Below, piece after piece: positions 1 through 64,000 of a stretch of DNA of 64,000 nucleotides. The stretch is from Microbacterium thalassium. GTDB lineage: Bacteria; Actinomycetota; Actinomycetes; Actinomycetales; Microbacteriaceae. The notes below the pieces were generated by a model. The model searched no databases, was not told the DNA's origin, and saw only the letters and a program-made list of their open reading frames with translations. A program made the position numbers and the translations under genes. Every line of letters begins with the position of its first letter. Within the stretch, counting starts at the first letter, position 1. The stretch is taken from the NCBI RefSeq assembly GCF_014208045.1, contig NZ_JACHML010000001.1:2666001-2730000 (forward strand), in the 5' to 3' direction.

Positions 1-1
1 C

Positions 2-622
2 AATCGGGCGCTGGTGTTCCAGCAGCTTCCGACCGCGGGCCTGCCCTGGCCGCTGACGGACTGGACCCAGTTCGAGTCGTATCTGGACGACATGGTCGGC
101 ACCGGCGTCATGCACGACGTCACCGAGGTCCGGTGGGACATCCGGCCCGCCCCGCGCTGGGGCACGATCGAGGTGCGCGCGTGCGACGGCATGTCGACGC
201 TCGCCGAGCTCGCGGCGGTCGCCGCGCTCGTGCAGACGCTTGTCGAGCACTTCTCGCGCGAGCTGGACGCCGGCAGGCCCCTGCCGTCGCTTCCCCCGTG
301 GTTCGTGCGCGAGAACAAGTGGCGCGCGGCGCGCTACGGCCTGGAAGCGGAGGTCATCGTCGATCGGTCGGGACGCCAGGTTCCGGTTCGGGAGCACCTC
401 GCCGAGACGATGGAGCGCGTCGCCGGCGTCGCCGCCGAACTCGACTGCGCACGCGAGTTCGCCGGCCTCGACGCGATCCTGCGCACGGGTGCGAGCTACG
501 CCCGCCAGCTCGCGGTCGCGGACGCCGCCGCCGGAGATCTGCACGTCGTCGTGCAGCACCTCATCCGTGAGTTCCGCGAGGGTCCGACGCTGCGCGCGCG
601 CCCGCCGAAGGACACTCCATGA
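2..622 (+). CDS. Glutamate-cysteine ligase family 2 (YbdK-like carboxylate-amine ligase), C-terminal part
   Basis: The gene enters from the left edge; only the last ~206 codons are present. The protein matches the C-terminal half of the GCS2/YbdK family, ATP-grasp-like enzymes that join glutamate and cysteine (or a related amine). Recognisable stretches are the EVRWDIRPAPRWGTIEVRACD core and the later RENKWRAARYGLEAEV segment, both typical of this family. In actinobacteria, which make mycothiol, the true substrate of YbdK homologues is often unknown. Its TGA stop overlaps the next ATG (ATGA), so the two genes are probably translated together. Family assignment is confident; substrate is not. 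Confidence 0.85.
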   Translation, partial: NRALVFQQLPTAGLPWPLTDWTQFESYLDDMVGTGVMHDVTEVRWDIRPAPRWGTIEVRACDGMSTLAELAAVAALVQTLVEHFSRELDAGRPLPSLPPWFVRENKWRAARYGLEAEVIVDRSGRQVPVREHLAETMERVAGVAAELDCAREFAGLDAILRTGASYARQLAVADAAAGDLHVVVQHLIREFREGPTLRARPPKDTP

Positions 623-1089
623 CCGACGAACCGGGGGGCCGCACGCGCGGCGACTGGCTGGTCGCGGCGCAGTTCCTGCTGCTGGCCGCGCTGCTGCTGC
701 CGGGCGCGCCGCTGTGGAGCGCGCCGTGGCTCACGGCGGTGGCGGCGGCGATCGCGATCGCCGGGACGGCCCTCGCCGCCGCGGGCCTGCTCGCGATCGG
801 CCGCGACATCGTGCCGTGGGTCGCCCCGCGCCCGGGTGCGCCGCTGCGCACGGGCGGCGTCTACCGCTTCACCCGGAACCCGATCTATCTCGGCATCCTC
901 ATCGGCGCCGCCGGATGGGTGCTGTGGCGCGCGCGCATCGAGCTCATCGTCGTGTGGGCTCTGCTGGCCGTCGTGCTGGTGACGAAGGCGCGCGTCGAGC
1001 AGCGGCACCTGATCGACGCGTTCGGCGACGACTACCGCGCCTACGCGGACCGCACGCCGCTGGTGCTGTGGGGCCGCGGCATCCGCTGA
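619..1089 (+). CDS. Isoprenylcysteine carboxyl methyltransferase (ICMT)-family membrane protein
   Basis: A 156-aa membrane protein with about four hydrophobic segments (residues ~12-32, ~37-57, ~92-108, ~113-128). The C-terminal half has the ICMT/PEMT signature: RTGGVYRFTRNPIYLG at ~75-90 and the VEQRHLIDAFGDDYRAY tail that helps bind S-adenosylmethionine. Bacterial members methylate unknown lipid or small-molecule acceptors; prenylated proteins are not expected here. It overlaps the upstream ligase by 4 nt. The stop lies 6 bp from the convergent end of ffh, and I see no clear terminator between them. Confidence 0.8.
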   Translation: MTDEPGGRTRGDWLVAAQFLLLAALLLPGAPLWSAPWLTAVAAAIAIAGTALAAAGLLAIGRDIVPWVAPRPGAPLRTGGVYRFTRNPIYLGILIGAAGWVLWRARIELIVVWALLAVVLVTKARVEQRHLIDAFGDDYRAYADRTPLVLWGRGIR

Positions 1090-1095
1090 GCGGGC

Positions 1096-2661
1096 TCAGC
1101 CCTTGCCGAGCATCTTCTGGAGCTCGGCGAGATCGGCCTCGCTGGGCGCGCCCTGGCCCGCGCCGAGGCCGAACCCCGAGCCCGTCGGGGTGGCCGGCGC
1201 CTGAGCGGCGAGCTGGGCGTTCTCGGCCGCGCGCTTCGCGGGGTTGCCCGAGCGCGAACCGCCGCCGCCGCCCTTCTTCTTGCCGCCCCGCTTGGACGAG
1301 CCTCCAGGGCGTCCCGCGCCGGGAACCGGGCCCATGCCCGGGATGTTCGGCACGCCGCCCTTGGCGACGGTCTTCATCATCTTCGCCGCCTGGTCGAAGC
1401 GCTGCACGAGCTGGTTGACGTCCGTCACGGTCATGCCCGATCCGCGCGCGATGCGCAGGCGCCGGGATCCGTTGAGGACCTTCGGGTTGCGGCGCTCGCC
1501 GGGGGTCATCGAGCGGATGATGGCCTCGGTGCGGTCGATCTCGCGCTCGTCGAAGTCCTCGATCTGCTGCTTCATCGAGCCCATGCCCGGGAGCATCCCG
1601 AGCATCTTCTTCATCGAGCCCATCTTCTTCAGCTGCTGCATCTGCTGCAGGAAGTCCTCGAGCGTGAAGGTCTCGGTCGCGAGCTTCTCGGCGACCTTGA
1701 GCGCCTCCTCCTCGTCGAAGGCCTGCTGGGCCTGCTCGATGAGCGTGAGGATGTCGCCGAGGTCGAGGATGCGGCTGGCCATGCGGTCGGGGTGGAACGC
1801 CTCGATGTCGTCCAGGCCCTCGCCCGTGGAGGCGTAGATGATGGGGCGGCCGGTCACGCTCGCGACCGACAGCGCGGCGCCGCCGCGCGCGTCGCCGTCG
1901 AGCTTGGTGAGCACGACGCCCGAGAAGTCGACGCCGTCCTGGAACGCCTTCGCCGTGTTGACGGCGTCCTGGCCGATCATCGCGTCGATGACGAACAGGA
2001 CCTCGTCCGGGGTCGTCGCCGTGCGGATGTCGGAGGCCTGCTTCATGAGCTCGGCGTCGATGCCGAGGCGGCCGGCGGTGTCGATGATGACGGTGTCGTG
2101 CTGCTGTCGGCGCGCGACCTCGACGCCGTCACGGGCGACCTGCACAGGGTCGCCGACGCCGTTGCCGGGCTCGGGTGCGTAGATCGCCGCTCCGGCGCGC
2201 TCGGCGACGACCTGGAGCTGGTTCACGGCGTTCGGGCGCTGGAGGTCGCACGCGACCAGGAGCGGGGTGTGGCCGTCCTTCTCGAGCTGCTTGGCGAGCT
2301 TGCCGGCGAAGGTCGTCTTTCCCGAGCCCTGGAGGCCGGCGAGCATGATGACGGTCGGCGGGTTCTTCGCGAACTGCAGGCGGCGCTGCTGGCCGCCGAG
2401 GATCGCGACGAGCTCCTCGTTGACGATCTGCACGACCTGCTGCGCGGGGTTCAGCGCACGGTTGACCTCGTCGCCGAGCGCGCGCTCGCGCACCTTGGCG
2501 GTGAACTCCTTCACGACCACGAGGGCCACATCCGCGTCGAGCAGGGCGCGACGGATCTCGCGCACCGTGCCGTCGACGTCCGCGGGCGTGAGCTTGCCCT
2601 TGGTGCGGAGGTTGCGGAAGGTCTCGGTGAGCCGGTCGGAGAGGGTGCCGAAAGTCGCCAT
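1096..2661 (-). CDS. ffh: Signal recognition particle protein Ffh (SRP54)
   Basis: 521 aa, a full-length SRP GTPase. The N domain covers ~1-95. The G domain carries the G1 P-loop GLQGSGKTT (109-117), DTAGRLGID and TKLDGDARGG. The methionine-rich M domain (~310-430, e.g. MLGMLPGMGSMKQ) binds 4.5S RNA and signal peptides. The C-terminal ~90 residues are a Gly/Lys/Ser-rich tail (SSKRGGKKKGGGGG) seen in actinobacterial Ffh. It targets nascent membrane and secreted proteins to the receptor FtsY, encoded 3.4 kb upstream on the same strand. A TAGAAT hexamer (2671-2676) ends 9 nt before the ATG, implying a very short leader. Confidence 0.97.
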   Translation of the reverse strand: MATFGTLSDRLTETFRNLRTKGKLTPADVDGTVREIRRALLDADVALVVVKEFTAKVRERALGDEVNRALNPAQQVVQIVNEELVAILGGQQRRLQFAKNPPTVIMLAGLQGSGKTTFAGKLAKQLEKDGHTPLLVACDLQRPNAVNQLQVVAERAGAAIYAPEPGNGVGDPVQVARDGVEVARRQQHDTVIIDTAGRLGIDAELMKQASDIRTATTPDEVLFVIDAMIGQDAVNTAKAFQDGVDFSGVVLTKLDGDARGGAALSVASVTGRPIIYASTGEGLDDIEAFHPDRMASRILDLGDILTLIEQAQQAFDEEEALKVAEKLATETFTLEDFLQQMQQLKKMGSMKKMLGMLPGMGSMKQQIEDFDEREIDRTEAIIRSMTPGERRNPKVLNGSRRLRIARGSGMTVTDVNQLVQRFDQAAKMMKTVAKGGVPNIPGMGPVPGAGRPGGSSKRGGKKKGGGGGSRSGNPAKRAAENAQLAAQAPATPTGSGFGLGAGQGAPSEADLAELQKMLGKG

Positions 2662-2670
2662 GATCCCCCG

Positions 2671-2676
2671 ATTCTA
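2671..2676 (-). promoter_or_regulatory. -10 element of ffh promoter (TAGAAT)
   Basis: On the minus strand TAGAAT lies 9 nt before the ffh ATG, so transcription would start about 3 nt before the start codon. The -35 region would fall near the end of the TetR-VOC gene. It belongs to the leaderless pattern seen across this window. Confidence 0.55.
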
Positions 2677-2720
2677 CGCGAGTGCGGCCGCCGCCCCGCC
2701 CGCGGGCGGCCCCGGCGACG

Positions 2721-3719
2721 TCAGGGGTCGCCGAGTTCCTCGAACAGCGTGAGCTGCAGGTCCGCCGGGCCCCGCAGCCGGGCGTTGACCGAGCGCCACG
2801 GGGTCTGCCGGGCGGGCGCCTCCACCGAAGCCCCCGCATCGGCGAGTCGTCGCGCCGCCTCGGCCGTGTCGTCGACCTCGAGGGCGATGCGGATGCGGTC
2901 GCTCGGCGCATCCCCGTCCGTCTCGACGCGGTCGATGAAGGCCACCTGCGCGGGATTGGACAGCTCGAGCGTCGCACGACCGGCGTCGAGGATCACCACG
3001 CGCGCGCCGGCCTCGGCTTCGTACGCCTCGCTCTGCGGCATCCCGACGACGTCGCGGTAGAAGGCGACCGCGTCGTCGAAGTCGGGCGCGGTCACCACGA
3101 CGCGGAGCTGCCGCACGGCCCCATCGGGCGCCGTCGCGACGGTGGCGGCGGATCGGGCCGCGCGGTCGAGGAACCGCGCGAGCTCGGTGCGGCCCGCCCC
3201 GTCGTGCGCCCACGCGTCGATCGCCGCGAGCACAGCTCCTCCCCACGCGGAGCCCGCGACCTCGGCTCCCAGGCGGTCGGCGCCGCCGCGGGTGAAGCGC
3301 TCCGAGACGGCGCGGCCGATGCGCGTGCGCCGCACCGCCGACTCGCGCTCGAGCTCGTCGGTCAGGCCCATGGCGGACGCGTTGACGATGCCGAGCGCGA
3401 GGGAGTCGGGCGCGAAGCCGTCGGCGATCGCGACGACCGCCCCGTGCACGGCCGCGGCGGGGTCGCCGTCCTCCGCCGTCCCTGAGGCCCCCAGGCGCTC
3501 CGTCAGCTGCTCGAGCCGCTCGTCGAACCCCGCCCACAGGATGTCGGACTTGGAGGCGAAGTAGTTGAAGAAGCTCGAGCGGCTCACGCCGGCCCGCCCG
3601 GTGATGTCGACGATCGACGTCGCCTCGAAGCCCTTCTCGAGGAACAGTTCGCACGCCGCCTCGGCGAGAGTCTCCCTCGACGACGCCTTGGGTCTGCCCA
3701 CACGGCCGCTGCTGCTCAT
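2721..3719 (-). CDS. TetR-type regulator fused to a C-terminal VOC (glyoxalase-fold) domain
   Basis: 332 aa in one uninterrupted frame. Residues ~8-60 form a TetR HTH ([19 protein letters not shown], then [20 protein letters not shown]). Residues ~60-195 look like the helical TetR ligand/dimer domain. After an Ala/Gly-rich linker, ~205-330 is a VOC domain: [20 protein letters not shown], then [33 protein letters not shown] domains bind metals or small molecules, so this one may sense a ligand or protect against it. No target operon is obvious; lipB diverges from it across 125 bp, which makes lipBA or itself the first candidates. A TAGCGT hexamer (3726-3731) sits 6 nt before the ATG. Fusion is seen directly; function is inferred. 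Confidence 0.85.
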
Positions 3720-3793
3720 CCCGCCACGCTATCCCGGCCGATCCTCCGCGCGTCGCAGGCGCGGGGATGTGCGGTGACGCCCGATTCGTGGCG

Positions 3794-3799
3794 TATTGT
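3794..3799 (+). promoter_or_regulatory. Probable -10 element of the lipBA promoter (TATTGT)
   Basis: TATTGT lies about 45 bp before the lipB ATG in the 125-bp divergent interval with the TetR-VOC gene. Unlike most genes here, lipB keeps a leader and a good Shine-Dalgarno (AGAAGGAGA). No confident -35 box; this is inference from spacing. Confidence 0.4.
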
Positions 3800-3844
3800 T
3801 GGACGCGTTCCAGAAATGTGCGAACCGCCTCAGAAGGAGATCGG

Positions 3845-4483
3845 ATGCTCGCCATCGAGACCGTCGGGCTGTCCCCCAACCTCGTCCCCTACCAGGACGG
3901 GTGGGATCTCCAGCGACGCGTGCACGCCGAGGTCGTCGCCGGCATCCGCCCCGACACGCTCCTCCTCCTCGAGCACGAGCCCGTGTACACCGCCGGCAAG
4001 CGCACCGAGCCGCACGAGCGTCCCACCGACGGCACCCCGGTGATCGACGTGGACCGCGGCGGCAAGATCACGTGGCACGGCCCCGGCCAGCTCGTCGGCT
4101 ACCCGATCGTGCGGCTGCCCGAGCCGGTCGACGTCGTCGCGCACGTGCGCCGCATCGAGCGACTGCTCATCGACGTGCTCGACCGGCACGGCGTCCACGG
4201 CTACCAGGTCGAGGGCCGCAGCGGCGTGTGGGTGCGCCGCCCGCTGTCGGAGGACAAGGTCGCCGCCATCGGCGTGCGCGTCGAGAAGGGCGTGACGATG
4301 CACGGCTTCGCCATCAACTGCGACAACACGCTCGCCGGCTTCCGCGGGATCGTGCCGTGCGGCATCACGGACGCGGGCGTGACCACCATCAGCGAGATCG
4401 TCGGCGCGGACGTCTCGCCGCGCGACATCATCGCCACGGTGGCCCACGTCTTCGACGACGAGTACGCCGGGGTGCCCGCGTGA
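3845..4483 (+). CDS. lipB: Lipoyl(octanoyl) transferase LipB
   Basis: 212 aa. It moves octanoate from acyl carrier protein onto lipoyl domains of 2-oxoacid dehydrogenases and the glycine cleavage H protein, the first step of lipoate assembly. Family motifs present: [18 protein letters not shown] (71-88), the catalytic lysine K138 in [11 protein letters not shown], and the catalytic cysteine C172 in GIVPCGI. I chose the ATG at 3845 because AGAAGGAGA sits just upstream; an in-frame ATG at 3767 would add 26 residues unlike the family. It is followed without a gap by lipA (GTGA overlap). Confidence 0.96.
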
Positions 4484-5508
4484 GCGGCTGCGCGACCGGA
4501 CCGGCGGCGGCGCCCGAGACCGGGCCCGACGGCCGCAAGCTCCTGCGTCTCGAAGTCCGCAACGCCCAGACGCCCATCGAGCGCAAGCCCGAGTGGATCA
4601 AGACGCGCGCGAAGATGGGGCCGGAGTACCAGGCCCTGCACTCCCTCGTGAAGACCGAGGAGCTGCACACGGTCTGCCAGGAGGCGGGCTGCCCCAACAT
4701 CTACGAGTGCTGGGAGGACCGCGAGGCGACCTTCCTCATCGGCGGATCGCAGTGCACGCGTCGGTGCGACTTCTGCCAGATCGACACCGGCAAGCCCGCC
4801 GACTACGACACCGACGAGCCGCGCCGGGTGGCCGAGAGCGTTAAGCGGATGCAGCTGCGCTACGCCACCATCACGTGCGTGGCCCGAGACGACCTTCCCG
4901 ACGGCGGCGCATGGCTCAACGGCGAGACCGTGCGTCGCGTACACGAGCTCAACCCCGGAACCGGGGTGGAGCTGCTGGCCACCGACTTCAACGGCGATCC
5001 CGCGCTGCTCGACGTCGTGTTCGACAGCCGGCCCGAGGTGTTCGCCCACAACGTCGAGACGGTGCCGCGGATCTTCAAGCGGATCCGTCCGGCGTTCCGG
5101 TACGACCGGTCGCTCGGGGTGCTCACCCGCGCGCGCGAGGCTGGCCTCATCACCAAGTCGAACCTCATCCTCGGCATGGGCGAGGAGCCCGAAGAGGTCG
5201 TCCAGGCCCTCCGCGACCTGCATGACGCCGGCACCGACATCATCACCATCACGCAGTATCTGCGTCCGACGCCGCGTCACCTGCCGGTCGCCCGGTGGGT
5301 CAAGCCCGACGAGTTCGTGGCGTTCAAGGATGAGGCCGAGCGCATCGGATTCCTCGGCGTGCTGGCCGGTCCCCTCGTGCGCTCGTCGTACCGCGCCGGA
5401 CGGCTGTGGGCGCAGTCCATGCTGGCGAAGGGCCGCGAGATCCCCGAGCACCTCGCCCACATCGCGCAGGACGTGCACGTGGAGCGGGGCTTCGCCCAGG
5501 CGGTGTGA
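4480..5508 (+). CDS. lipA: Lipoyl synthase LipA (radical SAM)
   Basis: 342 aa. Inserts two sulfurs into the octanoyl chain made by LipB. Both iron-sulfur cluster motifs are complete: the auxiliary cluster cysteines C66, C71, C77 ([12 protein letters not shown]) and the radical-SAM CxxxCxxC C92/C96/C99 (CTRRCDFC). The C-terminal RSSYRAG motif, whose serine ligates the auxiliary cluster, is also present. The start is a GTG overlapping the lipB stop (GTGA), which makes an 11-residue Ala/Gly-rich tail before the conserved [10 protein letters not shown]. The stop is adjacent to the convergent DUF2004 gene. Confidence 0.96.
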
Positions 5509-5509
5509 G

Positions 5510-6010
5510 TCAGTCGGCGCTGGTGACCGACAGCACCGCGCCGTCCGAGTCGAGGTTGACCAGCAGCACGTCGTCGGTGGCATCCGGGTCGAGCGCGTAC
5601 TCGAGCACGGCGAACGGGTCCTGACCGCCGTGCTCGTCGGCGAGGATCGTCATGCTCATCAGCTGGAGCGAGCGGATGACGTCGATGTGCGTATCGCCCG
5701 AGATGTCGACCAGCAGGTCCTCGAGCTCGTCTCCGAGCTGCTCCTGCTGCTGGAGGATGTACTCCGTCACCTCGCTCGTGCGCTCGCTCAGCTCCGACAC
5801 CATCGCGTTGCGCGCGCTGCGGTCGATCGCCTCGATCGCCGAGATGAGTCCCGCGGCGACGTCGAGGGCGGCCTCGGACACGTCGTCCTGATCGGGCGCG
5901 GTGAGATCCACCGTCACGGTCTGGTCTCCCAGCTCCACGTTCTCGGACCAGAAGATCGATCCGTCCGGCCCCGACTCGAGGAGTCCGAAGAAGTCGTGCT
6001 CGATCGCCAT
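5510..6010 (-). CDS. DUF2004 domain-containing protein
   Basis: 166 aa, acidic and soluble, with no signal peptide or membrane segment. The N-terminus (MAIEHDFFGLLES) and overall form match the DUF2004 family; function unknown. The middle (~65-115) is predicted helical (ISAIEAIDRSARNAMVSELSE, then EQLGDELEDLLVDIS). It lies 51 nt downstream of ftsY on the same strand and may be the last gene of the smc-ftsY transcript. It converges with lipA with a 1-bp gap. Family call is by recognition. Confidence 0.7.
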   Translation of the reverse strand: MAIEHDFFGLLESGPDGSIFWSENVELGDQTVTVDLTAPDQDDVSEAALDVAAGLISAIEAIDRSARNAMVSELSERTSEVTEYILQQQEQLGDELEDLLVDISGDTHIDVIRSLQLMSMTILADEHGGQDPFAVLEYALDPDATDDVLLVNLDSDGAVLSVTSAD

Positions 6011-6061
6011 TCCCCCATGAAACCAGCAGGGGCCGCGCGAGGATAGTCCCGACTCGCCGGG

Positions 6062-6934
6062 TCAGTCCACGAGGGCCGAGGCGAACACGTGCGGCGTGAA
6101 TCCGGTGAGATCGCCGATGCCCTCGCCCTGGCCGAGGAGCTTGACGGGGATGCCGGTCCGCTCCTGGACGGCGAGGACGAATCCGCCCTTCGCCGAGCCG
6201 TCGAGCTTGGTGATGACCAGCCCCGTGACACCGGCGTGCTCGAGGAACGCCTGCGCCTGCATGACGCCGTTCTGACCGGTCGTGGCATCCAGGACCAGCA
6301 GCACTTCGCTGATCGGCGCCTGCTTCTCGATGACACGGCGGATCTTCGTCAGCTCGTCCATCAGCCCGCCCTTGGTGTGCAGGCGCCCCGCCGTGTCGAC
6401 CAGCACGATCTCGGTGCCGGTGCGCTTGGCGTGCTCGATGGTCTGGAAGGCGACGGATGCCGGATCCTGGCCCTCCTGCTGGGGGCGGACGATCTCGGCG
6501 CCGCCGCGCTCGGCCCACGTCGCGAGCTGGTCGACGGCCGCGGCGCGGAAGGTGTCGGCCGCACCCACGACCACCGAGCGCCCGTAGCGCTGGAGGAACT
6601 TCGCGAACTTGCCGATCGTCGTGGTCTTGCCCACGCCGTTCACGCCGACCACGAGCACCACGGCCGGGCGCTCGGTGAGCTTGAGCGTCGTGTCGAACTT
6701 CGCGAAGTGCTCCTCGAGCGTCTCGGTGAGCATGCGCTGCAGATCGCGCGGGTCTGTCGTGCGGTAGCGCTCGACCTTCTCGCGGAGCTCGTCGACGATG
6801 CGCTCGGCGATGTCGGGGCCGAAGTCGGCCGTCAGCAGCGCGGTCTCGAGATCGTCCCACGTGGTCTCGTCGATCGTGGGCTTGACGAACATGCCGCGCA
6901 GGGCGCGGCCCAGCGACCAGGAGTTCTCGGCCAT
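6062..6934 (-). CDS. ftsY: Signal recognition particle receptor FtsY
   Basis: 290 aa, a compact receptor lacking the long acidic A domain of E. coli FtsY. N domain ~1-85, then the GTPase: G1 GVNGVGKTT (97-105), the insertion-box-like DTFRAAAVDQL, DTAGRLHTKGGLMDEL, TKLDGSAKGG and a C-terminal GQGEGIGDLTGF. It receives ribosome-Ffh complexes at the membrane; the N-terminal stretch with LGRALRGMF probably forms the membrane-contact helix. TAGGCT (6941-6946) ends 6 nt before the ATG, so ftsY can be transcribed without a leader even though it follows smc by 16 nt. Confidence 0.96.
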   Translation of the reverse strand: MAENSWSLGRALRGMFVKPTIDETTWDDLETALLTADFGPDIAERIVDELREKVERYRTTDPRDLQRMLTETLEEHFAKFDTTLKLTERPAVVLVVGVNGVGKTTTIGKFAKFLQRYGRSVVVGAADTFRAAAVDQLATWAERGGAEIVRPQQEGQDPASVAFQTIEHAKRTGTEIVLVDTAGRLHTKGGLMDELTKIRRVIEKQAPISEVLLVLDATTGQNGVMQAQAFLEHAGVTGLVITKLDGSAKGGFVLAVQERTGIPVKLLGQGEGIGDLTGFTPHVFASALVD

Positions 6935-6950
6935 GCTTCCAGCCTAGGGG

Positions 6951-9900
6951 TCACGCAGAGGCGCGCTCGCGCACGCGCTGGCCGACGACCGCCGACACGC
7001 CGTCCTGCCTCATCGACACGCCGTACAGCGCGTCGGCGATCTCCATCGTGCGCTTCTGGTGGGTGATGACGATCAGCTGGCTGTTCTCGCGAAGCTGCTC
7101 GAAGACGCCGAGCAGGCGCCCGAGGTTGGCATCGTCGAGCGCAGCCTCCACCTCGTCGAGGATGTAGAACGGGCTGGGACGCGCCTTGAAGATCGCCGTC
7201 AGCAGGGCGACGGCGGCCAGCGACCGCTCGCCGCCCGAGAGCAGGGACAGCCGCTCGATCTTCTTCCCGACCGGCCGCACCGCGACCTCGATTCCGGTGG
7301 TGAGCGGGCTGTCAGGGTCGGTGAGCGAGATGCTGCCGGAGCCGCCGGGGAACAGGATCGGGAACACCTCGCCGAACGCGACCCGGGTGTCCTCGAACGC
7401 CGCGAGGAAGATCGACTGCATGCGCTCGTCGAGCTCGGCGATGATCGTCAGCAGGTCCTTGCGCGTCTGCGTGAGGTCGGCCAGCTGCTCGGTCAGGAAC
7501 GCGTGCCGCTGCTCCAGCGCGGCGAACTCCTCGAGCGCCAGCGGGTTCACCCGGCCGAGGCGCGAGAGCTTGCGCTCGGCCTCCTGCAGCCGCTTCTTCT
7601 GCTCGGCGCGGCTGTACGGCACAGTCGTCGGCTCCCCGGCATCCGCCTCCCCGTCGTCAGCCTCGCCCTCGGTAGCACCGTCGCCGGGAACAGGCTGATC
7701 AGGTCCATATTCCGAAATGAGAATGTCCTCGTCGAGCGAGAGCTCAGAACGGACCCTCTCGAGCAGGCCGTTCACGTGCAGGCGCTTCTCGTGGATCTGC
7801 AGCTCGAGTCCGTGGACGCTCTCGGTCAGCGCCGCCAGCCGCTCGCGCACGGCGCTCTCCTGGCCGCGCAGCCGCACGAGCTCTTCGGTGACGGCCGTGC
7901 GCGTCAACTCGGCCGCGGCGAGCTCGACGCGCGCCTGCGACACCGACCGGTCGACGGAGTCGAGCACGGCCGGCAGCTGTTCGACGACGCCCTCGGCGAT
8001 CTCGCGCTGCGCCCGGCGGATGACCGCGCGGCGCGCGGCCTCGGCGGCGGCCTCGCGCTCGCGTTCCCGCTGCCGTTCGAGCTGCGCGACACGCGCCTCC
8101 TCGGCGCGGATCCTCTCCCGCAGCGTCTCGACGTCCAGCCGCGTGCGCATCTCGCCGTCGCGCGCCGCCTCGAGCGCCTCAAGCAGACCGTCTCGAGCCG
8201 ATGCGTCGAGGATCGGCCGGGGCGCCTCGAGCGCGGAGGTCAGCTGGTCCTCCGCCGACCTGGCGGCCGCATCGGCCTCCTCCACCGCCGCCTGCGCCTG
8301 CGCGAGGCCGGCGGCGAGGCGGTCGCATTCGGCGACGGCCGCCTCGTGGCGGACGGTCGCGCGATTGACCTTCTCGGCGTGCGCGGCCAGCGCCGCATCG
8401 TTCTCGCGCAGGGTGCCGAGCGATGCCTTGGCGTGCTGACGCGCCGCCTGCAGCTCGGCGGCGCGCTCCGCGAGCGCTTCGCGCAGCGAATCGGCGACCA
8501 CCGCGATCTCGTCACGTCGCTCGGCCGCGGCGTCGCGCTCGGCCCCGAGCTCGAGCCGCGATCGCGAAGAGCCGGTGCCGGCGCGCAGCCCGTACGGGGT
8601 CCACAGCTCGCCGGCGCGCGTGACGATCATGATGCCCGCCGTGTCCGCGAGACGCCCGCCCGCCGCACGCGCGGCGCTCAGATCGTCGGCCACCCACACG
8701 TCGGCCAGGATCGTCAGCACGCCCTCGGGGGCGGTCACGACGTCGGCTGCCGACACGAGGCCCGCCGGGACGTCGCCGCGCGGTGTCCGGCGGTCCGCGC
8801 CGGCGACGACCACGTCCACGACGCCGAGATCGCTCCCCCGCACGTCGTCGGCGAGCGCGATCGCGTCGTCCCACCCGTCCACCAGCACGCCCTCCGCGAG
8901 GGAGCCGAGGACGGCGGCGACGGCCGGCTCGTAGCCGGAGGTGATCTGCACCGCGTCGGACACGATGCCTCGCACTCCCGACGCGCCCCGCGCGACGAGC
9001 GCGGACGCGGCGCTCTTGACGTCGAGCGCTCGGCCGAGGGCTGTGGTCTGCGCCGTGAGCGCCTCGACTTCGCGCTCGGCGGCGTGCAGACGCTCACGCA
9101 GATCGCCGACGGCGGCTTCGGCATCCGTCGCATCGCGCTGGGCCCGCTCGTATGCGGCCGCGTGTTCGGCCGACGACGTCTCCGGGGCCAGATCGGGATC
9201 CACGCCGGCCAGGGCCTCCTCGGCCTCCGCGCGGCGCGCGAGGGCCGCATCCAGGGCCCGGCGCTGACGGTCGACCGCGGTGTGGACCGCCGAGCGCGCG
9301 GACTCCGCCGCCTCGGCGCTTCCGCGCAGCGCGGTGATCTTCATGTCGTGCTCCGAGACCAGCGCGCTCTGCGCCGCGATGTCGACGTCGAGCGCATCCA
9401 GCTCGGCCCGGGCCCGGATGACCTCGCGCGCCGCGGCCGCCGCGGCGTCCTGCGCGGCGCCCAGCCCCGCGCCGAGATCGTCGATCTCGGCCCGCGCGTC
9501 ATCGATCATGCCCTGCGAGACCGTGGTGCGCTCGATGACGTCGTCGGCGGCGGTCTCGCCCAGCAGCGCCAGCCGCTGACCGGCGAGGTTGTACAGCGCC
9601 CGCAGCCGCTCCTGCACGCGCTCCAGCCCGAACGCGACCCGGCGAGCCTCGTCGACGGCCTCCGACCGCTGCTCGGCCTCGAGCCGCTGGACGTCGCCGC
9701 GCACCTGGTCCAGCTGGTCCTCGAGCACGATGCGCTCGGCATGACGCTCGTGCTCGGTGCGCGCGAAGTCGGCCAGCTGCGCACGCATCGCGACGAGCTC
9801 GTCGGCGAACAGCCTCGCCTTCGCGTCGCGCACGACGGCCGCGATCGTCGCCGCCTCGCGCGCGATCTCCGCCTGGCGGCCCAGCGGCTTCAGCTGCCGG

Positions 9901-10496
9901 CGGATCTCGCCGGCCAGATCGCTCAGGCGCGTGAGGTTGGCCTCCATCGCGTCGAGCTTGCGCAGGGTCTTCTCCTTGCGCCGCCGGTGCTTGAGGATTC
10001 CGGCGGCCTCCTCGATGAAGCCGCGCCGGTCCTCGGGGGTCGCCTGCAGCACGCTGTCGAGGCGTCCCTGGCCGACGATGACGTGCATCTCACGGCCCAG
10101 ACCCGAGTCGCTCAGCAGCTCCTGCACGTCCAGCAGCCGGCATCCCTCGCCGTTGATGGCGTACTCGCTGGCGCCGTTGCGGAAGAGGGTCCGGCTGATC
10201 GTGACCTCGGTGTACTCGATCGGCAGAGCGCCGTCGGAGTTGTCGATCGTGAGCTGCACCTCGGCGCGGCCGAGCGGGCCGCGCGTGGCCGTGCCGGCGA
10301 AGATGACGTCCTCCATCTTGCCGCCGCGCAGGGTCTTCGCGCCCTGTTCGCCCATGACCCACGCGAGCGCGTCGACGACGTTCGACTTGCCGGATCCGTT
10401 GGGGCCGACGATGCACGTCACGCCGGGCTCGAGCGCGAAGGCGGTGGGCTGCGCGAACGACTTGAACCCTTTGAGCGTCACGCTCTTCAGGTGCAT
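6951..10496 (-). CDS. smc: Chromosome segregation protein SMC
   Basis: 1181 aa, full length. Walker A GPNGSGKS (31-38), long coiled coils ~165-500 and ~660-1010, a hinge domain around 500-650 (RGASGVRGIVSDAVQI), the ABC signature LSGGERSLAAVAL starting at 1086, and Walker B YILDEVEAALDD (~1111). The protein forms the ring-shaped ATPase that organises the chromosome with ScpA/ScpB, which are not in this window. Near residue 925-945 there is a short acidic insertion (EGEADDGEADAGEP) preceded by a tract of AT-ending codons. It normally sits just after rnc-mutM in actinobacteria; here ~5 kb of accessory DNA intervenes. Confidence 0.97.
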   Translation of the reverse strand: MHLKSVTLKGFKSFAQPTAFALEPGVTCIVGPNGSGKSNVVDALAWVMGEQGAKTLRGGKMEDVIFAGTATRGPLGRAEVQLTIDNSDGALPIEYTEVTISRTLFRNGASEYAINGEGCRLLDVQELLSDSGLGREMHVIVGQGRLDSVLQATPEDRRGFIEEAAGILKHRRRKEKTLRKLDAMEANLTRLSDLAGEIRRQLKPLGRQAEIAREAATIAAVVRDAKARLFADELVAMRAQLADFARTEHERHAERIVLEDQLDQVRGDVQRLEAEQRSEAVDEARRVAFGLERVQERLRALYNLAGQRLALLGETAADDVIERTTVSQGMIDDARAEIDDLGAGLGAAQDAAAAAAREVIRARAELDALDVDIAAQSALVSEHDMKITALRGSAEAAESARSAVHTAVDRQRRALDAALARRAEAEEALAGVDPDLAPETSSAEHAAAYERAQRDATDAEAAVGDLRERLHAAEREVEALTAQTTALGRALDVKSAASALVARGASGVRGIVSDAVQITSGYEPAVAAVLGSLAEGVLVDGWDDAIALADDVRGSDLGVVDVVVAGADRRTPRGDVPAGLVSAADVVTAPEGVLTILADVWVADDLSAARAAGGRLADTAGIMIVTRAGELWTPYGLRAGTGSSRSRLELGAERDAAAERRDEIAVVADSLREALAERAAELQAARQHAKASLGTLRENDAALAAHAEKVNRATVRHEAAVAECDRLAAGLAQAQAAVEEADAAARSAEDQLTSALEAPRPILDASARDGLLEALEAARDGEMRTRLDVETLRERIRAEEARVAQLERQREREREAAAEAARRAVIRRAQREIAEGVVEQLPAVLDSVDRSVSQARVELAAAELTRTAVTEELVRLRGQESAVRERLAALTESVHGLELQIHEKRLHVNGLLERVRSELSLDEDILISEYGPDQPVPGDGATEGEADDGEADAGEPTTVPYSRAEQKKRLQEAERKLSRLGRVNPLALEEFAALEQRHAFLTEQLADLTQTRKDLLTIIAELDERMQSIFLAAFEDTRVAFGEVFPILFPGGSGSISLTDPDSPLTTGIEVAVRPVGKKIERLSLLSGGERSLAAVALLTAIFKARPSPFYILDEVEAALDDANLGRLLGVFEQLRENSQLIVITHQKRTMEIADALYGVSMRQDGVSAVVGQRVRERASA

Positions 10497-10626
10497 GGAT
10501 GCGCCCTCCGCCCCGGTCGATTACCGGACCACGCTACCCGAGTGCGGGGCCTGCGCCGTCGAGGCGAGCCGACGAAGACGCGTACCCGGGCGACACGCCC
10601 GTCGGGCGTCGATTCTGGGAGAATCC

Positions 10627-10656
10627 TTGACGCGCCGTCATCGGCGGGGATAGTGT
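10627..10656 (+). promoter_or_regulatory. Promoter for the small-ORF/GNAT unit
   Basis: TTGACG at 10627-10632 and TAGTGT at 10651-10656 with an 18-bp spacer, a good sigma-70-type promoter in otherwise GC-rich DNA. It lies 36 bp before the start of the 36-codon ORF and diverges from smc. It argues that the small ORF is transcribed. Confidence 0.6.
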
Positions 10657-10691
10657 TCATTCCCGCAACCGAAGTCGAGAGGAGGCCCCCG

Positions 10692-10802
10692 ATGATCACT
10701 TACGCAACGCAGACGCTCATGCCGATGCTTGGATGCGTCACGCCCACGGGAGCCGTCTCCTTCGGGGTGCGTCAGAACGGTCGCGTTCACACCGCCATCT
10801 GA
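10692..10802 (+). CDS. 36-aa small ORF with promoter and Shine-Dalgarno
   Basis: I do not recognise this peptide. It starts MITYATQTLMPMLGCVTPTG and ends RVHTAI. A purine-rich ribosome site (GAGAGGAGG) precedes the ATG, and a sigma-70-type promoter lies 36 bp upstream. There is no clear signal peptide; the middle has one Cys and a Gly/Val stretch. The next gene (83 aa) begins 164 bp downstream on the same strand, so this could be a short protein or a leader peptide. Nothing in the composition points to a particular amino acid sensor. Confidence 0.5.
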   Translation: MITYATQTLMPMLGCVTPTGAVSFGVRQNGRVHTAI

Positions 10803-10966
10803 CCTCCGCACAGGAGAACTCCGCCCATTTCCGGGCGTGACGTCCCTGCGCCACCGCTGAGAAGCGCCCCATCCGGCGCGCACTCTCGCCCTCCCTCCGT
10901 GCTGCGGCACGGTTCTCGCCCGGCGATCGTCCGGGCACCCACCTCCCACAAGGAAGCGACACCATC

Positions 10967-11218
10967 ATGAACACCCTCATCGCGCCGCAGCGCAGTCCGG
11001 CACTGCCGAGCGAGCTGCAGCACCATCCGTCATCGCGCCGTCCCTCGCCGCTGGACCGCATCGCGTTCGCGATCGGCATCCGGCTGCTGCTGTGGAGCGA
11101 GCGCTCCCGACCCGCGCCCGATCGCGCGCGCCACAGCCGGCACCGCGAGCAGGACGCCGCCCGAGCCGCGCGCGAGCAGCACTGGCAGTCGCTCGCGCTG
11201 CAGGCGCCACTGCGCTGA
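10967..11218 (+). CDS. Hypothetical 83-aa basic protein
   Basis: Unknown function. It has a strong ribosome site (AAGGAAG, 8 nt before ATG). Residues ~28-42 (LDRIAFAIGIRLLLW) form one amphipathic or membrane-associated helix. The second half is very basic (RSRPAPDRARHSRHREQ) and ends in a helical ARAAREQHWQSLALQ segment. No catalytic motif. It follows the 36-aa ORF, and a GC-rich hairpin separates it from the GNAT pair. The short helix plus Arg-rich tail suggests a peripheral membrane or nucleic-acid-binding protein; this is a guess. Confidence 0.6.
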   Translation: MNTLIAPQRSPALPSELQHHPSSRRPSPLDRIAFAIGIRLLLWSERSRPAPDRARHSRHREQDAARAAREQHWQSLALQAPLR

Positions 11219-11219
11219 A

Positions 11220-11249
11220 GCGGGTCCGCCGGCAACCCGGCGGGCCCGC
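11220..11249 (+). terminator. GC-rich hairpin after the 83-aa gene
   Basis: GCGGGTCCGCCGG, a 3-nt loop, then the near-perfect complement. No T tract follows, so it is either a U-less terminator of the kind often seen in high-GC actinobacteria or an RNA stability element between this gene and the GNAT pair. Confidence 0.45.
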
Positions 11250-11296
11250 CCGGCCCCTCCCCCGAAGTCACGACGAGACGAAACGAACCTCTGGAC

Positions 11297-12379
11297 ATGC
11301 CTGACACCCTCACGAGCGTGGAACTGCGCCCGCTCGTCCTTCCGACCTCCATCGATGCGCCGGACGCCGGCGACTATCTCGAGATGGTGCGCGTGCGCAA
11401 CGCCGTGTACCGCGAGATCTCGGGCCACCACGACCACGCCATCGCGCCCGACGAACTGCTGCCGTATCTGCCCTCGACGCCCGACACCGAGCGTCGCATG
11501 TGGATCGTGCTCGACGACGGACGCGTCGTCGGCCGCATCGGACTCGACTTCCCCCTCGAGCACGAGTCGACCGTCGCCTTCTGGCTCATCGAGCTGCTCC
11601 ACGACGCGTGGGGTCGGGGCATCGGCTCCGCCGCGTACGAGCTCGTCGAGCGCACGGCGCGCGAGCGGGGCCGCACGGTCCTGCAGTCGTGGGCCGAGCA
11701 CCCCGCAGCGGCGGGCCCGCAGCTGTCGGCGCCGACCGGCTTCGGCGAGATCCCGCACGACCACGCGGCGCGGTTCTACCTGCGGCACGGGTACGCCCTC
11801 GAGCAGATCGAGCGCAACAGCGCCTTCGACCTGCAGGGCTCGTTCGACGTCGTGGAGCGCCTGCTGGCCGAGGCGCAGGAGGCGGCATCCGGCTACCGCC
11901 TGGTGCGCTGGTCGCCGCCGACTCCCGCGGAGTACGCGCCGTCGTACGGGTGGATGAAGTCCCGCATGATCACCGACGCCCCCGCCGCCGGCCTCGACTT
12001 CGACGAGGAGGACTGGGATGCCGCACGCGTCGCACGCCACGACGCCATCCACCTCGACGGCGGCCGGCTGCTGCAGGTGACGGCGGCCCAGCACATCGCG
12101 TCGGGCGAGCTGGTCGCCTTCAACGAGCTGGTGATCGGCAGGGATCGCACGCGCGCCACACACCAGGAGGACACCCTCGTGCTCAAGGAGCACCGCGGCC
12201 ATCGCCTCGGGCTGCTCGTGAAGTGCGCGGCGCTGATGAGCTGGCGCCGGGTCGCACCCGACTCGCCGCGGGTCCTCACCTACAACGCCGAGGAGAACCG
12301 GCCGATGCTCGACATCAACGAGGCCATCGGCTTCGTCCCGATCGCCTACAACGGCGCATGGAAGAAGGTGCTGACATGA
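11297..12379 (+). CDS. GNAT-family N-acetyltransferase (first of a tandem pair)
   Basis: 360 aa, long enough for two GNAT folds. The N-terminal half (~25-150) has RMWIVLDDGRVVGRIGLDFP and a partial acetyl-CoA loop (LHDAWGRGIGSAAYELVE, ~98-115). The C-terminal half has a clearer motif [21 protein letters not shown] (~294-313). The end, [20 protein letters not shown], is typical of this two-domain group. The acceptor is unknown. Start is ATG at 11297 with a weak ribosome site. It overlaps the next GNAT gene by 4 nt (ATGA). A near-identical copy of its last ~285 bp lies at 14411-14696. Confidence 0.85.
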   Translation: MPDTLTSVELRPLVLPTSIDAPDAGDYLEMVRVRNAVYREISGHHDHAIAPDELLPYLPSTPDTERRMWIVLDDGRVVGRIGLDFPLEHESTVAFWLIELLHDAWGRGIGSAAYELVERTARERGRTVLQSWAEHPAAAGPQLSAPTGFGEIPHDHAARFYLRHGYALEQIERNSAFDLQGSFDVVERLLAEAQEAASGYRLVRWSPPTPAEYAPSYGWMKSRMITDAPAAGLDFDEEDWDAARVARHDAIHLDGGRLLQVTAAQHIASGELVAFNELVIGRDRTRATHQEDTLVLKEHRGHRLGLLVKCAALMSWRRVAPDSPRVLTYNAEENRPMLDINEAIGFVPIAYNGAWKKVLT

Positions 12380-13476
12380 CCGTCGTCGCGGATGCCTCGA
12401 TCGAGGTGACGCCGGTTCCCGATCCCCCGTCGGTGGCGGGGGCTGACCTGCGGGTGTTCGCCGAGCTCGCACGCCTCGCCAACGCGTCCTGCCGGCACGA
12501 CGCCGGGCACGACCACTTCGACCGCCCGGCGCTCGAGCTCATCACGCGCTGGGTGGACCGGGCCGATCGCGTGCACTCGGGCGTGCTGGCCCGACGCGGC
12601 GGCGTCACGGTGGGCGCCGCGGTGGCGGTCATGCCGCTGGACGATGGCGCGCCGAACGTCGAGTTCGACATCTGGCTCGAGCCGAATCGCTGGGGTGAGG
12701 GCATCGAGGAGTCGCTGCTCGCCGCCATCGAGCGCAAGGCCGTCGAGCTGGGTCGTCCCGTGCTGCAGACCTTCACCATTCATCGGCCCGGCGCGTCGGG
12801 CGAGAGCATCGCCTCGCCGACCGGCAGCGGATCGGTTCCCGCCGGCGACCGGCAGACCCGCCTGATGCTCGACCACGGCTACGTGCTGCAGCAGGTCGAG
12901 CGCAACAGCGTGCTCGATCTCGCCGGCGACATGGCGCCGATCGCGCGCATGCGGGATGCCGCGGCGACCGCGGCAGGGCCCGACTACCGTGTCGTCACGT
13001 GGACGACGCCGACGCCCGACGAGCACCTCGAGGGATACGCGTACGCGATCTCGCGCCTGTCGACCGATGCGCCAACAGGCGACTTCGTGTGGCCGGAGGA
13101 GGAGTGGGACGGCGCACGGGTGAGGCGGCGCGACGCGAACTCCGCCGACGCGGGACTGACGATCGGCGTGGCCGTCGCGATTCACATCCCGACGGGCGCC
13201 GTCGCGGCATACACCGAGCTCGCGATCGGCGAGGACCCGCGCAGCGCGACGCGGCAGTGGGGAACGCTCGTGCTGCGGGAGCACCGCGGCCGCCGGCTCG
13301 GCACGCTCGTCAAGTGCGAGAACCTGCTGCGGTGGACGGCGATCGCGCCGGACTCACCGCGCGTGTCGACGTTCAACGCCGAGGAGAACCGCTACATGCT
13401 CGACGTCAACGAGGCGATGGGGTTCGTCCCCGCGTCCTACGCGGGCGCATGGCAGAAGACCGTCGGCGGCCGATGA
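12376..13476 (+). CDS. GNAT-family N-acetyltransferase (second of a tandem pair)
   Basis: 366 aa, a diverged paralogue of the gene before it, with the same two-domain layout. N-terminal domain: GGVTVGAAVAVMPLDD and NRWGEGIEESLLAAIERK. C-terminal domain motif A: LVLREHRGRRLGTLVKCENL, ending in STFNAEENRYMLDVNEAMGFVP. Starts at the ATG of an ATGA overlap, so the pair is translationally coupled and the proteins may work together. A decayed copy of its 5' end lies at 14693-14855. Its stop is 1 bp from the stop of the convergent Tat-exported protein gene. Substrate unknown. Confidence 0.85.
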   Translation: MTVVADASIEVTPVPDPPSVAGADLRVFAELARLANASCRHDAGHDHFDRPALELITRWVDRADRVHSGVLARRGGVTVGAAVAVMPLDDGAPNVEFDIWLEPNRWGEGIEESLLAAIERKAVELGRPVLQTFTIHRPGASGESIASPTGSGSVPAGDRQTRLMLDHGYVLQQVERNSVLDLAGDMAPIARMRDAAATAAGPDYRVVTWTTPTPDEHLEGYAYAISRLSTDAPTGDFVWPEEEWDGARVRRRDANSADAGLTIGVAVAIHIPTGAVAAYTELAIGEDPRSATRQWGTLVLREHRGRRLGTLVKCENLLRWTAIAPDSPRVSTFNAEENRYMLDVNEAMGFVPASYAGAWQKTVGGR

Positions 13477-13477
13477 G

Positions 13478-14008
13478 TCAGCCGGCGGAGCACTGGTTGT
13501 AGTTGCTGCTGTTGCCGTCGCGGCGCTTCGTGACATACCCCGTCAGGTCGCCGGTGATCGTGTACGGCGCGATGGGAGCCACGCTCGCCGAGACCGTTCC
13601 GGTCTGGTTGTGCCCGAGCTGGAACGCGATGCTGATCACGCCGGCGAACGGGCCGCCGGGGGCGTCGACGATGTAGGGGTCGGCTGCCGTGCCGGTGCCG
13701 CTGTTGATGGGGAAGCCCGGCGTCGCGGTGAACGAGCCGCCTCCGGTGTGCGTCAGCGTGATCGCCACCTGCGCCGTGAGTGGGAACGGGCCGAGGGTGA
13801 CGGTGATGGTGCCCGTGCTGCCCGTGCCGTTGCACGAGCCTTGGACCGAGACGTTGCCGGTCGCACCGGCGCCTCCGGTGGGAGTCTCGCTCGCGGTCGC
13901 CTCGGGCACGGCCGCGGCGACGGCGATCACCGGCACCGCCCAGGCCGCGGCCTTCGTCACCGTTCTCCGGCTGACGGACCGATCGGTCGCGCGTTCGGTG
14001 TACTCCAT
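13478..14008 (-). CDS. Tat-exported small Thr/Gly-rich protein (copy A)
   Basis: 176 aa. The N-terminus is a twin-arginine signal: SRRTVTKAAAWAV with the arginines at 14-15, a hydrophobic stretch and a likely cleavage after EATA (~39). The mature part is rich in Thr, Gly, Ser and beta-branched residues and looks like one beta-sandwich. One Cys lies near each end of it (SCNGTG, YNQCSAG), probably forming a disulfide. I chose the ATG at 14008 because of GAGGGGGGA just before it; an upstream in-frame start would read through the neighbouring fpg fragment. Function unknown; paralogous to 15089-15598 in signal and cysteine layout. Confidence 0.75.
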   Translation of the reverse strand: MEYTERATDRSVSRRTVTKAAAWAVPVIAVAAAVPEATASETPTGGAGATGNVSVQGSCNGTGSTGTITVTLGPFPLTAQVAITLTHTGGGSFTATPGFPINSGTGTAADPYIVDAPGGPFAGVISIAFQLGHNQTGTVSASVAPIAPYTITGDLTGYVTKRRDGNSSNYNQCSAG

Positions 14009-14031
14009 GAGTCCCCCCTCGAGACGACAAC

Positions 14032-14054
14032 AGGCGACGGGGTCCCCGTCGCCT
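14032..14054. repeat. Perfect palindrome upstream of Tat protein A
   Basis: AGGCGACGGGG, one T, then its exact complement. It sits between the fpg fragment and the Tat gene. A similar GGCGACGG...CCGTC arrangement follows the same CCCCTCGAGACGAC sequence near 14905, upstream of the third, truncated Tat gene, so hairpin and leader belong to the family cassette. Confidence 0.6.
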
Positions 14055-14063
14055 GCTCTCACC

Positions 14064-14411
14064 CTACCGGACCCGCTGGCACCGGGGGCAGAAGTGGCTC
14101 GACCGGTTCGTGAACGACACGCGGACGATCGGGCGTCCACAGCGGGGGCATGACTCCCCCGTCCGACCGTACGCGTTGAGCGAGTGGGCGAAGTACCCGG
14201 CCTGGCCGTTGACGTTGACGTACTGCGCGTCGAAGCTCGTGCCGCCTTCGGCCAGCGCCTTCTCGAGCACGGCGCGGACCTCGGCCAGCAGCCGGCCTAC
14301 GGCGCGCGTCGGCAATGACCCGGCACGGGTCTCGGGGTGGATCCGAGCCGCCCACAGCGCCCCGTCCGCGTAGATGTTGCCGATGCCGCTGACCACGGTC
14401 TGGTCCAGCAG
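14064..14411 (-). pseudogene. 3'-end fragment of fpg (mutM)
   Basis: About 116 codons nearly identical to the C-terminal part of the intact fpg at 15718-16662: [19 protein letters not shown], then [20 protein letters not shown] and the zinc finger ending HFCPRCQ. The N-terminal two thirds, with the catalytic proline and glutamate, are absent, so it cannot be a glycosylase. The match stops abruptly at about 14411, where CTGGTCCAGCAGC runs directly into GNAT sequence on the opposite strand. The stop differs from the parent (QRVR then TAG). Confidence 0.9.
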
Positions 14412-14696
14412 CTCGCGTCGGGCGAGCTGGTCGCCTTCAACGAGCTGGTGATCGGCAGGGATCGCACGCGCGCCACACACCAGGAGGACACGCTCGTGCT
14501 CAAGGAACACCGCGGCCATCGCCTCGGGCTGCTCGTAAAGTGCGCGGCGCTGATGAGCTGGCGCCGGGTCGCACCCGACTCGCCGCGGGTCCTCACCTAC
14601 AACGCCGAGGAGAACCGGCCGATGCTCGACATCAACGAGGCGATCGGGTTCGTCCCGATCGCCTACAACGGCGCATGGAAGAAGGTGCTGACATGA
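14411..14696 (+). pseudogene. 3'-end fragment of the first GNAT gene
   Basis: Starts inside a codon run equal to positions ~12100-12379 and carries the same last ~95 residues ([20 protein letters not shown] through GAWKKVLT). I count only a handful of mismatches over ~285 bp, for example GACACC to GACACG and GAGCAC to GAACAC. There is no start and no first domain. It ends in the same ATGA overlap as the parent. Confidence 0.9.
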
Positions 14697-14855
14697 CCGT
14701 CGTCGGGATGCCTCGATCGAGCTGACCCCGGTCCCGGATCCGCCAGCGGTCGCGCGGGCCGATCTCGGCGTCTTCGCCGACCTCGCGCGCCTGAGCAACG
14801 CGTCGTACCTGCACGACGCGGGACACGACCACTTCGACCGGCCCGCGCCGGAGGT
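14693..14855 (+). pseudogene. 5'-end fragment of the second GNAT gene, frameshifted
   Basis: Resembles 12376-12540 but is more diverged than the preceding fragment. One base is missing after ATGACCGTCGTCG, which shifts the frame at codon ~5, and the similarity stops around 14855 where it meets the reversed 5' end of a Tat-protein gene. Confidence 0.8.
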
Positions 14856-14901
14856 AGCGTCGAGTGACCACGCGCTCGGTGGCGTTCTGTGCGGAATCCA
14901 T
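14856..14901 (-). pseudogene. 5'-end fragment of a third Tat-exported protein gene
   Basis: Reads [15 protein letters not shown] and then runs into reversed GNAT sequence. The first 15 residues parallel the intact copies (N-terminal Thr/Glu-rich, then a twin arginine), and the upstream sequence CTCGAGGGGG is nearly the same ribosome site as that of copy A. Hydrophobic core and mature domain are missing. Confidence 0.7.
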
Positions 14902-15088
14902 CGAGGCCCCCTCGAGACGACGGCGACGGTCACGCCGTCACCAGGGTCGAGCCTGGCCACCCCGCGAGAAGACCTCGGGTTGGATCCGCGCCGTCGACAG
15001 CCGCTTCCCGGCGTGGAAGACTGCGCCGCGGCGTCGACCTCGGCCGCACCGCCCTGCACGGGAACGAGTGTTCCCGCACGGCCCGGGG
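14902..15088. other. Non-coding remnant between Tat fragment and Tat protein B
   Basis: 187 bp with no supported gene. It holds a palindromic GGCGACGG...CCGTCACC element near 14903-14922 and a short stretch (14974-14996, GTTGGATCCGCGCCGTCGAC) resembling the fpg segment at 16024-16042, perhaps a more decayed copy. No transposase or attachment site seen. Confidence 0.4.
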
Positions 15089-15598
15089 TCAGAATGCGTA
15101 GCAGGTTCTCCAGCCATCGTCACCTGGAAGGCCACTCATCCCGGCGAAGCCGTGAGGATTGCCGACATACTGATTGTCGACGTAGAGGCCTGCGCTGACA
15201 CCATAGGACCGTGAGGTGTCCAGCACCTGCCAGGACAGCGTGAACGTGGCCTCGTAGGGAACGGTCGTGAGGGTCGCCGAGCCGATCCACGAGTTGAGGC
15301 CGCCCTGCCCCCTCCAGCCGCTCGGGGGCACCACGGACAGCGTTCCGTCGAAAGTCTGGCGTACGAGTGAGAGATTGAGCCGGGCTCCGAGCGGGGCGTC
15401 CGTGATCGAGACATCGATGTAGCCGGTCAGGTCGGACCCCACCCCGCACCGCGCTGTCACGCGGGCGGGTGGAACGCTGGCCGCGGAGGCCGGGACGGGC
15501 GACGCCATCAGGATCGCCGGCGCGGCCCAGGCAACCGCCCGCGTCACCGTCCGACGCGTGACACCCGCACCGTGTGGTTCCCGTGTCTCGTCCGTCAT
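15089..15598 (-). CDS. Tat-exported small protein (copy B)
   Basis: 169 aa. The twin-arginine signal is [16 protein letters not shown] (arginines 15-16) with a probable cleavage after PASA (~39). The mature domain is beta-rich, with Cys near each end (TARCGVG and the C-terminal WRTCYAF) as in copy A. Sequence identity in the mature part is low, so the copies are related by layout and signal rather than recent duplication. I use the ATG at 15598; a GTG at 15625 would add 9 residues. It lies 119 bp downstream of fpg on the same strand. Function unknown. Confidence 0.72.
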
Positions 15599-15717
15599 CG
15601 ACCGATCCCGTCGTGAGCCGTGCACGTGGCGACCACGTTACCGGAGCGTGCGTCCGTGTCAATCGGGCGCGTGACGACGCCGGGACGCAGCCCGATCCTG
15701 CGCACACGCCGACGTGT

Positions 15718-16662
15718 TCAGACGCGAGGAGTGCCGTCGTCCACGGCGACGCCGCGTGACCGCCGCTGGCAGCGGGGGCAGAAATGGCTCGAACGGTTCG
15801 TGAACGACACGCGCGCGATCGGCCGGCCGCACCGCGGGCACGGCTCGCCGGTGCGGCCGTACGCGTTGAGCGAGTGGGCGAAGTACCCGGCCTGGCCGTT
15901 GACGTTGACGTACTGCGCGTCGAAGCTCGTCCCGCCCTCGGCCAGCGCCTTCTCGAGCACGGCGCGGACCTCGGCCAGCAGCCTGTTGACGGCGCGCGTC
16001 GGCAGCGACCCGGCACGGGTCTCGGGGTGGATCCGCGCCGCCCACAGCGCCTCGTCCGCGTAGATGTTGCCGATCCCGCTGACGACGGTCTGGTCCAGCA
16101 GCACCCGCTTGACCGCGGAGTCCTTCCGCCCGAGCGTCGCGCGGAACGCGCGGTCGGCGAACGCCGGGTCAAGGGGGTCGCGGGCGATGTGGGCGACCTG
16201 GGTCGGCACGCGAGGATCGGCTGAGCCGAAGCCGCCGGCCGCGGCATCGGGCGTCGGCACGAGCGCGTCCATCGCGAGCGAGCCGAAGGTGCGCTGATCG
16301 GCGAAGACCACCGCCAGCTCGCCGTGCCTCGGGTGCTCGACGGCGATGCGGACCCGCTCATGGCGCTCGCGCGGCGCCCCCGGCTCGCGCAACAGCAGCT
16401 GCCCGCTCATGCCGAGGTGCGCCACCACGGCACTGTCGCCGGATTCCGGCCCGGCGGGCGCGAGCGGGAGCCAGAGGAACTTGCCGCGACGCGCCGCGGC
16501 GGCGATCGTGCGCCCGCGAAGCCGGCCCTCGAAGTCGGCCGGCGTTCCCGGATGCCGCGTCAGCGCGCGCTCGTCGAGCACCTCGACGTCGGCGACGAAG
16601 GCGCCCGTGACGGCGGGTTCGAGGCCGGCGCGGACGACCTCGACCTCGGGAAGCTCAGGCAC
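15718..16662 (-). CDS. mutM: Formamidopyrimidine-DNA glycosylase Fpg/MutM
   Basis: 314 aa. Removes oxidised purines such as 8-oxoguanine and nicks the strand. It begins MPELPEVEVVR, giving the catalytic P2 and E3; the H2TH region is [20 protein letters not shown]; the C-terminal zinc finger is C275/C278...C295/C298 (CPRCGRP, FCPRCQ). It ends with ~15 extra residues after the finger (RSRGVAVDDGTPRV). The start overlaps the end of rnc by 8 nt, the usual actinobacterial order. Its 3' part has been copied to 14064-14411. Confidence 0.97.
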   Translation of the reverse strand: MPELPEVEVVRAGLEPAVTGAFVADVEVLDERALTRHPGTPADFEGRLRGRTIAAAARRGKFLWLPLAPAGPESGDSAVVAHLGMSGQLLLREPGAPRERHERVRIAVEHPRHGELAVVFADQRTFGSLAMDALVPTPDAAAGGFGSADPRVPTQVAHIARDPLDPAFADRAFRATLGRKDSAVKRVLLDQTVVSGIGNIYADEALWAARIHPETRAGSLPTRAVNRLLAEVRAVLEKALAEGGTSFDAQYVNVNGQAGYFAHSLNAYGRTGEPCPRCGRPIARVSFTNRSSHFCPRCQRRSRGVAVDDGTPRV

Positions 16663-17374
16663 GCCCGCTCAGGTCGCGCCAGGCTGTCAGCGCGGCGGCC
16701 ATCTCGGCCTGCTTCTTGCTGGTGCCGGTTCCCGTCGCCTGCGCGTCCGCGGCCGTCACGGTCGCGGTGAAGGAGCGGTTGTGGTCCGGCCCGCTCGCGG
16801 TCACCTCGTACTGCGGCGGCGGCGCGCCGAGACGGGCGACGAGCTCCTGCAGCGTCGTCTTGGGATCGACAGCGGCGCCCACGCGCTCGGGGTCGTCCAG
16901 GAGCGGCTGCACGAGCCGCAGGACGAGCGCGGTGGCGGCATCCGGACCCGCCGACAGATAGGTGGCGCCGAAGACGGCCTCCATCGTGTCGGCCAGGATC
17001 GAGTCCTTGTCGCGACCGCCGGTGAGCTCCTCGCCGCGGCCGAGCCGCAGGTGCTCGCCGAGACCGATGCCGCGCGCGATCTCGGCCAGGGCCACCGTCG
17101 ACACGACGCCGGCGCGGCGCTTGGCGAGGATCCCCTCGTCGAGGTCGGGGTGCGCGCGGTAAAGCTGAACGGTCACGGCCTGACCCAGCACGGAGTCGCC
17201 GAGGAACTCGAGGCGCTCGTTGTGCGGCGCCTGGCCGTGCTCGTACGCCCAGGAGCGATGCGTCAGCGCGAGCAGCAGAAGCTCGGGGTCGATGTCGACC
17301 CCGAGCTTCTGTGAAAGGGGATGCGCGGTCGCGGGCTCGGAGCTCGCGCGATCCGCGGCTGTGACCTCGGTCAC
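16655..17374 (-). CDS. rnc: Ribonuclease III
   Basis: 239 aa. Cleaves double-stranded RNA in rRNA and mRNA processing. Signature NERLEFLGDSVLG at 52-64, the second acidic site DTMEAVFGATYLSAG (~140-155), and a C-terminal double-stranded RNA-binding domain (~165-237) with TVTAADAQATGTGTSKKQAE. It follows rpmF by 19 nt and overlaps mutM by 8 nt, so it belongs to the rpmF-rnc-mutM transcript. Confidence 0.97.
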   Translation of the reverse strand: MTEVTAADRASSEPATAHPLSQKLGVDIDPELLLLALTHRSWAYEHGQAPHNERLEFLGDSVLGQAVTVQLYRAHPDLDEGILAKRRAGVVSTVALAEIARGIGLGEHLRLGRGEELTGGRDKDSILADTMEAVFGATYLSAGPDAATALVLRLVQPLLDDPERVGAAVDPKTTLQELVARLGAPPPQYEVTASGPDHNRSFTATVTAADAQATGTGTSKKQAEMAAALTAWRDLSGRA

Positions 17375-17393
17375 GATCCGCCGTTCCCGGCGA

Positions 17394-17603
17394 TCAGACG
17401 TCGGCGACCTTGCGGCCCTTGTACTCGAGGAACAGCTCGGTGCCCTGCGAGTCGGTGACGACCTTCGCCTGGTGCGGGCGGCTGTAGACGGTCTTGCCGT
17501 TCTCGACGGTCTTGACGAGCGTGGGAGCCTCGGCCTTCCACTGCGCGCGGCGCGAGCGGGTGTTGGAGCGCGAGACCTTCCGCTTCGGGGGGTTACCTGC
17601 CAT
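17394..17603 (-). CDS. rpmF: 50S ribosomal protein L32
   Basis: 69 aa, starting MAGNPPKRKVSRSNTRSRRA, the standard L32 N-terminus. The zinc-binding cysteines of some L32 proteins are absent, so this is the C-minus form common where zinc limitation matters. The ATG at 17603 has AGAAGAGAG before it; longer in-frame starts would read through yceD. It lies directly after yceD with a 2-nt gap. Confidence 0.96.
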   Translation of the reverse strand: MAGNPPKRKVSRSNTRSRRAQWKAEAPTLVKTVENGKTVYSRPHQAKVVTDSQGTELFLEYKGRKVADV

Positions 17604-17605
17604 GA

Positions 17606-18175
17606 CTAGCTCTCTTCTGTGTTCTCGACGTCGGTGCGCTGCGCATCGTCGTCGTGGTCTGAGGTGAAGTCCTGGAGCGCGGCCCAGCGCGGATCGATGG
17701 GCGAGCCCTTCTGCGTGTCGGTGCTCTCGGTCAGTCTCTCGCCCGTGGCCGGATCGAGGCCGAGGCAATCCGGCTGACACACCGGCTGAAACGGAAGCGA
17801 CAGGACGATCGCATCCCTGACGGGAGTTTCAAGATCCACGTGGTCGTCTTGAACCTCGAAGTCAGTTGCTTCCGATCCAGGATACGCGAAAAGATCCTGA
17901 AACTCGACTTCGACAGGCTGTGCGATGTCGGTGAGACACCGCGAGCACACCCCGGTGTACGTCGTATCGATGTCGGCGGTGACCAGAATCCCCTCGTGGA
18001 CGGACTCCAGTCGCACGTCCACCGTCACCGGCTCGCCCTGTTCGACGGCCACGAGCCCCTCGCCCCATTTGGCCGGCGCGGGGGCCTCGATGGTCATCTC
18101 CCGCGACTCGCCGGGGCGGTTCTCGATGTCTCGGACGGGGAGGACGAACGGACCCGTCATGTGCTTCCTGACCAC
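17606..18175 (-). CDS. YceD/DUF177 family protein (23S rRNA accumulation)
   Basis: 189 aa. YceD proteins are encoded next to rpmF across bacteria and are linked to 23S rRNA maturation. The conserved CxxC pair (GVCSRCLTDI) and a second pair (PVCQPDCLG) may bind zinc. I use the GTG at 18175, because TACGAT (18184-18189) ends 8 nt before it; the ATG at 18160 (MTGPF) is the alternative. Codons for about residues 87-135 use many A/T-ending codons, unlike the rest of the gene, and contain a 13-bp inverted repeat (17823-17835 with 17893-17905). Confidence 0.85.
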   Translation of the reverse strand: MVRKHMTGPFVLPVRDIENRPGESREMTIEAPAPAKWGEGLVAVEQGEPVTVDVRLESVHEGILVTADIDTTYTGVCSRCLTDIAQPVEVEFQDLFAYPGSEATDFEVQDDHVDLETPVRDAIVLSLPFQPVCQPDCLGLDPATGERLTESTDTQKGSPIDPRWAALQDFTSDHDDDAQRTDVENTEES

Positions 18176-18211
18176 GATCCCCCATCGTAGCGGCGGAGCA
18201 CCCGCTGCGGC

Positions 18212-18709
18212 TCAGCCGGCCGCCCCTCCGGCATCCAGGAAGCGGGCGACCGACGGCGGCACGAAGGCCGACACGTCGCCGCCGAGCGCCGCGACCTGGC
18301 GCACGAGCGAGCTCGACACCATCGCATGAGCGGGGTCGGGAAGCAGGAAGACCGTCTCGACGTGGGCGAGGTGCCGGTTCACGATCGCCATCGGCGTCTC
18401 GTAGGCGACGTCGACCTGCGACCGGATGCCCTTCACGAGCACGCCCGCGTCGACGTCGACCGCGTAGTCGACCAGCAGCCCCATGCTCCACGACGCGACC
18501 ACGACGTTCCCGTCGACGTCGGCGTCGGCGACCGACTGCTCCAGCAGCGCGAGGCGCTGGGCGATCGGCAGCATGGCCTCCTTGTCGGGATTGTGGACGA
18601 CCAGCACGTGCAGCTCGTCGTAGAGCGATGCAGCGCGCCGGATGACATCCAGATGCCCGAGGGTCGGCGGGTCGAACGATCCGGGGACGACGGCGATCCG
18701 AGGGTTCAC
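18212..18709 (-). CDS. coaD: Phosphopantetheine adenylyltransferase CoaD
   Basis: 165 aa. Fourth step of coenzyme A synthesis, making dephospho-CoA from 4'-phosphopantetheine and ATP. The nucleotidyltransferase motif [14 protein letters not shown] is at 9-22, and the C-terminal [20 protein letters not shown] matches the family's ISS-type motif. Start is GTG at 18709, fixed by TAGGCT (18716-18721) ending 6 nt before it. Followed by yceD at 36 nt. Confidence 0.96.
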
Positions 18710-18744
18710 GCGGCCAGCCTAGCCGGTCCCCCGAGGACCGATTC

Positions 18745-20901
18745 TCAGGTCTTGGCCAGTGCCGCCCGCTCCTGCATCCCCACGCGCCGCTCGAGCGCCG
18801 CCGCCAGCGCCGCATGTCTCAGCAGCGCCGGGTCCTCGTCGAGCACGGACTCCGCGGCGACGCGCGCCCGGGCGATGATGTCGGCGTCGGCCACGACGCG
18901 CAGCAGGCGCAGCGAGGACCGCACGCCCGACTGCGCGTCGCCGAGGACGTCGCCCTCGCCCCGCAGCTCGAGGTCGCGTTCGGCGAGCTCGAAGCCGTCG
19001 GTGGTGCCGGCCACGGCATCGACGCGCTCCCTGGCGACCGACCCCGCCTCGGCCTCGGTCACGAGCAGGCAGAGTCCGGCGAAGGACCCGCGTCCCACGC
19101 GCCCGCGAAGCTGGTGCAGCTGGGACACGCCGAAGCGGTCGGCCTCGAGGATCACCATGGTCGACGCGTTGGGGACGTCGACGCCGACCTCGATCACGGT
19201 CGTGGCCACCAGCACGTCGATCTCGCCTCGCGCGAAGGCCTGCATGACGGCGTCCTTCTGCTCCCCGGGCATGCGGCCGTGGAGGATCTCGACGCGGATG
19301 CCGTCGAACGCGGGATGACGCTCCAGCAGGTTCGCCGTCTGCACGACGCCCCAGCGGGTGCGCTGGCCTTCTGCGGACTCGATGAGATCGTCGGCCGTGT
19401 CGTCCTTGCTGAGGGCCTCGGAGTCGATCGCCGGGCAGACGACGAAGGCCTGCCGGCCCGTCGCCACCTCTTCGGCGATGCGGTCCCACACGCGCGCGAA
19501 CCAGGCCGGCTTCTCGGCCAGCGGTGCGACGAACGTCTCGATGCCGGCGCGGCCCGCCGGCAGCGTGCGGATCGTCGAGACGTCGAGGTCGCCGAACACG
19601 GTCATCGCGACCGTGCGCGGAATGGGCGTCGCGGTGAGCACCAGCGCATGCGGCGACGAGCCCTTGGCCCGCAGCTGCTCGCGCTGGTCGACGCCGAACC
19701 GGTGCTGCTCGTCGACGACCACGAGCCCGAGGTCGGCGAACGTCGTCGACTCGCTCAGCAGCGCATGCGTGCCGATCACGATGCGCGCCTGCCCGGCTGC
19801 CGCCCGAAGCGCGGACCGGCGCCGTTCGGCCGCCGGCAGCTGCCCCGTCAGCAGCGTCGGCATGAGCTCGGGCGCGAGGTCGGGGCCGAGCATGCGTGCG
19901 ATCGATCGCAGGTGCTGCCCGGCCAGCACCTCGGTGGGCGCGATGAGCGCGGACTGCCCGCCGCTCTCGGCGACCTGGAGCATCGCCCGCAGGGCCACCA
20001 GCGTCTTGCCGGAGCCGACCTCGCCCTGCACCAGGCGGTTCATCGGCCAGTCGCCCTGGAGGTCCCGCTCGATCTGATCGCCGACGGAGCGCTGATCGGG
20101 CGTGCGCGAGAACGGCAGCGCCGCATCGAACCGCTCGAGCAGCTCGCCGGGCGGCCGCGACGTCGCCGCCAGGGCGCGCACGAACGCGCGCTGCTGAAGC
20201 AGCGCCGTCTGCAGCACGAACGCCTCGTGCATGCGCAGCGTCGCGCGGGCCGGCTCCACCTGATCGAGGCTCTCGGGTCGATGGATCCGCTCGATCGCGG
20301 TGCGCGCGTCGAGCAGCCCTTCGCGCACCCGCAGGGAGTCGGGGAGCGGATCGGGGACGTCCCCCAGACCGTCGAGGACCAGCTGGATGATCTTCGTGAT
20401 CTGCCAGCTCGCGATCGTCGAGGTGGCGGGATAGATGGGGATCGGCACGGTGGCGTAGCTCGCCGCGGTGACCTGCGCCTCGAGCTCGTCGTCGAACAGC
20501 TCGTAGTCGGGGTGCGCCAGCTGCTTCGTGCCGCGGTACTCCCCCACCTTGCCCGCGAAGATGCCGCGTCGCCCGGGACGCAGGTCCTTCGCGCGCCAGG
20601 ACTGGTTGAAGAAGGTCAGCGACAGCTCGCCGTTGCCGTCCCCGATCAGGACCTCGAGCAGGGAGCCCTTGCGGTTCTGCATCCGCCGCTCGTTCACGCG
20701 CCGCACATCGGCGACGATCGTCACCGGCTCGCCCACCGGCAGCGACACGATGGGCGTCAGCTCGCCGCGACGCGCGTAGCGACGCGGGTAGTGCGCCAGC
20801 AGGTCGCCCACGGTGCGCACGCCGAACGCGCGCTCGAGCGCGGCGGCCGTCTTGCCGCCCACCGCGCCGTCGAGGCGCGAATCGAGCGAGAACGACGACA
20901 T
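18745..20901 (-). CDS. recG: ATP-dependent DNA helicase RecG
   Basis: 718 aa. Remodels stalled forks and Holliday junctions. An N-terminal wedge/OB region (~1-170: VGDLLAHYPRRYARRGELT, then FFNQSWRAKDLRPG) is followed by helicase motifs: Walker A QGEVGSGKT, motif II VVDEQHRFG, motif III LTATPIPRT, and motif VI HQLRGRVGRG. The ATG at 20901 has TAGACT (20908-20913) 6 nt upstream. The stop is 35 bp from coaD. Confidence 0.97.
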   Translation of the reverse strand: MSSFSLDSRLDGAVGGKTAAALERAFGVRTVGDLLAHYPRRYARRGELTPIVSLPVGEPVTIVADVRRVNERRMQNRKGSLLEVLIGDGNGELSLTFFNQSWRAKDLRPGRRGIFAGKVGEYRGTKQLAHPDYELFDDELEAQVTAASYATVPIPIYPATSTIASWQITKIIQLVLDGLGDVPDPLPDSLRVREGLLDARTAIERIHRPESLDQVEPARATLRMHEAFVLQTALLQQRAFVRALAATSRPPGELLERFDAALPFSRTPDQRSVGDQIERDLQGDWPMNRLVQGEVGSGKTLVALRAMLQVAESGGQSALIAPTEVLAGQHLRSIARMLGPDLAPELMPTLLTGQLPAAERRRSALRAAAGQARIVIGTHALLSESTTFADLGLVVVDEQHRFGVDQREQLRAKGSSPHALVLTATPIPRTVAMTVFGDLDVSTIRTLPAGRAGIETFVAPLAEKPAWFARVWDRIAEEVATGRQAFVVCPAIDSEALSKDDTADDLIESAEGQRTRWGVVQTANLLERHPAFDGIRVEILHGRMPGEQKDAVMQAFARGEIDVLVATTVIEVGVDVPNASTMVILEADRFGVSQLHQLRGRVGRGSFAGLCLLVTEAEAGSVARERVDAVAGTTDGFELAERDLELRGEGDVLGDAQSGVRSSLRLLRVVADADIIARARVAAESVLDEDPALLRHAALAAALERRVGMQERAALAKT

Positions 20902-20975
20902 GAGACGAGTCTAGGCACCGGCCCGGACGCCGGAGCGTGCGGCGGACGCCCAGCCGGCCCGCCTACGGTGGATGG

Positions 20976-21569
20976 GTGATCCGCTCCCTCATCGCCCGCG
21001 TCTACTGGACGTTCAGCCGCTGGACCCTGTCCACCGAGCCCGCCCCCACTCGCCCCACGGTCCTCATCGGCGCTCCGCACACCTCGAACTGGGACTTCGT
21101 GCTGATGCTGGCGATCGCGTGGCGACTCGGCATCGACGTGCGGTGGCTCGGCAAGGACTCGCTGTTCCGCGGCTGGCGCGGCCCGATCATGCGGGCGCTC
21201 GGCGGCATCCCGGTCGATCGCCGCAACCCCCAGGGCGTCGTCGCCGACGTCGTCGCCCGCGTGCACGACGGCGAGGTCTTCGGTCTCGTCGTCACCCCCG
21301 AGGGCACGCGCGGCAGCGGGACGTACTGGAAGTCGGGGTTCTACCGCATCGCCCACGACACGGGGATGCCCGTCACCCTCGGCTATGTCGACCGCACCAC
21401 GATGACCACCGGCCTCGGCTCCACGATCGAGCTCACCGGCGACGTCGCGGCCGACATGGACCGCATCCGCGCGTTCTACGCCGACAAGTCGGGCCTCCGC
21501 CCGCACCTGCGCACCGAGCCTCGACTGCGCGACGAGACGGGCGCGGCGGCATCCGCCGGACTATCGTGA
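20976..21569 (+). CDS. 1-acyl-glycerol-3-phosphate acyltransferase-like protein
   Basis: 197 aa with the PlsC/LPLAT fold. HTSNWDFVLML stands in for the usual HxxxxD catalytic motif, followed by FRGWRGPIMRALGGIPVDR and the EGTRG motif (VTPEGTRGSGTYWKSGFYRIA). This subgroup is short and its acyl acceptor is unknown; it may act on a non-phospholipid substrate. Start is GTG at 20976, with TACGGT (20964-20969) 6 nt upstream, rather than the ORF's upstream ATG. Divergent from recG; rsmD follows with its own -10 element. Confidence 0.8.
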   Translation: MIRSLIARVYWTFSRWTLSTEPAPTRPTVLIGAPHTSNWDFVLMLAIAWRLGIDVRWLGKDSLFRGWRGPIMRALGGIPVDRRNPQGVVADVVARVHDGEVFGLVVTPEGTRGSGTYWKSGFYRIAHDTGMPVTLGYVDRTTMTTGLGSTIELTGDVAADMDRIRAFYADKSGLRPHLRTEPRLRDETGAAASAGLS

Positions 21570-21573
21570 GCGT

Positions 21574-22134
21574 GTGACGCGCATCATCGGCGGCTCGGCC
21601 GGATCCCTCGCACTCGACGTGCCGGGAACCGGAACGCGGCCCACGAGCGACCGCGTGCGCGAGTCCCTGTTCGGCGCGCTCGAGTCCGCCGACGCCATCC
21701 GGGACGCGGCGGTGCTCGACCTCTACGCCGGCTCGGGCGCGCTCGCACTCGAAGCGCTGAGCCGCGGCGCGGCGTCGGCCGACCTCGTCGAGAAGTCGCC
21801 GCGCGCCGCGGCGATCGCCGAGCGCAACGCCCGCAAGGTCGCGGCCGCCGCCGGTCCGTCGGCGCGCGCCCGCGTGCATCGCACCGCGGCCGACGCGTTC
21901 CTGCGTACGACCGGCGGCACGTTCGACCTGGTGTTCCTCGACCCGCCGTACGATCTCGGCGAGACCGAGCTGGCGGCGACGCTGGCGCTGCTCTCCCCGC
22001 GACTGAACGAGGACGCGCTGGTCGTCATCGAGCGCGGTGCGCGGTCGCCCGAGCCGTCGCTGCCCCCCGGGCTGGTCCCGCTGCGTTCGAAGCGCTACGG
22101 CGACACCACGCTGTGGTGGGCCGAAGCGGACTGA
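21574..22134 (+). CDS. rsmD: 16S rRNA (guanine(966)-N2)-methyltransferase RsmD
   Basis: 186 aa. N-terminus MTRIIGGSAGSLALDVP and GTRPTSDRVRESLF are typical of RsmD. The SAM-binding DLYAGSGALALEALSRGA and catalytic DPPY (FLDPPYDLGE) are present. It modifies the small ribosomal subunit. TATCGT (21562-21567) lies 6 nt before the GTG. In many actinobacteria rsmD lies between recG and coaD on one strand; here it is separate and on the opposite strand. Stop abuts thiL. Confidence 0.95.
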   Translation: MTRIIGGSAGSLALDVPGTGTRPTSDRVRESLFGALESADAIRDAAVLDLYAGSGALALEALSRGAASADLVEKSPRAAAIAERNARKVAAAAGPSARARVHRTAADAFLRTTGGTFDLVFLDPPYDLGETELAATLALLSPRLNEDALVVIERGARSPEPSLPPGLVPLRSKRYGDTTLWWAEAD

Positions 22135-23130
22135 TCACCCGCGCCCGCTGTCCCAGTCCCGGTAGGGGTCCCAGCCGCGCCGCCCCTCGACCGGGCGCCC
22201 GTCCACGGTGACCGCGGCGTCGGCGCGCTCCCGCACGCGGCCGATCGGGCGGAAGCCGGGCGGCAGCGCCATCCCGGCGGGAAAGGCCGCCAGCAGCCCG
22301 TGGTCCTCACCGCCGCCGAGCGACAGCGCCGGGTCGTCCCCGAGGGCGGCGCGCTCGAGGTCGACGGTCACGCCCGAGGCGTCCGCCAGGCGCGTGGCGT
22401 CCAGCGCGAGGCCGTCCGACACGTCCATCATCGCCGTCGCCCCCGCACGGGCCGCCGCGGGTCCGAGCGCGAGGGGCGGATGCGGGCGCAGCTGCGCGGC
22501 GACGGCGGCGGCATCCGCTCCCGTGAGCGCGTCGCGCTGCAGCGGCGTCGGGTTCCCGTCGGCATCCGTGAACCGGTCGAAGAGCACCGCGAGCCCGCGC
22601 GCGGCGTGGCCGAGGTCGCCGGCGAGCGCCACGACGTCGCCGGGCCGGGCGCCGGAGCGCAGCACGGGCGCGCCGCCGTCGAGGGAGCCGAGCGCCGTCA
22701 CGGCGATCGTCAGCGTGTCGGACACCGTCAGGTCGCCGCCCTCGACGGCACATCCCGGCGCGAGGGCCGTGCACGCATCGCGCAGGCCGTCGGCGAGGCC
22801 CTCCACGAACGACAGGCGCGTCTCATCGGGCATCGCGAGCGCCACCAGCAGCGCCACGGGTCGCGCCCCCATGGCCGCGACGTCGGCGAGGTTGACCGCG
22901 GCGGCCTTCCAGCCCAGGTCGTACGCGCTCGACCACGACAGGCGGAAGTCCGGTCCGTGCACGAGCGTGTCGGTCGTCGCCACGACGCGCCCGTCGCCGA
23001 TCGACAGCACGGCGGCGTCGTCGCCCGGGCCCACCGGCGCCGAGGACGGGCCCAGCACCTCGAGGATGCGCCGCAGGATCGCACCCTCGGTGAGACTGCC
23101 GACGGTGGGATCGGGATCGGGATCGGTCAC
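22135..23130 (-). CDS. thiL: Thiamine-monophosphate kinase ThiL
   Basis: 331 aa. Phosphorylates thiamine monophosphate to the cofactor thiamine diphosphate. The PurM-like fold motifs are clear: VGPGDDAAVLSIGDGR, DTLVHGPDFR, NLADVAAMGARP, EGGDLTVSDTL, DVSDGLALDATRLA and SLGGGEDHGLLAAFP. Start is GTG at 23130, with TACCGT (23137-23142) 6 nt before it. It diverges from the DUF3515 lipoprotein and converges on rsmD with no gap. Confidence 0.95.
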   Translation of the reverse strand: MTDPDPDPTVGSLTEGAILRRILEVLGPSSAPVGPGDDAAVLSIGDGRVVATTDTLVHGPDFRLSWSSAYDLGWKAAAVNLADVAAMGARPVALLVALAMPDETRLSFVEGLADGLRDACTALAPGCAVEGGDLTVSDTLTIAVTALGSLDGGAPVLRSGARPGDVVALAGDLGHAARGLAVLFDRFTDADGNPTPLQRDALTGADAAAVAAQLRPHPPLALGPAAARAGATAMMDVSDGLALDATRLADASGVTVDLERAALGDDPALSLGGGEDHGLLAAFPAGMALPPGFRPIGRVRERADAAVTVDGRPVEGRRGWDPYRDWDSGRG

Positions 23131-23182
23131 CCTCCCACGGTACTGGGGCCGGTCGCCCGCTCCGGCGGGTTAGCCTGGAGGG

Positions 23183-23674
23183 GTGCCCCGCCTGTCCCGC
23201 CGTCTCGTCGCGCTCGCACTGACCGGGACCCTGGCCGCCGGGCTCGCCGCGTGCACCTCCACCGTGCCGATGGAGCCCGCCGCGAACGCGAACGACCCCG
23301 CCTGTGCCGAGGTCATCGTGCGCCTGCCCGACTCGCTCGACGGTCAGGAGCGCCGCTGGACCGACGCCCAGGCCACCGGCGCGTGGGGCGAGCCCGCCGC
23401 GGTGCTGCTCACGTGCGGGCTCGAGACGCCGGCCCCGTCGACGCTGCGCTGCATCACGCTCGGCGGGGTTGACTGGCTCGTCGACGAATCGGAGTCGCCG
23501 CGGTTCCGCCTGACGACCTACGGGCGGTCGCCCGCCGTCGAGGTGTACCTCGACAACGAGGTCGTCTCGCCGAACGTCGTGCTCGACGCCCTCAGCATCT
23601 CGGTCGGAACGCTGCCGGAGGTGGGCGCCTGCGTGGACCCCGAGGGGCTGCCCGAGGACTCCGACGAAGGCTAG
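23183..23674 (+). CDS. DUF3515 lipoprotein
   Basis: 163 aa. A lipoprotein signal ends in the lipobox LAAC (Cys at ~24), so it should be anchored to the outside of the membrane. The mature part matches DUF3515, an actinobacterial family usually next to ddl and thiL, as here; function unknown. It has three further Cys residues (ACAEV, TCGLE, GACVD). TAGCCT (23171-23176) lies 6 nt before the GTG. Its stop overlaps the convergent ddl stop by 4 nt. Confidence 0.85.
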   Translation: MPRLSRRLVALALTGTLAAGLAACTSTVPMEPAANANDPACAEVIVRLPDSLDGQERRWTDAQATGAWGEPAAVLLTCGLETPAPSTLRCITLGGVDWLVDESESPRFRLTTYGRSPAVEVYLDNEVVSPNVVLDALSISVGTLPEVGACVDPEGLPEDSDEG

Positions 23675-24762
23675 GCGGCGCCCCGCTCGAGCGCCATGTC
23701 GATCAGCTCGGTCACCAGCGCCGGGTAGGTCATGCCGCTGGCGATCCAGCACGTCGGGAACATCGAGATCGGCGTGAAGCCGGGCATCGTGTTGACCTCG
23801 TTGACGAAGAACTCGGTGCCGGTGAAGAAGAAGTCGACGCGGGCCAGGCCCTCGCCCCCCACGGCCTCGAAGGCGCGGGCGGCGATCCGCTGCATCTCGG
23901 CGAGCTCGCCGTCGCCGAGGTCCGCCGGGCACACGAGGTCGATGCCGGGAGCACCGAGGTACTTCGCCTCGAAGTCGTAGAAGTCGCGGCCCGAGATCAC
24001 GATCTCGCCCGCGAGACTCACGCGCGGCAGCCCGCCGTCGCGCGCCTGCAGCACGCCGCACTCGATCTCGCGGCCGACGACGGACTGCTCCACCAGGACG
24101 GTGGAGTCCTCGGCGAACGCGACGTCCAGCGCCTCGTCGAGCTCGCTCCACTCCGAGACCTTCGACACGCCGACGCTCGAGCCTGCCCGCGCGGGCTTGA
24201 CGAAGACGGGCAGACCGAGGGCCCGGATGCGCTGTTCCCACACGGCGCGAGCGCGCTCCAGCGTGGCGCGCGTCACGGTCACCCACGGCACGACCGGGAC
24301 GTCCGCGGCCTTCAGCACGCTCTTGGTGGTGTGCTTGTCCATCCCGATCGCCGACATGAGCACGCCGGCGCCCGCGTACGGGATGCCGAGGAGTTCGAGG
24401 AAGCCCTGGATCGTCCCGTCCTCGCCGAACCGGCCGTGCAGGATCGGCAGCACGACGTCGACGTCGCCCAGCGACCGCTCCCCGCCGCCGTCGACGACCT
24501 TCAGCTCGCGCGTGAGCGTCGAGTCCGGCCACACCACGCGGGTGCCGTTGTCGACGACCTCGGGCAGCCGCTCGGGGTTCAGCGCGAACTTGTCGGGGTC
24601 GTCGTCCTCGAGGACGTATGCGCCGTCGCGGGTGATGCCGATCGGGATGACGCGGAACCGGTCACGGTCGATCGCCCGGAGCACTCCGCCCGCGGTTGCG
24701 GAACTGATCGAATGCTCGCTCGAGCGACCGCCAAAGAGCACCGCCACCGCCGGCTTGTCCAT
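23671..24762 (-). CDS. ddl: D-alanine--D-alanine ligase
   Basis: 363 aa. Makes the D-Ala-D-Ala end of the peptidoglycan precursor. ATP-grasp motifs: VLFGGRSSEHSISSATAGG (8-26), LPILHGRFGEDG, PYAGAGVLMSAIGMDKHTTK, VKPARAGSSVGVSKV, and the C-terminal RVDFFFTG with FVNEVNTMPG. Start ATG 24762. Its first 101 nt lie inside the 3' end of gpsA in another frame. The order murA-plsC-gpsA-ddl forms one minus-strand unit for cell envelope synthesis. Confidence 0.96.
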   Translation of the reverse strand: MDKPAVAVLFGGRSSEHSISSATAGGVLRAIDRDRFRVIPIGITRDGAYVLEDDDPDKFALNPERLPEVVDNGTRVVWPDSTLTRELKVVDGGGERSLGDVDVVLPILHGRFGEDGTIQGFLELLGIPYAGAGVLMSAIGMDKHTTKSVLKAADVPVVPWVTVTRATLERARAVWEQRIRALGLPVFVKPARAGSSVGVSKVSEWSELDEALDVAFAEDSTVLVEQSVVGREIECGVLQARDGGLPRVSLAGEIVISGRDFYDFEAKYLGAPGIDLVCPADLGDGELAEMQRIAARAFEAVGGEGLARVDFFFTGTEFFVNEVNTMPGFTPISMFPTCWIASGMTYPALVTELIDMALERGAA

Positions 24763-25792
24763 TCTGCGTCCTCTCCCCCTTCGGGGTGTCGTCGTCGGTT
24801 GTCAGGTGGGGCGCGATGTCGCGCGGATCCATCGTGCCGTCCAGCACCATCTTCACCTGCTCGACGATCGGCATCTCGACGCCGACCTCGCGTGCCAGCT
24901 GAAGCACGGGGGCGACCGAGGCGAGTCCTTCGGCGGTCTGCTGCATCTGCTTCACGACGTCCTGGAAGCCGTACCCCTGACCGAGCAGGCGCCCGGCGGT
25001 GTTGTTGCGGCTCAGCGGCGACTGGCACGTGGCGATCAGATCGCCCAGCCCCGCCAGCCCCTGGAGCGTCTCGGACTGCGCGCCCTGCGCGACGGCGAAG
25101 TCGGTCATCTCCACCAGCCCGCGCGTGATGATCGAGGCTTTGGTGTTCTCGCCGTACCCGACGCCGTCGACGATGCCGATGGCGACTGCGATCAGGTTCT
25201 TCAGCACGCCCCCGAACTCGGTGCCGATGACGTCCGTGTTCACGAACGTGCGGAAGTACCGGTTGCGGGCACGTCGGGCGACCGCATCCGCCGTCTCCTC
25301 GCTCGTGGAGGAGATGACGGCCGCCGTGGGCTGCTCGCGCGCGATCTCGAGGGCGAGATTGGGGCCGGACGCCACCGCGATCCGGGCCGGGTCGCAGTGC
25401 AGCTCCTGCTCGATCACCTGGCTCATGCGCAGGCCCGTGCGACGTTCGACGCCCTTCATGAGCGACACGATCGGAACGTCCGTCTTGGCGACCAGCGGGC
25501 GGACCGCCTTCAGGTTCTGCCGCACGGCCTGGCTCGGGATGGACAGATAGATCTGCTCGGCGCCGTCGAGCGCGTCGGCGAGGTGGTGCGTCGCCGTCAT
25601 CGCGCGGGGCAGATTGATCCCCGGCAGGTACTGGCTGTTGCGCTTGGCTTCGTCGATCTCGTGCGCGAGCTCGGGGCGGCGCGCCCACATCACGACGTCC
25701 GCGCCGCCGTCGGCGAGGATCTTGCCGAACGTGGTCCCCCAGCTGCCCGCTCCGATCACGGCGACGCGCGGCCGGTCATGTCTACGACTCAA
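24662..25792 (-). CDS. gpsA: Glycerol-3-phosphate dehydrogenase [NAD(P)+] GpsA
   Basis: 376 aa, ~40 longer than usual. Supplies glycerol 3-phosphate for phospholipids. Motifs: VAVIGAGSWGTTFGKILAD (10-28), the catalytic-lysine region VAIGIVDGVGYGENTKASIITRG, and LAGLGDLIATC. Start is a TTG at 25792, supported by AAGGAGACGGGG about 8 nt upstream and an 11-nt overlap with plsC; no ATG/GTG is in frame there. The last ~34 codons, after TPKGERTQNGQAGGG, overlap the start of ddl, which is unusual; a frameshift near the end is possible. Confidence 0.92.
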   Translation of the reverse strand: MSRRHDRPRVAVIGAGSWGTTFGKILADGGADVVMWARRPELAHEIDEAKRNSQYLPGINLPRAMTATHHLADALDGAEQIYLSIPSQAVRQNLKAVRPLVAKTDVPIVSLMKGVERRTGLRMSQVIEQELHCDPARIAVASGPNLALEIAREQPTAAVISSTSEETADAVARRARNRYFRTFVNTDVIGTEFGGVLKNLIAVAIGIVDGVGYGENTKASIITRGLVEMTDFAVAQGAQSETLQGLAGLGDLIATCQSPLSRNNTAGRLLGQGYGFQDVVKQMQQTAEGLASVAPVLQLAREVGVEMPIVEQVKMVLDGTMDPRDIAPHLTTDDDTPKGERTQNGQAGGGGALWRSLERAFDQFRNRGRSAPGDRP

Positions 25793-26555
25793 GGCGCCCC
25801 GTCTCCTTCTGCCCGTGCTCGGCCGGGTTCCAGCGGGTGGCCGGCGCCTTCTCGCCGCGCAGCGTCTCGAGCTCGGCGGTGATCGCCGACATGACGCGCT
25901 CGGTGGCCTCCACCAGCGCGGCCGGCTGCGCGGCGCGATCGGCGAAGTCGCTCAGGTCGACCGGGTCCCCGACGCTGATGCGCACGCGCTTGCGCGGCGG
26001 CCACAGGCTCAGCTTGCCGTAGCGGGGCAGGATCTGCTGGACGCCCCAGTGGGCGAGCGGCACGACCGGGATGTCGCCCGCCAGCGCGAGGCGCACCGCC
26101 CCGGTCTTGCCTCGCATGGGCCACAGCTCGGGGTCGCGCGTCAGCGAGCCCTCCGGGTACACGATGACCCCGCGGCCGTGCTCGGTGAGCTCGGTCGCCG
26201 CCGTCATGGTCTGCTTCGCGGCGCTGGCCGAGGTCGCGCGCGCCACGGGGATCATGCCGGAGGCCCGCAGCACCCAGCCGAGGACCGGGATGCGGAAGAG
26301 GCTCTCCTTCGCCATGAACCGCGGCGCGCGTCCCATGCGCCACACCGCCCACGCGACGAGGATCGGATCCATCTCGCTGGCGTGGTTCGGCGCCAGCACG
26401 AACGCGCCCTCGCGGGGGAGCTTCTCGCCGCCGCTGATCTCGAGCTTCGCGACGAAGCTCATCAGCGGGATGACGATGACCGCGAGCGGCCAGAAGATGC
26501 TCGGACGGGTCTTCTCGCGGGACGCACGGGGGCGGGGGTTCGCCACCGCGCTCAC
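25782..26555 (-). CDS. 1-acyl-sn-glycerol-3-phosphate acyltransferase (PlsC family)
   Basis: 257 aa. Makes phosphatidic acid. An N-terminal hydrophobic segment (FWPLAVIVIPLMSFVAKL, ~21-38), then the catalytic NHASEMD box, a FRIPVLGWVLRASGMIPVAR acceptor region, and VIVYPEGSLTRD. The GTG start at 26555 overlaps the murA stop (GTGA), so it is translated with murA. The C-terminal ~60 residues are a helical tail (RAAQPAALVEATERVMSAITAEL). It feeds the same pathway as gpsA next door. Confidence 0.9.
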   Translation of the reverse strand: MSAVANPRPRASREKTRPSIFWPLAVIVIPLMSFVAKLEISGGEKLPREGAFVLAPNHASEMDPILVAWAVWRMGRAPRFMAKESLFRIPVLGWVLRASGMIPVARATSASAAKQTMTAATELTEHGRGVIVYPEGSLTRDPELWPMRGKTGAVRLALAGDIPVVPLAHWGVQQILPRYGKLSLWPPRKRVRISVGDPVDLSDFADRAAQPAALVEATERVMSAITAELETLRGEKAPATRWNPAEHGQKETGRLES

Positions 26556-27922
26556 CCGATGACGTCGAAGTCGGCGCCGAGGGCGTCGAGCTTCGTGAAG
26601 AACTTCTCGTAGCCGCGCCGGATGATGCCGACGTTGCGGACGATCGACTCGCCCTCGGCCGCGAGTGCCGCGATGACGTAGCTGTATCCGCCGCGCAGGT
26701 CCGGCACCTCGACGTCGGCGCCGTGCAGGGGCGTCGGGCCGTTGATGACCGCGGCCTGCTCGAGGGCGCGCCGCGGAACGCGGCGGTCGGAGCTGGCGAT
26801 CCCGTCGGGGTGCACGACGATGTCGGCGCCCATCTGGTTGAGCGCGTCGGTGAAGCCGAGGCGGTTCTCGTACACGGTCTCGTGCACGACCGAGGTGCCC
26901 TCCGCCTGCGTCAGCGCCACGATGAGCGGCTGCTGCCAGTCGGTCATGAAGCCGGGGTGCACGTCGGTCTCGACGACGACGGGCTTGATCGATCCGCCGC
27001 GGCGGAACTGGATGCCGTCCTCGCGGACGTCGAACCAGCCGCCCGCCTTGCGGAAGACGTTGAGGAAGGTCAGCATCTCCTGCTGGCGCGCTCCGCCGAC
27101 GAAGATGTCGCCGTCGGTCGCGAGCGCCGCGCACGCCCACGACGCAGCCTCGTTGCGGTCGAAGATGCACCGGTGGTCGTAGCCGCGCAGCTCGTCGACG
27201 CCCTCGATCAGGATGACGCGATTGGGCTCGTACGAGATGATCGCGCCCATCTTCTGGAGCACGGCGATGAGATCCATGATCTCGGGCTCGATCGCCGCGT
27301 TTCGCAGCTCCGTGACGCCCTTCGCCTTGACCGCCGTCAGGAGCACCTGCTCGGTCGCGCCGACGCTCGGGTACGGCAGCTCGATCTCGGCCCCGGTGAG
27401 GCCGTCGGGGGCGGTGATGCGGATGCCCTCGTAGCTCTTGTCCACGATCGCGCCGAACGCGCGCAGCGCGTCCATGTGGAAGTTGATGGGCCGGTCGCCG
27501 ATGCGGCAGCCGCCGAGGTCGGGGATGAGCGCCTCGCCCAGCAGGTGCAGCAGCGGACCGCAGAACAGGATCGGGATGCGCGAGGCGCCCGCGTGGGCGT
27601 CGATCTCCTCGAAGTGGGCCGTGACGGCGCCGCTCGGGTCCAGGCGCAGCGAGCCGGGCTCGTCGCCCTCCTCGACCGTGACTCCGTGCACCTCCAGCAG
27701 GGAGCGCACGACGTTGACGTCGCTGATCCCGGGAATGTCGCGGAGGGTGCTGGGCGTCTCGCCGAGCAGGGCTGCGACCATCGCCTTGGTGGCGAGGTTC
27801 TTCGCGCCCTTGACCTCGACGCGGCCGGTCAGCGGCCGTCCGCCGCGGATGCGCAGTGTCTCAGCGGACACGTCGGGCTCCTCTGCCTTGTCGTCGGTGC
27901 TGGCGCTGAGAAGCGACTTCAT
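26552..27922 (-). CDS. murA: UDP-N-acetylglucosamine 1-carboxyvinyltransferase MurA
   Basis: 456 aa. First committed step of peptidoglycan synthesis. The substrate lysine-asparagine KN is at 41-42 (KGAKNLATKAMVAALL), and the fosfomycin-target cysteine is C139 (GGCRIGDRPINFH), so this copy should be fosfomycin-sensitive, unlike the Asp-bearing mycobacterial enzyme. The ATG at 27922, with GAGGT before it, was chosen over an upstream in-frame start at 28111 inside leuD. An N-terminal ~20 residues (SASTDDKAEEPDVSAE) precede the core. Follows leuD by 71 nt. Confidence 0.95.
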   Translation of the reverse strand: MKSLLSASTDDKAEEPDVSAETLRIRGGRPLTGRVEVKGAKNLATKAMVAALLGETPSTLRDIPGISDVNVVRSLLEVHGVTVEEGDEPGSLRLDPSGAVTAHFEEIDAHAGASRIPILFCGPLLHLLGEALIPDLGGCRIGDRPINFHMDALRAFGAIVDKSYEGIRITAPDGLTGAEIELPYPSVGATEQVLLTAVKAKGVTELRNAAIEPEIMDLIAVLQKMGAIISYEPNRVILIEGVDELRGYDHRCIFDRNEAASWACAALATDGDIFVGGARQQEMLTFLNVFRKAGGWFDVREDGIQFRRGGSIKPVVVETDVHPGFMTDWQQPLIVALTQAEGTSVVHETVYENRLGFTDALNQMGADIVVHPDGIASSDRRVPRRALEQAAVINGPTPLHGADVEVPDLRGGYSYVIAALAAEGESIVRNVGIIRRGYEKFFTKLDALGADFDVIG

Positions 27923-27993
27923 CCGGTGGACCTCACTTGTGTCATCGAGGGTGGTGAACCCCGCCCGACCGGGTTGTGGTCGGGCTCGTGGCG

Positions 27994-28590
27994 TCATCGG
28001 ACGGGTGTCGTCCGCGGCCGCCATGCCTCGCGGCGGGCCTCGAACTCCGCGATCTTGTCTTCGTTGCGCAGCGTGAGCCCGATGTCGTCGAGCCCTTCGA
28101 GAAGCCGCCACCTAGTGTAATCGTCGATCTCGAATGGCACCCGGATATCGCCGACCTCGGCGGTGCGGGTCTCGAGGTCGACGGTCATCTGCACACCCGG
28201 GTCGGCGTCGAGCGCCGCCCAGATCGCCTCGAGATCCGCCTCGCTGATCACACCGGTGACCAGTCCCTGCTTGCCGGCGTTCCCGCGGAAGATGTCGGCG
28301 AACTTGGGGCTGAGCACGACGGCGAAGCCGTAGTCCCGCAGCGCCCAGACGGCGTGCTCGCGGCTGGATCCGGTGCCGAAGTCGGGGCCCGCGACGAGAA
28401 TGCTCGCCTTCTCGTAGGCCGGCTGGTTCAGGACGAACTCCGGATCCTGACGCCAGTTGGCGAACAGCGCGTCGTGGAAGCCCGTCTTGGTGACGCGCTT
28501 GAGGTAGACGGCCGGGATGATCTGGTCGGTGTCGACGGCGGAGCGCTTCAGGGGAGCTGCGACGCCGGTGTGCGTGGTGAACTTCTCCAT
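27994..28590 (-). CDS. leuD: 3-isopropylmalate dehydratase small subunit LeuD
   Basis: 198 aa. With LeuC it isomerises 2- to 3-isopropylmalate in leucine synthesis. Typical features: [18 protein letters not shown] near the start, [15 protein letters not shown] (~70-85) and [15 protein letters not shown]. The ATG at 28590 follows leuC by 1 nt, so the subunits are made together. Regulated with leuC by the leader peptide at 30144-30188. Confidence 0.96.
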
Positions 28591-28591
28591 G

Positions 28592-30073
28592 TCAGGCCTC
28601 CGCCCCGGTCGTCGCGACCGGCTCGGGCACCGGCTCCAGGTCGCTCGGGCTCGACAGCGTTCCGCGGACCGCGGTGGCCGCGGCCACGAGCGGCGACACG
28701 AGGTGCGTGCGGCCGCCCTTGCCCTGCCGCCCCTCGAAGTTTCGGTTCGATGTCGACGCGCACCGCTCGCCGGGAGCGAGCTGGTCGGGGTTCATGCCCA
28801 GGCACATCGAGCATCCGGCGAAGCGCCACTCGGCGCCGAAGTCCTCGAAGACCTTGTCGAGGCCCTCGGCCTCGGCTTCGATGCGCACGCGCGCCGAGCC
28901 CGGCACGACCATGACCCGCACGCCATCGGCCTTCGTGCGGCCCTTGATGACCGAAGCGAACGCGCGCAGGTCCTCGATGCGGCTGTTGGTGCACGAGCCC
29001 ATGAAGACCGCGTCGACAGGGACCTCCTTCAGCGGCGTGCCCGCCTCGAGGTCCATGTACTCCAACGCCCGCTCGGCGGCGGCGCGCTCGTTCGCGTCGG
29101 CGAAGTCGGAGGGCTCCGGCACGACGTCGTTCAGCGAGACGCCCTGTCCCGGGTTCGTGCCCCACGTGACGAACGGCTCGAGCTCGTTCGCGTCCAGGAA
29201 GACCTCGGCGTCGTAGACGGCGCCCTCGTCGCTGGGGAGCGTGCGCCAGTACGCGACCGCCTCGTCCCAGTCCGCGCCCGTCGGCGCGTGGTCGCGCCCC
29301 TTCAGGTACGCGAAGGTCTTCTCGTCGGGGGCGACCATGCCGGCGCGGGCGCCGGCCTCGATCGACATGTTGCACATGGTCATGCGCCCCTCCATCGAGA
29401 GGGAGCGGATGGCGCTGCCGCGGTACTCGAGCACGTAGCCCTGGCCGCCGTTCGTGCCGATCTTGGCGATGACGGCGAGGATGATGTCCTTGGCCGTGAC
29501 GCCGGGCTTGAGCTCTCCCTCGACGGTGATCGCCATCGTCTTGAAGGGCTTCAGCGGCAGCGTCTGCGTGGCGAGCACGTGCTCGACCTCGCTGGTGCCG
29601 ATGCCGAACGCCATGGCGCCGAACGCGCCGTGCGTCGAGGTGTGCGAGTCGCCGCACACGACCGTGATCCCGGGCATCGTCAGGCCCAGCTGCGGTCCCA
29701 CGACGTGCACGATCCCCTGCTCCGCGTCGCCGAGCGAGTGCAGGCGCACGCCGAACTCGTCGGCGTTGCGCCGCAGCGTCTCGATCTGCGTGCGGCTGGT
29801 GGGATCGGCGATCGGCAGGTGGATGTCCAGCGTCGGGGTGTTGTGGTCCTCGGTCGCGATGGTGTGCTCGAGGCGGCGCACCGGCCGGCCGTCGGCGCGC
29901 AGTCCGTCGAACGCCTGCGGGCTCGTGACCTCGTGCACGAGGTGGAGGTCGATGTAGATGAGGTCGGGCTGGCCGTCCTCGCCCTTGACCACGAGGTGGT
30001 CGTCCCACACCTTCTCGGCGAGGGTGCGCGGGCGCTCGGGAATGGCGGATGCGTCGTTGGACGTGCTGCTCAT
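28592..30073 (-). CDS. leuC: 3-isopropylmalate dehydratase large subunit LeuC
   Basis: 493 aa, aconitase family, 4Fe-4S enzyme. Cluster ligands are the Cys of [11 protein letters not shown] and the CxxC of [13 protein letters not shown]. Other motifs: [10 protein letters not shown] at the N-terminus, [22 protein letters not shown] at 30073 is preceded by AGGAGAAAC; a TTG 33 nt further up is less likely. The ~70-nt leader between it and the leucine leader peptide holds overlapping inverted repeats, so expression should respond to leucyl-tRNA. Confidence 0.96.
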
Positions 30074-30120
30074 GCTCAGTCGTTTCTCCTGGGAAGGGGG
30101 GATCAAGCCCGCGACGATCT

Positions 30121-30159
30121 CCGCGACGAGGGAGGCCTGGGAACTAGGACTCGTCGCGG
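30121..30159 (-). promoter_or_regulatory. leuCD leader hairpin overlapping the leader-peptide stop
   Basis: CCGCGACGAG (30150-30159 on the minus strand) pairs exactly with CTCGTCGCGG (30121-30130), with a 19-nt loop. The first arm contains codons RDE of the leader peptide, so a ribosome there blocks the hairpin. A near copy of the second arm (ATCGTCGCGGG, about 30109-30119) can compete. No T tract follows, so control could be Rho-dependent or translational. Confidence 0.6.
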
Positions 30160-30188
30160 CCGCTAAGGAGAAGGCGAGCGATCCGCAC
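30144..30188 (-). CDS. Leucine leader peptide for leuCD
   Basis: Fourteen codons: GTG start, then [13 protein letters not shown] and TAG. Three consecutive Leu codons (CTT CTC CTT) sit mid-peptide, the hallmark of a leucine attenuator, and CTT is rare in this genome, which would sharpen the response. TACCCT (30195-30200) ends 6 nt before the GTG, so the peptide is probably translated from a leaderless mRNA. The stop lies in the loop of the hairpin at 30121-30159. Amino-acid leader peptides controlling branched-chain genes are established in actinobacteria; this instance is read from sequence. Confidence 0.75.
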
Positions 30189-30194
30189 GTCGTT

Positions 30195-30217
30195 AGGGTA
30201 TCACCCGCTCGAACCGG
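30195..30217 (-). promoter_or_regulatory. leuCD promoter
   Basis: On the minus strand GGTTCG...TGATACCCTA: a TACCCT -10 (30195-30200) with a TG two bases before it (extended -10) and a weak -35-like GGTTCGAG. Start of transcription would fall on or next to the leader-peptide GTG. Confidence 0.55.
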
Positions 30218-30241
30218 CCCGCCCGAGCGTGACGCGGGACG

Positions 30242-31354
30242 TCAGCGTTCGTCGCGCCCGGGCTCGGGGTCCACGATGGGCGGTGTGCCCTTCTGCTCGG
30301 CCACCTCTGCGGCCGCGCGCTCGGCATCCGTTCCCCCCGAGCCGTCCGGGAGCGACGCGCGGTCCGCGGACGACATGTGCGGGCGGCGGGTGGAGGCGAG
30401 GCTGGCCACGGTGGCGACGAGCATCGCCGCGACGATGACGGCGAGCGAGGCCCACGTGCTGATCTCGGGAGCCCAGTCGACATGCTCGCCGCCGTTGATG
30501 AACGGCAGCTCGTTGACATGGAGCGCATGGAGGAAGAGCTTCACGCCGATGAACGCGAGGATGAACGCGATGCCGTAGTGCAGGTACTTGAGCTTGTCGA
30601 GCAGTCCCCCGAGCAGGAAGTACAGCTGCCGCAGCCCCATGAGGGCGAAGAGGTTCGCCGTGAAGACGATGAACGGGCTCTGCGTGATACCGAAGATGGC
30701 GGGGATCGAGTCGATGGCGAAGATCAGATCGGTGAAGCCGATCGCGATGAAGACCAGCACCATCGGCGTCCAGATCTTCTTGCCGTTCACGACCGTGCGC
30801 AGCTTCGCCCCGTCGTACTCGTCGCTGATGTCGATGAAGCGGCGCAGGAACCGGACGATGCCGGTCTCCTTCTGCGCCTCGTCCTCGTGCGCACCCGGGA
30901 ACGCCTGCCGCCAAGCGGTGTAGACCAGGAACAGCCCGAAGATGTAGAAGATCCAGCTGAAGTTCTCGATCAGCGCAGCGCCGAGCAGGATGAAGATCGC
31001 GCGCAGGATCAGCGCGATGATGATGCCCACCATCAGCACCTCCTGCTGGTAGCGGCGCGGCACCGCGAACTGGCTCATCAGCAGGACGAAGACGAACAGG
31101 TTGTCCACCGACAGGCTGTACTCGGTCAGCCATCCCGCGATGAACTGCCCCATCGCATCATGGCTGCCGGTGACCATGAGCATGACGACCGCGAAGACGA
31201 GCGCCAGGCCGACGTAGAAGACGACCCACAGGCTCGCCTCCTTCATCGACGGGATGTGCGGGCGCTTGAGGATCAGCAGAAGATCGGCGATGAGGACGAG
31301 CGTCAGCACGACGAGCGCGCTGATCTCGAACCAAACGGGGATCTCGAAGCCCAT
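30242..31354 (-). CDS. TerC-family integral membrane protein (probable Mn2+ exporter)
   Basis: 370 aa with about nine membrane segments. The family core is present: LTEYSLSVDNLFVFVLLMSQF with the conserved Asp, and IGFTDLIFAIDSIPAIFGIT with a second Asp pair. TerC/Alx proteins export manganese and help load exported metalloproteins. A 60-residue hydrophilic acidic C-tail ends the protein. A yybP-ykoY-like Mn riboswitch lies just upstream (31361-31485), supporting the metal role. The cytoplasmic loop FLRRFIDISDEYDGAKLR is typical. Confidence 0.88.
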   Translation of the reverse strand: MGFEIPVWFEISALVVLTLVLIADLLLILKRPHIPSMKEASLWVVFYVGLALVFAVVMLMVTGSHDAMGQFIAGWLTEYSLSVDNLFVFVLLMSQFAVPRRYQQEVLMVGIIIALILRAIFILLGAALIENFSWIFYIFGLFLVYTAWRQAFPGAHEDEAQKETGIVRFLRRFIDISDEYDGAKLRTVVNGKKIWTPMVLVFIAIGFTDLIFAIDSIPAIFGITQSPFIVFTANLFALMGLRQLYFLLGGLLDKLKYLHYGIAFILAFIGVKLFLHALHVNELPFINGGEHVDWAPEISTWASLAVIVAAMLVATVASLASTRRPHMSSADRASLPDGSGGTDAERAAAEVAEQKGTPPIVDPEPGRDER

Positions 31355-31360
31355 GGGAGC

Positions 31361-31485
31361 CTTTCGGAGGGGAGGACGGAGGCCGAAAGTCTCTCCCCCG
31401 CGGCGGCGGCGCGCGCCCGGAGCCGCTTCGACGCTGCTCGTGGTGACGGACGCGCGAGGACGGGATACTCCCTCTCGCGGTGATC
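31361..31485 (-). ncRNA. Probable yybP-ykoY (Mn2+) riboswitch in the terC leader
   Basis: In the terC 5' leader the minus strand reads GAGGGAGTATCCCG (31461-31474), then a GC-rich middle and GGGGAGAGACTTTCGG, followed by CTTTCGG/CCGAAAG (31383-31389 with 31361-31367) enclosing CCTCC runs close to the start codon. A GGGAGTA 5' element, a GAGAC 3' element and placement before terC fit the manganese riboswitch class. The final stem could hide or release the ribosome site. I could not run a covariance search. Confidence 0.6.
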
Positions 31486-31486
31486 A

Positions 31487-31492
31487 GGATAC
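31487..31492 (-). promoter_or_regulatory. -10 element for the terC/riboswitch transcript
   Basis: TATCCT on the minus strand (in CTGTATCCTGATC). Transcription would start near 31480, just before the GAGGGAGTA element, the place expected for the riboswitch 5' end. Confidence 0.5.
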
Positions 31493-31629
31493 AGCGTCGA
31501 TCGGGCACGGCCTCGTCGATCCGGTTGTCCACCGCGAGACGATCGGCCGCCTCGGGACACTGACAGGGTGAGAGACAATGGGCCCGGTGGCGGCCCGACG
31601 ACGGGTGCGCAGGTGAGCCGGGGACGGGG

Positions 31630-32187
31630 ATGACCGACGAAGCGATCGACGACAGGGAGCTCGCGGCCCTTGCCGCGGGCGGCAGCGAGCGTGCCTTCCA
31701 CTCGCTGTACCGCGCCTACGTGCGGCCGGTGTACTGGCTCGCCCACGGGCTCGTGGGGACGGCCGCCGACGCCGAGGACGTGACCCAGGAGACCTTCCTG
31801 GCCGCGTGGCGGAAGCTGCCCGATCTGACCCTCGAGGGCGACTCGCTCCTGCCATGGCTGGTCACGATCTGCCGATTCCAGGCCGCCAACCGCATCCGCC
31901 GCCAGCGGCGCGACCGCGAGCACAGCGCCGGCGAGGCCGACGAGACCCTCCCGGCGACCGTCGACGTCGAGAGCCAGGTCGTCGATCGGGTCCTCGTCGA
32001 GCGCATCCTCGAGCAGGTGCAGCTGATGTCGCCGCTGGACCGCGACATCTTCCGCCTGTGCGCCGCCGAGGGCTATGCATACCAGGCGGCCGCCGAGCAG
32101 CTCGGCGTTCCGCACGGAACCGTCAGGAATCGTCTCTCCCGCATCCGCACGCGCCTGCGGACGACCGCCGCGAAGGAGACGACATGA
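31630..32187 (+). CDS. ECF-type RNA polymerase sigma factor
   Basis: 185 aa. Region 2 at ~18-65 (AFHSLYRAYVRPVYWLAHGL, then DAEDVTQETFLAAWRKL), a charged linker, and region 4 at ~130-178 (MSPLDRDIFRLCAAEGYAYQ, then GVPHGTVRNRLSRIRTRLR). It overlaps the next gene by 4 nt (ATGA). That partner is a DUF4349 membrane protein rather than a classical zinc anti-sigma factor, but its position suggests it may hold or sense for this sigma factor. The promoters it reads are unknown. Confidence 0.9.
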   Translation: MTDEAIDDRELAALAAGGSERAFHSLYRAYVRPVYWLAHGLVGTAADAEDVTQETFLAAWRKLPDLTLEGDSLLPWLVTICRFQAANRIRRQRRDREHSAGEADETLPATVDVESQVVDRVLVERILEQVQLMSPLDRDIFRLCAAEGYAYQAAAEQLGVPHGTVRNRLSRIRTRLRTTAAKETT

Positions 32188-33281
32188 CCACCGACGAGCA
32201 CACCGGCGCCGCACCGGACCTGCCCGAGCTGAGCGAGGACCGCATCGACGCGATCGAGGACGAGATCTTCGCCGGCATCGCGCAGGAGCGGGCTCGCGGG
32301 CGCGCCCGGCGCACACGACGCCGCGGATACTGGATCGCCGGAGGAGCGGCCGCCGCGGTCATCGCGGTCGCCGCCGTCATCGCCCCGAGCGTGGGGACGA
32401 TCGTCGGGACCTCGGGGGCGAGCGTCGACGCCGCCACGGCGCCCGACAGCGCCGTCGTCGAGGAGTCCGACCTCGGCGGAGCCGACGCGGAGTCCTCGAT
32501 CGCCGCCGACGAGGCCATCGCCGGCGACGGCGCCATCGCGGAGCGTGCGATCATCACGAACGCGGCCGCCACCGTCGTCGTGGATGACCTCTCGGCCGCG
32601 GCGCGCGAGATCGGCGCCTCCGCGGAGGCGCACGGCGGCTACGTCGAGTCGATGAACGTGGACACGACCGCCCAGCGGTCGTCGGGAGCGATCGAGGACG
32701 GCGTCGCCGACGACATGTACACGTCCTACGAGTACATGCCCTACGGCGCATGGGTGACCGTGCGCGTCCCCTCCGACGAGCTCTCGGCCGTCATCGACGA
32801 ACTGGACGACGTGGGAGAGGTGACGGCGTCGAGCATCAGCCGCCAGGACGTCACCGACCAGACGATCGACCTGCAGGCCCGGATCGACGCGGCGCAGGCG
32901 TCGGTGGACCGGCTCACCGAGCTGATGAGCCAGGCAGGCGACCTGAGCGACCTGATCGCGGCGGAGAGCGCGCTGTCGGAGCGCCAGGCGACGCTCGAGT
33001 CGTACCAGCAGCAGCTCGAGATGATCGAGAGCAGGGTCGCGATGTCGAGCCTGACCGTGTCGCTCACGCAGTCGTTCGAGCCGGTCGAGGCCGACCCCGC
33101 AGGATTCGGCGACGGGCTCGCGGCCGGGTGGAATGGGCTGGTCGCGACTCTCAACGGCATCGTCATCGCGATCGGCTTCCTGCTGCCCTGGCTGGGCGTC
33201 GCGGCCGTCATCGGACTCATCGTGTGGGCCATCGTGCGCGTGGTCCGCCGCCGCGCCCCCGCCGGCGGCGCCGAGAGCTGA
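32184..33281 (+). CDS. DUF4349 membrane protein, possible sigma-factor partner
   Basis: 365 aa. A cytoplasmic acidic N-terminus (~1-45) leads into a membrane helix (~49-70, YWIAGGAAAAVIAVAAVIAP). The extracytoplasmic DUF4349 region (~125-325) has AHGGYVESMNVDTTAQ, VTVRVPSDELSAVIDELDDVG, and a coiled coil with QARIDAAQASVDRLTELMSQ. A second helix near the end (IVIAIGFLLPWLGVAAVIGL) precedes an Arg-rich tail. Coupled to the sigma gene by ATGA. N-in with a cytoplasmic N-domain is where an anti-sigma module would sit; no family match is seen there. Confidence 0.82.
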   Translation: MTTDEHTGAAPDLPELSEDRIDAIEDEIFAGIAQERARGRARRTRRRGYWIAGGAAAAVIAVAAVIAPSVGTIVGTSGASVDAATAPDSAVVEESDLGGADAESSIAADEAIAGDGAIAERAIITNAAATVVVDDLSAAAREIGASAEAHGGYVESMNVDTTAQRSSGAIEDGVADDMYTSYEYMPYGAWVTVRVPSDELSAVIDELDDVGEVTASSISRQDVTDQTIDLQARIDAAQASVDRLTELMSQAGDLSDLIAAESALSERQATLESYQQQLEMIESRVAMSSLTVSLTQSFEPVEADPAGFGDGLAAGWNGLVATLNGIVIAIGFLLPWLGVAAVIGLIVWAIVRVVRRRAPAGGAES

Positions 33282-33291
33282 GCCGAGACAC

Positions 33292-33328
33292 GAAGAAGGC
33301 CGGTCCATTCGGACCGGCCTTCTTCTTT
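33292..33328 (+). terminator. Strong intrinsic terminator after the sigma/DUF4349 pair
   Basis: GAAGAAGGCCGGTCC, loop ATTC, exact complement GGACCGGCCTTCTTC and then TTT. Because the stem ends in A/T pairs on both sides it works in both directions and also ends the tRNA-Glu transcript from the minus strand. Confidence 0.9.
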
Positions 33329-33331
33329 CGG

Positions 33332-33404
33332 TGACCCCAGCGGGATTCGAACCCGCGTTACCGCCGTGAGAGGGCGGCGTACTAGGCCGCTATACGATGG
33401 GGCC
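33332..33404 (-). tRNA. tRNA-Glu (anticodon CTC), copy 1
   Basis: 73 nt, cloverleaf visible: acceptor GGCCCCA with TGGGGTC (one G-T pair), anticodon arm CGCCCTCTCACGGCG with CTC, T arm GCGGGTTCGAATCCCGC. CCA is not encoded. Identical to copy 2, 50 bp upstream in transcription direction; ends near the shared terminator at 33292-33328. Confidence 0.95.
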
Positions 33405-33454
33405 GTTGTCGACCGCAGGATCCGCGGAACTGCTTCCGCAGAATCTTCCGGTGG

Positions 33455-33527
33455 TGACCCCAGCGGGATTCGAACCCGCGTTACCGCCGTGAGAGGGCGG
33501 CGTACTAGGCCGCTATACGATGGGGCC
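33455..33527 (-). tRNA. tRNA-Glu (anticodon CTC), copy 2
   Basis: Base-for-base identical to the copy at 33332-33404. The two form a tandem read from the minus strand. GAG is the main Glu codon in this GC-rich genome, so extra dosage is reasonable. Confidence 0.95.
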
Positions 33528-33634
33528 GGAAGACAACCGTTCGATTATGCCACGGGCGATGCGCCCCGACCAAATCGAGGCCGGAAGAGCCTTTCCGCTT
33601 GCCGTCGCCGAGCCTCACCGGGTTGACTCATGCC

Positions 33635-34273
33635 ATGCGAGTCACGAAGTTCGAGCACGCCACACTGACCCTCGTCGAGTCGGGGAAGACCCTCGTCATC
33701 GATCCCGGGAACTTCACCGCTCCGCTGGGCGACCTCGAGAACGTCGTCGGGATCGTGCTGACGCACGAGCATCCCGACCACTGGACCCCCGAGCACCTGA
33801 CCCGCATCCTCAAGGCGTTCCCCGGGACGCCGATCTTCGGGCCGCACGGCCTCGCGGTGGCCGCCGAGCAGTTCGACGTGACCGAGGTGGCCGCCGGCGA
33901 CACCGTCCAGGTCGGGCCCTTCCGGCTGTCGTTCCACGGCGGGCGCCACAACGTCATCCACTCCTCGATCCCGGTGATCGACAACGTCGGGGTGCTGGTC
34001 AACGACGCGTTCTACTACCCGGGCGACTCGTACGCGGTGCCGGAGGGAGCGACGGTGAAGCTCCTCGCCGCTCCGCTGGGGGCACCCTGGCTCAAGATCG
34101 GCGAGGCCATGGACTTCGTCCTCGCCGTCGCGCCGCAGCGCGCATTCGGCACGCACGACATCGGCCTGTCCGTGGTCGGACGCGGTATGCATCGCGCACG
34201 CCTGAAGTGGGCCGTCGAGCAGAGCGGCGGAGAGTTCCTCGAACTCGATCCGGGTGACTCCACGGACGTCTGA
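33635..34273 (+). CDS. MBL-fold metal-dependent hydrolase (UlaG/YtkL-like)
   Basis: 212 aa. Metal-binding box THEHPDHWTPEHL (HxHxDH, ~51-63), a later FHGGRHNVIH histidine pair, YPGDSYAVP and GTHDIGLS. It resembles the beta-lactamase-fold hydrolases with short N-terminus (MRVTKFEHATLTLVE) often called UPF0173/UlaG-like; substrate unknown. Start ATG 33635 chosen, as the upstream in-frame residues are not family-like. The IS30 element lies 46 bp after the stop. Confidence 0.85.
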   Translation: MRVTKFEHATLTLVESGKTLVIDPGNFTAPLGDLENVVGIVLTHEHPDHWTPEHLTRILKAFPGTPIFGPHGLAVAAEQFDVTEVAAGDTVQVGPFRLSFHGGRHNVIHSSIPVIDNVGVLVNDAFYYPGDSYAVPEGATVKLLAAPLGAPWLKIGEAMDFVLAVAPQRAFGTHDIGLSVVGRGMHRARLKWAVEQSGGEFLELDPGDSTDV

Positions 34274-34287
34274 CCGGCGAACGGAAC

Positions 34288-34303
34288 GACGGATGCCGCG
34301 GCC
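34288..34303. repeat. Left arm of the palindrome split by the IS30 element
   Basis: GACGGATGCCGCGGCC. Its exact reverse complement is at 35787-35802, on the other side of the insertion element. Before the insertion the two arms were separated by only ~28 bp. Confidence 0.85.
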
Positions 34304-34319
34304 GAAGGGCGGTTTCTAG

Positions 34320-35770
34320 GGGTCCTCGCAACACCTGATGGCTTATGTGGTTGTCAGTAGATCACGCAGACGCTCGGCTGGGGTATCCCAGCCGAGCGTC
34401 TTGCGTGGTCGGCCGTTGAGTTCCTGGGCGACGTGTTCGAGGTCTTCGGGTCCGTAGACGGTCAGGTCGGTGCCCTTGGGGAAGTACTGGCGGAGCAGCC
34501 CGTTGGTGTTCTCGTTGGATCCGCGCTGCCAGGGCGAGTGCGGGTCGCAGAAGTAGACCGGGACGTCGGTCGCGATCGTGAACTGCTTGTGCGCGGCCAT
34601 CTCGCTGCCTTGGTCCCAGGTCAGCGACCCGCGCAGGTGCGCGGGCAGGGTGCCGATCAGCGGGACGAGGACGTCGCGGACTTGTTCGGCGGTGTGCCCG
34701 GCGGGCAGGTGGCCGAGCAGGACGTATCTCGTGGTGCGTTCGACGAGGGTCACGATCGCGGATTGCGATCCGGTGCCGACGATCAGGTCTCCTTCCCAGT
34801 GTCCGGGAACGGCGCGGTCTTCGACCTCGGCGGGGCGGTCGGAGATCATCACCATCGGGTCGGTGAACCGCGGCGTGCGCTGGTCCGGGTGCCGGTGGGG
34901 TTTGCGGCGGGTGCGTCCGGTGCGCAACGCGTCGGCGATCTCGCGGCGCAGACCGCCGCGGGCTTGGACGTAGATCGCCTGGTAGATCGTCTCGGTGCTC
35001 ACGCGCATGCTCTCGTCGTCGGGGAACTCCTTGACCAGAGCGTGGCAGATCTGCTCCGGCGACCAGTGCACTCCGAGCTTGTCGGTCACGTACGCGCGCA
35101 GCGGACCGTCAACGGTGAGCTTGCTGTTCTTGGGGCGAGGGCGGCTCCGGGCCCAGGCGCGGTGCGCCGCGTAGGGGCGGTAGGAGCCGTCCCGGGACCG
35201 GTGGTTGTCGAGCTCCCGTTTGACCGTCGATGCCGGCCGGCCCAACCGTCTGCCGATCTCTCGCAACGACAGGTGCTGACGGTGCAGGTCCGCGATCGTC
35301 TCCCGATCGACGAGCGTCAGGAACCGCGGATGCAGCTCCGCCTCCAGCGCCGTCACCGGCGGTGGCGACACCTGGTCAACGTAGGTGGTCATACCCGTGG
35401 TGTAGTCCACCCGGCGCCCGTCCGGGTACAGGCGCGCGTTGCTGACCTTGCGGATCCCATAGTCCCAGTCATGAGCCGTGTGCTCATCGACCCCCGCCTG
35501 CGAGGCAGCGTCGCGACGACTGACCCCAGCCGCCCGCAGCCGCTCATACTCGGCCCGCCCGGGATGCCCATGCCGATACGGGTTCCCTCGACCGCGAACC
35601 CCGGCGGCCCGAACCCACCCGTAGGCCGTATTCACACTCACGCCCACCAGCCGCGCAGCCGCAGCGACATTGTCGCCCTCACGGCGAAGCACCTCAAAGA
35701 ACTCGGCCTTCAACGCTCTCGAATACACGATCCCCGCAACTCCCTGAAACTCAGGGTGTTGCGGGGATCG
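34320..35770 (-). mobile_element. Intact IS30-family insertion sequence
   Basis: 1451 bp bounded by 16-bp imperfect inverted repeats: GGGTCCTCGCAACACC at 34320-34335 and, reversed, CGATCCCCGCAACACC at 35755-35770 (13 of 16 match). CTAG lies directly outside both ends (34316-34319, 35771-35774) and is the likely target duplication. The single gene inside is a full-length transposase on the minus strand. No passenger genes. Confidence 0.88.
34343..35728 (-). CDS. IS30-family transposase
   Basis: 461 aa, uninterrupted. N-terminal HTH units (NVAAAARLVGVSVNTAYGWV, then LSLREIGRRLGRPASTVKREL) bind the inverted repeats. The DDE catalytic core is at ~290-440: first Asp in GHWEGDLIVGTGSQSAIVTL, second in LTWDQGSEMAAH, and Glu in GSNENTNGLLRQYFPKG, the standard IS30 pattern. 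Length and motifs look intact, so the element may be active. GTG start at 35728. Confidence 0.95.
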   Translation of the reverse strand: MYSRALKAEFFEVLRREGDNVAAAARLVGVSVNTAYGWVRAAGVRGRGNPYRHGHPGRAEYERLRAAGVSRRDAASQAGVDEHTAHDWDYGIRKVSNARLYPDGRRVDYTTGMTTYVDQVSPPPVTALEAELHPRFLTLVDRETIADLHRQHLSLREIGRRLGRPASTVKRELDNHRSRDGSYRPYAAHRAWARSRPRPKNSKLTVDGPLRAYVTDKLGVHWSPEQICHALVKEFPDDESMRVSTETIYQAIYVQARGGLRREIADALRTGRTRRKPHRHPDQRTPRFTDPMVMISDRPAEVEDRAVPGHWEGDLIVGTGSQSAIVTLVERTTRYVLLGHLPAGHTAEQVRDVLVPLIGTLPAHLRGSLTWDQGSEMAAHKQFTIATDVPVYFCDPHSPWQRGSNENTNGLLRQYFPKGTDLTVYGPEDLEHVAQELNGRPRKTLGWDTPAERLRDLLTTT

Positions 35771-35786
35771 CTAGAACCCGCGAAGC

Positions 35787-35802
35787 GGCCGCGGCATCCG
35801 TC
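35787..35802. repeat. Right arm of the palindrome split by the IS30 element
   Basis: GGCCGCGGCATCCGTC, exact reverse complement of 34288-34303. The joined, empty site lies between the convergent MBL-hydrolase and ptsH genes, where a bidirectional terminator would be expected. Confidence 0.85.
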
Positions 35803-35808
35803 TTCACG

Positions 35809-36078
35809 TCACTCGGCGTCGAGATCCGTTTCGAGCAACGCGACGAGTTCGTCGAGCGCCTGTTCGGCACCGGCGCCCTCGGCCTTCAGGGTGACCACGG
35901 ACCCCTGCGAGGCCCCCAGACCCATGAGCGAGAGGATGCTCCCCGCGTTCAGGTCCGCGCCGCCCTCGGTGGCGATCGTCACGGGCACCGGCTTGGATTG
36001 CACGGCCTGCACGAAGAGCTTCGCGGGACGGGCGTGCAGCCCCGAGCTGCTCGCGATGGTGGCCTTGCGTTCTGCCAT
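35809..36078 (-). CDS. ptsH: PTS phosphocarrier protein HPr
   Basis: 89 aa. Passes phosphate from enzyme I to the fructose permease. Active-site His15 in SSSGLHARPAK, and a regulatory-type serine in AGSILSLMGLG (~47-48). The ATG at 36078 has GAAGGAGAGAAC before it. It is the last gene of the fruR-fruK-fruA-ptsH operon, 40 nt after fruA. Enzyme I (ptsI) is not in the window. The IS30 element sits just beyond the stop. Confidence 0.95.
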   Translation of the reverse strand: MAERKATIASSSGLHARPAKLFVQAVQSKPVPVTIATEGGADLNAGSILSLMGLGASQGSVVTLKAEGAGAEQALDELVALLETDLDAE

Positions 36079-36118
36079 GTTCTCTCCTTCATCGTCGTCG
36101 GTTCTCACGCGTCGCCGG

Positions 36119-38140
36119 TCACGCGGCGACGGCCGCCTGCATCGGCGCCTCGGCCTGCTCCAGCTCCTTGCGACCGACGAAGCGCTTGAGAGCCACTACG
36201 ACCAGGGCAGTCACGACGGTACCTGCGGCGAGGGCCACGAGGAAGCCCCAGATCGGCTCGATCGCGAAGAACACGAAGATGCCGCCGTGGGGGGCCAGCG
36301 ACCCGACGCCGAACGCCATGGTCAGAGCGCCGGTGACGGCACCGCCCAGCATCGAAGCGGGGATGACGCGCAGCGGGTCGGCCGCCGCGAACGGGATCGC
36401 GCCCTCCGAGATGAACGCCGCACCCAGCAGCCACGCGGCCTTGCCGTTCTCGCGCTCCACCGGGGTGAAGACGTTGCGTGCGAGCACCGTCGAGGCCAGC
36501 GCCATGCCCAGCGGCGGGACCATGCCCGCGGCCATCACGGTCGCCATGATCATCGTGTTGATGTCGCCCTGCACGGCTCCGCCGAGGCCCGCGACCGCGA
36601 AGGCGTACGCGACCTTATTGACCGGACCGCCCAGGTCGAAGCACATCATGAGGCCGAGCACGATGCCCAGCAGCACGGCGTAGGTGCCCGAGAGGCCGTT
36701 CAGCCAGTCGGTCAGCCAGATCATGAGCTGCGCGATCGGACGCCCGAGGACGAGGATCATCAGGCCCGAGGCGACGATCGACGCGACCAGCGGGATGATC
36801 ACCACCGGCATGAGGCCGCGCAGCCATCTCGGCGCCGACAGGTTGCCGAGCCACCAGGCCACGACACCGGCGAGCAGACCGCCGATGATGCCGCCGATGA
36901 AGCCGGCGTTCATCAGCACGGCCACCGCACCGGCGACGAATCCCGGCGCGATGCCGGGCCGGTCGGCGATTGCGAAGGCGATGTAGCCGGCGAGGGCCGA
37001 CACCAGGAAGCCCATCGATGTGGCGCCGATCATGAACGCCACGGCGCCGAGATACGTCAGCAGCCCGCCCTCGGGCAGATCCCACAGCGAGTTCTCGACG
37101 ATGATCGCGCCGGCGTTGTCGGTGATGTCGTAGCCGCCGAGCAGGAACCCGAGCGCGATCAGCAGACCGCCGCCGGCCACGAACGGGATCATGTAGCTGA
37201 CGCCGGTGAGCAGGATCCGCTGGATGCGAGCGCCCCAGCCGATCTTCTCGTTCGAGGTGGCCGCTGCCGCCGCGGCGGCTGCCGTCACACGCGTGGCGTT
37301 CGGGTTGTTGGCCGCCGCCACCGCCTCGTCGATGAGCTCGCCGGGCTGTTCGATGCCCTTCTTGACGCCCGAGCGCACGACCGGCTTGCCGGCGAAGCGA
37401 CCGAGTTCGCGCACGTCCACGTCGGTGGCGAAGATGACCGCGTCGGCCGAGTCGATGACATCGCCCGGCAGCGCCTTGTAGCCGCTGGAGCCCTGCGGCT
37501 CCACCGCCATCTCGATCCCGGCCTTCTTGCCGGCCGCCGTGAGGGCGTCCGCCGCCATGAACGTGTGGGCGATGCCCGTGGCGCACGAGGTGACGGCGAC
37601 GATGCGCGCGGGGCGGCCGTCGACGGTCAGCGATCCGCCGGCGGCGGCCTCGGCCGGAGCGGGCTCGGCCGCTGCGGCCGGCGCGGCCTCCTCCTCGCCG
37701 ATCGCCTGGCGCACGATCGAGACGACCTCGTCGTCGCTGGAGGCGGCCCGCAGTCCGCCGGTGAAGTCCTCCTGCATGAGGCTCCGCGCGAGCTTGGAGA
37801 GCACCGCGAGGTGCTCCTCGGCGGCGCCCTCGGGCGCGGCGATCAGGAACACCAGGTCTGCCGGGCCGTCCGACGCGCCGAAGTCGACGCCGGGCGCGAG
37901 ACGGGCGAAGGCGAGCGATGCCTGCGAGACCGCCGCGCTCTTGGCGTGCGGGATCGCGATGCCGCCCGGCAGCCCCGTCTCGTCCTTCTCCTCGCGTGCC
38001 CAGGCGTCGGCGAAGAGGCCCTCGGCATCGGTCGCACGACCCTGCGCGACGACCCGCTCGGCGAGGGCTCGGATGACGGATGCTTTGTCGCCGCCGAGCG
38101 ATGTATCGAGGCTGACGAGCCCCGGGGTGATGGTGGACAT
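36119..38140 (-). CDS. fruA: Fructose-specific PTS permease, EIIABC
   Basis: 673 aa with three fused domains. EIIA ~1-150 with phospho-site H65 (GGIAIPHAKS); a Pro/Ala-rich linker; EIIB ~178-280 with the phospho-Cys C186 (AVTSCATGIAHTFMAAD); EIIC ~315-660 with about eight or nine membrane segments (VSYMIPFVAGGGLLIALGFL, GPVNKVAYAF, PHGGIFVFF). It imports fructose as fructose 1-phosphate, which FruK next door phosphorylates again. Minus-strand operon, 25 nt after fruK. Confidence 0.95.
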   Translation of the reverse strand: MSTITPGLVSLDTSLGGDKASVIRALAERVVAQGRATDAEGLFADAWAREEKDETGLPGGIAIPHAKSAAVSQASLAFARLAPGVDFGASDGPADLVFLIAAPEGAAEEHLAVLSKLARSLMQEDFTGGLRAASSDDEVVSIVRQAIGEEEAAPAAAAEPAPAEAAAGGSLTVDGRPARIVAVTSCATGIAHTFMAADALTAAGKKAGIEMAVEPQGSSGYKALPGDVIDSADAVIFATDVDVRELGRFAGKPVVRSGVKKGIEQPGELIDEAVAAANNPNATRVTAAAAAAAATSNEKIGWGARIQRILLTGVSYMIPFVAGGGLLIALGFLLGGYDITDNAGAIIVENSLWDLPEGGLLTYLGAVAFMIGATSMGFLVSALAGYIAFAIADRPGIAPGFVAGAVAVLMNAGFIGGIIGGLLAGVVAWWLGNLSAPRWLRGLMPVVIIPLVASIVASGLMILVLGRPIAQLMIWLTDWLNGLSGTYAVLLGIVLGLMMCFDLGGPVNKVAYAFAVAGLGGAVQGDINTMIMATVMAAGMVPPLGMALASTVLARNVFTPVERENGKAAWLLGAAFISEGAIPFAAADPLRVIPASMLGGAVTGALTMAFGVGSLAPHGGIFVFFAIEPIWGFLVALAAGTVVTALVVVALKRFVGRKELEQAEAPMQAAVAA

Positions 38141-38165
38141 GGTGACCTCCGTTGGTGATGTGGGT

Positions 38166-39113
38166 TCAGGTGAGACGTGTGAGGGAGACGGGGCCGGTGG
38201 GCAGATCCGCCGGCTGCGGCGGCTGCGTTCCCGGGAGCGAGGCAGCGGCAGCGCCGTAGCGGATGCTGCGCTCGAGGCGACGCGGGGCGGGGAGCCCCTC
38301 GGTGTCGCCGATGAGGAAGCCCGCGAGGGAGCTGTCCCCGGCGCCGACGGTGCTCGCGACGGTGATCGGCGGGGGTGTTCCGTGCCAGGCGCCGTCCCCG
38401 TCGACGAGCACGGCGCCGTGCGCGCCGAGCGTGATCAGCGCCGCGGCGCACCGCTCCGGGACGATGTGACGGGCGATCCGGAGGACGTCCTCGGCGAGCC
38501 CCGCAGCGGGGTCGAGGTCGATGCCGGCCAGCTCGCTCAGCTCGTCCTCGTTCGGCTTGATGAGGTCGGGCATCGCCTGCTGCACGACGGCGCGCAGCGC
38601 CTCCCCCGAGGTGTCCACCGCGATCCGCGGAGCGGACGCCCCATGGGCGTCCCGCACGGCGCGCACGACCTCGACGTAGAACGTGTCGGGGGCGCCGGGA
38701 GGCAGCGAGCCGGCGAGCACGAGCCACGCGGCGCCGTCGCTCGCCGCCACGGTCGCCGCGATGAGCGCCGCCTGCTCGGGGCCCGACAGGGTGGCGCCGG
38801 GAAGGTTCAGCTTGGTCGTCGTGCCCTGCGCATCGGCGATCGTCAGGTTCGCACGGACGTGGCCGGTGACGGGGACGCGCACGGCGTCCAGTCCGGTCGC
38901 CTGCAGCACGGCGTCGAACGGATCATCGGCCGCGAGCGGCAGCACCGCGCGGACGGCCATGCCCGCCGCGCGGATGACCCCGGCCACGTTGATCCCCTTG
39001 CCGCCGGCGTCCTCGCGCGACGCCTCGGCGGACTGGACCTCGCCGGGCTGCAGGGCATCCGCCAGGGTGATCGTCCGGTCCAGGGACGGGTTCGCGGTCA
39101 GTGTCACGATCAT
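38166..39113 (-). CDS. fruK: 1-phosphofructokinase
   Basis: 315 aa, PfkB family. Converts fructose 1-phosphate to the 1,6-bisphosphate. N-terminal MIVTLTANPSLDRTITL and GGKGINVAGVIRAAG (~36-50), the substrate motif LPGATLSG, and the C-terminal VGAGDSSLAGFLIG with the catalytic Asp. Starts at the ATGA overlap with fruR, so the repressor and the kinase are translated together. Confidence 0.93.
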   Translation of the reverse strand: MIVTLTANPSLDRTITLADALQPGEVQSAEASREDAGGKGINVAGVIRAAGMAVRAVLPLAADDPFDAVLQATGLDAVRVPVTGHVRANLTIADAQGTTTKLNLPGATLSGPEQAALIAATVAASDGAAWLVLAGSLPPGAPDTFYVEVVRAVRDAHGASAPRIAVDTSGEALRAVVQQAMPDLIKPNEDELSELAGIDLDPAAGLAEDVLRIARHIVPERCAAALITLGAHGAVLVDGDGAWHGTPPPITVASTVGAGDSSLAGFLIGDTEGLPAPRRLERSIRYGAAAASLPGTQPPQPADLPTGPVSLTRLT

Positions 39114-39889
39114 GCGAGCCAGACCTCCACGCCTGCGTCGTCGAGCGCGGACGCCAGGTCGGCATCCGGCTGTGCATCGGTCACGAGGACATCGATGTCG
39201 TCGAGCCCGGCGAAGCTGACCAGCAGGTCATCGCCGAGCTTGTCGGCGGCCGCGACGACGACCACGCGTCGCGCGGCCGCGACGATGGCGCGCTTGACCG
39301 CGGCCTCGTCGGGGTCGGGGGTGCTCAGCCCGAAGTCCGCCGAGACGCCGTTCGTGCCGACGAACGCGATGTCGGGTCGCAGCATCTCGATCGTGCGGAC
39401 GGCGCCGGCGCCGACGGCGGCCGCCGTCACGCCGCGCACCCGCCCGCCGACCACGGTGAGGGCGACGCCGGGCGTCGCGGCGAGGTCTGCGGCGATGGCG
39501 ATCGAGTGGGTCACGACTTCGACGCCGCCCACGCGCAGCCGCGCCGCGAGCATCTCGGCGACCGCCGCGGTCGTGCTGCCCGCGTCGAAGAAGACCGAGC
39601 CCCGGAATCCCGCCGGGACGGCCTCGGCGGCGCGGCGGGCGATCGCGTCCTTCGCCGGACCGTGCACGCTCAGGCGCTCGGCGAGCGTGGGCTCCACCGT
39701 GCTGGCCCGATCGGCGGGAACCGCGCCGCCGTGCACCCGGCGCAGAAGGCCGGAGGTCTCGAGGACGCCGAGGTCGCGACGGATCGTCTCAGTGGTGACC
39801 TCGAGACGCTGCGCCAGATCGATGACGCTGACCCTGCCCGAGTCGCGCAGCATCCGCTCGATGAGCTGCTGGCGCTCCGTCGCGTACAT
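39110..39889 (-). CDS. fruR: DeoR-family transcriptional regulator of the fructose operon
   Basis: 259 aa. N-terminal DeoR HTH (ERQQLIERMLRDSGRVSVID, then LEVTTETIRRDLGVLE, ~5-55), then the sugar-phosphate-binding domain with FFDAGSTTAAVAEMLA and GVTAAAVGAGAVRTIE. It likely represses the operon and is released by fructose 1-phosphate. ATG 39889 with GGAGGG upstream. First gene of the unit; the AT-rich DNA just before it holds probable operators. Confidence 0.9.
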   Translation of the reverse strand: MYATERQQLIERMLRDSGRVSVIDLAQRLEVTTETIRRDLGVLETSGLLRRVHGGAVPADRASTVEPTLAERLSVHGPAKDAIARRAAEAVPAGFRGSVFFDAGSTTAAVAEMLAARLRVGGVEVVTHSIAIAADLAATPGVALTVVGGRVRGVTAAAVGAGAVRTIEMLRPDIAFVGTNGVSADFGLSTPDPDEAAVKRAIVAAARRVVVVAAADKLGDDLLVSFAGLDDIDVLVTDAQPDADLASALDDAGVEVWLA

Positions 39890-39902
39890 GGAATCCCTCC
39901 TC

Positions 39903-39957
39903 GGATTTCCCACACACTACAACAGAGCCCAACACATAACAAGATCAATATCCACAT
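39903..39957 (-). promoter_or_regulatory. fruR promoter and probable operator repeats
   Basis: An AT-rich island in GC-rich DNA. On the minus strand two imperfect direct repeats, TTGTTATGTGTTGGG and CTGTTGTAGTGTGTGGG, lie between the methyltransferase stop and fruR. DeoR-type repressors commonly bind such TG-rich repeats near their own promoter. The -35/-10 pair was not assigned with confidence. Confidence 0.5.
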
Positions 39958-39988
39958 TCCTGCGAAATGCCTGAACGGCGCTCGCGAC

Positions 39989-41020
39989 TCAGGCGCGAGC
40001 TACGACGAGCAGGATCGTGGTGACCTCGAACCAGAACCCGTCCGCACGCTCGGAGACGGCCTGAGCGAGACGCCGGAAGATCTCGTCCTCCGCATCGGGC
40101 GAGAGATCGAGTCCTCGGCGAAGGCTTGGCCCCGCGAAGGCGCGGACGAACCCGGCGAAGTCGGCGCCGTAGGCCTCCGCGTCGCCGTCGCGGCGATAGC
40201 GCTCGGCGTAGGGGTTCGGAATGGGTCTGGTCGCCAGCGCCTCGATCGCCAGGCCGCCGGCGGATCCCGCCTCGAACGGCTCGAGCACCTCCTCGCGCGT
40301 TCGCTCGTACACCGGGAGCACGTACCGCGCGAGCCGAGCGGAGTCGATCCGACCCTCGTCCGCCATGTCGAGGCAGATCCGCCGCAGCTCGCGCCAGAGA
40401 TCGTGCCCCGCGGGAGTGCCGTCGTCGGCCACGACCATCAGATCCATCACGAGGCGGCCGCCCGGGGCCAGCTCGTCGGCGCGCAGCCGCAGGAACGTCC
40501 CCCAATCGGCCTGAGCCTGCCGACGCATCGCCTCCCGGTGCTCGCCTTCGAGCTGGTCGAAGTACACGGCCGTGCCGGCGTCGGTCGGACCGGGCACGGA
40601 CAGCCACTGCGCTGCGGCGAAGCTGACCCCGAGGTGGACGGTGCCGCGCGGCAGGACGGGCGTGTAGAACGACACCGGCGAGATCAGCGGCGTGACCGGC
40701 CCGTCGGAGACGGCGAGATACGAGTCGGGCCCCTCCAGACGATCCAGCAGCGCGGCCCAGTCGTTCGAGGGCTGGTCGTTGTGACACACGAAGATCGGCG
40801 ACCGCGGCCGAGTGGTGCGGATCTCGGCGATGGCCTCGCGCAGCAGCGGATCGCTCGACTGGCCCTGCGCGCACCCGTAGTCGGCGATCCCCACGAACGG
40901 GTCGCGCACGTCCTGCACGGCGTCGCCCGCGGCGTGCCGGACCACGCCGGCATACGAACCGGCGGCTTCCAGCTGATATCGCGAGTGCGCGTCGTACCCC
41001 TCGGCCATCGCCTCGGTCAT
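39989..41020 (-). CDS. SABATH-like SAM-dependent carboxyl methyltransferase
   Basis: 343 aa. Resembles the family that methylates carboxyl groups of small acids (salicylate, jasmonate, IAA in plants). Shared features: a SYAGVVRHA-type start, IADYGCAQGQSSDPLL (SAM motif I, ~47-62), PIFVCHNDQPSNDWAALL, and SFYTPVLPRGTVHLGVSF with the AAAQWLS stretch. Bacterial members act on unknown acids. ATG at 41020 has only a weak ribosome site; 41008 is an alternative. It reads towards fruR but is separated by a 99-bp regulatory gap. No pathway partner is obvious. Confidence 0.7.
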   Translation of the reverse strand: MTEAMAEGYDAHSRYQLEAAGSYAGVVRHAAGDAVQDVRDPFVGIADYGCAQGQSSDPLLREAIAEIRTTRPRSPIFVCHNDQPSNDWAALLDRLEGPDSYLAVSDGPVTPLISPVSFYTPVLPRGTVHLGVSFAAAQWLSVPGPTDAGTAVYFDQLEGEHREAMRRQAQADWGTFLRLRADELAPGGRLVMDLMVVADDGTPAGHDLWRELRRICLDMADEGRIDSARLARYVLPVYERTREEVLEPFEAGSAGGLAIEALATRPIPNPYAERYRRDGDAEAYGADFAGFVRAFAGPSLRRGLDLSPDAEDEIFRRLAQAVSERADGFWFEVTTILLVVARA

Positions 41021-41133
41021 ACCGCCGAGCCAACCACACGACAGGAACCCTCGAAAGGGAGGGGCCGGCCCGTGCACCCGACATGCGGACGTGCACGAGC
41101 ATCGACGAGCACCCGACCGCTAGCCTCGCTGAC

Positions 41134-42045
41134 GTGCCCGACGCCCCCGCTGCAGAGATCGTCGCCGACGAGGCGCTGGTCCGGCGCCTGCTGGCCGACC
41201 AGGCGCACGCGATCGCGGGCGCGGATCGGATGCCGCTGCGTCTGGTCGCCGAGGGCTGGGACAACCACGTGTGGCGGCTGGGCGAGCAGTGGGCGGTGCG
41301 CGTCCCCCGGCGGGCGGTCGCGGCCCCGCTGATCGAGAACGAGCAACGGTGGCTTCCGATGCTCGGGCCGCGGATCACCGCCGCGTCCGGACTGTCGACC
41401 CCGGTGCCCGTCGTCCGCGGGACCCGGTCGACCGCCTTCCCGTGGCCGTGGTCGGTCGTCGCATGGCGGCCCGGCCGCCCGGCCGTCGACGTCGAGGTCG
41501 AGGAGCGGGGCGCCTGGGCCGAGCCGCTCGGACGGGCGCTGCGGGCACTGCACTCCCCCGCGCCGCGGCTCCATCCGTCCAACCCGTTCCGCGGCGTCCC
41601 GCTGCGCGCGCGAGACGATGCCATCCGGGCACGGCTGGGGCAGCTGGCCGTACGCGACACCGACCCCGGGCTCGCGCGCGCCGCGACGGCGGCGTGGAAC
41701 ACGGCGCTCGGCGCGCCGCCGTGGGCCGGTCCGCCCGTGTGGATCCACGGCGATCTGCACCCGGGGAACCTCATCGCGCGGAACGGACGACTGACGGCGA
41801 TCATCGACTTCGGCGACCTCACCGCCGGCGATCCCGCCTACGACCTCGCCGTCGCCTGGCTCGCCTTCGACGATGCGGGCAGACGCACCTTCATCGAGGC
41901 GACCGAGGTGACCGACGCGGCGACGTGGACGCGCGCACGCGGATGGGCCGCGGCGATGGGCGCGATTCTCGCCGTGGGCAGCGATGACCGGCCCGACTAT
42001 CGCCGTCTCGGCGAGGGCGCGCTGCGTCGGCTCGCGGCCGGGTGA
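41134..42045 (+). CDS. Aminoglycoside phosphotransferase (APH) family kinase
   Basis: 303 aa. Kinase-like fold: an N-lobe GWDNHVWRLGEQWAVRVPRR with the ATP lysine/arginine position, the catalytic loop HGDLHPGNLI (Asp), and IDFGDLTAGDPAYDLAVAWL with the metal-binding Asp. The family covers antibiotic kinases but also choline, homoserine and unknown small-molecule kinases, so resistance cannot be assumed. GTG at 41134 preferred: TAGCCT (41121-41126) ends 7 nt before it. An upstream in-frame ATG (41083) would add 17 residues unlike the family. Divergent from the methyltransferase. Confidence 0.85.
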   Translation: MPDAPAAEIVADEALVRRLLADQAHAIAGADRMPLRLVAEGWDNHVWRLGEQWAVRVPRRAVAAPLIENEQRWLPMLGPRITAASGLSTPVPVVRGTRSTAFPWPWSVVAWRPGRPAVDVEVEERGAWAEPLGRALRALHSPAPRLHPSNPFRGVPLRARDDAIRARLGQLAVRDTDPGLARAATAAWNTALGAPPWAGPPVWIHGDLHPGNLIARNGRLTAIIDFGDLTAGDPAYDLAVAWLAFDDAGRRTFIEATEVTDAATWTRARGWAAAMGAILAVGSDDRPDYRRLGEGALRRLAAG

Positions 42046-42094
42046 ACGGTGGCGGCATCGCAGGACCGTGCACACAGCGCATGCCTGCACGGCC

Positions 42095-42865
42095 TCACCC
42101 CCCGGTGACGCGCCCCTCCCCTGCCGGTTCGAGCACGTGCACGTCCACCGCGTCCTCACGGGCGACCAGGCGCAGTGTGGTGCCCACGGGGTAGGCGTTG
42201 TCCAGGACGCCGCGCAGCTGAGCGGTGACGATGAGGTCGTAGCTCGGGTAGCGGTCGCGCGCGGTGCACGTCTCGACGGTTATCCGCATCGTGGGCTCGT
42301 GACCGATGAGCAGGCAGCGATCGTTGAAGATCCCGTCGGCGGTCCACACCATCAGGACATCGTCCAGCCGGTCGTGCCCCTGCATCGATTCGGGGACGAT
42401 GTCGTAGCTCACCAGATAGCTCTCCCACTGGGATGCCCACTGCTCGTCCGTTTCGGCGAGCGTGATGTCGGCGCGCGGTGCTGTCACGCTCGGCAGCGCC
42501 AGTGCGGCGATGAGCCCGATCACGACGCCGATGCCCACCGCGGCGGCCGTCTGCGCCGTCATCCAGCGACGCCACCACGGGCCCGGCTCGTCCACCGGAC
42601 GAGCGGCTCCCTCCGTCGCCCCGCCTGCGGTCTTCGGCGGTGTGCCGTCGGAATCGGCGACGTTGCGCGCGGAGTCACCGGGATCCGCGTCGACGGGCTC
42701 ATCCGCCGGCGGCGATCCCGCCGGCGCGCGAGCGAGAGCCTCGAGCTCGGCAAGCCGAGCCTGCTCACCGGGATCGAGAGCGGGGGCACCCGAGTCGCCG
42801 TAGGCGCGGACGCGCAGTTCCGCCAGCTCGCGCGTCTGCGCTGTCGTCAGCTTCGCCGCATCCAT
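42095..42865 (-). CDS. Hypothetical single-pass membrane protein
   Basis: 256 aa, family not recognised. The cytoplasmic N-terminal ~105 residues are acidic and Pro/Ala-rich, beginning MDAAKLTTAQTRELAELRVR, a helical motif seen in short actinobacterial membrane proteins. One membrane helix at ~114-136 (AAAVGIGVVIGLIAALALPS), then ~120 residues outside with two Cys (NDRCLLIGHE, VETCTARDRYP) that could form a disulfide. ATG 42865. It faces the gene at 43121 across a 255-bp interval in which I see no confident promoter. Confidence 0.6.
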   Translation of the reverse strand: MDAAKLTTAQTRELAELRVRAYGDSGAPALDPGEQARLAELEALARAPAGSPPADEPVDADPGDSARNVADSDGTPPKTAGGATEGAARPVDEPGPWWRRWMTAQTAAAVGIGVVIGLIAALALPSVTAPRADITLAETDEQWASQWESYLVSYDIVPESMQGHDRLDDVLMVWTADGIFNDRCLLIGHEPTMRITVETCTARDRYPSYDLIVTAQLRGVLDNAYPVGTTLRLVAREDAVDVHVLEPAGEGRVTGG

Positions 42866-43120
42866 GCGACCCGATCCTCGGCGTCTTCCGGAAGGACGGA
42901 CCACGACCACACGATGGTCGCACCCCCGCGCCCTGCGATGGCTCGAAGCTACCGCCGCGCCCGCCGGCGGGCAACCGACCCCCGGCGAGTTCGCGCGCGC
43001 TGCCCGACGCCCCCTGACTCGCTCGATCCGCCCGGTGTCGCGCCGGGACGTTCGCCTCTGGCCGCGCGTCGCATCGCGCGGTCGGCTGAATGCGGACGTC
43101 ATCGGGCGAAGGAGCTGGAG

Positions 43121-43531
43121 ATGGAGACGGGGACAGGCGAGGCGGTGACCCGACGCCGCGGGACCGCGCTTCGGACGATCGGCATCGTCGTGGCGGCTCT
43201 GGGGCTGCTGGGAGTGCTCGCGTGGGGTGTCGTCGCGGGATTCAGCTGGTCCTACGGGTCGGTGGCGGCGTCCTCGCAGGCGGCCGAGTTCGCCCAGATG
43301 GGCGAGTCGGACCCGCAGGACCAGCCCGGGCTGTGGACGGCGTGGAACGAAGAGGGCGAGGTCGTCTGGCAGGGCACCGAGGAGGAGTACGAGGCGATCT
43401 ACCAGGCCGGACGCCTGCAGCAGCAGTCCGAGTACCGCGCGGTCTGGCTCTACCCGTCGCTGGCGGTCGTCGGCGTCGGCGCGACGATCACCGTCATCGG
43501 CGTCGTCCGCTGGCGAAGAGCCGAGAAATGA
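43121..43531 (+). CDS. Hypothetical two-helix membrane protein
   Basis: 136 aa, not recognised. Membrane helices at ~19-42 (LRTIGIVVAALGLLGVLAWGV) and ~110-128 (LYPSLAVVGVGATITVIGVV) flank an acidic outside loop (EEGEVVWQGTEEEYEAIYQ) that looks like the beta-hairpin of small envelope proteins. Ribosome site GAAGGAG precedes the ATG. Followed by a good terminator (43533-43560). Confidence 0.6.
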   Translation: METGTGEAVTRRRGTALRTIGIVVAALGLLGVLAWGVVAGFSWSYGSVAASSQAAEFAQMGESDPQDQPGLWTAWNEEGEVVWQGTEEEYEAIYQAGRLQQQSEYRAVWLYPSLAVVGVGATITVIGVVRWRRAEK

Positions 43532-43532
43532 G

Positions 43533-43560
43533 AAAACCCCCGCTGAGCGGGGGTTTCTTT
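43533..43560 (+). terminator. Intrinsic terminator, bidirectional
   Basis: AAAACCCCCGCTGAGCGGGGGTTT followed by CTTTTC. It ends the 43121 gene on the plus strand and the tRNA-Gln transcript on the minus strand. Confidence 0.88.
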
Positions 43561-43565
43561 TCTTG

Positions 43566-43637
43566 CTGGGGTACCTGGACTCGAACCAAGAACAACTGAA
43601 CCAGAATCAGCCGTGTTGCCAATTACACCATACCCCA
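43566..43637 (-). tRNA. tRNA-Gln (anticodon CTG)
   Basis: 72 nt. Acceptor TGGGGTA with TACCCCA plus discriminator G, anticodon arm CTGATTCTGGTTCAG with CTG, T arm TTGGTTCGAGTCCAG. CCA not encoded. It follows gltX on the same strand. Actinobacteria generally lack GlnRS and form Gln-tRNA by first misacylating it with Glu, so tRNA-Gln lies beside the enzyme that charges it. Confidence 0.94.
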
Positions 43638-43709
43638 TGGTGTTCGACCGAAGTCGTGCCGAGGATCAAGCTTAGACGACGTCGGCCGATCGGACAAACC
43701 GAGACGCGC

Positions 43710-45224
43710 TCAGGCGTGTCGCGCCACGAGGCCCGCGAGCCTGCGGAGCGTCTCCTCCTTGCCGAGAAGCTCCATCGACTCGAACAGCGGCGGCGAGACG
43801 CGCCGTCCGCTGACGGCGACGCGAAGCGGACCGTAGGCGACGCGGGGCTTCAGCCCGAGACCCTCGATGAGGGCGCCGGTCAGGGCCTCCTGCACAGCGG
43901 CGGCGGTGAACTCGGACTCGGAGACGGGTTCCAGCGCCGCGACCGAGGCGGCCAGGAGCTCGTCGGCGTTCGCCGGCAGCGACTTCAGGGCGTCCTCGGC
44001 ATACTCGATGTCGTTCGTGAACAGGAACCCGAGCAGACCCGGCACGTCGCCCAGCATCTGAACGCGCTCCTGCACCAGCGGCGCCGCGGCGGTGATGATC
44101 GCCGCCTGCTCGGGCGTCGGCTCGCCGTCGATGATGGCGGCGGCGGCCAGGTACGGAACGATTCGCGCCTCGAAGTCGGCGGGCGTCAGCATCCGGATGT
44201 GGTCTCCGTTGATCGACTCGGCCTTCTTCTGGTCGAAGCGGGCGGGGTTGGGGTTGACGTCCGCGATGTCGAACGCGGCGACGAGTTCGTCGAGCGAGAA
44301 CACGTCGCGGTCGGGCGCGATCGACCAGCCGAGGAGCGCCAGGTAGTTCAGCAGGCCCTCGTGGATGAACCCCTTCTCGCGCTGCAGGAACAGGTCGGCC
44401 TTCGGGTCGCGCTTGGACAGCTTCTTGTTGCCGGTCTCGCCCAGCACGAGCGGCATGTGCGCGAAGCGCGGCACGAAGTCCGTGATCCCGGCGTCCACCA
44501 GCGCGCGGTAAAGCGTGAGCTGCCGCGCGGTCGAGGGCATGAGGTCCTCGCCCCGGATGACGTGGGTGATGCCCATGAGGGCGTCGTCGACCGGGTTCGT
44601 GAACGGGTACAGCGGCACTCCCCCGGCCCGCACCAGCACGAAGTCGGGGAACGACCCGGCCGGGAAAGTGACTTCGCCGCGGATCATGTCGATGTACGTG
44701 ATGTCCTCGTCGGGCACCTTCAGACGCCATGCGGGCTCGCGGCCCTCAGCGCGGAACGCCGCCTTCTGGTCCTCGGTGAGCGTGCGGTCGTAGTTGTCGT
44801 AGCCGAGCTGCTTCGCGCGGCCGGCGGCCTCGTTGCGCGCGTCGATCTCGGCGGCGGTCGAGTAGCTCTCGTACACGGCGCCGGACTCGACGAGCTTCGC
44901 GAGCACCTCGCGGTAGACGTCGTGGCGCTGCGACTGGCGGTACGGACCGTGGGGTCCGCCGACCTCGACGCCCTCGTCCCAGTCGATCTCGAGCCAGCGC
45001 AGCGCGTCGAGCAGCTGGTGGTAGCTCTCCTCGCTGTCGCGGGCCGCGTCGGTGTCCTCGATGCGGAACACGAGCTTGCCGCCGTGGTGCCGCGCGTAGG
45101 CCCAGTTGAACAGCGCGGTGCGGATCAGCCCGACGTGCGGAAGGCCCGTCGGCGACGGGCAGAAGCGCACCCGGACGTCGGCTCCGGTGGCGGTGGTGGT
45201 GCGGGGGTCAGGCGTGGAAGACAT
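43710..45224 (-). CDS. gltX: Glutamyl-tRNA synthetase
   Basis: 504 aa, class I synthetase. The HIGH-type motif is [20 protein letters not shown], and KKLSKRD (the KMSKS loop) is intact; [16 protein letters not shown] and the C-terminal anticodon-binding helices follow. In actinobacteria it is normally non-discriminating, charging both tRNA-Glu and tRNA-Gln. TAGACT (45233-45238) ends 8 nt before the ATG, so a leaderless transcript can start inside the MFS gene, in addition to read-through from it. Confidence 0.96.
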
Positions 45225-45235
45225 CGCCCTCCAGT

Positions 45236-46525
45236 CTACGTGCGGGGCGCCGTCTCCTCGGGCTCGGCGGGGAGCTCCCCGCCCGCCTCGGCGCGCCGAT
45301 CACGTCCCCACGGCGCGAGCGCCACGACCGCCACGACGAGGACGCCGACCACGAGCGCGAGCCCGTCGTAGCCGATCCATCCGAGCACGACGCCGGCGAG
45401 GATCGCCCCGACGGCGCCCACGATGCTCATGGTGAAGTCGCTGAGGCCCTGCCGGCGCGTGCGGAGCTGCTCGCTCGAGGCCTCGGTCAGCAGCGTGGAT
45501 CCCGCGACCGTCGACGCGCTCCATCCGAGCCCCAGGAGGACGAGGCCGACCGTGACGGCGACGGTGGATTCGGCGCCGAACGAGGCGGTCAGCAGCGACA
45601 GCGCGAGGATCGCCTGGCCGACGAGGATCGTGCGCAGGCGTCCGATGCGGTCGGCGAGGATGCCGAACACCGGCGCGAGCGCGAACATGCCCGCGATGTG
45701 CAGGCTGATGGTCAGCCCGATGATGCTCAGCGTCGCGCCGTGGTGGAGCAGGTGGACGGGCGTCATCGCCATGACGGCGACCATCGTGCCGTGCGCCGCC
45801 GCGATCGCGAAGATCGCGTAGCGCGCGACCAGCGGACGGTCGGGCTTGGCGATGCTCGTCGCCTCGTGGTGCTCGGTGGCCCTCGCGACCTCGCGCTGGG
45901 CCAGGAGCAGCGGGTCGGGCCGGAGCGCGAAGAGGTACAGCGCCACGCCGAGCAGCTGCGCGACGATCGTGAACACGTACGGCCCGGTGAGCGGCGGCAT
46001 GCCGATCGCCTGCCCGATCACCTCGCCCGGACCGGTGAGGTTCGGGCCGAGCACCGCCCCGATCGTCGTCGCCCACACCACGATGGAGAGGTCGCGGCCG
46101 CGTGACCGGTCCGTCGCGAGATCGGCGGCGGCGAAGCGCGACTGCAGATTGGCCGCCTGGCCGCCGCCGATCAGGCCGAAGCCGAGCAGCAGCAGCACGA
46201 AGGACCCGAGGCCCACGGCGAAGACGACCAGCCCCACGCCCACCAGTGCGATGAGCATGCCCGCCGTCAGCGCCAGGCGCCTGCCGCGACCGCGAGCGAG
46301 GGCCGCGAGCGGGATCGCGATCAGCGCCGTGCCGAGGGTCACCGCGGCCGCAGCGAGGCCCGACAGCGCGTCGTCGCCCGAGATGTCGGCCGCGAGCACC
46401 GCCCCGAGCGAGACGGTCGCGCCGAAGGCGAGACCGCCCAGCACCTGCCCCGAGGCGAGCACGGCGACGGTGCGCCGCTGGATGCGGGCGAGGTCGAGGG
46501 TCGAGCCGGTGTCGGCGTCAGGCAT
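45236..46525 (-). CDS. MFS transporter
   Basis: 429 aa with about 12 membrane segments. MFS hallmarks: [16 protein letters not shown] after helix 2, [23 protein letters not shown] in helix 5 region, and [17 protein letters not shown] between helices 8 and 9. A hydrophilic C-tail ([18 protein letters not shown]) ends it. Drug- or metabolite-export type; substrate unknown. Its start overlaps the FAH gene by 8 nt and gltX follows by 11 nt. Confidence 0.88.
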
Positions 46526-47285
46526 GGCGTGCGTGATTGCGCAGGATGCCGAGACCCGAGATCTCGACCTCGACGACGTCGCCCGCCTCGAAGGGACCGA
46601 CGCCGGCCGGGGTTCCCGTGAGGATGACGTCGCCCGGCAGCAGCGTGAAGGCCGCCGACGCGTAGGCGATGATGTCGGCCAGCGAGAAGATCATGTCGCT
46701 GATCGGCCCCTGCTGGCGGACCTCGCCGTTCACGCGGGTGGTGACCACGGCATCGCCGGTCGGGTCGAAGTCGGTCTCGAGCGCCGGCCCCAGCGGGCAG
46801 AACGTGTCGAAGCCTTTCGCACGCGCCCACTGGCCATCGGTCTTCTGCAGGTCGCGCGCCGTGACGTCGTTGCCGATCGTGTAGCCGAAGACGTAGTCGA
46901 GCGCCTTGTCCGCCGGGACGTTCTTGGCGATCTTCCCGATGACGGCCGCGAGCTCGCCCTCGAAGTCCACGCGCTCGGACTGCGGCGGCAGCGAGATGGC
47001 GTCGCCGGGACCGATCACCGAGGTGTTCGGCTTGAGGAACAGCATCGGCTCGGCGGGAACGTCGTTGCCCAGCTCGGCCGCGTGGTCGCGGTAGTTGCGC
47101 CCCACGCACACGACCTTGGAGCGCGGGATGACCGGTGCCAGCAGCGCCACGTCGCCGATCGGGACGCGCTCTCCGGTCGTCTCGAACCCGGCGAACATCG
47201 GGTCGCCGGAGAGGACGACCAGGTCGGTCTCGTCGACGATCCCGTAGGTGATTGCCCCGTTGTGGCTGAAACGCGCGATCCTCAC
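46518..47285 (-). CDS. Fumarylacetoacetate hydrolase-family protein
   Basis: 255 aa. The FAH fold binds a divalent metal through acidic residues seen here as [13 protein letters not shown] and the [20 protein letters not shown] stretch; [13 protein letters not shown] and [20 protein letters not shown] are also family motifs. Such proteins cleave or decarboxylate acyl-pyruvates (oxaloacetate decarboxylase/acylpyruvase types); the exact substrate is unclear. TAGGCT (47292-47297) ends 6 nt before the GTG. First gene of a unit with the MFS gene and gltX. Confidence 0.85.
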
Positions 47286-47358
47286 CCGATCAGCCTACCC
47301 ACGCATGGCGGAGACTCCGGGCACGAGGCGTCGGGACGACCTCGAGGCGTCGAGGCGC

Positions 47359-48459
47359 CTACGCGTCGAGGCGGACCAGCCAGCCGTGCCTGTCCTCGCG
47401 ACGGCCGTACTGGATGTCGGTGAGCTCCTCGCGCAGCGACAGCGCCAGTTCGCCGATGGGCTGCTCGTCGACGAAGTCCCGGCCCTTGAGCACGCCGATC
47501 GGCGCGACCACGGCGGCGGTGCCGCACGCGAAGACCTCGACGATGTCGCCCGACGCGACGCCCTCGCGCCACTCGGTGAGCGAGACGCTGCGCCGCACCA
47601 CGGTGTGTCCGCGGTCCTCGGCCAGCTGCAGCAGCGAGTCGCGCGTGATGCCCGGAAGGATCGAGTCGGACTGCGGCGTGACGATCGTGCCGTCCTTGTG
47701 GACGAAGACGACGTTCATGCCGCCGAGCTCCTCGACGTTGCGGTCCTGGTCGAGGAAGACGACCTGGTCGCAGCCGTTCTCGTTCGCCTCGGCCTGGGGA
47801 AGAAGGCTCGCGGCGTAGTTGCCGCCGGTCTTGGCCGCGCCCGTGCCGCCCTTGCCGGCGCGCGCGTAGTCCTCGCTGAGCCAGATCGTGACCGGCTTGG
47901 CGCCGCCCTTGAAGTACGCGCCCACAGGGCTCGCGATCACGTAGTAGGCGACCTTCTGCGCCGGACGGACGCCGAGGAACGCCTCCTTGGCGAACATGAA
48001 CGGACGCAGGTACAGGCTCTGGTCCTCACCCGACGGCACCCACGCCGCATCGACGGCGATGAGCTCGCGCAGCGACTGGATGAAGTACTCCACCGGCAGC
48101 TCGGGAAGGGCGAGGCGGCGTGCGCTGCTCTGGAGCCGCAGGCCGTTGCGGTCGGGGCGGAACGTGTGGACGGAGCCGTCGGCATGACGGTACGCCTTGA
48201 TGCCCTCGAAGATCTCCTGGCCGTAGTGGAGCACGGCAGCCGCGGGGTCCAGCGAGATCGGGCCGTAGGGCTGGACCCGCGGGCGGTGCCAGCCACCGCG
48301 GCTCGACCAGCAGATGTCGACCATGTGGTCGGTGAAGACCGTGCCGAACGCGGGCGCGGCGAGGATCTCCTCCCGCTGGGCGGGCGACTTCGCGGCGAGG
48401 TTCTTCGTGACCGCGAACTCGAGCGGAGCGAGAGTCGTGTCGGAGTCGGTGAGTGTCAT
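47359..48459 (-). CDS. ilvE: Branched-chain amino acid aminotransferase
   Basis: 366 aa, fold-type IV PLP enzyme, last step for leucine, isoleucine and valine. PLP lysine K210 in GTGAAKTGGNYAASL; CWSSRGGWHRPRVQPYGP and YGQEIFEGIKAYRH are typical. ATG at 48459 lies 53 nt after leuB on the same strand; a longer in-frame start was rejected because it reads through leuB. Groups with leuB and serA, linking branched-chain and serine synthesis. Confidence 0.96.
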   Translation of the reverse strand: MTLTDSDTTLAPLEFAVTKNLAAKSPAQREEILAAPAFGTVFTDHMVDICWSSRGGWHRPRVQPYGPISLDPAAAVLHYGQEIFEGIKAYRHADGSVHTFRPDRNGLRLQSSARRLALPELPVEYFIQSLRELIAVDAAWVPSGEDQSLYLRPFMFAKEAFLGVRPAQKVAYYVIASPVGAYFKGGAKPVTIWLSEDYARAGKGGTGAAKTGGNYAASLLPQAEANENGCDQVVFLDQDRNVEELGGMNVVFVHKDGTIVTPQSDSILPGITRDSLLQLAEDRGHTVVRRSVSLTEWREGVASGDIVEVFACGTAAVVAPIGVLKGRDFVDEQPIGELALSLREELTDIQYGRREDRHGWLVRLDA

Positions 48460-48512
48460 GTGTTCACGTCCTGGCTGGTGAGGGGTGGCGGCGACGCCGT
48501 CAGACCCCAAGA

Positions 48513-49565
48513 TTACGCCTGGAGCCGGGTGCGGATCGCGTCGCCGACCTGTGCGGTGGTGCGTGAGGCGTCCCCGCGCTCGGCGATGTCCGTCTCGACG
48601 GCGCGCGTGATGCGCTGCGCCTCGCCCGTGAGCCCGAGGTGGTCGAGCATGAGGGCGACGGAGAGGATCGCGGCCGTGGGGTCGGCCTTCTGCTGTCCTG
48701 CGATGTCGGGCGCCGAACCGTGCACGGGCTCGAACATCGAGGGGAACGCGCCGTCGGGGTTGATGTTGCCCGAAGCGGCGAGGCCGATGCCACCGGTGAC
48801 GGCGCCGGCCAGGTCGGTGAGGATGTCGCCGAAGAGGTTGTCGGTGACGATCACATCGAATCGGCCCGGGTTCGTGACCAGGAAGATGGTTGCCGCGTCG
48901 ACGTGCAGATAGTCTACGGCGACCTCGGGGTGCTCCTGCGCCACCTGGTCGACGATGCGCTTCCACATGCCGCCGGCGTGCACGAGCACGTTGGTCTTGT
49001 GCACGAGGGTGAGCTTCTGCCGGCGCCGCTCGGCGAGGTCGAACGCGTAGCGCACGACGCGCTCGATGCCGAACGCGGTGTTCACCGACGTCTCGTTGGC
49101 GACCTCCTGCGCCGTCCCGGTGCGGATCGAGCCCCCGTTGCCGACGTACGGCCCCTCGGTCCCCTCACGGACGACCACGAAGTCGATCTCGCCGGGATCG
49201 GCGAGCGGACCCGGCGCGCCGACGTAGAGCTTCGACGGACGGAGGTTCACGTAGTGGTCGAGGCTGAAGCGCAGCTTCAGCAGCAGGCCGCGCTCGATGT
49301 TCGCATCCTTCAGCCGCGGGTCCCCCGGCACGCCGCCGACCGCGCCCAGCAGGATCGCGTCGTGCTCCTTGATCGCGTCGAGGTCGGCATCCGTCAGCGT
49401 GTCGCCGGTCTCGAGGTAGCGCGCGGCGCCGAGCGAGAAGCGGGTCTTGTCGAACGCGACGCCGCTGCCTTCGGTCACCGCGTCGAGGACCTTCTCGGCC
49501 TCGGCCACGACTTCGGCGCCGATGCCGTCGCCGGGGATGATCGCGAGCTTCACCGTGCGTGACAT
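48513..49565 (-). CDS. leuB: 3-isopropylmalate dehydrogenase
   Basis: 350 aa. Third enzyme of leucine synthesis. [17 protein letters not shown] (12-28), [34 protein letters not shown], and [20 protein letters not shown] carry the substrate and Mg2+ ligands. The ATG at 49565 follows serA by one nucleotide; the upstream in-frame start lies inside serA. The leuB subgroup with the short N-terminus is usual for actinobacteria. Confidence 0.96.
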
Positions 49566-49566
49566 G

Positions 49567-51171
49567 TCAGGGCTCCGTGATCTCGATCTGCTGGAACAGA
49601 TCGGCGTTGGTCGCGGCCTGCATCGCATCGAGGATCTCCTCGGGCACCGCGGAGTCCACCGTCAGCACCGACAGCGCTCGTCCGCTCGCGTCGGGCTGCG
49701 CGACCTGCAGAGCCTCGATGTTGATGTTGGCGTCCCCGAGGTGCTTGCCGTAGATGGCGACGATGCCGGGCCGGTCCGCGTAGCGCATCACGACGTGATG
49801 GCGCGCGATGGCGACCTCGATCTCGTAGCCGTTGATCTCGACGACCTTCGGCACCATCCGCGTGCCCGCGAGCGTGCCGGCGATCGTCAGGACCGTGCCG
49901 TCGGAGAGCGTTCCGCGCAGGATCGTGATGTTGCGGTACTCGGGGCTGTCCGCCTCGACGATCATGCGCGTCTCGATGCCGCGCTGCTCGGCGAACACCG
50001 GCGCGTTCACGTACGAGACGTTCTCGCTGACGATGTTGGTGAAGATCCCCTTCAGCGCCGCGAGGCGGTAGACGCTGACGTCGTAGGCGGCGAGCTCGCC
50101 GCGCACCTCGATGTCGAGGCTCGCGAGCGCGCCGTGCGCGATGCCGGTGAAGAACTGGCCGAGCATCTCGACCAGGGCGATGCCGGGGCGCACGAACGGG
50201 TCGATGACGCCGCCGGCGACGTTGACGGCATCCGGGACCAGGTCGCCCTCGAGCGCGAGCTTGACCGACTTCGCGACCGAGACGCCGGCCTTCTCCTGGG
50301 CCTCGTCGGTCGAGGCGCCCAGGTGCGGCGTGACGACGACGTTGGGCAGGCTCAGCAGCTCGATCGCCGTGCCGCCCTCCTTCGGCGGCTCGCTGGTGAA
50401 GACGTCGAGGCCCGCGCCGGCGATCTCGCCCGCCTCGAGCGCGACCTTGAGCGCAGCCTCGTCGATGAGCCCGCCGCGCGCGACGTTGACGACGTAGGCG
50501 GTCGGCTTCATGATGCCGAACTGCTCGGCGCCGATCATGCCCGTCGTCTCCGGGGTCTTCGGCATGTGCACCGTGACGAAGTCGCTCTCGCGGAGCACAT
50601 CGTCGAGCGAGAGCAGCTCGACGCCGAGCTGCTGGGCGCGCACCGGCGTGACGTAGGGGTCGTAGCCGACGACGCGCACGCCGAACGCGCGAAGTCGCTC
50701 GGCGATGAGGCCGCCGATGCGGCCGAGGCCGACGATGCCGACCGTCTTCTCGTACAGCTCGGTGCCGGTGAACGAGCTGCGCTTCCACGCGCCGCCCGCG
50801 AGCGAGGCGTGCGCCGCGGGGATGTGCCGGGCGAGGTTGAGGATGTGGCCGACGGTGAGTTCGGCGGCCGAGATGATGTTCGAGGTCGGCGCGTTCACGA
50901 CCATGACACCGGCGGTGGTGGCGGCCTTGATGTCGACGTTGTCCAGACCGACGCCGGCGCGGGCGATGACCTTGAGCACCGGCGCGGCCTCGATGGCCTC
51001 GGCGTTCATCTTCGTCGCCGACCGGATGAGGACCGCGTTCGCGTCCGCGAGTGCGGCCAGGAGCGCGGGCCGGTCGGCTCCGTCGACGTGGCGGATGTCG
51101 AAATCGGGACCGAGCGCATCGATCGTGGCGGGTGAGAGCTGTTCTGCGATCAGAACGACGGGCTTCGTCAC
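49567..51171 (-). CDS. serA: D-3-phosphoglycerate dehydrogenase
   Basis: 534 aa, the long actinobacterial form: catalytic and NAD domains (~1-310, [30 protein letters not shown]; catalytic [14 protein letters not shown]), an intervening domain (~320-455), and a C-terminal ACT domain (~460-534, [20 protein letters not shown]) that binds serine for feedback control. GTG at 51171 chosen: GAAGGAAC lies just upstream, and the longer ORF start reads through non-conserved residues. TAGGCT near 51256 may be the -10; a 9-bp GCCGCGCCC hairpin (51208-51240 region) lies in the leader. Confidence 0.95.
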
Positions 51172-51302
51172 GGGGGTTCCTTCGAGGCATGGCGCGACGG
51201 CGCGGTGCATTGCGGGATGCCGCGCCCGCACATGCTCGGGGGCGCGGCCTCTGTCAGCCTAGCGCGGCGCGCGGATCGCTCCCGACCGTGTGACGCCGAT
51301 CG

Positions 51303-51641
51303 TCAGCCGAGCATTCCGGCGCCGAACACCGCCGCGTAGGCGACGACGTCGAGCCAGAACACGGCCGTCAGCGCGAGCCCCGCGAACAGGGCGGCGCCGA
51401 GCTCCCACGTCCGCCGGCGCCGCGCGACGGCGAAGGCCGCGGCGAAGGCGACGATCGGGAACACCACGGCCGACAGCAGCACGAACCACCCGTAGCCGTT
51501 GATGCCCAGGACCCCGGTCGCCTGGCTGATCAGGAAGGCGAGCGCGTTCCACACGAAGTAGGCGTAGAGCAGGCCGAAGGCGCCCGCGACGGTGGCGGTG
51601 GGCCAGGTGGGTGCCGGGCGTGCGGCCGTGGTGTCGCTCAC
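51303..51641 (-). CDS. Hypothetical three-helix membrane protein
   Basis: 112 aa, not recognised. Three membrane segments: ~17-40 (VAGAFGLLYAYFVWNALAFL), ~48-70 (GYGWFVLLSAVVFPIVAFAA), ~85-108. Short basic loop RRRRTWELG after the second helix. GTG start overlapping the stop of the upstream gene (GTGA), so the two are a unit and may form one complex. It has the look of the small actinobacterial bofA/YtxH-like integral proteins, but I see no diagnostic motif. Confidence 0.6.
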   Translation of the reverse strand: MSDTTAARPAPTWPTATVAGAFGLLYAYFVWNALAFLISQATGVLGINGYGWFVLLSAVVFPIVAFAAAFAVARRRRTWELGAALFAGLALTAVFWLDVVAYAAVFGAGMLG

Positions 51642-52192
51642 GAGCCCACCGTCCCCGTCATCACGAAGGGCCACGGCACCAGCAGCACGGCGCCCGCCAC
51701 GAGCCACGACACGCGCACCCACGCGCGGGACCGGCGGGTCAGGAGCCAGACGGCGCCGAACCAGATGGCGGGTGCGAGCGCGGCCAGCCACAGGCTCGGG
51801 ATGTACGCCAGGGGCGACACGAGGAACTCCGCCGTGCCCTGCAGGCGCAGACCGCCGATGACCCACCCGATGGTCCACATCGCGGCGATGCCCGCCAGCA
51901 CGCCGATCGTGACGAGCGTCGCGTTGCCGGTGTGCGCCGGCTCCGCGGCCGCGGCATCCGCCTCCCCCGTGTCCGTCTCGGAGGCGGCGGCCGGCTCGTC
52001 GGCGTCCTCGCGCGCGGCCGTCTCAGCGCCCGAATCGGATGTCGTCTCGCCGTCGTCCTCGTCGACGTCCGCAGCCCCCTTGCCCACCGGGGTGAAGCCC
52101 CGCGGGAGCTTCGCCCGGGGGGCGGGCGCGTCGAGCGTCGGGTCGGCGTCGCCGTCCCACCGGAACGCGTCGTCATCCCTGTCGTTGGTCAC
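51638..52192 (-). CDS. Hypothetical membrane protein with acidic N-terminus
   Basis: 184 aa, not recognised. The first ~85 residues are disordered and acidic (DADEPAAASETDTGEADAAA). Three membrane segments follow: ~91-110 (TLVTIGVLAGIAAMWTIGWV), ~120-147, ~160-180. Start is GTG at 52192, with TACGCT (52199-52204) 6 nt before it. Its stop overlaps the next GTG. The pair resembles many Microbacteriaceae two-gene membrane units of unknown role. Confidence 0.62.
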   Translation of the reverse strand: MTNDRDDDAFRWDGDADPTLDAPAPRAKLPRGFTPVGKGAADVDEDDGETTSDSGAETAAREDADEPAAASETDTGEADAAAAEPAHTGNATLVTIGVLAGIAAMWTIGWVIGGLRLQGTAEFLVSPLAYIPSLWLAALAPAIWFGAVWLLTRRSRAWVRVSWLVAGAVLLVPWPFVMTGTVGS

Positions 52193-52288
52193 CCCGCCAG
52201 CGTAGCGGCCCGCGGTCGGTCGCCACCGGCGCCCTCGGGCTGCCCGCTCGGAGGCGCCTCACCGGCCGCTCGACGGGCCGCACGCACA

Positions 52289-53128
52289 TCAGTCGAAGAG
52301 CCGGACCGTGAGCAGGCGCCAGGTCATGGGCCCGACGATTCCGTCGGCGGGCGGCAGGAACACGCCCTGCAGGCCGCGGACGGCGGCGTCGGTGAGCGGA
52401 CCGAACACGCCGTCGACCACGAGGTCGGGGAAGAAGCTCTGCACGGCCTTGACCGCCTCGCCGGTGTCCCCCGCCTTCACCGTGATGATGAGCGCCGGCC
52501 AGTCCAGCTGCCCGATCGTCGTGCTGATGAACTGCGCGCGGAGCGTCTGCTGGAACGCCGTGACGGCGGCGCCGCTGAGAGGCCCGAAGATGCCGTCGGC
52601 GACGATGCCCGAGCCGTGGGCTCGGAGCAGATGCTGCGCGATGAGGACGCGCCAGTTGGTCGCCTGCGTGGCGCCGACCTTCACCAGCGGCCACAGGTCC
52701 TGCCCGGGCACGAGGGCGCTGAGGAACGACCAGGTCTCGGGGCCGGCGATGCCGTCCTGCGTGAGCCCCCACGACTCCTGGAAGAAGCGGACGCGCTCGG
52801 CCGTGACCGGTCCGTAGACGCCGTCCACGAGGAGCGGATCCACTCCCGGGAACGAGACGAAGCCGAACTGCTGGACGGCTCGCACGGCGTCCCCGGTGTC
52901 GCCTTCGGCGGTCGCGATGATCAGCTGCGGCCAGGTCTGCGGGCCGACGATCCCGTCGACCGTCGCGCCGACCGTGGACTGGAACGCACCGACGGCCGCC
53001 GCGGTCACGGGACCGTAGATGCCGTCCGCGACGAGCGTGTGCCCGCGTGCGCGCAGGAAGTACTGGATGCTCTTCACGGGCGCCCAGGTGACGCCGGATC
53101 CGATCGTGCTCCATGGTGAGACGTTCAT
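52289..53128 (-). CDS. Peptidoglycan-binding repeat protein without a signal peptide
   Basis: 279 aa made almost entirely of four peptidoglycan-binding (PGBD_1) units. Seven DGxxGP motifs are visible at residues 35-40, 58-63, 102-107, 125-130, 178-183, 239-244 and 262-267; the second half of unit 3 is degenerate. Each motif pair is followed by QTW/ETW/MTW-type hydrophobics. The N-terminus (MNVSPWSTIG) has no export signal and no catalytic domain. ATG 53128 has AAGGAG before it. Either it is released by lysis or a non-classical route, or it binds something inside the cell. Confidence 0.8.
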   Translation of the reverse strand: MNVSPWSTIGSGVTWAPVKSIQYFLRARGHTLVADGIYGPVTAAAVGAFQSTVGATVDGIVGPQTWPQLIIATAEGDTGDAVRAVQQFGFVSFPGVDPLLVDGVYGPVTAERVRFFQESWGLTQDGIAGPETWSFLSALVPGQDLWPLVKVGATQATNWRVLIAQHLLRAHGSGIVADGIFGPLSGAAVTAFQQTLRAQFISTTIGQLDWPALIITVKAGDTGEAVKAVQSFFPDLVVDGVFGPLTDAAVRGLQGVFLPPADGIVGPMTWRLLTVRLFD

Positions 53129-53233
53129 GGCATGCTCCTTCGCTGTCGGACCCCTCCCTGGCCAGAGAGTACGGCGAGACGCTCGCTGATACACCCCCCT
53201 CCCCTCGGCCCGCATCGGCCGCGCGGGCGCGGT

Positions 53234-53569
53234 TCACCCTCCCTGGCGCGCGAGTTCGCGCTCGAGGCGATCCGCGGTCAGGCCCTGAAGGTCGAGCACG
53301 AGCTGCCGGCGCCGCTCGAGTTCGCGGACGACGATCCGCTCGGCGCGATCCGCGGGCGCGAGCGGGTCGACGAAGGCGGGACGCTCGACGATCGTGACGG
53401 AGTCCGCCTCGTCCACCGGAAGCCATCTCGAGCCGGTGACGGATGCGGCGCCGACCGCGTGGCCGAGCGCCGCGGCGGCCGTCGGCGCGACGAAGCCCGC
53501 CGCGATGGCGAGTGCCAGGACGAGGACGATGCCGGTGCGACGACCGGTCTGCGTGCGGTTCGTGTTCAT
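53234..53569 (-). CDS. Small secreted protein, divergent from the SARP regulator
   Basis: 111 aa, not recognised. Signal peptide at ~10-35 (TGIVLVLALAIAAGFVAPTA) with probable cleavage after PTAAA. The mature part contains VTIVERPAFVDPLAPADRAE and a charged helical end (RELERRRQLVLDLQGLTADR). ATG at 53569 with AAGGAG. It starts 134 bp from the SARP gene, and the phased ATATCCG repeats lie between them, so both genes may be controlled there. Confidence 0.65.
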   Translation of the reverse strand: MNTNRTQTGRRTGIVLVLALAIAAGFVAPTAAAALGHAVGAASVTGSRWLPVDEADSVTIVERPAFVDPLAPADRAERIVVRELERRRQLVLDLQGLTADRLERELARQGG

Positions 53570-53622
53570 GATGACGCTCCTTCTCGACGGCGCCCTGCCG
53601 CCGTGCCCACAGCGTCGCGACG

Positions 53623-53668
53623 GCGGATATCCGTCCGTGATCGGGGCATATCCGTTCGATATCCGCCA
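53623..53668. promoter_or_regulatory. Phased ATATCCG repeats, probable SARP operator
   Basis: Three ATATCCG heptamers on the plus strand at 53627-53633, 53648-53654 and 53659-53665. Starts are 21 and 11 bp apart, two and one turns of the helix. The outer two also form the inverted repeat GGCGGATATC...GATATCCGCC. SARP proteins bind heptamer direct repeats with an 11- or 22-bp period, so autoregulation is likely, and the divergent secreted-protein gene could share the site. Confidence 0.6.
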
Positions 53669-53702
53669 GCGGTGACCCCCGTTGACCCATCCGGGAGGCT
53701 GG

Positions 53703-56700
53703 ATGAGACTGGCGTGCATGACCGTGCGGGTACTGGGGCCCCTGAGCGTGGACGGGCCGGAGCTCAGCCCTCGCGAGCGCACCGTCCTCGCAGCCCTCAT
53801 CGTGCGTCGGGGGAACGTGATGACCGGCGCCGAGCTGGCCGACGCCGCCTGGGGCGACGATCTGCCCGCGACGTGGCAGCAGCAGGTGCGCAACGCCGTC
53901 GCCCGCATCCGCTCGCGCCTCGGCACCGAGTCGGTGAGGACCGCCGGCGACGGCTACACGCTCGGGATCGACGGGGACGCGATCGACGCGGTGCGGTTCG
54001 AGCGTCTCGTGGCCGACGGCCGTCGGTTCGGACTCGAGGGGACTCCCGACCGTGCCGCCGCGGCCTTCCGGCGGGCACTGGACCTCTGGCGCGGAGCCCC
54101 GCTGCCGGATGTCGCGACCTGGCCGCCCGGTCAGATCGAGGCGCTTCGCCTGCGCGAGGTGCGCGCGAGCGTCGAGGACGAGCTGGTCGACGCGCGTCTG
54201 CGCTGCGGGGAGCATGCCGATGTCATCCCGGACGCCGAGCGCCTCGTGCGCGAGGACCCGCTGCGCGAGCGTCGATGGGGCCTGCTCGCCCTGGCGAACT
54301 ACCGGGCCGACCGCCAGGCCGAGGCTATGGCGGTCCTGCGTGCCGCCCGGACGCGACTGTCGGAGGAGCTCGGCGTCGACCCGAGCCGGAGCCTCGTGGA
54401 CCTCGAGACGGCGATCCTTCGCCATGACGTCGCGCTCGAAGCTCCCGCGCGTCCCGGCGGGGAGCTGGAGGATGCCGCGACGTCGCCGTGTCCGTGGCGC
54501 GGGCTCGCCGCCTACGACGAGGGCGACGAGGCGCTGTTCTTCGGGCGGGATGCCGATGTCCAGGCCGTCCTCGCCCGGTGCCGGCCGCGCTCCATCGTGA
54601 CCATCGTGGGTCCGAGCGGGTGCGGCAAGTCCTCGCTGCTGCGCGCCGGGGTCGTTCCGCGGCTGCGCGAGCAGGGACGGACGGCGGGGATCATCACGCC
54701 CGGCGCCGCGACGGCCGAGGCGTTCGGGGACGGACTGTCGGTCATCGGCATCGATCAGGCGGAGGAACTGCTCGCGCTTTCGCCGGAGGAGCTGCGAGAG
54801 CTCGGCGCACGGGCGTCGGAGTGGGTGCAGAGCGGCGGATGCCTCATCCTCACGCTGCGGTCGGACGCCCTGGACCGCGCGACGGCGCTCCCCGGCGTCG
54901 GCGCGCCGCTCGGCCGGGGGGTCTACGCGCTGTCGCCTCTCGACACCGCGATGCTGCACGAGGCCGTCACCGGGCCCGCGGAGGCGGCTGGGCTGCGCCT
55001 CGAACCCGGACTGATCGATGTGATCCTGCGCGACGCGGGAGAGCGCCCGGGGATCCTGCCCGCGCTCTCGCACGCCCTCACGGCCACGTGGTCGCGGCGC
55101 GAGGGGGCGACGCTCACGCTCGACGGGTACGAAGCCTCCGGCGGCATCGCCGGAGCGATCGCGCAGTCCGCCGAGCAGGTGTACGCCGGCCTCACCCCCG
55201 CCGCGCGCGAGGTCTGCAGGTCGCTCATGATGCGCCTGATCGAGCGCACGCCCGAGGGCACGGTCGTGCGACGTCGCGTCCCGCTGGCGACCCTGACCTC
55301 GGACGGCGTTCGGCGCTCGGTCGTCGAGGGACTCGTCGCGGCGCGGCTCGTCACGGTGGACGGCGACGCGGCGATGGTCGCCCACGAGGCCGTCGGCCGC
55401 ACGTGGCCGCGGCTGGACGGGTGGCTCACCGAAGACGCGGCCAATGCGCGGATGCTGCGACAGGTCGAAGAGGCCGCGGCGGTGTGGAACTCCGCCGGTC
55501 GCGCCGACGAGGATCTGCTTCGGGGCGCACGCCTGCACGCGGCGCTCGAATGGCGCGAGGACTCGTGGCCCGACCTGACCGAGGTGGAGACCGCGTTCCT
55601 CGATGCCGCCGCCGAGAGACAGCAGGACGAGGTGCGCGAGCTTGCCGCCCGCGCGAACCGCGAACGCGCGAACAACCGGCGCCTGCGGCTGTCGCTGGTC
55701 GCCGCCGCTGTACTCCTGATGGCGGCCCTCGTGGCGACAGGGATCGCCGCCCTCCGGGGCGCCGAGGCGCAGGCGTCCGCTCAGGATGCCCGCATCGAGG
55801 CCCTCGCGGCGACGTCGCTGCGCATCCGCGACAGCGACCGCGATGTCGCGGCGCTTCTGGCCGCGGAGCTGTACCGCCGGCACCCCGACGACCCACGGGC
55901 GCGCTCCGCGCTGCTGGGCAGCCTCACCGAGGCGGGCGGGCTCGTGCGGACGATCCGCTTCGACCCGGGTTCTCTCGTCACCGCACGACTCATCCCCGGC
56001 ACGAGCACGGCGCTCGTGGTGACGGACGCGCCGCCCGGCACGGGAGACGGCGGCGACACCGAGACCGCCGTGGTGGACCTCGACACCGGCGCCGTGCTCG
56101 ACGAACTGGACGTGCCGCTTCCCACGGTGGATTTCCGGATCTGGCGCGACATCTACATCAGCGAGGACGCCTCGACGGCGTTCATCCAGACGGGCACACT
56201 GCGGCCGGAGGGAACCTGCTGCGCGAACTACATGACGGCCATCGACCTGGACACCGGAGAGCTGAAGTTCGACACGGTGCTGCTCGACACCCGCACGGGG
56301 CAGAAGCCGGCGATCTCACCCGACGGGTCCCGCGCGTACTTCGCTCACTGGGTGACCGGCGCCCCCTCGTGGATCGATCTCACCACCGGCGAGGTCTTCG
56401 CCTCCCGCGATCACGACCCGGAGGAGTTCGAGAACATCCCGGGCCGCTATAACGGTCTCGCCCTGATCGATGGTCGGCTCTACATCGGCATGGAGGAGCA
56501 CATCGCCGTCTACGATCCGGACTCGCTCCGGCTGGTAGACACGATCGACCTGCCCGATGCGCACCTGGCGGATATCCACATGATGGATGACGGCGCGGGC
56601 GGTCTCATCGCCGTCGGCGACGCGGGCGGCGTACGCATCGACCTCGCTACCTCCGACGTGCTGTGGCGTCAGTCGGGTTCCGCGATCCGCTGCGTGAGCG

Positions 56701-57971
56701 GTGCTGTCGTTGCACCCGTGAGCTTCCTCTGCGCGACCGGCATCGGACTCGTCAAGGAGCACGACCTCGCGACCGGCGAGGCGACGGGGCGCGTCTTCGA
56801 CACCCTGTCCCAGGACAACTACACGGTCGATATCCTCCCCGGCGGCTCGGAGTTCGTGACGGTGGTCCCCTTCAATCCCCCGTCGCTGCAGAGGTGGCGG
56901 ATCGACGATGCTCCCGCGATCACGCGACCGGTGGCCGCCGGGTACGACCTCACGGACGGCTTCGGGGCGTCCGGTTCGATGGCGATCATCCGCCCGAGGG
57001 GCGATGTCGTGATGGGTCTCCTGCCCGACGGCAACGTTCTCGAGGTCGACGAAGAGCTGGAGTACATGCAGCTGTGGGACCTCGAGGCAGACACACCTGT
57101 GGGCGATCCGTCCTATGCCCTGCTGTGGATGTCCGACACGGTGGTCGCACGCATCGACCGCGACGGCGCGTGGACCCTCGAGGACGTCTCCTCCGGCGAT
57201 CGCTATCCGATCACCGCGCTCGGCGAAGCCGATGAGGCATGGCTCGCGCCGGGCGGACCGGGCGGCCACGCGTGGGCCATCACCTCGGACCGCCTGATCG
57301 CCTTCGATCCGGACACCGGCCTGCCGGCGGCCGACCCGATCGCGATCCCCTTCGATGGAGCGACCGAATACCTCTCGGTCAGCGAGGTCCCCGGCGCAGG
57401 ACTCGTCCTGGCGACGTGGCGCAGCAGGACGGGCGGCGTAGACCGCACGGCCGTCTTCGACATCGAGACGGGCGAGGAGATCACCCGAGGGCTCGACCAC
57501 GACAGCATCGCGATCGCCCTTCCCGACGGCACCGTCCTCAGCGCCAACGCGGAGCGCCTGCTGCGCAGCGACGCGGACCTGTCACCGCTCGAGGCGCTGG
57601 CCAAGGCGGGGACGGCACCCGCGCAGATGACCGTGAGCAGCGACGGCACGCTGCTGCTGATCGCCAGCATCGACCAGCGCCTGGCCCTGTACGACCTCAC
57701 CGACGGACACCGTCTCGGCGACGAGATCGTCGGGGCGTTCGACCCCGACAACTTCTGGCCCGTCGGCTATCTGCGCGACGACGGGCGGGCGATGGTGACG
57801 TCCTCCGATGACGGTCTGCTCGTGTGGGACCTGAGCCCGGATGCGCTGCGCGATGCGGTGTGCACGATGGTCAGCAGAGAGCTCACGGATCTGGAGTGGT
57901 CGACCTACCTGGGCGACGAGCGAGTCGCTCCCACCTGCCCGGTCGCTGCCGAGCTCACGGCGCAGGAATGA
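53703..57971 (+). CDS. SARP-STAND regulator with membrane helix and C-terminal beta-propeller
   Basis: 1422 aa. N-terminal winged helix (~6-95: RVLGPLSVDG, LSPRERTVLAALIVRRGNVM) and a BTAD domain (~100-240: VRFERLVADGRRF, RALDLWRGAPLPDVATW, LRTELGVDP-like end) make it a SARP/AfsR-type regulator. A STAND ATPase follows: CPWRGLAAYDEGDEALFFGR, Walker A GPSGCGKSS (303-311), Walker B VIGIDQAEEL (~347). After helical repeats there is one membrane helix (~661-685, LVAAAVLLMAALVATGIAAL), then ~720 residues of WD40-like/quinoprotein beta-propeller, presumably outside the cell. Start: ATG at 53703 with GGGAGG before it; ATG 53718 is possible. Ligand unknown. Confidence 0.88.
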   Translation: MRLACMTVRVLGPLSVDGPELSPRERTVLAALIVRRGNVMTGAELADAAWGDDLPATWQQQVRNAVARIRSRLGTESVRTAGDGYTLGIDGDAIDAVRFERLVADGRRFGLEGTPDRAAAAFRRALDLWRGAPLPDVATWPPGQIEALRLREVRASVEDELVDARLRCGEHADVIPDAERLVREDPLRERRWGLLALANYRADRQAEAMAVLRAARTRLSEELGVDPSRSLVDLETAILRHDVALEAPARPGGELEDAATSPCPWRGLAAYDEGDEALFFGRDADVQAVLARCRPRSIVTIVGPSGCGKSSLLRAGVVPRLREQGRTAGIITPGAATAEAFGDGLSVIGIDQAEELLALSPEELRELGARASEWVQSGGCLILTLRSDALDRATALPGVGAPLGRGVYALSPLDTAMLHEAVTGPAEAAGLRLEPGLIDVILRDAGERPGILPALSHALTATWSRREGATLTLDGYEASGGIAGAIAQSAEQVYAGLTPAAREVCRSLMMRLIERTPEGTVVRRRVPLATLTSDGVRRSVVEGLVAARLVTVDGDAAMVAHEAVGRTWPRLDGWLTEDAANARMLRQVEEAAAVWNSAGRADEDLLRGARLHAALEWREDSWPDLTEVETAFLDAAAERQQDEVRELAARANRERANNRRLRLSLVAAAVLLMAALVATGIAALRGAEAQASAQDARIEALAATSLRIRDSDRDVAALLAAELYRRHPDDPRARSALLGSLTEAGGLVRTIRFDPGSLVTARLIPGTSTALVVTDAPPGTGDGGDTETAVVDLDTGAVLDELDVPLPTVDFRIWRDIYISEDASTAFIQTGTLRPEGTCCANYMTAIDLDTGELKFDTVLLDTRTGQKPAISPDGSRAYFAHWVTGAPSWIDLTTGEVFASRDHDPEEFENIPGRYNGLALIDGRLYIGMEEHIAVYDPDSLRLVDTIDLPDAHLADIHMMDDGAGGLIAVGDAGGVRIDLATSDVLWRQSGSAIRCVSGAVVAPVSFLCATGIGLVKEHDLATGEATGRVFDTLSQDNYTVDILPGGSEFVTVVPFNPPSLQRWRIDDAPAITRPVAAGYDLTDGFGASGSMAIIRPRGDVVMGLLPDGNVLEVDEELEYMQLWDLEADTPVGDPSYALLWMSDTVVARIDRDGAWTLEDVSSGDRYPITALGEADEAWLAPGGPGGHAWAITSDRLIAFDPDTGLPAADPIAIPFDGATEYLSVSEVPGAGLVLATWRSRTGGVDRTAVFDIETGEEITRGLDHDSIAIALPDGTVLSANAERLLRSDADLSPLEALAKAGTAPAQMTVSSDGTLLLIASIDQRLALYDLTDGHRLGDEIVGAFDPDNFWPVGYLRDDGRAMVTSSDDGLLVWDLSPDALRDAVCTMVSRELTDLEWSTYLGDERVAPTCPVAAELTAQE

Positions 57972-58029
57972 GCGCCCATCCGACGCGCGCGCCCTTGACG
58001 GACTCTCACGGCAGGAGTGTGATGGCTCC

Positions 58030-59412
58030 ATGGCGAAAGCCACGGAGGTCGGCGCCGACTACCTCGTCGTCGGCGCAGGCGCCATGGGGATGGCGTTCGC
58101 CGACGCGCTGGTCGACCATGCCGACGTGACGGTCGCGATCGTCGATCGTCGACATGCCGCGGGCGGACACTGGCTGGACGCGTATCCGTTCGTGCGCCTG
58201 CATCAGGCATCCGCCTTCTACGGTGTGGCCTCGACGCTGCTGGGCGGCGGACGCCTGCAGACGCGCGGGCCCGAGAAGGGGCTCCAGGAGCGCGCGACCG
58301 CGCCTGAGGTGTGCGCGTACTACGGGCGGGTCATGGACCGCATGCTGGCCACCGGTCGGGTCGCCTTCTTCCCCGGATGCGAGTACGACGGCGACGGGCT
58401 GTTCCATTCCCGCGTCAGCGGCGCCCGCTACGACGCCGCGCGCGCTCGCATCGTCGACGCGACGTACCTGTCGGGCGAGATCCCGGCCACGTCGCCGCCG
58501 CCGTTCGTCGTCGAGGATCACGCGAACGTGCTGCCGGTGAACGACCTCGTCCGCCTCTCCGACGTCCCCGACCAGTTCGTCATCGCCGGCTCGGGCAAGA
58601 CCGGGATGGACGCGTGCGTGTGGCTCCAGCAGCAGGGCGTCGACCCGGACGCGATCTGCTGGGTGCGCCCGCGCGAGCCGTGGATCCTCAACCGCGCCGT
58701 CGTCCAGCCAGACCCGGCGATCTTCCTCGGCATGGCCGCCGACACGATGGAGGCGGTGAGGGAGTCCGAGTCCGCCGACGACATCTTCCTGCGGCTGGAG
58801 GATCGCGACATCATGCTTCGCATCGACCGCAGCGTGACCCCCACGATGGCGAAGACGCCCACGATCGCGTCGTGGGAGCTCGACCTGCTGCGGCGGGTGG
58901 ACGACGTCGTGCGGCGCGGGCATGTGCGCTCGGTGGGGCGCGGCCGGCTGTCGTTCGACGACGGAGACGTCGCCGTGTCGCCCGACGCGGTCATCGTGCA
59001 CTGCGCCGCCCCTGGGCTGCCCACCCGCGAGCTCGTGCCGATCTGGGAGCCCGACGCCATCCGCCCGCGCGCGGTGCGCGTGGGGTTCCCCTGCTTCGGC
59101 GCCGCCCTCACCGGCTACGTCGAGGCCACCCGCACCACCGACGAGGAGCGCAATGACGCGTGCCGCCCCTCGCCGTATTCGGACACGCCGGAGGACTGGG
59201 TCGAGATGCAGATCGTCGGCGGCGACGCATCACTCGGGATATCGCGCCACCCCGACATCCGCGAATGGGCGAACACCACGACCCTCAATCCCTCGCGGAT
59301 CCCCGCCGATCGGGCCGACGACCCCGCGGTCGTCGACGCCGTCACACGCCTCAAGGCGAGCATCGGTCCCGGACGCGCACGGCTGGCCGAGCTCGCCGCG
59401 GCGCAGGTCTGA
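58030..59412 (+). CDS. FAD/NAD(P)-binding oxidoreductase-like protein
   Basis: 460 aa. N-terminal Rossmann motif DYLVVGAGAMGMAFADALVD (10-29) for FAD, and a second nucleotide motif FVIAGSGKTGMDACVWLQQQ (~185-204) for NAD(P)H, in the order of flavin monooxygenases or pyridine-nucleotide oxidoreductases. GGHWLDAYPFVRLHQASAFY matches the FMO-type substrate loop. No canonical catalytic Cys pair. The reaction is unknown. It follows the SARP gene by 58 nt and could be co-transcribed, so it may be a target of that regulator. Confidence 0.75.
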   Translation: MAKATEVGADYLVVGAGAMGMAFADALVDHADVTVAIVDRRHAAGGHWLDAYPFVRLHQASAFYGVASTLLGGGRLQTRGPEKGLQERATAPEVCAYYGRVMDRMLATGRVAFFPGCEYDGDGLFHSRVSGARYDAARARIVDATYLSGEIPATSPPPFVVEDHANVLPVNDLVRLSDVPDQFVIAGSGKTGMDACVWLQQQGVDPDAICWVRPREPWILNRAVVQPDPAIFLGMAADTMEAVRESESADDIFLRLEDRDIMLRIDRSVTPTMAKTPTIASWELDLLRRVDDVVRRGHVRSVGRGRLSFDDGDVAVSPDAVIVHCAAPGLPTRELVPIWEPDAIRPRAVRVGFPCFGAALTGYVEATRTTDEERNDACRPSPYSDTPEDWVEMQIVGGDASLGISRHPDIREWANTTTLNPSRIPADRADDPAVVDAVTRLKASIGPGRARLAELAAAQV

Positions 59413-59476
59413 CACACAGGACCGCGCGTGCACGAGGTCACCGCGCGGCGCCGCCCTCCGTGTCGACGGACGGCGA

Positions 59477-59632
59477 CTACGTCCAGAACTCGTCGAGCTC
59501 GTCGAGGTGCTCATCGCCGGGCGGCAGGTCCGCCGCCGGCGGAACTCCGAGCCAGGGCGGGCGCACCGACAGCATCCCGATGACGGCCATCATCACAGTC
59601 ACCGCGACCGCTGTGCCCGCGACATCCTCCAT
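59477..59632 (-). CDS. 51-aa small membrane protein
   Basis: Supported by a near-consensus ribosome site, GAGGAGGT, 6-8 nt before the ATG at 59632. The peptide starts MEDVAGTAVAVTVMMAVIGM: an N-out or N-in single helix (~5-22), then a Pro-rich stretch (RPPWLGVPPAADLPPGDEHL) and an acidic end (DELDEFWT). Too short for a known family match by eye. It converges with the FAD protein gene and is transcribed from the 195-bp interval shared with the ilvC terminator. Confidence 0.6.
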   Translation of the reverse strand: MEDVAGTAVAVTVMMAVIGMLSVRPPWLGVPPAADLPPGDEHLDELDEFWT

Positions 59633-59752
59633 CTCGCACCTCCTCGGTCTGGATCTCCCCGATCGTGCAGTCGAGGGTGACATACGCGCATATCGGCGGG
59701 GTGTCCGACCCGTTACAGCCGCGCTACCGCGCACGCGCCCGCCCACGAAAGA
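59633..59752. promoter_or_regulatory. Upstream region of the small membrane protein gene
   Basis: 120 bp with an AT-richer ATACGCGCATATCGG segment around 59683-59697. On the minus strand TATGTC would serve as -10 about 45 nt before the ATG. Nothing else recognised before the ilvC terminator. Confidence 0.35.
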
Positions 59753-59784
59753 GCTCCCGCCCCCTGGGTGCGGGGGGCGGGAGC
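59753..59784 (-). terminator. Terminator of the ilvDBNC operon
   Basis: GCTCCCGCCCCC, a 7-nt loop and the complementary GGGGGGCGGGAGC, followed on the minus strand by TCTTTCG. It lies 44 bp after the ilvC stop. Confidence 0.8.
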
Positions 59785-59827
59785 CGGTGAAGCCGAGCGT
59801 TATGAGCCGGCGGTCATGGGCGAGGGA

Positions 59828-61442
<1,615 letters not shown>

Positions 61443-61445
61443 GGC

Positions 61446-63251
61446 TCAGTCCTCCTGCTCGTTGAAGGCGGGCGAGTGGTTGCGCGCGTACTGCACGTAG
61501 CTGTTGCTGACGCCCTGCGGAACCATCGGCCACACCATCGCGTCGGCGCTCACGACGAAGTCGATCACCACGGGGCGGTCGTTCGTCTCGAGCGCGGTCT
61601 TGATCGCGGCATCCACCTCGTCCTCCGTCTCGACGCGCAGCGCGAGGCAGCCGTAGGCCTCGGCCAGCTTGACGAAGTCCGGGATGTGGACGGTGCCGTG
61701 CCCGGTGTTGAGGTCGGTGTTCGAGTGCCGGCCCTCGAGGAACAGCGTCTGCCACTGACGGACCATGCCCAGCGACGAGTTGTTGATGATCGCGACCTTG
61801 ATCGGGATGTCGTTGATGACGCAGGTCGCCAGCTCCTGGTTCGTCATCTGGAAGCATCCGTCGCCGTCGATCGCCCACACCACACGCTCGGGGTCGGCGA
61901 CCTTGGCGCCCATGGCCGCGGGGACCGCATAGCCCATCGTGCCGGCGCCGCCGGAGTTCAGCCACGAGTTCGGCCGCTCGTACTTGATGAACTGGGCCGC
62001 CCACATCTGGTGCTGCCCCACGCCCGCGGCGTAGATCGCGTCCGGGCCGGTCAGCTCGCCGATCCGCTGGATCACGTACTGGGGCGCGAGCAGGCCGTCC
62101 TCGGTCGGGGCGTAGCCCAGCGGGAACTCGGTGCGCAGGCCGTCGAGGAACGCCCACCACGGGTCGAGGTCGGCCCGGTCCTCGGCCGCCGCGCTGGAGT
62201 ACGCGGTGGCGAGATCGACCAGAACGTCCTTGAGGTCGCCCACGATCGGGACGTCGGCTGTGCGGATCTTCGAGATCTCGGCCGGGTCGATGTCGACGTG
62301 CACGACCTTCGCGTTCGGCGCGAACTGATCGGACTTGCCCGTGACCCGGTCGTCGAAGCGGGTGCCGAGGGCGACGAGGAGGTCGGCCTCCTGCAGCGCG
62401 AGCACCGCCGGCACCGTCCCGTGCATCCCGGGCATGCCGAGGTGCTGCGGGTGCGAGTCCGGGAACGCGCCGCGGGCCATGAGCGTGGTCACCAGCGGTG
62501 CACCCGTGGCCTCGGCGAGGGCGCGGAGCTCTTCGGACGCCTTCGCGCGGATCACACCGCCCCCGACATAGAGCACGGGCTTCTGAGCCGCCGCCAGCAT
62601 CTGGGCGGCCGCGCTGATCTGCTTGCCGTGCGCCTTGGTGACGGGTCGATAGCCGGGCAGGTCGAGCTTGGGCGGCCACGCGAACGGGGCGGACGCCTGC
62701 TGCGCGTCCTTGGTGATGTCCACCAGGACCGGGCCGGGGCGGCCCGTGCTCGCGATCTCGAACGCAGCGGCGATGGCGGCGGGGATCTCCTCGGCGGTCT
62801 TGACCAGGAACGAGTGCTTGGTGACCGGCATCGTGATGCCGACGATGTCGGCTTCCTGGAACGCATCCGTCCCCATCAGGTGGCTGAACACCTGGCCGGT
62901 GATGCACACCAGCGGCACGGAGTCCATGTAGGCGTCGGCGATGGCGGTGACGAGGTTGGTCGCTCCCGGTCCCGACGTCGCGATCGCGACGCCGGTGCGC
63001 CCGGTCGCCGACGCGTAGCCTTCCGCGGCGTGGCCGGCCCCCTGCTCGTGGCGCACGAGGTAGTGCCGCACGGCGGGGTCGTCCATCAGCGGGTCGTAGA
63101 CGGGCATGATCGCGCCGCCGGGGATGCCGAACACGTCGGTGACCCCCAGCAGCTCGAGCGAGCGGACGACCGCCTGGGCTCCCGTGAGCACGGGCGCGGA
63201 CGCGGTGCGAGCGGGGGGCCGGGGCACGGCCGTCATCGGTTCGGCAGGCAT
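61446..63251 (-). CDS. ilvB: Acetolactate synthase large subunit
   Basis: 601 aa, thiamine-diphosphate enzyme, first common step. Catalytic Glu in [13 protein letters not shown] (~70), FAD/substrate region [20 protein letters not shown], and the ThDP/Mg motif [15 protein letters not shown] ending in NN. The N-terminal ~20 residues (Pro/Ala/Thr-rich) are outside the conserved core. ATG 63251 follows ilvD by 45 nt; no leader peptide is visible in that gap, so operon control must lie upstream of ilvD, beyond the window. Confidence 0.97.
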
Positions 63252-63296
63252 GGTGAAGATCCTCTATGACTCGGAGGGTTTGTGTCTGGACGCCGT

Positions 63297-64000
63297 TCAG
63301 CCCGTGACGGCGCCCTGGGCTGCAGAGCGCACGAGACGGGAGTACTTGGCAAGGACGCCACGGGTATAGCGCGGGGGAAGGGGCTCCCAGCCGTCCCGGC
63401 GGGAGCTCAGCTCTGCGTCGTCGACGAGTAGGTCGAGAGTGCGAGCCGCGATATCGACCCGTATCAGATCACCATCGCGCACGAAGGCGATCGGACCAGC
63501 GTCCACCGCTTCGGGTGCTATGTGGCCGATGCACAGGCCGGTTGTGCCGCCTGAGAATCTGCCGTCCGTCAAGAGTAGTACATCTTTTCCGAGCCCAGCG
63601 CCCTTGATGGCGGCGGTGATCGCGAGCATCTCGCGCATGCCGGGGCCGCCCTTGGGGCCCTCGTAGCGGATGACCACCACGCTGCCCGCCTCGATCTCGC
63701 CGGCGGCGAGGGCGTCGAGCGCCCCGCGCTCGCGCTCGAAGACGCGGGCCGGGCCCTCGAAGACGCTGGCGTCGAAGCCCGCCGTCTTCACGACGGCCCC
63801 CTCGGGGGCGAACGAGCCATGCAGGATCGTGAGCCCGCCCGTGGCGTGGATCGGATCGTCGAGCGTGTGCACGACCTCTCCGTCGATGGGGTCGGGGTCG
63901 AGGTCGGCGAGGTTCTCTGCGAGCGTCTTCCCGGTGACCGTCAGCGCATCGCCGTGGAGGAGTCCCTCGTCGAGCATCGCCTTCATGATGACCGGGATGC
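63297..64000 (-). CDS. ilvD: Dihydroxy-acid dehydratase, C-terminal part
   Basis: The last ~234 codons; the gene starts beyond the right edge. Family motifs: [35 protein letters not shown] and [20 protein letters not shown] with its Fe-S-linked region. Codons ~63430-63600 use A/T-ending forms (GTA, CTA, AGA, ATA) far more than the rest of the gene. First gene of the ilvDBNC operon. Confidence 0.96.

Follow-up and report, generated by a model that had tools for sequence, protein, structure and literature searches.

The closest described counterpart of the leader analysed here is the LEU element, which lies before leuA in Actinobacteria and has three features, namely an upstream ORF in which Leu codons follow one another, a pseudoknot, and a base stem in which these codons pair with the downstream Shine-Dalgarno (SD) sequence, as set out in the excerpted text of Seliverstov 2005 (PMC1262725). 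When Leu codons of the S. coelicolor leuA leader were mutated, the outcome is reported there to be inconsistent with classical attenuation, and a protein ligand was favoured; the 2005 study left the element open as an attenuator, a riboswitch-like structure or a protein site. The terms leuC, leuCD and leuB are absent as whole words from its main text. In Streptomyces lividans, the LeuL1 peptide (MRFGLLLLSCRGEGL) before leuA is reported to be leaderless and to have no typical terminator, and the excerpted text of that paper gives leucine leaders at leuA and leuS, not at leuC (PMC8079986). The leuCD operon is regulated in Streptomyces and Corynebacterium by NdgR/LtbR, a protein of the IclR family (PMC10331944, PMC6515235, in the excerpted text). 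Our literature search of open-licence papers returned no leucine leader at leuC in titles or abstract openings. Polycysteine leaderless short ORFs of mycobacteria are said, in the title of Canestrari 2020, to attenuate operonic genes. Judged by that title, the leuC leader would likewise be a leaderless short ORF devoted to one amino acid, with leucine at leuC and cysteine there.

By sequence comparison, the leader before leuC is a real and well-conserved feature, a new placement of the homologous LEU element that brings new comparative support for how the element works. We consider it quite probable that this leader, a second copy in the genome of the LEU element known from Actinobacteria, governs leuCD through ribosome-mediated translational attenuation. 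The parts identified in the window (the whole 64,000-nt stretch of Microbacterium thalassium DNA that was analysed, from a genome of one 3.7 Mb contig) are as follows.

30200-30195, minus strand: -10 box TACCCT, 6 nt upstream of the leader start; TGA precedes it, extended -10 like
30188-30144, minus strand: leader ORF, GTG at 30188; kept before leuC across Microbacteriaceae
30173-30165, minus strand: Leu codon run CTT CTC CTT, which contains CUUCUCCUU; putative sensor codons, which also supply the anti-SD strand of helix C, the base stem
30159-30150, minus strand: helix A 5' arm CCGCGACGAG, the RDE codons
30146-30144, minus strand: leader stop TAG, inside the loop of helix A
30133-30138, minus strand: helix B 5' arm AGGCCT; helix B would make a pseudoknot with helix A
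30130-30121, minus strand: helix A 3' arm CTCGTCGCGG, 10-bp arm
30117-30108, minus strand: incomplete repeat of the helix A 3' arm, TCGTCGCGGG, giving the alternative helix A'
30105-30110, minus strand: helix B 3' arm GGGCTT, which pairs with AGGCCT
30084-30090, minus strand: leuC SD AGGAGAA, complementary to UUCUCCU of the Leu run
28592-30073, minus strand: leuC, the controlled gene, ATG at 30073
27994-28590, minus strand: leuD, directly 3' of leuC; co-transcription assumed

We take the last two genes to be leuC and leuD, having recognised them from sequence and position. The leader ORF has 14 codons and a stop (GTG CGG ATC GCT CGC CTT CTC CTT AGC GGC CGC GAC GAG TCC TAG). The first-pass annotation had drawn attention to three consecutive Leu codons before leuC, including the rare CTT, to a TACCCT ending 6 nt before the GTG and to a stop codon in the loop of a 10-bp hairpin whose first arm is the RDE codons, and the letters and coordinates bear out each of these. 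CTT is indeed rare, making up 38/1417 Leu codons (2.7%) in the 33 gene-like ORFs of the window. Its reading of the ORF as a leaderless-type Leu leader peptide before leuCD is favoured by the comparative evidence given below, with transcription presumably starting at 30188. Searches with Rfam 15 gave no gathering-score match at the leader, where matches were at chance level only; elsewhere in the window they matched tRNAs only, among them two tandem tRNA genes with equal scores (33332-33404 and 33455-33527, minus strand). The five best named loci for the LeuC of the window are from Microbacterium, and it falls within Microbacterium in the tree. Downstream of leuD, beyond the interval 27922-27994 (minus strand), a presumably murA-like gene begins in the same orientation at a distance of ~70 nt, so that transcription with leuCD is possible.

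The LEU element was described at leuA, and the element of the window stands at leuC; the same model also finds the other copy of this genome at leuA, with a leaderless-type start, four Leu codons, a hairpin and an SD.

G000:C1:2520231-2520330 (locus L111), minus strand: second LEU element, MRVDSLLLLSRRDGASI, before leuA; TACCCT 6 nt before the ATG

The leuC leader thus shares with the described element the upstream ORF with a Leu codon run, and its peptide core is very similar to the LLLLSCRxE of S. lividans LeuL1, as given in the excerpted text (PMC8079986). The element is therefore not specific to leuC, and its distribution was followed at both genes. For R1, the first search model, 26 leuC leaders and the leuA leader of the window genome itself served as training set. 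Among 80 named leuC loci, the element was found in 23/32 whose titles name the genus or family as Microbacteriaceae and in 0/48 of other title; 20 of those 23 loci had been read by eye first and belonged to the R1 training set, with L002, L007 and L010 outside it. Eight more weak matches among the named loci (E 0.32 or worse) were set aside as chance, and model R2, run on the 57 named loci without the element, gave no convincing match (best E 0.063). In L010 (Herbiconiux daphne, 1742-1837) the element lies ~660 nt upstream of the LeuC match, and the intervening stretch, which has many Ala, Pro and Asp codons, might be an N-terminal extension or else an inserted gene.

All 149 genomes of the genus have a match, mostly two, as do 191/199 genomes of the Microbacteriaceae sample. 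In 86 Microbacteriaceae genomes (85 genera), every one of the 141 listed matches lies before leuA (86) or leuC (55), on the same strand as a LeuA or LeuC match and at most 700 nt upstream of it. The element is present at leuA in 81/81 LeuA-bearing genomes (LeuA has a PF00682 match) and at leuC in 55/83 LeuC-bearing genomes; the five extra leuA matches stand before a second LeuA gene, whose identity to the query is 49-57%. The first-pass annotation had named absence of the Leu codons and the pairing from homologous upstream regions as grounds against its reading; across Microbacteriaceae both recur, and the check did not refute that reading. A chance ORF plus hairpin is ruled out by this conservation. 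The 28/83 leuC genomes without a model match at leuC suggest that the element is dispensable there, and they lend something to the reading in which the pairing limits leuC translation constitutively and leucine is not sensed. That reading is nevertheless very improbable, since matches in Microbacteriaceae are confined to leucine genes, and at leuA as well as at leuC the Leu codons persist, with nearly synonymous variation. Upstream of leuC, a GGTATACC palindrome was seen where the LEU match is absent (L205 in G179, L244 in G217, and L014 and L016 of Curtobacterium), which is possibly the operator of another regulator.

The central pairing of the leader, between the Leu run and the leuC SD, was missed by the first-pass annotation. 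For pairing tests, 140 upstream regions were fetched (80 of the 83 leuC genomes and 60 of the 81 leuA genomes), and 115 of them had a model match (55 leuC, 60 leuA). Two without a parsed leader and three without arms by pattern were dropped, leaving 52 leuC and 58 leuA leaders, from 98 of which alignment A2 and model R2 were made. The stop codon lies inside the loop of helix A in all 110 parsed leaders, at one fixed distance from the arm in 77/110. The predicted minimum-energy fold of the window leader includes helix C (AGGAGAA:UUCUCCU). This helix is often kept while both strands change, as where CCTTCTTC goes with GAAGAAGG (leuC, G170) or CTTCTGTG with CACAGGAG (leuC, G168), and it is weak in a few leaders (e.g., -2.2 and -2.9 kcal/mol in G188 and G212). 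With its own partner, helix C of the leuC leaders reached -10.7 kcal/mol vs. -9.4 kcal/mol with permuted partners, the observed value being matched in 0/5000 permutations; at leuA, too, 0/5000 permutations matched the observed value. Helix A gave 0/5000 (leuC) and 4/5000 (leuA); helix B gave 298/5000 and 507/5000 and helix A' 1318/5000 and 226/5000, so that support for these two is weaker than for A and C. Control pairings were reached in 1550/5000 (leuC) and 141/5000 (leuA) permutations for the Leu run with the 3' flank, and in 490/5000 and 1477/5000 for the RDE arm with the SD.

Two copies per genome in one family provide a built-in evolutionary control. Because most genomes carry two elements, the leuC and leuA partners can be exchanged inside one genome, which removes the effect of relatedness. 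Across 39 genomes and six tests, this swap gave uncorrected p values of 6.5e-5 for helix A, 0.0033 for A', 0.0044 for C and 0.012 for B; after correction (x6), helix C stood at 0.026 and helix B at 0.07. For helix C, 26 genomes were better with their own partner, 11 worse and 2 equal. The controls gave p = 0.39 (Leu run with 3' flank) and p = 0.052 (RDE arm with SD). An earlier run on 41 genomes, with a poorer start-codon rule, had given p = 0.0048 for the double difference (leuC alone 0.16, leuA alone 0.006). The swap control therefore supports the Leu run:SD pairing, the base stem that the leuC leader shares with the LEU element. As for the pseudoknot, helix A co-varies strongly at the leuC and leuA leaders and helix B more weakly. 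When the 98-leader alignment was fitted to the structure of the model, helix A showed two-sided changes in 4/10 pairs (25 cells), and 0/500 shuffles were as high; four of five measures beat all 500 shuffles, the exception being the count of further pair types (300/500). The partial copy of the second arm, which the first-pass annotation had cast as a competitor, is present as described; the competitor role fared less well, with a low swap p but permutation counts across genomes as given above, and the copy was rejected as the main competitor, being conserved only in part.

Next to this RNA evidence stands the pattern of the codons. Codon columns were anchored on the Arg codon of the helix A arm, and the three preceding Leu positions were counted. 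These are Leu in 46, 52 and 54 of 54 leuC leaders and in 59/59 leuA leaders each, although leaders were parsed with a demand for Leu residues, which biases the count towards Leu and makes the codon evidence less than independent. At leuA, bases 1 and 2 of the three Leu codons are C and T in 59/59 leaders, and the third bases vary in the first two codons (38 C, 17 T and 4 G; 31 C and 28 T). The last Leu codon is CTT in 59/59 leuA and 53/54 leuC leaders, its third base being fixed too, and the outermost Leu codon differs at position 2 in 8/54 leuC leaders. Arm codons for Asp and Glu have an invariant third base and a variable second one, which changes mostly from A to G and matches the helix pairs. 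It thus appears that the Leu run is constrained mainly as Leu codons and the arm as RNA. CTT and CTC together make up 158/174 Leu codons of the leuC runs vs. 740/1417 in the gene-like ORFs of the window, as would be needed of an anti-SD strand. Upstream of the leader start, a TAnnnT box ends at a distance of 6-8 nt in 53/54 parsed leuC and 58/59 parsed leuA leaders, the box nearest 7 nt being chosen.

These data bear on whether the leader peptide is incidental, which we judge to be quite improbable. It is true that the RNA constraint on helix A is strong and that the S. coelicolor Leu-codon mutants, as reported in the excerpted text (PMC1262725), would fit an incidental peptide. The inner Leu codons at leuA, however, vary at third positions only, which suggests selection as codons: C and U both pair with G, so that C/T exchange at the first and second positions would be tolerated as well if the run were nothing but an anti-SD strand. 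The spacing between the -10 box and the leader start is also fixed. Translation of the leader is supported by the codon-position pattern, whereas a protein ligand was favoured in the excerpted text of PMC1262725. The same S. coelicolor mutants count as evidence against attenuation; mutations of the Leu codons would, nonetheless, alter the sensor and the anti-SD strand of helix C together, so they are not decisive.

We propose that the leader would work as follows. RNA polymerase would start at or beside the GTG, yielding a leaderless mRNA whose leader is translated at once. When leucine is plentiful, the ribosome would clear CUU CUC CUU and finish at UAG, where it would be expected to occlude the arm, with the Leu run exposed immediately behind. 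The free Leu run could then pair with the leuC SD, helix C closing over helices A and B, and leuC translation would be low. When charged tRNA-Leu is scarce, the ribosome would halt on the Leu run, helix C would not form and leuC would be translated. In folding predictions (assumed ribosome footprint -15 to +13, no pseudoknots in the model), the unpaired probability of the SD in 52 leuC leaders was 0.28 for the free RNA, 0.53 when a ribosome occupied the first Leu codon and 0.31 when it stood at the stop; for 58 leuA leaders the values were 0.19, 0.52 and 0.22. In this calculation helix C is lost by construction once the Leu run is masked. The predicted opening of the SD went up in 44 and down in 4 of 52 leuC leaders.

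No terminator-like site was found in 29950-30400, in agreement with the remark of the first-pass annotation that a T tract is absent. A classical transcription attenuator, with an intrinsic terminator and T run, was accordingly rejected for the leuC leader. The absence of a T tract is explained if the Leu run:SD pairing acts by translational SD sequestration, for which no terminator is required. It is unlikely that leader translation instead governs Rho-dependent or intrinsic termination before leuC: short RNAs are reported at mycobacterial leaders, such as the leuA sRNA candidate bands of M. tuberculosis in the excerpted text of PMC3526491, but no terminator-like site was seen at this locus, and control by termination would not call for the observed co-variation between the SD and the Leu run. 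Together, the lack of a terminator-like site and the evidence for SD pairing favour translational attenuation by SD sequestration.

The operon controlled by the leuC leader is the one under NdgR/LtbR elsewhere, a protein regulator there vs. an RNA leader here. As query we used the ORF of locus L049, which we take to be NdgR by its position and resemblance. A homologue lies on the opposite strand in the leuC upstream flank of 46/48 loci not titled Microbacteriaceae (all except L053 and L070) and in the flank of 0/32 Microbacteriaceae loci. At E <= 1e-30, an NdgR-type regulator was found in 0/86 Microbacteriaceae genomes; in the order sample it was found in 0/8 genomes inside the family and in 107/111 outside, the latter serving as a positive control for the search. 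Among the genomes searched, leuC copies of the LEU element occur only in Microbacteriaceae: the R2 search, with positions compared by eye, placed a LEU match near leuC in 0/105 LeuC-bearing genomes of the order sample outside the family. In that sample, 78/111 outside genomes have a LEU match somewhere and 33/111 have none; since R2 was made from Microbacteriaceae leaders and run with stricter filters, diverged leuC copies outside the family could be missed. All 22 outside loci L319-L340 proved to be leuA, as did 11 of 14 further regions, the other 3 standing before a small ORF close to a leuB-like gene, and the remaining order-wide matches were compared only with LeuC positions, by eye. Within the sensitivity of R2, the RNA element at leuC and the absence of NdgR share the Microbacteriaceae boundary.

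The natural reading of this shared boundary would be that the RNA element replaced NdgR. By these searches, 28/83 leuC genomes of Microbacteriaceae have neither, so we infer the order and cause of the change. In the LeuC tree (44 rows), the presence label needs 5 changes (bootstrap 4-7), and one gain at leuC with later losses is possible. Upstream of leuC in G165 (L185), the A arm is recognisable by eye and the Leu run is not intact; such a decayed LEU remnant fits loss of the element. We lean slightly towards a rewiring of leuCD from a transcription factor to an RNA cassette, in which NdgR/LtbR would have been lost in Microbacteriaceae and the leuA attenuator copied before leuC (in some genomes it also stands before second leuA genes), giving a regulon of repeated cis leaders, with Val/Ile/Leu runs in related leaders elsewhere in the order, as if retuned. 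If true, a portable RNA cassette would have taken the place of a protein regulator at one and the same operon, and the one-family boundary makes this testable.

Three leaders outside Microbacteriaceae carry mixed runs.

G361:C2:337290-337385 (L341): mixed-run leader MARQLVILSSRGEFR
G446:C1:1093465-1093560 (L343): mixed-run leader MTQRVVILIRRGEF
G345:C1:863397-863489 (L345): mixed-run leader MRHALILRCRGGA

Their sensor codons look retuned to Val/Ile/Leu, judging by the codons of the runs. The small protein that follows these leaders (20-26 residues, ARQALQESMD core) was matched in 8/119 genomes of the order (L355-L362), and in the printed stretch of five of these eight no LEU-like leader was seen near it by eye. 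In L341, L343 and L345, the small ORF is followed by a gene with a GGDGIGPEV motif that we take to be leuB-like, and the ORF next in L343 and L345 presumably encodes a branched-chain aminotransferase, which it resembles.
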